This document shows positions 1 to 20,426 of a DNA stretch of 20,426 nucleotides, piece after piece (the first letter of the stretch is position 1; each line of letters starts with the position of its first letter). The position numbers and the translations under genes are program-made. The notes beneath the pieces are model-generated. The model saw nothing but the letters and a program-made list of their open reading frames with translations, had not been told where the DNA came from and did no database searches. The DNA lies in the IMG/VR virus record IMGVR_UViG_3300025889_001197, positions 1-20,426 of that record, one strand, 5' to 3'. Source of the stretch: a virus.

Positions 1-83
1 GCAGCTTGAGTTGTTGTTGTTGTAAATGGAGCTGAGGTAGTAGTAGTGGTTGTAACTGGAGCAGACGTAGTAGTTGTCGTAGT
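1..83 (-). repeat. Threonine-codon repeat, unit TTTTTSAP
   Basis: The end of the partial gene encodes successive units of five or six Thr followed by SAPV, then five Thr and SAPF, then five Thr and QAA. The unit is 9 to 10 codons. Thr codons are mixed (ACT, ACA, ACG, ACC), so the repeat is clearer in protein than in DNA, which suggests selection on the peptide rather than recent DNA slippage. The repeat touches the window edge and may continue. Confidence 0.75.
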
Positions 84-308
84 AGCCTGAATCTCCCCCT
101 GAAAACTCCAAGTACCATCACCGTTATTTGTTAGAACTTGACCGTATTCACCATCTCCTCCTCTAACATGAAGAGCTAATCCTTGTACAGTATAATTTTT
201 TGTATGTTTAAAAAACTGAGAGTCTTGACCAACTACCTTATCGTTTGGTGATATGGCTTGGTCTTCTGTGTAATCATTAATTTCTTTTTGTGTACCTCTA
301 ATTCTCAT
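1..308 (-). CDS. Fibre-like virion protein with Thr-rich tail, 3' end cut by window edge
   Basis: This is an incomplete gene: 102 codons are visible and the stop lies beyond the left edge. It starts with ATG inside a TAATG overlap with the stop of the preceding gene, which fixes the start. Residues 1 to about 72 carry a short module (EDQAISPNDKVVG, then YTVQGLALHV, then GQVLTNNGDGTWSF). The same module occurs in the neighbouring 66-aa protein, so the two look like tandem paralogs. The GQVL...G.G.W pattern is typical of short fibre or collar modules in tailed phages (established knowledge). From residue 76 the protein becomes nearly pure threonine, broken by SAPV and SAPF, a mucin-like spacer. 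A role as a fibre or surface appendage on the virion is inferred. The C-terminal domain after the Thr tract is unseen. Confidence 0.7.
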   Translation of the reverse strand, partial: MRIRGTQKEINDYTEDQAISPNDKVVGQDSQFFKHTKNYTVQGLALHVRGGDGEYGQVLTNNGDGTWSFQGEIQATTTTTTSAPVTTTTTTSAPFTTTTTQA

Positions 309-508
309 TATGGATTATCCCAATAAACCCCACCAAGACCGTCAGATTTTAACACCTGTCCAGCCTGACCTCCTGATGGAATAATGTATGCCTTAAGATC
401 GCCTACGGTAAATTTTTTGGTTACGTTGTTATCGTCCCCATCACTACCTAATAGGACATCCGTATCAGATATCTGTTGATCCTTAACGTATGTTTCAATT
501 CTTGGCAT
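308..508 (-). CDS. Short fibre-module virion protein (66 aa)
   Basis: A 66-residue protein that shares its plan with the next gene downstream: a KDQQISDTDVLLGSD segment, a TKKFTVGDLKAYI segment, and a GQAGQVLKSDGLGGVYWDN ending. The ending is common in phage fibre and collar proteins, where it forms short trimeric modules (family knowledge). No signal peptide or membrane segment is seen. Its stop overlaps the next start as TAATG, so translation of the two is probably coupled. It begins 6 bases after the stop of the 98-aa membrane protein. A virion adaptor or fibre-base role is inferred from similarity of design and from the fibre genes upstream. It lacks the Thr-rich extension of its neighbour. 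Confidence 0.65.
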   Translation of the reverse strand: MPRIETYVKDQQISDTDVLLGSDGDDNNVTKKFTVGDLKAYIIPSGGQAGQVLKSDGLGGVYWDNP

Positions 509-514
509 ATGTTT

Positions 515-811
515 TTATTTTTTAGGCTTTCTTCCTGGTCTTGTTTTACCTGTTGCAGCTGCTGGAATATCTCCTAGTTGATTACCTACTTCTTTAATAG
601 CCTTACCAACGTCTTTAAGCTCTTCTCCTACACGATCTACACGAATAGATACATCTTCCTTCAGTTCAGCCATTTTCTCCTCTAAGAGGTCAGGAATCAT
701 GTTATTGTTGTCGTCACGAGTCAGACCTTTTCTAGTCATCCAAATTGCTGCAATGTTAACCACCACTAAAAGTGCTATAACTGCGATTAAAATAAAAATA
801 ATAGTTGTCAT
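515..811 (-). CDS. Small membrane protein with calcium-loop-like motif and coiled coil (98 aa)
   Basis: Residues 4 to about 25 form one strong hydrophobic segment (IIFILIAVIALLVVVNIAAI), so this is a single-span membrane protein. Just after it, residues 33 to 44 read DDNNNMIPDLLE, with acidic or Asn residues spaced like the calcium loop of thrombospondin type 3 or dockerin repeats. Residues 42 to 80 are charged and heptad-like, probably a coiled coil, and the tail is basic (RPGRKPKK). The exact family is not recognised. Its position with two other small membrane proteins suggests a holin, spanin-like or envelope-associated role, but no lysin is visible, so this is only an inference. The start is the first ATG, placed in an A/T-rich leader. 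Confidence 0.65.
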   Translation of the reverse strand: MTTIIFILIAVIALLVVVNIAAIWMTRKGLTRDDNNNMIPDLLEEKMAELKEDVSIRVDRVGEELKDVGKAIKEVGNQLGDIPAAATGKTRPGRKPKK

Positions 812-826
812 ATGTAAAAATTAAAA

Positions 827-1075
827 TTAAGCCCTTTTTGAGCCTCCTCTGGCTCTGTTTTTCTTTCTATGTTCGTATACTAATGTACCGTTTTTGTGAG
901 AGCAGTCCATTTGATCTCCGTTTCCGTATTTCTTATTCTTCCTGTTAAACTTATTACATTCAACACGCTTTTTAACTTGCTCTTTTTTCTTTTGAAACTT
1001 TTTATCATAGGTAGACTTTACAGCCCTTGCTTCAGGATTGTCTCTATAGTATCGTGCTGTTCTGCCTAATGCCAT
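827..1075 (-). CDS. Small basic phage protein (82 aa), unknown function
   Basis: A strongly basic protein rich in Lys and Arg from end to end (for example KKFQKKKEQVKKRVECNK at about 25 to 42), with no membrane segment. The N-terminus (MALGRTARYYRDNPEAR) and the pattern of a KKRVE segment followed by a D.SH motif and a closing N-R-G-G-like segment match a small protein I associate with marine phages. The D-C-S-H part recalls a reduced HNH-type fold, but the other catalytic positions cannot be shown, so I do not call it a nuclease. Nucleic-acid binding is plausible from charge alone. Its ATG overlaps the stop of the 94-aa gene as TAATG, which supports the start and suggests coupled translation. 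Confidence 0.6.
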   Translation of the reverse strand: MALGRTARYYRDNPEARAVKSTYDKKFQKKKEQVKKRVECNKFNRKNKKYGNGDQMDCSHKNGTLVYEHRKKNRARGGSKRA

Positions 1076-1359
1076 TACTTTCTTTTATCTACTTTTAAGT
1101 ACTCTAAATCTTTCATAAAGTCCCTCATCTCTAAAGTAATATTTCTTACTTCTGCTTCGAGTTGTCTTTGTGCTTTCCAAGTGTACTCTTTTTCGTTGTA
1201 TTTAAGTTTAGTAACCTCTGTGGTATTAGCATCTATCTTGGCACTCAAAGTATAGTAAGAACCAATAATAGAAGCAAACATTGCAGCTATAGTTATTATC
1301 TGTGTGATGCTGATTGAAACATCAGCTTTTCCATCTCCGTCTATATCAATTTTTGCCAT
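1075..1359 (-). CDS. Small membrane protein with N-terminal DxDxDG loop (94 aa)
   Basis: The protein opens with IDIDGDGKAD (D5, D7, D9, D13), a calcium-loop-like motif as in dockerin or EF-hand loops. A hydrophobic segment follows at about 17 to 40 (ITQIITIAAMFASIIGSYY), then a charged, coiled-coil-like region to the C-terminus. The topology is one span with most of the protein on one side. Such proteins sit among holin and lysis-accessory genes in some phages, but no family assignment can be proven here. The gene overlaps the upstream 49-aa membrane gene by 14 bases and its stop overlaps the next start as TAATG, so the three form a tightly packed set. Confidence 0.65.
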   Translation of the reverse strand: MAKIDIDGDGKADVSISITQIITIAAMFASIIGSYYTLSAKIDANTTEVTKLKYNEKEYTWKAQRQLEAEVRNITLEMRDFMKDLEYLKVDKRK

Positions 1360-1495
1360 TTAGTTTCTTTGTTATTTGTATTATTGTATATCCTATCGCC
1401 AAGATTAATGAAATCGTTTGAAGATAGGGATTAATCTCCGTTATTGATATTGCTAATGCTATTGCGTTGAATCCGTATATCTTCAATTGTTCCAT
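1346..1495 (-). CDS. 49-aa small membrane protein
   Basis: This short gene fills the otherwise empty stretch between the large adhesin and the 94-aa gene. ATG at 1495 lies 3 bases after the adhesin stop, and the frame runs to TGA at 1346, inside the next gene. The product starts MEQLKIYGFNAIALAIS and has a central hydrophobic run (PYLQTISLILAIGYTIIQIT) followed by a short Lys/Asn-rich tail (KKLNGKN). There may be one or two short membrane segments. The plan (short KIYGFNA-type start, hydrophobic middle, basic tail) resembles small membrane proteins of Bacteroidota phages that are sometimes proposed to be holins. That function is not shown by the sequence. Confidence 0.7.
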   Translation of the reverse strand: MEQLKIYGFNAIALAISITEINPYLQTISLILAIGYTIIQITKKLNGKN

Positions 1496-1498
1496 TGT

Positions 1499-3184
1499 TT
1501 ATGCTATTGCTAAATAGATGTATGTGTCTCCGTTATTGTTTGTAGAAAAAGATGTTGTGCTATTAACCTGAAATCCATTATCGACAATATCAATATGTGC
1601 AGTTCCTACTGCTGCTTCTATATCAGATGTATCTGCTTCAAGAACATCATTTATAGGGTTTGTTGTTCCGCTTCTTATAGTATCGAAAATAACCCAACTT
1701 GCTGCGGTATCTGTATTTTTTATCATTACCCATCTTGGTCTAAAACCAACAACAACATCAACTTCTCCTGTACCTCCTGTATAACTCCCCACCTTCTGAT
1801 ACCCATCTATATTTGCGAAGCAGTAGGCGATGTAATCTCTACCACTTAAACCTGAATCTCCATCATTTTGAATGTTTATAACACTTGCGGAAGGTGTATT
1901 TAACCAAGTACTTGATGTATGTTCAGCAAGAGTAGAGTTTAATAACATTTTTCTTTGTGCTCCACCAATAGAAGTATAAACACCCCAATTACCTACATTA
2001 TTAGTATTTTTAATTATTATTAAATCGGGCGCAACAGATAATCCGTGACCTACAGAAGCGGTAGTTCCTGCGCCACTATATTTAACAATACTAAACCCTG
2101 CATTAGGATTTGCACTAACTGTTGAGGTTATACTTCCATCTGTGTTTGATACTGCTGCACCTCCTGCTTTCCAACACCAAGCTACATAAGTTCTTCCACT
2201 ACCTACAGTTTGCACACCTCCTGCAACAGTAAACCCATTAGTATCTAAAGAACTAATATATCCATCAGCATCATAAGTCCCTTCAGATGCAGTAACATTT
2301 GTATATAATGATTGTCCACTTCCTGCACCTCTTACTGAATCTTGTAATATATGGAATGTAGCGTGACTACGACCCTTAACCCAAACCAAATCAGGTTGGA
2401 ATGCCATACCTAAAAAGTTTACGTTGGTAGGTGTTCCGTCATAAGCGTATGATACATTTGTTGCTGTTCCGTTGTATGTACCTCCTGTATCTAAAGCATT
2501 CCCCTCTAATTCATACAATGCAACACCACTACCATCATCAAATATATCTGTAGTTGATTTTGTAGCTGATGCTGATGTTTCGTCGTATAAAGTTGTTATT
2601 TCGCTTGATGATAATTCTTTATTAAATATACGTACTTGGTCTATTTTTGCAGGTATAAAAGCATCTGCTCTTCTTGAACCTATTGTATTTTGGTCTGCAG
2701 TAACATAATTACTTACTGTTCCTCCTGTTTGCTGCACTTTATCTATATATAGTTCAGCGGAAGAACTTGTAAAATTTGCTGCTATATGATACCATTGATT
2801 TGTAGTTATTGCAGAGTTTGATTTAACATTACTGCCGTTTGAGTTTGCATATTGTGCTAAAACATATCCCGAATCTGAAGATAAAAAATTAATTCCATAT
2901 CCATTTTCAAATTCAATTAAAACATCTGTATCAGGAGTTGAAGTAAAAAAAACAAACATTGAAACTGCCATAGTAGAAGATTGTACACCTGATGGCAAAT
3001 CTATATCGCTACTACTCCCATTAAAAGCAGCACCCTTTCTTATATACCCTGTTATCTTTTGTGTACCACCATTCCCTGTATAGGTTACAGTTTCAAAGTT
3101 TTGTAGTGGGTCAAATGCTGCTGCTGCTGCAGGTTGAGAGGCTACAATACCTCCTGTCGTAAAAAACTTTTTATTAAATCCCAT
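1499..3184 (-). CDS. Tail fibre adhesin: LamG-like lectin domain plus triplicated C-terminal module
   Basis: A 561-residue probable receptor-binding fibre. Residues about 51 to 202 form a concanavalin/LamG-type domain: AAFNGSSSDIDLP at its start, NQWYHIAANF in the middle and IDQVRIFNKELSSSEITTLY at its end. From about 255 the protein has a domain common in marine phage fibres (I associate it with DUF7483). It contains three related segments: FQPDLVWVKGRSHATFHI (262), VAPDLIIIKNTNNVGNWGVY (384) and FRPRWVMIKNTDTAASWVIF (481). There is no signal peptide; the N-terminal Ala run (19 to 23) may be a flexible linker. It starts in a TAATG overlap with the 155-aa accessory gene. LamG domains usually bind glycans, so recognition of host surface sugar is inferred. 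Confidence 0.8.
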   Translation of the reverse strand: MGFNKKFFTTGGIVASQPAAAAAFDPLQNFETVTYTGNGGTQKITGYIRKGAAFNGSSSDIDLPSGVQSSTMAVSMFVFFTSTPDTDVLIEFENGYGINFLSSDSGYVLAQYANSNGSNVKSNSAITTNQWYHIAANFTSSSAELYIDKVQQTGGTVSNYVTADQNTIGSRRADAFIPAKIDQVRIFNKELSSSEITTLYDETSASATKSTTDIFDDGSGVALYELEGNALDTGGTYNGTATNVSYAYDGTPTNVNFLGMAFQPDLVWVKGRSHATFHILQDSVRGAGSGQSLYTNVTASEGTYDADGYISSLDTNGFTVAGGVQTVGSGRTYVAWCWKAGGAAVSNTDGSITSTVSANPNAGFSIVKYSGAGTTASVGHGLSVAPDLIIIKNTNNVGNWGVYTSIGGAQRKMLLNSTLAEHTSSTWLNTPSASVINIQNDGDSGLSGRDYIAYCFANIDGYQKVGSYTGGTGEVDVVVGFRPRWVMIKNTDTAASWVIFDTIRSGTTNPINDVLEADTSDIEAAVGTAHIDIVDNGFQVNSTTSFSTNNNGDTYIYLAIA

Positions 3185-3651
3185 TAGTCAAGGTTTGGTA
3201 AAGAATAAGAAACTACCGCTTTCTTTGTTGTAAGTGCGTTAATCTCCGCTTCTTTAGTTGCACAATCAGTTCTCAATGCCGCTCTTGCATCCAACACATC
3301 TTGAGGTGCTGAAGTACCCTCTTGGCTTCTGATAATGTACCAATCTGTCTCTGCTAATTTTCTATTGTATAAACTCTTTAAATTTGCTATTTTACTTTCC
3401 TTTAACTCGGCTACTGTTTGAGACCAAGTTCTATCAATCACAGGGTAAGTAAATACGCTATTATCTCCATCCCATTCAAGGTCTCCCAAGTATTGAGTTG
3501 CTGAATCGAAGCTTGGTGTTACAACATCATAGAATCCTGCAGCTTCCCAATCAGAAGATGATAGTAGATTAAATCCTGCTATTACACTACCCCACGATTT
3601 AGGTATTGTAGTATATCTTTTTATTGCTCCGTCTATTTGTATTGCTTTCAT
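3184..3651 (-). CDS. Probable tail fibre accessory or assembly protein (155 aa)
   Basis: The C-terminal half (about 95 to 140) reads YNRKLAETDWYIIRSQEG followed by APQDVLDARAALRT. This layout, with ETDWY..R...G...P..V...R..LR, is found in small fibre-assembly or fibre-tip proteins of many phages (for example DUF4376-like and tail fibre assembly families). The N-terminal half is unlike anything I can name. It lies directly between two fibre genes (2 bases after the 253-aa fibre, and TAATG-coupled to the LamG adhesin). That supports a role in folding or attaching the adhesin, or as a minor fibre subunit. The family call is tentative; the fibre context is strong. Confidence 0.65.
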   Translation of the reverse strand: MKAIQIDGAIKRYTTIPKSWGSVIAGFNLLSSSDWEAAGFYDVVTPSFDSATQYLGDLEWDGDNSVFTYPVIDRTWSQTVAELKESKIANLKSLYNRKLAETDWYIIRSQEGTSAPQDVLDARAALRTDCATKEAEINALTTKKAVVSYSLPNLD

Positions 3652-3653
3652 AA

Positions 3654-4415
3654 TTATGCGGTTGTATCAGTTGTATAAGTTGCTACTGCCCAAGTTAAGA
3701 TTGCATCTCCATCTGTATCATCTACACAAAGGACTTGAATAATGTTTGTTGCTGCGGTATCTAAATCATTAGTACCTACTTTGTTTATCGCAACTGTTGT
3801 AAATGTACTTGCAGATAAAGTAAGTACTGCACTTGATAAACTACCTGAAAGTATAATATCTATAACCTGACCTGTTTTCATATTTTGAATATCTAAGGTA
3901 GCAGTTCCTAAAGCTCCTGTAAGGTTAAATGCAGCATAAGTGCTTCCATCTAAAGCTATAGTCCCACTTGTAGTAGCTATATCTTGAATTGCAGTATATC
4001 TACCTTCTAATTTACTGTGGGTAACTCCATCGTCTTTAATTCTAACTACACCTGAACCATCACTTGCAGATAACTCGATAGTAGAATCATCAACACTAAC
4101 TTCAATTTCGTCAGCGTTAGCGGTAATACCATCTCCTCCTACCACATTTAAAGTAGCATCCCCAGAAGTAGAACCTCCAGTTAAACCATCTCCTGCTATA
4201 ATGGCTGTAATATCTCCATCAAGATAGGGAGCTAAATCTACTGTATCTGTTGTACCATCAGGCTTTGTTAAAGTAAGTGTGTTTGATGCTAAAGTCAAGT
4301 CTGGTTTAGCGTACACCTCATTAAAATTGTCGTTTACAATATCGAAGGCATCCCTTAATGGAGTTCCTGTACCATCATTGGCTGTAGTCCCAATATTTAC
4401 TGTTTGTTTTGCCAT
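3654..4415 (-). CDS. Beta-structured tail fibre protein (253 aa)
   Basis: The N-terminus VNIGTTANDGTGTPLRDAFD followed by NDNFNEVY is a motif widely seen at the start of phage fibre and appendage proteins. The rest is Gly/Thr/Asp-rich and probably forms repetitive beta structure: alternating short strands and GDG turns (GDGLTGGSTSGDATLNV, GGDGITANADEIEVSV), then a KDDGVTHSKLEG segment that resembles the linker before C-terminal fibre domains. There is no membrane segment or signal peptide. It opens the fibre cluster together with the accessory and LamG proteins. A trimeric proximal fibre is the simplest reading; the exact attachment point is not visible. Confidence 0.75.
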   Translation of the reverse strand: MAKQTVNIGTTANDGTGTPLRDAFDIVNDNFNEVYAKPDLTLASNTLTLTKPDGTTDTVDLAPYLDGDITAIIAGDGLTGGSTSGDATLNVVGGDGITANADEIEVSVDDSTIELSASDGSGVVRIKDDGVTHSKLEGRYTAIQDIATTSGTIALDGSTYAAFNLTGALGTATLDIQNMKTGQVIDIILSGSLSSAVLTLSASTFTTVAINKVGTNDLDTAATNIIQVLCVDDTDGDAILTWAVATYTTDTTA

Positions 4416-4425
4416 TTTATTTTAT

Positions 4426-4650
4426 TTATAATTGCGTTTTATCTGCTGTAAATTGTGTTGTATCTGCTGTTAAATCTCCTCCAAAATAGCTAATCAAATC
4501 TGCTGTAAAAGGTGTTACTGGAACACTTGACCAACACTCTGGTGCAGAAAAATCAGGTATAAAATAAGTTGTATATTGTTCATCTAGTCCCCAACCATCG
4601 TTGGTTTCCATATCACAGTATATTTTTCCCCAATTTATTAGATTCGCCAT
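4426..4650 (-). CDS. Small structural protein with TADxT repeats (74 aa)
   Basis: The protein starts MANLINWGKIYCDMETNDGW, a beginning I recognise from short proteins near connector and fibre genes of flavobacterial phages. The C-terminal third has repeated TAD motifs: PFTADL, LTADTTQ, FTADKTQ. Related TADTT segments occur in the 362-aa tail protein elsewhere in this window (residues about 160 to 180). No domain of known function is seen. It sits between the head-tail connector and the first fibre gene, so a role at the head-tail or fibre junction is possible but inferred only from position. The start is supported by the conserved-looking first residues. Confidence 0.6.
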   Translation of the reverse strand: MANLINWGKIYCDMETNDGWGLDEQYTTYFIPDFSAPECWSSVPVTPFTADLISYFGGDLTADTTQFTADKTQL

Positions 4651-4719
4651 CTTTCTTTTTTAAGTAATTATTTAACTTAATTATGTTCTTTTTCTTTGGT
4701 TTGTATTGTTTCTTCTTTT

Positions 4720-5223
4720 CTATAAAACCCATCCTTGGTATAAAGCATCTTTATCAGGATATATATCCTCGTTATTGTTTGTATAGTACTCTGGAAATTT
4801 AGTACTCGCATTGTAACTCATATACTCAATAAATCTATTGGCATAATACTCAGCATAATCTCTTTCCTTGGCAATCAAACTATCTATCTCCTCCTTTAAA
4901 GGTTGTGTAGAATTCTCAGAAGTATGTTTATATACTCCTCCGTTTGCAATAGTATATGCTGCAAAAGGCAAATACTCACTCATCGCAAAGTGAATCAACA
5001 TTGGCTGAACGTATTCATTTACCAAAGTCAAGTAATCCCCACTTAAACTACTAGAAGCAATATCACTACTTATCTTATCATATAAATCAGTTCCAAGGTA
5101 GTTTTGTATATGGATTTCTTGTGCTAGTTTGATAAACTGAATGAACTTGTCAGTATCAACACTCCCACTTAAAGCGGTGTTTTTGACTAAGTCTGCTCTC
5201 TTAATAAATAGTGCTGTTGCCAT
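4720..5223 (-). CDS. Head-tail connector / adaptor protein (DUF6712-like, 167 aa)
   Basis: A mostly helical 167-residue protein placed directly after the portal, the usual place of the gp6-type head completion protein that docks on the portal ring. Features fit this class: an N-terminal helix-forming segment (FIKRADLVKNTALSGSVD), a central QEIHIQNYLGTDLYDKI helix, and PMLIHFAMSEYLPFAAY before an N-G-G turn. I associate this arrangement with the DUF6712 family of Bacteroidota phages. The start overlaps the portal stop as TAATG, so translation is probably coupled and the two products are made together. About 70 bases of AT-rich DNA with no clear terminator separate it from the following gene. 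Confidence 0.75.
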   Translation of the reverse strand: MATALFIKRADLVKNTALSGSVDTDKFIQFIKLAQEIHIQNYLGTDLYDKISSDIASSSLSGDYLTLVNEYVQPMLIHFAMSEYLPFAAYTIANGGVYKHTSENSTQPLKEEIDSLIAKERDYAEYYANRFIEYMSYNASTKFPEYYTNNNEDIYPDKDALYQGWVL

Positions 5224-6440
5224 TATTCTGTCTCTTCTATTTGCTGTTCAACTTCGGTTGATTTTTTTACTCCTGTTTCTTTTTCTATTTCTTGGTCGCT
5301 GATTGCGTTAGTCAAATCCGTAAACTCTAAAGGTTGTAGCGTTTTAAAGTATAAGTCTAATTCAATTCCGTTGTAATCTAATATAGATTCTAAAGCATCA
5401 ATAATAGTTACCTGCATTGGTCTAATAACTGTGTTGTCCATCAACAGAGAAGCTGTTTGGAGCTCTTCAGCATTATTGCCAAGACCAGTATTGTCCTTAA
5501 TCCCTACTAACATCGGAGATACTATTCTATGGGATACCATTACCTTCTTCATACTCTCGTCAGAAAGGAATTGATATTGTTGGTGGGCATCTGAAATAGT
5601 TACAGGATCTATTGTTGCAGCTAATTCTTTGCTATCATTAAATGCCAAGATAAACTTACCTGCGTTAGATGTTCCGCTAAACTTCTCGTAGATTGCTCTT
5701 TCTATAGCATCTCTCTGTTCTTTATCAGGAGTACCATTATTGAAGTTAATCAACATACTAGGCTGTAAACCATTTTGTATATTGCTTATATGGTAATTGG
5801 CAATCTCTTCCTCTAACTCAGCATACTGTAAGCCTCCTTGATAATCAACAGGACTATAATAGTAGAACCCTGCTCTATAAGGTCTGATATAAAGAATCTC
5901 AATACTATCTTGACTCATCCCAAACGCAGATATACGCTTTGGCTTATCATTCTTTTGTACTTTCTCCCAATCACTACTATAGTAATATGCTTTTATTTCT
6001 CCATCTACAGCTTTCTCAGCTCTTAGCGTTTCTATAGGCATGTGGGCAACTTGTGCTATTCTCGATCTGTCTTTAGAATAGATTACTTGTAAAGCAGCCT
6101 GTCCCATCATTTTATAATCGTAGCAAATCTTCTTCATACAGTCCTTGCTGAATAAAGACTTCATTTCTTGATATCCTATTGAATTCTTATCGGAATCAGT
6201 AGCGTCTAAGCCTCTCCCATATATCATCTCAGATATCCCATTGATTGCAGCATTATTTGTAGGAGACCCATTGTATCTATCGATTAGATACTGAAAGTAC
6301 ATATTATCACTTCCGTATTCAACCCAATCGTATCTCTTTGATTCTACAATTTCAGGTGCTGTATATGAGGCTAAATTCACAACGTGAATGGCATCTTTTA
6401 CTTTATTAGCTACAGTTTTATTATAATTCTTTCTTGACAT
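5223..6440 (-). CDS. Portal protein
   Basis: A 405-residue portal, the dodecameric ring at the capsid vertex through which DNA enters and leaves. Portal-like features include an N-terminal segment around YDWVEYGSDNMYFQYLIDRY, then NNAAINGISEMIYGRGL, a KKICYDYKMMGQAALQVIYS region, a central wing with IEILYIRPYRAGFYYYSPVD, and the stem/clip part LQYAELEEEIANYHISNIQN. Further on is the SHRIVSPMLVGIKDNTGLG segment with NNAEELQTAS, typical of phage portals. The C-terminus is a Glu-rich tail (QQIEETE). The length is within the range for small portals. It is TAATG-coupled to genes on both sides. Terminase would normally be close by but is not in this window. Confidence 0.88.
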   Translation of the reverse strand: MSRKNYNKTVANKVKDAIHVVNLASYTAPEIVESKRYDWVEYGSDNMYFQYLIDRYNGSPTNNAAINGISEMIYGRGLDATDSDKNSIGYQEMKSLFSKDCMKKICYDYKMMGQAALQVIYSKDRSRIAQVAHMPIETLRAEKAVDGEIKAYYYSSDWEKVQKNDKPKRISAFGMSQDSIEILYIRPYRAGFYYYSPVDYQGGLQYAELEEEIANYHISNIQNGLQPSMLINFNNGTPDKEQRDAIERAIYEKFSGTSNAGKFILAFNDSKELAATIDPVTISDAHQQYQFLSDESMKKVMVSHRIVSPMLVGIKDNTGLGNNAEELQTASLLMDNTVIRPMQVTIIDALESILDYNGIELDLYFKTLQPLEFTDLTNAISDQEIEKETGVKKSTEVEQQIEETE

Positions 6441-6781
6441 TATATAAATATATATTCGTTATCGAAACTAGTTTCCTCGGTGTATTCGTCTTTATTTACA
6501 AAATACTTATCTAAGGAAGTTTGATTAGTACAATAAATTAGACCTCTATATATAATTTCATCATCCTCGCTACTCACTTGAACTTTGTAGCTATATAAGT
6601 TATCTTCCTCAATACTAAAATCCCCACTAAGCACCATATAGTTTCCATCATCACTTTTAGATGGGGTAACAGTTGCTGTGGTTCTTGTTGCCTTATTAGT
6701 TAACTTTATAACTGGGTTGGCAGAATCCTTCCTTGGAATTATCTTTAATTCTTGAGGGGATGTTGTCGTTAATATATCCAT
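6440..6781 (-). CDS. Hypothetical structural-region protein (113 aa)
   Basis: A small protein of unknown function, TAATG-coupled to the portal gene. I chose ATG at 6781 (MDILTTTSPQELKIIPR). The frame is open further up to a TTG at 6826, but that codon lies inside the T-tract of the terminator at 6825 to 6849, so the longer form is unlikely. The product looks like one compact beta domain: KIIPRKDSANPVIKL, ATRTTATVTPS, YMVLSGDFSI and YSYKVQVSS look like successive strands, ending in an acidic tail. The fold recalls a small Ig-like or jelly-roll domain. Position between tail protein and portal suggests a virion or assembly role, but nothing proves it. Confidence 0.6.
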   Translation of the reverse strand: MDILTTTSPQELKIIPRKDSANPVIKLTNKATRTTATVTPSKSDDGNYMVLSGDFSIEEDNLYSYKVQVSSEDDEIIYRGLIYCTNQTSLDKYFVNKDEYTEETSFDNEYIFI

Positions 6782-6824
6782 ACTAAAATAACCACCACCT
6801 ATTGAATTGTTTTTACTAAGGTAC

Positions 6825-6849
6825 AAAAAAAGGAGGCATATAGCCTCCT
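6825..6849 (-). terminator. Rho-independent terminator after the major tail protein
   Basis: Read on the minus strand: AGGAGGC, loop TATAT, then GCCTCCT, followed by a run of T. The stem is a perfect 7 bp with a 5-base loop, and six further T residues follow the last stem base. It starts 25 bases after the stop of the tail protein gene and precedes the 113-aa gene, so it would lower transcription into the portal group. Confidence 0.88.
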
Positions 6850-6874
6850 AATTTATTAGTAAACAGCGTATTGA

Positions 6875-7423
6875 TTATACAGTACGCTGTGTTGATTGTG
6901 TAGCAGTTGCAGAACTCATCCCTGCGAATGGGTCAGCAGCAGTAGCACCATCAACGAAGTTAGGCATTGTTATCTCGTTTGCAGTAAGAGTAAGAGTATA
7001 TCCTTGAAGATCCCCCATAGCAGTACCTGTTACAGCAGTACCTCCAGTTACTTCCGCTCCGTGTTCTCTACCGACTAGCAATAACTTGCCATCAAATGTT
7101 TCTACAAAAACGTGAGGTCTACCAAATGCCATTAATTTAAGCTCTTTGTTGTCCTCTTTAGTTAGTTTGTGTAGTGTTACACTTACAACTTGCTCAAAGA
7201 ATGTTGTACCATTCTCAAGAGAAGTTTGAATATTTGTTTCTAAGGAAGAATTCCCTTTAACATCGTAAGTATGGTAATCAAAAGTCCCACTCAAATCAGT
7301 AACTTCGTCATCAGTAACAGAAACTGTTCCTAAATCTCCAAAGTCAACAAAGTGAATCTTTCTAATACCACCTACAGCATCTTTACAGGGTTTTAATCTT
7401 CCACCAGTTAAATCGCAGCTCAT
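6875..7423 (-). CDS. Major tail (tube-like) protein
   Basis: A 182-residue protein with the look of a tail tube subunit: N-terminal SCDLTGGRLKPCKDAVGG, then GIRKIHFVDFGDLG, alternating beta strands, an FFEQVVSVTLHKLTKEDNKE segment, FGRPHVFVETFDGKLLLVGRE, then GYTLTLTANEITMPNFV. The TL.L...E sequence near the end is common in phage tail tubes. Two cysteines near the N-terminus (C3, C13) are a family-like feature. The gene is flanked by two strong terminators, one before it (after the capsid gene) and one after it. That fits a highly expressed virion protein with its own transcript level. No contractile sheath gene is seen, so a long flexible tail is more likely. The tube assignment is inferred from family resemblance and context. 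Confidence 0.75.
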   Translation of the reverse strand: MSCDLTGGRLKPCKDAVGGIRKIHFVDFGDLGTVSVTDDEVTDLSGTFDYHTYDVKGNSSLETNIQTSLENGTTFFEQVVSVTLHKLTKEDNKELKLMAFGRPHVFVETFDGKLLLVGREHGAEVTGGTAVTGTAMGDLQGYTLTLTANEITMPNFVDGATAADPFAGMSSATATQSTQRTV

Positions 7424-7443
7424 AGTGTATATTGTTTTAGTAT

Positions 7444-7483
7444 TAAAAAAGGGTAGGCAGATTAGTTACCACCTACCCCTTTA
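7444..7483 (-). terminator. Rho-independent terminator after the major capsid gene
   Basis: On the minus strand a GGGTAGG arm (complement of 7472 to 7478) pairs with CCTACCC (7457 to 7451), followed by a TTTTTT run. Flanking AAAG and TTTT bases can extend the stem to about 11 bp with one G-T pair. The loop is 14 bases. It begins 22 bases after the capsid stop codon and lies before the tail protein start, so it would set capsid transcript levels apart from downstream genes. Confidence 0.82.
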
Positions 7484-7504
7484 TAATTGATTAATTATTA
7501 TTTA

Positions 7505-8467
7505 TTAGTCGTTAGCAGAGTTAGTGATACCATAAGTTACGATATCAGAAACAATACCATACTGTACACCTGCTGTAAATCTCATTACGACTCTTACGTT
7601 TTGAGACCCATCGATGTCAGCCATATCGATAACTTTTACTTCGTTGTGGTCAGCTAATAGACCAGTACCAAAGTATAAGTTAGATTTTTCAGCAGCAACT
7701 GCTGTGTTGTCAGCAAGACCATTAGCAACAAATAGTTTTACACCATCAAAAGATAATGCTCCACCACCATACCATTGAGTACCTTTGTTGTCGATACCTG
7801 CATTAGAAGTAGCTGCAACAGAGAATCCTCCAAGAGCTCTTACATAAGCTCTAGCGATATTCTGAGAAACATAGATACTCAAGTCCTCACTTCCATAAAG
7901 AGTAGAAGGAATAGCATCTACGATAGATCCTAATTGTGCCACTACGTTAGAAGCAGTTACTGTAGTTCCTGCGATTTCATTTCCTGTTGGCAAGTTTGCG
8001 TCAGCAGCTAACAAAGTAGTTAGTCCGTTGAATTGTCCGCTTGTAGAAGTATCTCCTGCCCAGATTGATTGCTCAGTTCTTTGTGCTACTTTAGCAGCAA
8101 CGTGAGAGATTAAGAAATCAGAGAAGCTAGAAGGTAAAGTGTCGTGGGCAGAGAATCCCATAGAGATAGCTTCCCAGTCATTTTGAAAGTCCTTCTTACA
8201 TAGTTGTAAGTTTACTTGTTGAAACTCTGGAGTTAGAGTTCTCTCGTCAAGAGTAATAGTACTTGTTGCAGTAAAATCACAAGAAGCATCCTTAACGATG
8301 TCATCAGTAGAGATAGTTTTAATTACCTCTTGATACTTAATGTTTGGCTTAACAGTTAATCCACCATTTTCCAAAGTTGAAGCACTTAATAAAGCAGCAG
8401 AGATATATTGTCCTGCAAATTCCCCATTATATGCTACACTAGCGTTTTGAGTTGTAGTTGTTGGCAT
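7505..8467 (-). CDS. Major capsid protein
   Basis: A 320-residue coat protein, most likely of the HK97 fold. It follows the scaffold gene and precedes a strong terminator. Visible features include a flexible N-arm (PTTTTQNASVAYNGEFAGQY), a KPNIKYQEVIKTISTDD strand region, and LDERTLTPEFQQVNLQLCKK followed by FQNDWEAISMG. This is like the E-loop to spine region of related flavobacterial phage capsids. Later parts include AAKVAQRTEQSIWAGD, SIVDAIPSTLYGSEDLSIYV with ARAYVRALGG, and the C-terminal FTAGVQYGIVSDIVTYG strand. There is no obvious long delta domain to cleave, and a separate scaffold is present, so self-scaffolding is not needed. The leader is A-rich with no clear Shine-Dalgarno site, as expected for a Bacteroidota host. 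Confidence 0.88.
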   Translation of the reverse strand: MPTTTTQNASVAYNGEFAGQYISAALLSASTLENGGLTVKPNIKYQEVIKTISTDDIVKDASCDFTATSTITLDERTLTPEFQQVNLQLCKKDFQNDWEAISMGFSAHDTLPSSFSDFLISHVAAKVAQRTEQSIWAGDTSTSGQFNGLTTLLAADANLPTGNEIAGTTVTASNVVAQLGSIVDAIPSTLYGSEDLSIYVSQNIARAYVRALGGFSVAATSNAGIDNKGTQWYGGGALSFDGVKLFVANGLADNTAVAAEKSNLYFGTGLLADHNEVKVIDMADIDGSQNVRVVMRFTAGVQYGIVSDIVTYGITNSAND

Positions 8468-8485
8468 TTTGTTTAAATTTAATCG

Positions 8486-9013
8486 TTATTTTTTTATATT
8501 AGATATTCTTTGTAAAACTCTATCCGCAGTAGTAGTTACTCTACCCTGTGCATATAAGTTTAAACTAGGTTTTGATTCCTCCTCAGGACTATGTTTAATT
8601 GGTGCGGCAGCAGGTTCTTTAGAAAGCTCTTTTACTTGCTCAGATAAAGCCTCTTTCTCTTTCTTCATATAACCCATCTCCTCATCAATCATTTTCTTGA
8701 TAGCGTCAATCTCAGCTTTCATAGCCGCCATATCAGCCATATACTTTTCTTCAGAAACATAACCTTCTTTAAGTTCTGCTTCTTCTTCTGCTGCTTCAAC
8801 CTCTTCAGAAGCCGCTTCGACTTCCTCCGTTTCAGCAAGTTCTTCTTGTACAGTTTCCTGTACTTCTTCTTGCACTTCTTCAGTAGCCTCGCTAACAGCT
8901 TCAACAACTTCCTCTTGAGTCTCTACTTCTGAGAGCTCTTGAGCAAGTTCATCTTCTTTTGTTAACACAGACAACTTTTGAAGTATTTCATTTAAAATAG
9001 TTGTTGCGTTCAT
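8486..9013 (-). CDS. Capsid scaffold protein (acidic coiled coil)
   Basis: A 175-residue, strongly acidic protein immediately upstream of the capsid gene. Residues about 25 to 85 are almost all Glu, Val and Ala (EEV, QEEV, AEEE repeats), and 85 to 130 form a charged heptad region (KYMADMAAMKAEIDAIKKMI), so a long coiled coil is expected. The C-terminus has the pattern PAAAPIKHSPEEESKPSLN, LYAQGRVTTTADRVLQRIS, which I recognise as the end of scaffold-type proteins in Bacteroidota phages and which probably contacts the coat protein. Scaffolds direct procapsid assembly and are removed by the prohead protease encoded just upstream. The acidic repeat means alternate frames look open, but they are shadows. 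The start lies in a very AT-rich leader of about 50 bases. Confidence 0.78.
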   Translation of the reverse strand: MNATTILNEILQKLSVLTKEDELAQELSEVETQEEVVEAVSEATEEVQEEVQETVQEELAETEEVEAASEEVEAAEEEAELKEGYVSEEKYMADMAAMKAEIDAIKKMIDEEMGYMKKEKEALSEQVKELSKEPAAAPIKHSPEEESKPSLNLYAQGRVTTTADRVLQRISNIKK

Positions 9014-9066
9014 AATAATTATTATAATTTATTAAAGTAATTAGTTAATAAAAGGGTGTTAGATTT

Positions 9067-9216
9067 TTACTCCTCAGTACCTGTTATATTGCCAATGCCT
9101 TGAGCCTGAAAGCTCCCATCACAGCATTTTCTTGAATATGTTCTACCATCTTTACATAAACAACCTCTACGACTGTTTTGTGGGGATGGGTTCTTGTCTT
9201 TATTATTTCTTATCAT
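9067..9216 (-). CDS. Cysteine-motif microprotein (49 aa)
   Basis: The product is 49 residues with a central motif RGCLCKDGRTYSRKCCDGS followed by QAQGIGNI. Cysteines at 19, 21, 31 and 32 (CxC...CC) could bind metal or form disulfides. I recognise this CLCKDG...KCCDG...AQGIG pattern as recurrent in flavobacterial phage head modules, with unknown function. I chose ATG at 9216, which overlaps the stop of the 212-aa gene as ATGA. A longer form from 9261 would lie inside that gene and adds an unconserved-looking leader. Its place between a decoration-like gene and the scaffold suggests a small virion or assembly component, but this is only inferred. Confidence 0.72.
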   Translation of the reverse strand: MIRNNKDKNPSPQNSRRGCLCKDGRTYSRKCCDGSFQAQGIGNITGTEE

Positions 9217-9851
9217 AATCCTGCGTTTTGAGTACGTTGAATAAAGAATATAATATCCCAAACTTTAGCGTTTCCTCCATCTGCTTGTATCTTTGGAGTA
9301 AGACCATTTGCCAAAGCATTTGCATCTAAATAGTATTGAAACATTATATGTTGGTTCTGTGTTTCATCGTTTCCTTTGTAAAACCCTAATGCCATATTTA
9401 TTCTGTCGTAATCATCTGCTCCTGTAAGTTTAAAATCTATATGGGTTTGATTGGCATTACCTGAACTCTTTTTAAACACAACAGTAGCCATATAAACATC
9501 ATTCTCATTTAACCCTACAAACTTATTAGTAGCTGAATCATAAAAGTCAATACTACTATGGCTTCTTACGATACTACCTCCATTATTAGGTAAAGTAACC
9601 TCTACCCCATCTAAAAGAATTAGTTTGTGGTCATCATCAGACCCATCATAAAAAGTATCATCATATCTTGCCCAACCCAAGTTTATAGCAGCACCTAAGT
9701 TTTGTGGGTACACAATTACATTCTCTCCATTATGTCCCATATACAACGCACTATCAGTACGCATCATTGCACCATTCTCAATATTGACATTATCAACTAC
9801 TGATTGTTCTACATCTTCTACGTGGACTCTATATGCTGTATTTTTACTCAT
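9213..9851 (-). CDS. Probable head decoration or minor virion protein (212 aa)
   Basis: A 212-residue protein with no membrane segment or signal peptide, predicted from its strand-and-turn pattern to be largely beta (VEVTLPNNGGSIVRSH, VYMATVVFKKSSGNANQTH, QHIMFQYYLDANALANG). The N-terminal part contains an IENGAMM segment and SALYMGHNGENVIVYPQNLG, which resembles spike or decoration subunits. It lies between the prohead protease and the scaffold, a position often used for capsid decoration or head-fibre genes. The start overlaps the protease stop by 8 bases and the end overlaps the microprotein start as ATGA. I do not recognise the family with certainty, so the functional call is positional. 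Confidence 0.6.
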   Translation of the reverse strand: MSKNTAYRVHVEDVEQSVVDNVNIENGAMMRTDSALYMGHNGENVIVYPQNLGAAINLGWARYDDTFYDGSDDDHKLILLDGVEVTLPNNGGSIVRSHSSIDFYDSATNKFVGLNENDVYMATVVFKKSSGNANQTHIDFKLTGADDYDRINMALGFYKGNDETQNQHIMFQYYLDANALANGLTPKIQADGGNAKVWDIIFFIQRTQNAGL

Positions 9852-10767
9852 CTATTTCTCCTAATGATTTTAATTTACTCTTTGCCCAACGCAATCCTGC
9901 TTTACCTCCCCAAGCATCATACATTAACTTCCCACATCCATCTGAGTAGCTTTTAGATGCTTCTAAGTCTTTAGCGTGGCGAGACAGAAAGCTATACATT
10001 CTCTTAATCGTTGATACAGTAATATTTTGTTTTGATGCCAATTGAGATGCTCTACGTTTTCCTACAGCAGTCCCACAAGATCCCCAACCATTCTTATCAG
10101 CCCATTCTAAAGCGTTTTTAGCGTTGTTTACTACTCCTTGAGGGTAATCACTATATGTTTCTAGTTTTAGTTTCTTAGAGGCGATGTAATCAGCCATCTC
10201 GACTAAGATATCTTCTGCTTCCTCTTCGCTAATTTGATTTACTTCCCCCATATTAACTTTATCAGTAAAATATCCTTCTATAGAGAATCCTTTTACTTTG
10301 CCAGTCTTAACATAGTTATTCCAAACTTCATCGTTGTTTACCTTCATTGAAACCATCCAAGTTCCTATTGGCAAATCCATTCCGTACTTTCTACTTTTAT
10401 CGTGGGTCTCATCTTCAATAATCCAACTCTCTACAACAGAAAGCCCATTGAGTTCAGCTTCGTGTTCTAAAGTTGATTTATTTTGATTGCCTCTCATTAA
10501 AAATAGTTCCGATGCTTTACGGACTGTATCCTCAGAGAAGTAGATATAATATTCTTCTTCAGCATCTGCTCGATAAATATTTTTATTTGGCACTAATGCA
10601 GCTCCCATAAGGATTCTCTTTTCCTTATCTACTTCAGCTAACTGAACCTTAGGTTGTTCGCTTAATGCTATAAAATGTTCTTGAATTGCAGGTCGGTCAA
10701 CTATACTGATAGCCTCGATTCCTGATAGCAATTCATCTTCGTCAATAAGTAATTCTATTATTCTCAT
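9844..10767 (-). CDS. XkdF-like prohead protease with C-terminal accessory domain
   Basis: Residues about 15 to 170 match the XkdF-like putative serine protease class (Peptidase S78 related), which matures procapsids. The N-terminus has ISIVDRPAIQEHFIAL, then RILMGAALVPNKNIYR, a STLEHE segment with His102, and VKGFSIEGYF with Ser162. His102 and Ser162 are the likely catalytic pair by analogy with S78 proteases. Residues about 208 to 303 form a second domain (YPQGVVNNAKNALEWADKNG, then GWGSCGT, then SDGCGKLMYDAWGGKAGLRW), which I have seen attached to phage structural or protease proteins. It has paired cysteines and many Trp. It sits upstream of the scaffold and capsid genes, as expected for a protease that removes the scaffold. 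Confidence 0.82.
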   Translation of the reverse strand: MRIIELLIDEDELLSGIEAISIVDRPAIQEHFIALSEQPKVQLAEVDKEKRILMGAALVPNKNIYRADAEEEYYIYFSEDTVRKASELFLMRGNQNKSTLEHEAELNGLSVVESWIIEDETHDKSRKYGMDLPIGTWMVSMKVNNDEVWNNYVKTGKVKGFSIEGYFTDKVNMGEVNQISEEEAEDILVEMADYIASKKLKLETYSDYPQGVVNNAKNALEWADKNGWGSCGTAVGKRRASQLASKQNITVSTIKRMYSFLSRHAKDLEASKSYSDGCGKLMYDAWGGKAGLRWAKSKLKSLGEIDE

Positions 10768-10776
10768 ACTATTAAA

Positions 10777-12837
10777 TTAATCGCCAAGACCTGCGTTTGT
10801 TTTTATATTACGTTCAAGTTCTTGTTGGTTTGTAATATCTCGCCCTACAACAAATGCTCTTAGCGGCTTCTGTTCTTGGGCTGCTACTGTTTGTGCTAAC
10901 TGTGATTCTGGAGACGCACCTACTACATTAAAGTCTGGTGCTTCTACCTCTACTGCTCGACCACCTCCTGCTCCACCTCCTCCAGTTGGCTTCTTAAATG
11001 AAGTAAGTGTAGTAGCTAATATATTCGCAATAGCTAATCCTGCACCAATATTGTTTCTTTGTATTTGAGCCTCAGTTTTTATCATAGAAGCCTCTCTAAT
11101 AATTGGGGGCAAGGCTAAATCATAAGCTCTAGCTGACGCATTAGCCGCCTGTGTTTTAATAACAATATCTGCTATTGCCGCCCCCTTTTCTATTATTAAA
11201 GCTGCTTTTTGCCACGATTCATTTTCTCCTGCTATTGTTGCTAATAATTGACCTGTTTGTTGAACAAAACCTACATATTCTAAATCAACTCTTTTGTTTT
11301 CATTTATGAAATCAATATTCTGCTGTAGTCTTTGTTTTTGTAATTCGCTTTCTAATTGTGCTAATTTCAATTCCGATTCAGCCCTTTGGTCAGCACTTAA
11401 TATAGCGGTATTTAGTCTAAGTCTTTCTAAAGCAATATCATTTTGTATAAGAGCCATCTTCTCATTGTGATACATTTGATTTGCATCTAAAGAATACTTT
11501 AAATTGCTTATTTCTAATTCTTGTCTCTTTCTGTTTGCCTTAAAAGCGTCTTTAGCTTGTTTTGCTTCTAATTCTATTAATTTCGTTACTGTAGCTGATT
11601 CAATCTGAACTCTAACATCTGCTGCTTCTTGATCTGCTTTAGTTATAGATTCCTGATATTCCCTTCTGGCTTCTGCTCTTTTGGATTCATCTTTTGTTTG
11701 CTCTAAAAACTCCTCTAATCTTAATTTTTGTCTATCTTTAAATTGCTGAACCCTTATATCTAAATCTCTTAAATCAAATTCTTTTTGCCTAAGTATTTTC
11801 TGTTCTTCATTGAGAATAAATGTCATCTCAGACTCCTGTCTAAATTGCTCCTCTAACCTAGATAAGTCTAAAAGTTGTTGTTTAAAAGCTCTTAATCTTC
11901 CTCCTAATCTCTTTTTATCTTCATCTGGGAAAATACCTATTTCTTTTAGCTTCTCTTGCAATAAGTCTATATCTTCACTTATTTGATTTAATTCTTCATT
12001 TCTTGTTTTCATTGATGCAGAAACCATAGCACTAACACCGCCTAATCCAGTACCTGCTCCTGCTAATATACCCTGAAAGATTTCTAAGAAGCCAGTAGAT
12101 TCTACTAAACTTGCATTTTGCAATCTAAATTGCTCTATATATTTTTCTTGTATCTCATTCAATAATGCTTGAGATTGTGCCTTCTTAGTTAAAACTTCAA
12201 TTAATATTTCAGTTCTACGAATAGAATCATCAGTTAATTTATTTGTTTCATCCATTTGAAGATTTAACCCTTCGTGCTCATCACTAACCTTTTTTAGTAT
12301 AATAGCTTTTTGTTCATCAGACACATTGGAGTTATTCAACATCTCAACGTATGTTTCAAGCCTACCTATTTGTTTTCCATATACTTCAGTTGCATCTTCT
12401 AAGGCTTTGTTAACTGCTGTTATTTCAGCAGCCCATTCTTTAAATGATTTAAGTAATTTTGGTAGAAAAGATAATAGTAATTGAAAACCAACTATTACAC
12501 CTCCAACTCCAAGTAATGATTTACCTAATTCTCTAAAAGCACCACCAACTCCACCTTTACCACCTGTTCTTGAGAACTCTTGAAACAATTCTGTTAATCT
12601 ACCAATGTTGTTTGCTATACCCTGAATCCCATAAGAAAAATCAGATGCAACACGACCTGTTTCAATAAGTATTGCGTTATTAAGACCAGACTGAGCTCTA
12701 TTATCTCTAGTAGCTCTAGCTAATCTTTCTGTTGACGCTGCAAGACCATCTACTGCTTTTTTAGTTGTATTTATTGCTTTACTTGCGTTTCTCTCAGAAA
12801 CCTTAATATCAATAGATATAATTTTCTTATCTGCCAT
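10777..12837 (-). CDS. Tape measure protein
   Basis: A 686-residue tape measure, which sets tail length and may help DNA entry. The N-terminal part is helical (IDIKVSERNASKAINTTKKA), followed by a Gly-rich stretch and one hydrophobic segment at about 108 to 128 (GVGGVIVGFQLLLSFLPKLL). The middle (about 290 to 530) is a long charged coiled coil, and a second hydrophobic/Ala-rich helical part lies near 545 to 615. A Gly hinge (KKPTGGGGAGGG) leads to a conserved-looking end, AVEVEAPDFNVVGASPESQLAQ in two parts, then RAFVVGRDITNQQELERNI. That ending is usual in tape measures of Bacteroidota phages. At about 0.15 nm per residue (the usual rule) the tail would be roughly 100 nm. It follows the 48-aa gene with an 11-base overlap. 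Confidence 0.85.
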   Translation of the reverse strand: MADKKIISIDIKVSERNASKAINTTKKAVDGLAASTERLARATRDNRAQSGLNNAILIETGRVASDFSYGIQGIANNIGRLTELFQEFSRTGGKGGVGGAFRELGKSLLGVGGVIVGFQLLLSFLPKLLKSFKEWAAEITAVNKALEDATEVYGKQIGRLETYVEMLNNSNVSDEQKAIILKKVSDEHEGLNLQMDETNKLTDDSIRRTEILIEVLTKKAQSQALLNEIQEKYIEQFRLQNASLVESTGFLEIFQGILAGAGTGLGGVSAMVSASMKTRNEELNQISEDIDLLQEKLKEIGIFPDEDKKRLGGRLRAFKQQLLDLSRLEEQFRQESEMTFILNEEQKILRQKEFDLRDLDIRVQQFKDRQKLRLEEFLEQTKDESKRAEARREYQESITKADQEAADVRVQIESATVTKLIELEAKQAKDAFKANRKRQELEISNLKYSLDANQMYHNEKMALIQNDIALERLRLNTAILSADQRAESELKLAQLESELQKQRLQQNIDFINENKRVDLEYVGFVQQTGQLLATIAGENESWQKAALIIEKGAAIADIVIKTQAANASARAYDLALPPIIREASMIKTEAQIQRNNIGAGLAIANILATTLTSFKKPTGGGGAGGGRAVEVEAPDFNVVGASPESQLAQTVAAQEQKPLRAFVVGRDITNQQELERNIKTNAGLGD

Positions 12838-12973
12838 AGTAGATTCTCTTTATTTGTTTTTTAGCTTCTGACCAATTAGAAACAGCTTTATACTTCCCTT
12901 TGGCAATATCTATATTCTGAGATACCCCATACCAATCACTAGCGTTAAGTAGTTCTATTATTTGTTTTATCAT
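12827..12973 (-). CDS. 48-aa microprotein ahead of the tape measure
   Basis: This short gene fills the gap between the 791-aa tail protein and the tape measure. Its ATG overlaps the 791-aa stop as ATGA (12970 to 12973), and its TAA lies 11 bases inside the tape measure gene. The product begins MIKQIIELLNASDWYGVSQN and continues with a KGKYKAVSNWSEAKKQIKR segment, so it looks like a folded small helical domain with two Trp, not random sequence. Double overlap with its neighbours strongly supports translation. The position next to the tape measure suggests a tail assembly or tip role, but I do not know the family. It is too short for many gene finders. Confidence 0.72.
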   Translation of the reverse strand: MIKQIIELLNASDWYGVSQNIDIAKGKYKAVSNWSEAKKQIKRIYYGR

Positions 12974-15345
12974 TCCACTATTTCGTTTGAGAATATATTT
13001 AGTAACTCTAATTCTGATTTGCCAGTATTAAGATTTATTCTTATTGAATTAATCCGAAAGACCTTGTCTTGTATCTTAATCTGGTCGTTTAATCTGAAAT
13101 TTACCACTATTCTTGTTGGCAAATGAACAGTTACCCTAAACATTCTTTTAGCAGCGTTAAACACACTCTCTATATAATTCTTATAATACACATTGAATAA
13201 AGAGTTAGTTCTATCCCCATAATTCTCACTCTGCCACTCATCAAACTCTTGGTCAAAGTTTAAGGAATAGAGTGGAGGTGTTCCAACCACTATCTCTCCT
13301 AAACCTGAATCAAAAAATGTAGGAGTGCCATCATCATAACTATTTGATGGTCTCCAATATGTATCTATCCCAGTTGGAGTAGATGGAGTTAATGGGTCTG
13401 TATTATATACCCAATTTATTTTTTTAGTAGACCCTGTGCCTTCTGATATTGCATAAAATATAAGGGGAGCGATAGTTGTTCTATCATAATCTCCTTCTGG
13501 GACTTCAGGATACACAGCATCTTCATTTACAGCATTAAACTCCCCACTAGCACAATATCCCCATTGAATACTAGTATCTGCTGTTTGCCCAACAGGTATA
13601 GATTCTCCTAAATCAACTAATCTCTCGTACTTCATGTGGGAGAATGGTAGTTTAATCTCATATTTAGTGCCTCTATCAATATAGATATCTTCCTTGAGTT
13701 TTATCAGCTCCCTTACATTATGTTCCGAGTCTCCAAACACTTCATTAAACCTTGCAAGATGATTCTCCATCAAAACAGTATTGCTTTCTCTATACTCAAA
13801 TTTTATATCTGTGTAGGGAAGTACTGAGTCTACATCGTGTTGAGTAATATCCAAATATTTGTCAATATCAATCATCCCTCCTAATGGGTTATGAATTGAG
13901 TCTGAATAGAAGTTATCTAATGTATCAACATATATTTTCCCATAATTCACATCTCCGTAATCATCAATATAATATGCAGTAAGATTAAACATTTTGAATA
14001 ACCCAGTTAAAAAGTCTATAACTTTCATCTTAGGGAATATTCTACTCATTATAACTTCATTAACTATAGAGTTATTTGTAGACTCCCATCGATCTAATTC
14101 CACAGGATTTCTATCGTTATCGAATGTTACAAACTCAACTCTTGGCTTATTACTTGTATCAAACACAATAGTTTCTGTAGAACTTATAACAAAAGTAAAT
14201 TTTCTTATAGCTCTTATCTCATCTATAATATCTATCTCAACGGATAAATTACCATCTCCTTGTCTTGAAGATAATACTTCATTTGTATTTGAATCTATAA
14301 TACTTATCGTGTATTGTTTATCAGAAGAGCCACTATCAGGATATACAAACAATCTAACATTATATCCCTCTATATTTGAACTTAAAGGCAAATCTGATAT
14401 ATCCACAGTCATTATATCTTCAGTAAAACTTGTGTTCTCATAGTTTCCTGAGAGTGCCACAAAATCATCTAAATTTGAAGTTAGTTCTTCTCCTTCTATA
14501 TCGTATTCAAATAAATCTCCTTTATTTCTGTGAAGCCACATATACAACCCATAATAGTTAGTTGTATCGTCTCCTATAAATGCTTCTGAGTCAAAGAATG
14601 TTTTTCTATCAGTACCATCTGATTTTCTTATAGACCTAGTAAAATCAATCCCATATTCACTTTCTATTGCCTCAATAATATGGATTAGTCTTATTGCAGG
14701 TTTTAAGTCTGTGTATTCTAGTCCTCTTACATTTTGTTTTTGAACAGAAGTATCGTGGAATAAGTTACCTGATGAATCATAGAAATCACTTGCTACAGGA
14801 TTATCTGAATTGTAGAATAATCTTTTCTTAGTAGTTATAAGAGGATAGATTACAGCATCTGGTTTAGAAACACTGTCTATAGTAAAATCAAGCCCATTTG
14901 TAAAACCATCTCTTACTGTTGGCTCATCGTATTCGTGGTTAAAATTACTTAAATAAGTTAAGTCTGTTAATTCATCGTCTCCTATTAAATCCTTTAGTGA
15001 TACAGTATTCCCATAGAATATAAGCTCATAAGCGTATGGCTTATTTACCCTCATCTTTACACTATTAAGATATATTTTGCCTTTTCTAAATGGGGTATAA
15101 TTTATTTGTATTTCAGCTTCCTTTTTTCTTCTACTATCAAACGCATTCCCAGTTATATGGTAATTGTAGTAGTGGCGAAATATCTTGTTATTTTTCTCAG
15201 AAGCAGGTACTGTAAATGTTTGAGAGTAATCTGTAAATACTTTACTTATATCTCTAACATCTTGTATAGTAGAAGTAACTTCAATTGTCTCGTCATCAAA
15301 CAAATCAAGTTCAACACCTTCAATGTATAACTGTACTTTCTGCAT
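12970..15345 (-). CDS. Large tail / tail-tip type protein (791 aa)
   Basis: A 791-residue protein whose N-terminus is distinctive: QKVQLYIEGVELDLFDDETI, then a VTSTIQDVRDISKVFTDYSQ segment, then FTVPASEKNNKIFRHYYNY. I recognise this start from large tail proteins of flavobacterial phages. Further on are KGKIYLNSVKMRVNKPYAYE and FYGNTVSLKDLIGDDELTDL. The C-terminal end (RLNDQIKIQDKVFRINSIRI) has the look of baseplate or distal tail hub proteins, with a short beta domain before the stop. The protein is soluble with many Asp and Tyr. It sits between another tail protein (TAATG-coupled) and the tape measure. A distal tail or hub role is inferred from size and context. Confidence 0.7.
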   Translation of the reverse strand: MQKVQLYIEGVELDLFDDETIEVTSTIQDVRDISKVFTDYSQTFTVPASEKNNKIFRHYYNYHITGNAFDSRRKKEAEIQINYTPFRKGKIYLNSVKMRVNKPYAYELIFYGNTVSLKDLIGDDELTDLTYLSNFNHEYDEPTVRDGFTNGLDFTIDSVSKPDAVIYPLITTKKRLFYNSDNPVASDFYDSSGNLFHDTSVQKQNVRGLEYTDLKPAIRLIHIIEAIESEYGIDFTRSIRKSDGTDRKTFFDSEAFIGDDTTNYYGLYMWLHRNKGDLFEYDIEGEELTSNLDDFVALSGNYENTSFTEDIMTVDISDLPLSSNIEGYNVRLFVYPDSGSSDKQYTISIIDSNTNEVLSSRQGDGNLSVEIDIIDEIRAIRKFTFVISSTETIVFDTSNKPRVEFVTFDNDRNPVELDRWESTNNSIVNEVIMSRIFPKMKVIDFLTGLFKMFNLTAYYIDDYGDVNYGKIYVDTLDNFYSDSIHNPLGGMIDIDKYLDITQHDVDSVLPYTDIKFEYRESNTVLMENHLARFNEVFGDSEHNVRELIKLKEDIYIDRGTKYEIKLPFSHMKYERLVDLGESIPVGQTADTSIQWGYCASGEFNAVNEDAVYPEVPEGDYDRTTIAPLIFYAISEGTGSTKKINWVYNTDPLTPSTPTGIDTYWRPSNSYDDGTPTFFDSGLGEIVVGTPPLYSLNFDQEFDEWQSENYGDRTNSLFNVYYKNYIESVFNAAKRMFRVTVHLPTRIVVNFRLNDQIKIQDKVFRINSIRINLNTGKSELELLNIFSNEIVE

Positions 15346-16433
15346 TATCTAACATTATTTATTTCACTATAAGCATAATCAAATTTTACTGTGAAGTTTA
15401 GCAGTTTCTCATATAATTCTGTTTTGTAATCTATATTGGTATCACTTGGAGTTACTGGATATACTTTATTGTTTTCGTGAATCCAAACATATTCGGATTG
15501 CATCATTTGCTGTATAACCTCATTATATTCCTCACATATAAATCCTGTATTCAATACTAAAGATTTCTTAGATTCTACGTTGTGGGTTTTATCAGTTGAT
15601 TTACTTGTTTTATAAAACGAACCTGTAGATGAGGATTCAATTGTGTTTATTCTAAATTGCTCTCTACTTACATTGGCACTTTCCCTTCTTCTGCCAAAGA
15701 ACCAAATATCTTGAAGTACACCAAATTTATTTAAGAATGTTACCTTGTATGGGGTATTCTTGCATTCGTTTATATAGGTTATAGTAAGTTCAACTTGTTG
15801 ATTATCTCTTGTTGTTACAACAGCTCTATTCACACTAACATTTGGTGCATATACATTTTTACTATAATCATTCTCATCTATGTTTTGTATATGGGTAGTG
15901 TCTGCTGTAACTAATGATACATTATCCGCTTTATAATCTGTAGTATCTGCTGTAATAGGAATTATATTATTACCAAAAGACTGTGAGCCTTGTGATGTTG
16001 AATCTATAAACCATTCTACCTCATATAACTCAAACCCAGAGTATAATGGGACTCTAACCTTTTCTCCACTTTTCCAATAAACGCAAGTGTTTGATTGCTG
16101 TAGAGGTGATGTTAATTGAGGGTTTATTTCATCCTCAAAATAACCATATCCGTGGGTGGCTAATAAATCACCCTTCTTGACAGAAACGGAACTATCATCA
16201 AAATTATATGTTACTTCAAAACTAACCCAAGCAGTTATATTGGCAGTACCATAATCCCCATCAAATTCAACAGGAATATAGTCTTTTGCCAATTCAGATA
16301 TTTCAAAGACAATATCATCCTCTGAGTTTAGTTTTGTTTTAGTTATAGTGTAATCTGGATTGTTGACATCATAGTTCCCTATGAAATCTTGATACACCCA
16401 TAACTTTAATGTTGCGTTAGATAATGTTGCCAT
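15345..16433 (-). CDS. Tail-associated virion protein (362 aa)
   Basis: The N-terminal half (VYQDFIGNYDVNNPDYTITK, IVFEISELAKDYIPVEFDGD, ITAWVSFEVTYNFDD) belongs to a type of tail protein seen with the 791-aa family in Bacteroidota phages. Residues 160 to 180 contain repeated TAD motifs (ITADTTDYKADNVSLVTADT), related to the TAD repeats of the 74-aa protein near the connector. The C-terminal part contains RRRESANVSREQFRINTIES and SKKSLVLNTGFICEEYNEVI, also family-like. No membrane segment is present. It lies 2 bases after the VWA protein and is TAATG-coupled to the 791-aa protein, so the three probably form one part of the tail tip. The function is not proven. Confidence 0.65.
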   Translation of the reverse strand: MATLSNATLKLWVYQDFIGNYDVNNPDYTITKTKLNSEDDIVFEISELAKDYIPVEFDGDYGTANITAWVSFEVTYNFDDSSVSVKKGDLLATHGYGYFEDEINPQLTSPLQQSNTCVYWKSGEKVRVPLYSGFELYEVEWFIDSTSQGSQSFGNNIIPITADTTDYKADNVSLVTADTTHIQNIDENDYSKNVYAPNVSVNRAVVTTRDNQQVELTITYINECKNTPYKVTFLNKFGVLQDIWFFGRRRESANVSREQFRINTIESSSTGSFYKTSKSTDKTHNVESKKSLVLNTGFICEEYNEVIQQMMQSEYVWIHENNKVYPVTPSDTNIDYKTELYEKLLNFTVKFDYAYSEINNVR

Positions 16434-16435
16434 AA

Positions 16436-18088
16436 TTATATATTAAATCCGTAGTCTCTTAATGTATCTAATATTATATTAGAATAATATGTTGGGTCTG
16501 ATGAATAAAGAACCCCATAATTAACTCCAGATAATATAGATGCTTCAACTCTATCTGAAAGACCCTTTGATCCTTCAAATCCATCTGACCCACTAAAAAT
16601 GTTCTCTATGAATCTATTACTATAGGTGTTATCATAATATTGTTTTACTCTAATAAACCTAGATAAATGAGCACCATAATCTACTGTATTTAAAAAAGCC
16701 CTATATTCTGCAAGATCATCCTTATATAATTGACTTGCACCACCTGAATATGTAAAATCACCAATTTGATACATTCCACCTAATTCATCTCCAAAGTAAA
16801 TGTTTAAAACTTTTGTAGAATCAGAATTTACTTTTTCTAGGTTTGCAAATATTTTTAAAAATCTCTCTCTATCGTCTGTGCTTACTACAGGTGCATCTGT
16901 ATATTTTTTTAGAGCATCTGATGAATTTATTATAGCTACTCTTTTTTCATATTCAACTGGATCATTATTATATACTGGTAGTAATTCATTTTTAAGAGAA
17001 CCATTAACCATATTTTGTAGTTGAATTAATGTTGACCCCATAGATCCTGAATCGTCAAATATTATATTTATTTCTAGTTTATCATTTACCTTTAATTCAG
17101 GTAAACCTAAATCAAAACTTTCTCCACCCTTTTCGGTAGTACCAGTACATATAGCTGTAGAAACAGTACCTTCTTGTGCTGATATTAATTGATTTTCTCC
17201 ATTTGCAAGTACAACAGTTTGAGTATCTCCATTAACATCTGTGTAGTTGAATGTAGTATTACCAGTAGTACAAGTACCAGTAAGTGTATAATAATATGTT
17301 GTTGTTGAATAAACATCTGGGCAATTCAATCTAAAAGAATAATTATCATTTGGAATAAAAGCAGATGCAGTTAAATTTACCTCTTCAGGTGATGCTGCTG
17401 TTTTATTTATAGTTAATGTAGTAGGGGAATCTTTAGTTGATGGCTCTCCTGTATTTATGTCTCCTGCTGCAATTCCTTCATCAGCCAAAACATCATCATA
17501 CCAATCAGCCCCTATATATCCTGAGGTAGCTGTATTACCATCCCATTCTAAATCAAATTTAACAGGCACATCTTGCACCCCACTAACATTTAAGAATTCT
17601 ATTTCTACAGTACCTATTTTGTCCCCTACGTTTAAAATATATTTTTTTTCATTTACAAAACTAGCCTCATTGACAATATCCCCACAATCTACAGTAAATG
17701 TCTCTATAGGCTTGGATACTGCTTCTTGCCAATGGACAGTTGCTAATGCTGATGCTGTATCTCCATCGTTGTCTGTTACTGTTACAGAGAATACTTGAGA
17801 TTCTATAAGTGTGGTATTAGTGGCTGTAATAGATTCTGTAGTTTCTCCAACTCCAAATCCACCCCACTCATAGCTAACAATAGTACCATCGCTATCTGTA
17901 GCTACTGCTGTAAGAGTTACAGTTTCTCCTAAAGTTGGATATTGATTACTAACAGTTATCGTAACAGTAGGAGGTGTATTTTCTTCTATAGGATCAGGTG
18001 GGGTAACAGGGGTGGGTGCTTCCCTAGAATCAATATAGTAAGGACTTCTTACATTTATTCTTTTATCGTTTGTGCTTATTGTCGACAT
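16436..18088 (-). CDS. PKD plus von Willebrand A domain tail protein (550 aa)
   Basis: The N-terminus contains INVRSPYYID, a short motif common to phage tail proteins of this group, then a Pro-rich linker (22 to 40). Residues about 38 to 122 form a PKD/Ig-like domain (PTLGETVTLTAVATDSDG, then IVSYEWGG, closing FSVTVTDNDGDTASALATVHW in two parts). A middle beta region (130 to 325) includes a Cys-containing TGTCTTGNTTFNYTDVNGD segment. Residues about 338 to 550 form a von Willebrand A domain with a MIDAS-type DxSxS motif at 345 to 349 (FDDSGSM), and FGDE near 432 as a later acidic site. A divalent metal ion is probably bound. There is no signal peptide or membrane segment, so it acts in the virion. 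Ligand binding at the tail tip is inferred. Confidence 0.78.
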   Translation of the reverse strand: MSTISTNDKRINVRSPYYIDSREAPTPVTPPDPIEENTPPTVTITVSNQYPTLGETVTLTAVATDSDGTIVSYEWGGFGVGETTESITATNTTLIESQVFSVTVTDNDGDTASALATVHWQEAVSKPIETFTVDCGDIVNEASFVNEKKYILNVGDKIGTVEIEFLNVSGVQDVPVKFDLEWDGNTATSGYIGADWYDDVLADEGIAAGDINTGEPSTKDSPTTLTINKTAASPEEVNLTASAFIPNDNYSFRLNCPDVYSTTTYYYTLTGTCTTGNTTFNYTDVNGDTQTVVLANGENQLISAQEGTVSTAICTGTTEKGGESFDLGLPELKVNDKLEINIIFDDSGSMGSTLIQLQNMVNGSLKNELLPVYNNDPVEYEKRVAIINSSDALKKYTDAPVVSTDDRERFLKIFANLEKVNSDSTKVLNIYFGDELGGMYQIGDFTYSGGASQLYKDDLAEYRAFLNTVDYGAHLSRFIRVKQYYDNTYSNRFIENIFSGSDGFEGSKGLSDRVEASILSGVNYGVLYSSDPTYYSNIILDTLRDYGFNI

Positions 18089-18657
18089 TACTTATCTGAT
18101 TGAATTACGTATTCTTCTCCTTTTTTAATATAACCTGCTTTAACTAAAATGTCATCTAGGTTTAACATCACATCTTCTCCTACTGCTGCTCCTAACTTGT
18201 TTAGTTTTTCTATAGATTGGTCAATTGCATCTTGTATAAATCCTGTAGGCTGTGTTCCCTCTCTACCTATTTTGCGTCTAATGTTGTTTGCTAGTTTTGC
18301 CAATCGATAATCGTTGGCTGTAACAAATCTACCCTTAGCATCTCTAATACGGATTCTTTTCCTCTGAATCCAATCTACTATGTCTTGATGAGGTGGTTCA
18401 GCTCCTATACCTCTTCCTTGGTCTACTACAACCCCATAGTCGTTCATCATTATCTGAGATGAGAAACTTTCAGCTTGTATCTTCTGAATTGCTTCTATAG
18501 ACTCCCTTAGTTTACCAGTTGTGTCGATAGGGCTGTTATATGAGCCGCTTTTATATTTTCTATTTCGGTTACGACCAATCTCTATCTTCAACAGTTTTAC
18601 TAACTGCTCACTATAGTTCTTGATATAGGCTTGTGTATTTTTAAACTTATTTAACAT
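18088..18657 (-). CDS. HK97 gp10-like neck / tail completion protein (189 aa)
   Basis: The C-terminal two-thirds match the HK97 gp10-like type of neck or virion morphogenesis protein: a YGVVVDQGRGIGAEPPHQDI core with the DQGR..G..PP pattern, a basic segment (WIQRKRIRIRDAKGRFV), and a helical end with IQDAIDQSIEKLNKLG. In related phages such proteins seat the tail on the head or complete the tail. The N-terminal part (YIKNYSEQLVKLLKIEIGRN) is basic and helical. The gene overlaps the 162-aa gene by 7 bases and the VWA gene as TAATG. Position after the chaperone and before the tail proteins is a little unusual but fits a tail completion role. Confidence 0.7.
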   Translation of the reverse strand: MLNKFKNTQAYIKNYSEQLVKLLKIEIGRNRNRKYKSGSYNSPIDTTGKLRESIEAIQKIQAESFSSQIMMNDYGVVVDQGRGIGAEPPHQDIVDWIQRKRIRIRDAKGRFVTANDYRLAKLANNIRRKIGREGTQPTGFIQDAIDQSIEKLNKLGAAVGEDVMLNLDDILVKAGYIKKGEEYVIQSDK

Positions 18658-19139
18658 TGAGTGCCATCCTCATTAATTAGCTTAGTCTCGTTGTTCGGTA
18701 TCTCTATATTTAGATTGATAGACCATCCTGTAAGTAGATTCTCAAATCTATCTTCAAATTGCGTGGCAGTTGGAACATCGTTAATTTCGTAGTTGTTATC
18801 ATTCATTCCTCCTCTACGCAAACTAGATTGCAACCCATTAATCACACTCAACATTGTATTCAAGATATCTTCTTTGTTGTCTAATCCTAAGTGAGGAGAA
18901 TCTAAGTCTTGTTTATCATCTTTATCTTCGTCTACAATATCCATTGCAATTACGTTGATAGAAAAAGATATATAGTGGTCGTAGAACGATACATCGTTTA
19001 CAATTATATGGGCAAGTGGGAAGATAGTTGATTTGGATAGGTCAACCTCCATAAGATCTCCTTTGGTAACAGTATTGATGTTTACATTGCCAATAAGATA
19101 ATTGTAAATATTGTCTATTAGGTCGTAATATTCTTTCAT
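18651..19139 (-). CDS. Tail terminator / completion-like protein (162 aa)
   Basis: A 162-residue acidic protein with an ending DRFENLLTGWSINLNIEIPN that resembles the strand-rich end of small tail terminator or tail completion proteins in Bacteroidota phages. The N-terminal half has an IIVNDVSFYDHYISFSINVI segment, also typical: a strand pair after a conserved H-I-x-V-N position. The middle (DEDKDDKQDLDSPH) is a highly acidic loop. It overlaps the -1 frame end of the tail assembly chaperone by ATGA, so it may be translated chiefly by ribosomes that finish the fusion. It is coupled to the gp10-like gene by a 7-base overlap. Family assignment is tentative. Confidence 0.6.
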   Translation of the reverse strand: MKEYYDLIDNIYNYLIGNVNINTVTKGDLMEVDLSKSTIFPLAHIIVNDVSFYDHYISFSINVIAMDIVDEDKDDKQDLDSPHLGLDNKEDILNTMLSVINGLQSSLRRGGMNDNNYEINDVPTATQFEDRFENLLTGWSINLNIEIPNNETKLINEDGTQC

Positions 19140-19899
19140 CGTTTCATAGATTTTTGTATCATTCTAGTTTCTAATTCGTTTTTCTCTTTTTCAAATGTTA
19201 GATAAGTGAGACACTTAAATATTGGTTCTTTTGTAATCTCGTCAAACTTCGTGATGTCTCCTTTAGCAAGTCCATAAATTGATTGATACCAACCCCACTT
19301 TTTTCCAAAGCCTCCTGAAGCTGTGAGTTGTTCTGTTCCTTCTTCATCGTGTTCTCCAAATAGGCTAGGGAAGCTGTCGATAACTCTGTCCCTAAATCGT
19401 AAAAAAAAACCATACACCCCATAACTACACTAAGTGGCATTTCCTTCATCCATTGTTGTATATCCTCATTTGGCTTATACGGAGCAATTGTATATTTATC
19501 TTTCATCTTGGCATTAACTGGGCGATATAGAACCGCCATCGCTTTATGGATATTTTGCCAATCAGAAATGGTTGCTTCAATATCAACATACTCTCCCAAA
19601 CTCATATCGTCAAGTTTAGGAATAAAACCGAACTCTACATCTCCTAACTCAAAATGTCGTATCAAAGAGAACTTCTCCTTGAAAGCCTTAGATAACACTT
19701 CGAGAATACGATTAAAATCCACAAGAGGGATAGCATCTACCTCATTTAAGTTTATGTTACAAAATATTTCAACGAGCTTCTTGTTTACAAAATCAGTTGC
19801 CTCCTCAGAATCATTCTGGTCTACAATCTTCATATAATGCTGATATTGACCAAGAGTAATATCCTCTAAAGATGTTGGCACTTCAATTTCTATCTTCAT
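19136..19899 (-). CDS. Tail assembly chaperone, -1 frameshift fusion (gpGT-like, 254 aa)
   Basis: The fusion form is made when ribosomes slip back one base at the T-tract: codons 165 and 166 (TTT TTT) re-pair on the preceding T, after which reading continues as LRFRDRVIDSFPSLFGEHDE to TGA at 19136. The product would have 166 shared residues plus 88 new ones. The new C-terminus has an acidic linker and the signature KKWGWYQSIYGLAKGDITKF with DEITKEP and CLTYLTFEKEKNELE. This is the tape-measure-binding T-type region of such chaperones in Bacteroidota phages (family knowledge). The alternate frame has no ATG of its own near the start, only a GTG at 19417, so frameshifting is the simplest source. 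Its stop overlaps the next start as ATGA. The slip site is inferred from sequence, not shown. Confidence 0.75.
19198..19899 (-). CDS. Tail assembly chaperone, non-shifted form (gpG-like, 233 aa)
   Basis: This is the zero-frame product of a tail assembly chaperone, which coats the tape measure during tail assembly. The protein begins EIEVPTSLEDITLGQYQHYM and has a core region ELGDVEFGFIPKLDDMSLGE followed by YVDIEATISDWQNIHKAMAV with LYRPV, all typical of these proteins in flavobacterial phages. After MGCMVFFYDLG (160 to 170) it continues for 67 more residues (SLAYLENTMKKEQNNSQ; GVGINQFMDLLKETS). That extension also looks like a real protein end. Its 3' part overlaps the alternate frame for about 200 bases. 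It has no close SD site; its leader is A/T-rich. The location upstream of the tape measure fits the lambda-type order. Confidence 0.82.
   Translation of the reverse strand: MKIEIEVPTSLEDITLGQYQHYMKIVDQNDSEEATDFVNKKLVEIFCNINLNEVDAIPLVDFNRILEVLSKAFKEKFSLIRHFELGDVEFGFIPKLDDMSLGEYVDIEATISDWQNIHKAMAVLYRPVNAKMKDKYTIAPYKPNEDIQQWMKEMPLSVVMGCMVFFYDLGTELSTASLAYLENTMKKEQNNSQLQEALEKSGVGINQFMDLLKETSRSLTRLQKNQYLSVSLI
19366..19410 (-). promoter_or_regulatory. Programmed -1 frameshift signal: slippery T tract and stem-loop
   Basis: On the minus strand, GTT TTT TTT TAC holds the canonical heptamer T TTT TTT (19408 to 19402) in the correct phase inside a run of nine T. Seven bases later TAGGGA (19394 to 19389) can pair with TCCCTA (19371 to 19366) around a 17-base loop, with one extra T-G pair outside. 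A slippery heptamer in phase, 5 to 9 bases of spacing and a stem are the three usual parts of a -1 signal. Confidence 0.78.
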
Positions 19900-19968
19900 A
19901 TAAAAATAATTATTTTATTGGTTTCTGTATCTATTAGTTCCACCTGCTAAAATGGCAGATATATATAT

Positions 19969-20091
19969 ACATAGTATATAACATAGTTATAAGTATACTT
20001 AGTATAGTTAACATAGTATAGTACTTGTACATTGTTATATACATAGTGTATAGTACTTAGTTGAATATTAAAATAAATAATAGTACTTAGT
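19969..20091. repeat. Iterated ACWTAGT heptamer block in AT-rich DNA
   Basis: Read on the plus strand, exact ACATAGT occurs at 19969, 19981, 20011 and 20041, and ACTTAGT at 19997, 20055 and 20085, with a degenerate ACATTGT at 20029. Spacing is mostly 12 to 18 bases. A longer 13-base copy, ATAGTACTTAGTT, is repeated exactly at 20050 and 20080. The block lies between the 71-aa gene and the chaperone, in the longest non-coding stretch of the window (19900 to 20090). Iterated sites of this sort can bind a replication or regulatory protein. Simple AT-rich drift is an alternative. Confidence 0.65.
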
Positions 20092-20306
20092 TATATACTA
20101 TACTCAGTATAATAATAGCAATACAGTTCCCATATCTTAATATCTACCTGTTCTTTTTTATATTTCTTGCCACTACGAGTAATCTTTCCGTTGTCGTTTA
20201 TTTCTATCTCATATAGCCTATCGCCTTTCTTATTTGGCAAACAGTATATCGTTATACCATTCTCCACACACCATTGAAAAGCATCGTATTGGAATTCTTC
20301 AAACAT
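20091..20306 (-). CDS. Small hypothetical protein (71 aa)
   Basis: A 71-residue protein of unknown function. It is rich in Tyr, Lys and Glu, with a compact alpha/beta look: FQYDAFQWCVENGITIYCLP, then a KKGDRLYEIEINDNGKI strand pair, then a basic turn (SGKKYKKEQ) and a C-terminal helix (IWELYCYYYTEY). This plan (Trp-Cys near residues 12 to 13, a small beta hairpin, a closing helix with W-E-L-Y) resembles small hypothetical proteins of flavobacterial phages, but I cannot name a family. It is the first gene of the visible set. Its 3' end reaches the repeat block, which separates it from the chaperone, so it may belong to an earlier transcription unit. The start is the ATG at 20306. Confidence 0.6.
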   Translation of the reverse strand: MFEEFQYDAFQWCVENGITIYCLPNKKGDRLYEIEINDNGKITRSGKKYKKEQVDIKIWELYCYYYTEYSI

Positions 20307-20426
20307 ATCGTAAAGGTATTAAATTTATATCTATTGAATTTACTGTGGCAGTTGGAAAAGTTCATCTGGTTACAGAGTAGGGTAATATACACAGTTGGTC
20401 AACTCCCCCCCAGAGTACCCTTATCG
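20307..20426. other. Gene-free right edge, possible upstream control region
   Basis: No open frame of note is seen here. It holds a run of seven C (20405 to 20411) and a small dyad AGTTGGTCAACT at 20393 to 20404. On the minus strand, TACCTTTA (20318 to 20311) lies 4 bases before the 71-aa start and is near the Bacteroidota -7 box TAnnTTTG, but no -33 TTG element stands at the right distance. I see nothing that proves a promoter. Confidence 0.35.

Follow-up and report, generated by a model that had tools for sequence, protein, structure and literature searches.

Frameshifting in tail chaperone genes is textbook ribosomal recoding in phages. In lambda, the two products of G/GT both bind the tape measure protein, the long product binds the tail tube protein, and the products are made at a set ratio. 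The same frame can also be reached in another way: the RNA:DNA hybrid in RNA polymerase is 9-10 bp long, and an mRNA with one inserted U is translated in the frame that a -1 ribosomal shift would reach. On runs of nine A or T, slippage of bacterial RNA polymerase is efficient in vivo (PMC5009743), and in many genomes selection against A/T runs begins at nine (PMC1088944). Programmed transcriptional slippage on nine A or T is described for Thermus dnaX, Shigella mxiE and spa13, and IS elements (PMC5009743, PMC1088944). In E. coli, U_UUU_UUU is rated a weak ribosomal site compared with A_AAA_AAG (PMC5009743). In the literature that we searched, coverage of which was incomplete, there was no description of a tail chaperone made by transcriptional slippage. 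The same literature contained neither a description of RNA polymerase slippage in Bacteroidota nor a slippage threshold of Bacteroidota RNA polymerase on T9.

Here we describe a gene of a marine Bacteroidota phage, encoded on the minus strand of an IMG/VR virus record of 20,426 bases. This whole stretch is called the window.

Results

The features of the locus are listed in Table 1. A first-pass annotation of the window had described a complete -1 frameshift signal in a tail assembly chaperone, consisting of an in-phase heptamer, a downstream stem and an alternate frame with the WGWYQSIYGLAKGD signature. The T TTT TTT is present within nine T and is in phase: it is formed by the last base of codon 164 and codons 165 and 166. 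From the T9 run, the -1 frame with WGWYQSIYGLAKGD is open down to the stop at 19136, and the proposed fusion length of 254 aa is right. The T9 at 19409..19401 is the longest A/T run anywhere in the window. The PHROG family matched by the 233-aa ORF (phrog_32199, E 9e-26) is annotated as 'unknown function'. Upstream of the gene, at 19960-20110, there is an AT-rich non-coding stretch with repeated TAGTACTTAGTT-like words.

Table 1 Features of the two-frame locus in the window
Feature	Position	Strand	Remark
0-frame ORF, short product (gpG-like)	19198..19899	(-)	233 aa
Conserved N domain	residues 1-166 of the 233-aa ORF		AlphaFold2 pLDDT 95
Putative slip site, T9 run	19401..19409	(-)	9-11 T in 489/489 intact relatives
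In-phase heptamer T TTT TTT inside T9	19402-19408	(-)	
-1 frame C-terminal part, LRFRDRV...WGWYQSIYGLAKGD...MKR	19136..19402	(-)	would be read after the slip; -1 relation also in relatives
Next gene, 162 aa	18651..19139	(-)	start overlaps the -1 frame stop; match to phrog_30964, 'unknown function'
Hairpin proposed earlier, TAGGGA/TCCCTA, 6 bp	19366..19394	(-)	in window, not conserved
Candidate tape measure protein, 686 aa	10777..12837	(-)	assigned from length, composition and order

Relatives were sought in viral contigs, GTDB genomes, sampled genomes related to a match, and named phages. Profile HMMs of the N part (as far as the FF ahead of the shift) and of the C part were run in separate frames; neither the frame relation nor the T run was assumed. 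The search patterns for viral contigs excluded the T run, and one pattern of the GTDB scan included the FF motif. We obtained 489 intact two-frame loci with 352 distinct junctions, and the C part was in the -1 frame in 489/489. Among them, 248 loci share less than 95% and 34 less than 50% amino acid identity with each other, and the loci diverge to about 26% amino acid identity compared with the window. The cultured Nonlabens phages P12024L and P12024S are included and share the two-frame layout and the T run. Some loci are duplicates from contigs that were retrieved twice, and non-redundant counts are to be preferred. Among named phages, blastn gave no match and tblastn matched P12024L and P12024S only. 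One genome was positive among 396 sampled from the phylum of a match, and three among 400 sampled from the family of a match. In a 3.9-Mb bacterial contig, a prophage-like locus (L344/L346) has the same gene order, an agreeing T run and, in L346, a candidate tape measure gene in the same place as in the window. Contig IMGVR_UViG_3300046167_000393 carries the gene at both ends (L018/L019, 1-4522 and 33826-37967), which is either a terminal repeat or two copies.

The run consists of nine T in 454 of the 489 intact loci, ten T in 34 and eleven T in one; runs of seven or eight T were absent from this set. In non-redundant counting, 145/145 loci have the T run at this place. The rest of the same 145 loci (775 kb) contains 22 sense-strand T runs of at least nine, namely 21 T9 and one T10 or longer. 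Thus, the T run far exceeds chance expectation. The first-pass annotation had proposed an alignment of relatives as a check on the T tract and the stem: the tract is kept (9-11 T, 489/489) but the stem is not. Comparison of the sequences strongly supports the idea that the gene is a conserved two-frame unit with two products, the longer of which would require the frame to change by a net -1 within the T run.

The T run occupies three phases: xTT TTT TTT Tyz; xxT TTT TTT TTG; and TTT TTT TTT Cyz or Gyz. Usually, the heptamer is flanked by one T at codon 164 position 2 and another at codon 167 position 1, and in loci with this common phase codon 167 is always T-initial (Y, W, F, L, S, C). All seven non-redundant tips without T at codon 164 position 2 (GGT, AAT, GCT, AGT) have TTG or TTA at codon 167. 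Likewise, the 11 non-redundant tips without T at codon 167 position 1 (CTG, GCT, GTT) all have TTT at codon 164. In other words, the run is at least nine in every tip that lost one flanking T. The compensating states account for 15% (TT. at codon 167) and 4% (TTT at codon 164) of tree length. The joint chance of compensation is about 1e-11 with 3 and 6 inferred events, a value that assumes independence of these events and comes from parsimony on a single tree. Smaller locus sets give the same picture. According to the genes' own codon use, V-F-F with T at all three third bases is expected in about 19%, and the third-base choice at V-F-F alone is also far from chance. The residue of codon 164 is V, L or I, and that of the -1 codon is L or F. 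The constraint of two proteins coded in two frames can explain part of the conservation of the flanks, but not the compensated cases.

The hairpin in the window has the geometry that had been proposed: TAGGGA (19394..19389) and TCCCTA (19371..19366) form 6 bp with a 17-nt loop, separated from the heptamer by a 7-nt spacer. In the window, the arms fold in silico, but the stability of this region does not exceed that of shuffled sequence (z = 0.25). In the relatives, the stem was assessed by pairing counts, slid partners and shuffles. All six pairs are retained in 2/48 lineages, and pairing is 0.563 vs 0.575 with shuffled partners. Extra downstream folding is absent from 50-nt segments that begin 5, 25 and 45 nt after the run (mean z 0.08, 0.01 and 0.01; SE 0.09-0.10), and this analysis gave no sign of a strong upstream hairpin. 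With pairing no better than shuffled and average folding, the downstream stem was rejected as a conserved element, and the description of the site as a complete frameshift signal with a stem is not supported. Among simple stems, no conserved downstream stimulatory structure for -1 ribosomal frameshifting was found.

On the minus strand, the gene order is chaperone, 162 aa, 189 aa, 550 aa, 362 aa, 791 aa and the candidate tape measure protein of 686 aa. A candidate tail tube gene (182 aa) is placed after a candidate capsid gene. With the neighbours identified in this tentative way, the chaperone gene of the window did not lie between genes for the major tail protein and the tape measure protein. 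Among the neighbours, one is a protease (PF14550, E 4e-16) and another has a portal match (PF04860, E 2e-9) that falls slightly short of the cut-off. The 550-aa protein among the tail genes (16436-18088, minus strand) matches the PKD domain model PF22352 (E 2.5e-7) and contains DDSGSMGS, which resembles a von Willebrand A metal site. The C domain of the two-frame gene is predicted to be a small helical unit (pLDDT 76). No chaperone model in Pfam or PHROG matches the N or C part, and a single family member matches PF06854 Phage_Gp15 (E 0.023). The fold of the N domain has no match in the PDB; one weak viral fold match is named tail assembly chaperone (E 0.23). Thus, the name tail assembly chaperone given in the first-pass annotation agrees with gene order and layout, and is matched by neither a family model nor a solved structure. 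From the gene setting and the two-product layout, a role as tail assembly chaperone is plausible.

A distant fold match to the N domain is gp10 of Flavobacterium phage 6H (L338 10352-10927, minus strand). It has an in-phase T TTT TTC near its 3' end, but the -1 frame stops at once, so this gene is uninformative here. There is a long open stretch further on in its -1 frame.

Discussion

We favour, with some confidence, programmed transcriptional slippage at the T run over plain -1 ribosomal shifting, because RNA polymerase slips on nine A or T, its hybrid is 9-10 bp and an inserted U gives the -1 frame. From one start, two proteins would be made, one of 233 aa by straight reading and one of 254 aa, a fusion with the C-terminal domain of the -1 frame. 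The switch would be the homopolymer of at least nine T. RNA polymerase would slip while its hybrid is all rU:dA, and some mRNAs would gain one extra U (U10 from T9). The fusion in the -1 frame would then result precisely from normal translation of the U10 mRNA. Ribosomes may also slip to some extent on the in-phase U UUU UUU within the run. If lambda gpG/gpGT is a guide, both products would be tail assembly chaperones at a set ratio. We infer both RNA polymerase as the slipping machine and the short:long ratio. As expected of a 9A/9T transcriptional slippage site, the locus has an A/T homopolymer whose length stays at nine or more irrespective of reading phase. In contrast, a stop in the third frame soon after the run (within 3 codons in 94% of loci vs 38% in the control) was discounted as support for slippage because the coded proteins (F-R and L-G) force TTTAG.

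A lambda G/GT-like mechanism, in which the ribosome simply undergoes a programmed -1 shift on U UUU UUU, is a possible but distinctly less probable explanation; the extra T would then come from the amino acids of the two frames. The heptamer T TTT TTT is in phase in all loci, in agreement with X XXY YYZ. Because any nine-T run contains an in-phase T TTT TTT, ribosomal slippage retains some probability at every such run. The flanking T coincide with codons for hydrophobic or aromatic residues. Furthermore, -1 ribosomal shifting is common in tail chaperones (PMC5009743), with experimental efficiencies of 6-7% for one chaperone cluster (PMC3711429). However, since a ribosomal -1 site needs seven T only, a heptamer-only site does not require a nine-T minimum, and this minimum is maintained in all three phases with compensation. 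In the aligned family, the T run is never replaced by a G-ending or A-rich heptamer. Retention of at least nine T in any phase is more readily explained by RNA polymerase slippage than by a T7 heptamer and, together with the unconserved hairpin, suggests that RNA polymerase rather than the ribosome may slip. Thus, of the ribosomal slip proposed in the first-pass annotation, the need for a net shift of -1 in the T run stands (489/489), and the ribosome as the slipping machine has become doubtful.

Separate translation of the C-terminal part by re-initiation near the 0-frame stop, so that no fusion is made, is very improbable. This idea would agree with the records of P12024L and P12024S, in which two CDS overlap by one base and the second starts at an ATG there. 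However, only 8/145 loci have a -1 frame ATG anywhere from the run to the first W. Moreover, conservation of the -1 frame begins at the run (F-F-L-x-F-R), and the 0-frame stop shifts (175 vs 233 aa) while the run stays. Replication slippage, giving DNA-level variants with the fusion in one frame, has hardly any probability: one pair of loci, L368 (T11, one frame) and L127 (T10, two frames), is 99.8% identical with a single gap, but 489 loci are in the two-frame state, only L368 and L379 (a deletion) carry both parts in one frame, and such variation is of no benefit to a tail gene whose two products are needed in the same cell.

The identity of the L368 and L127 contigs spans 3.2 kb, and their difference in the run is one T, which is either a natural indel or an assembly error. 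In L379 (2501-3196), a deletion that takes out the T run together with the last part of the N domain fuses both parts into one 231-aa ORF. L432 is a damaged copy with a T10 still nearby. Several BFVD viral proteins of 226-268 aa, among them A0A6J5N0W0, A0A516L611, A0A516L5A8, A0A6J7WJY4 and A0A6J5SVK3 with 241-267 aa, match both domain models; therefore, more distant single-ORF relatives probably exist.

On balance, we lean slightly towards the proposal that a large and widespread clade of Bacteroidota phages sets the short:long ratio of its tail chaperone by RNA polymerase slippage on at least nine T, which would replace a lambda-like ribosomal frameshift. If the slippage is at transcription, the ratio would be set by RNA polymerase, and the two-product logic would have evolved by two routes. 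If this is true, annotators should join such pairs, which are now split hypothetical proteins, at the T9. The loci also provide a clean natural collection of T9 sites in Bacteroidota that lends itself to testing.

The known systems on nine A or T and the present locus share an A/T homopolymer where mRNA indels alter the product that is read. Unlike Thermus dnaX, Shigella mxiE and spa13, and the IS elements, the gene here is a phage structural gene with a conserved overlapping -1 frame. As in lambda gpG/gpGT, a second ORF overlaps the first in the -1 frame (conserved in 489/489 intact loci), a short and a long product have a common N part, and the gene is located in the phage structural gene block. 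The present system differs from lambda in that the putative slip site is an obligatory 9-11 T in any phase without a conserved stem, neither sequence nor fold clearly matches a named chaperone family, and the candidate tape measure gene is several genes away. A further close system is gp40/gp41 and gp38/gp39 of P12024L and P12024S (Inhavirus), which are the same gene with T9 and the -1 relation at about 31% amino acid identity. In the records, each pair stands as two distinct hypothetical proteins that immediately follow the terminase large subunit, and in P12024L the 0-frame ends after 175 aa, compared with 233 aa in the window.
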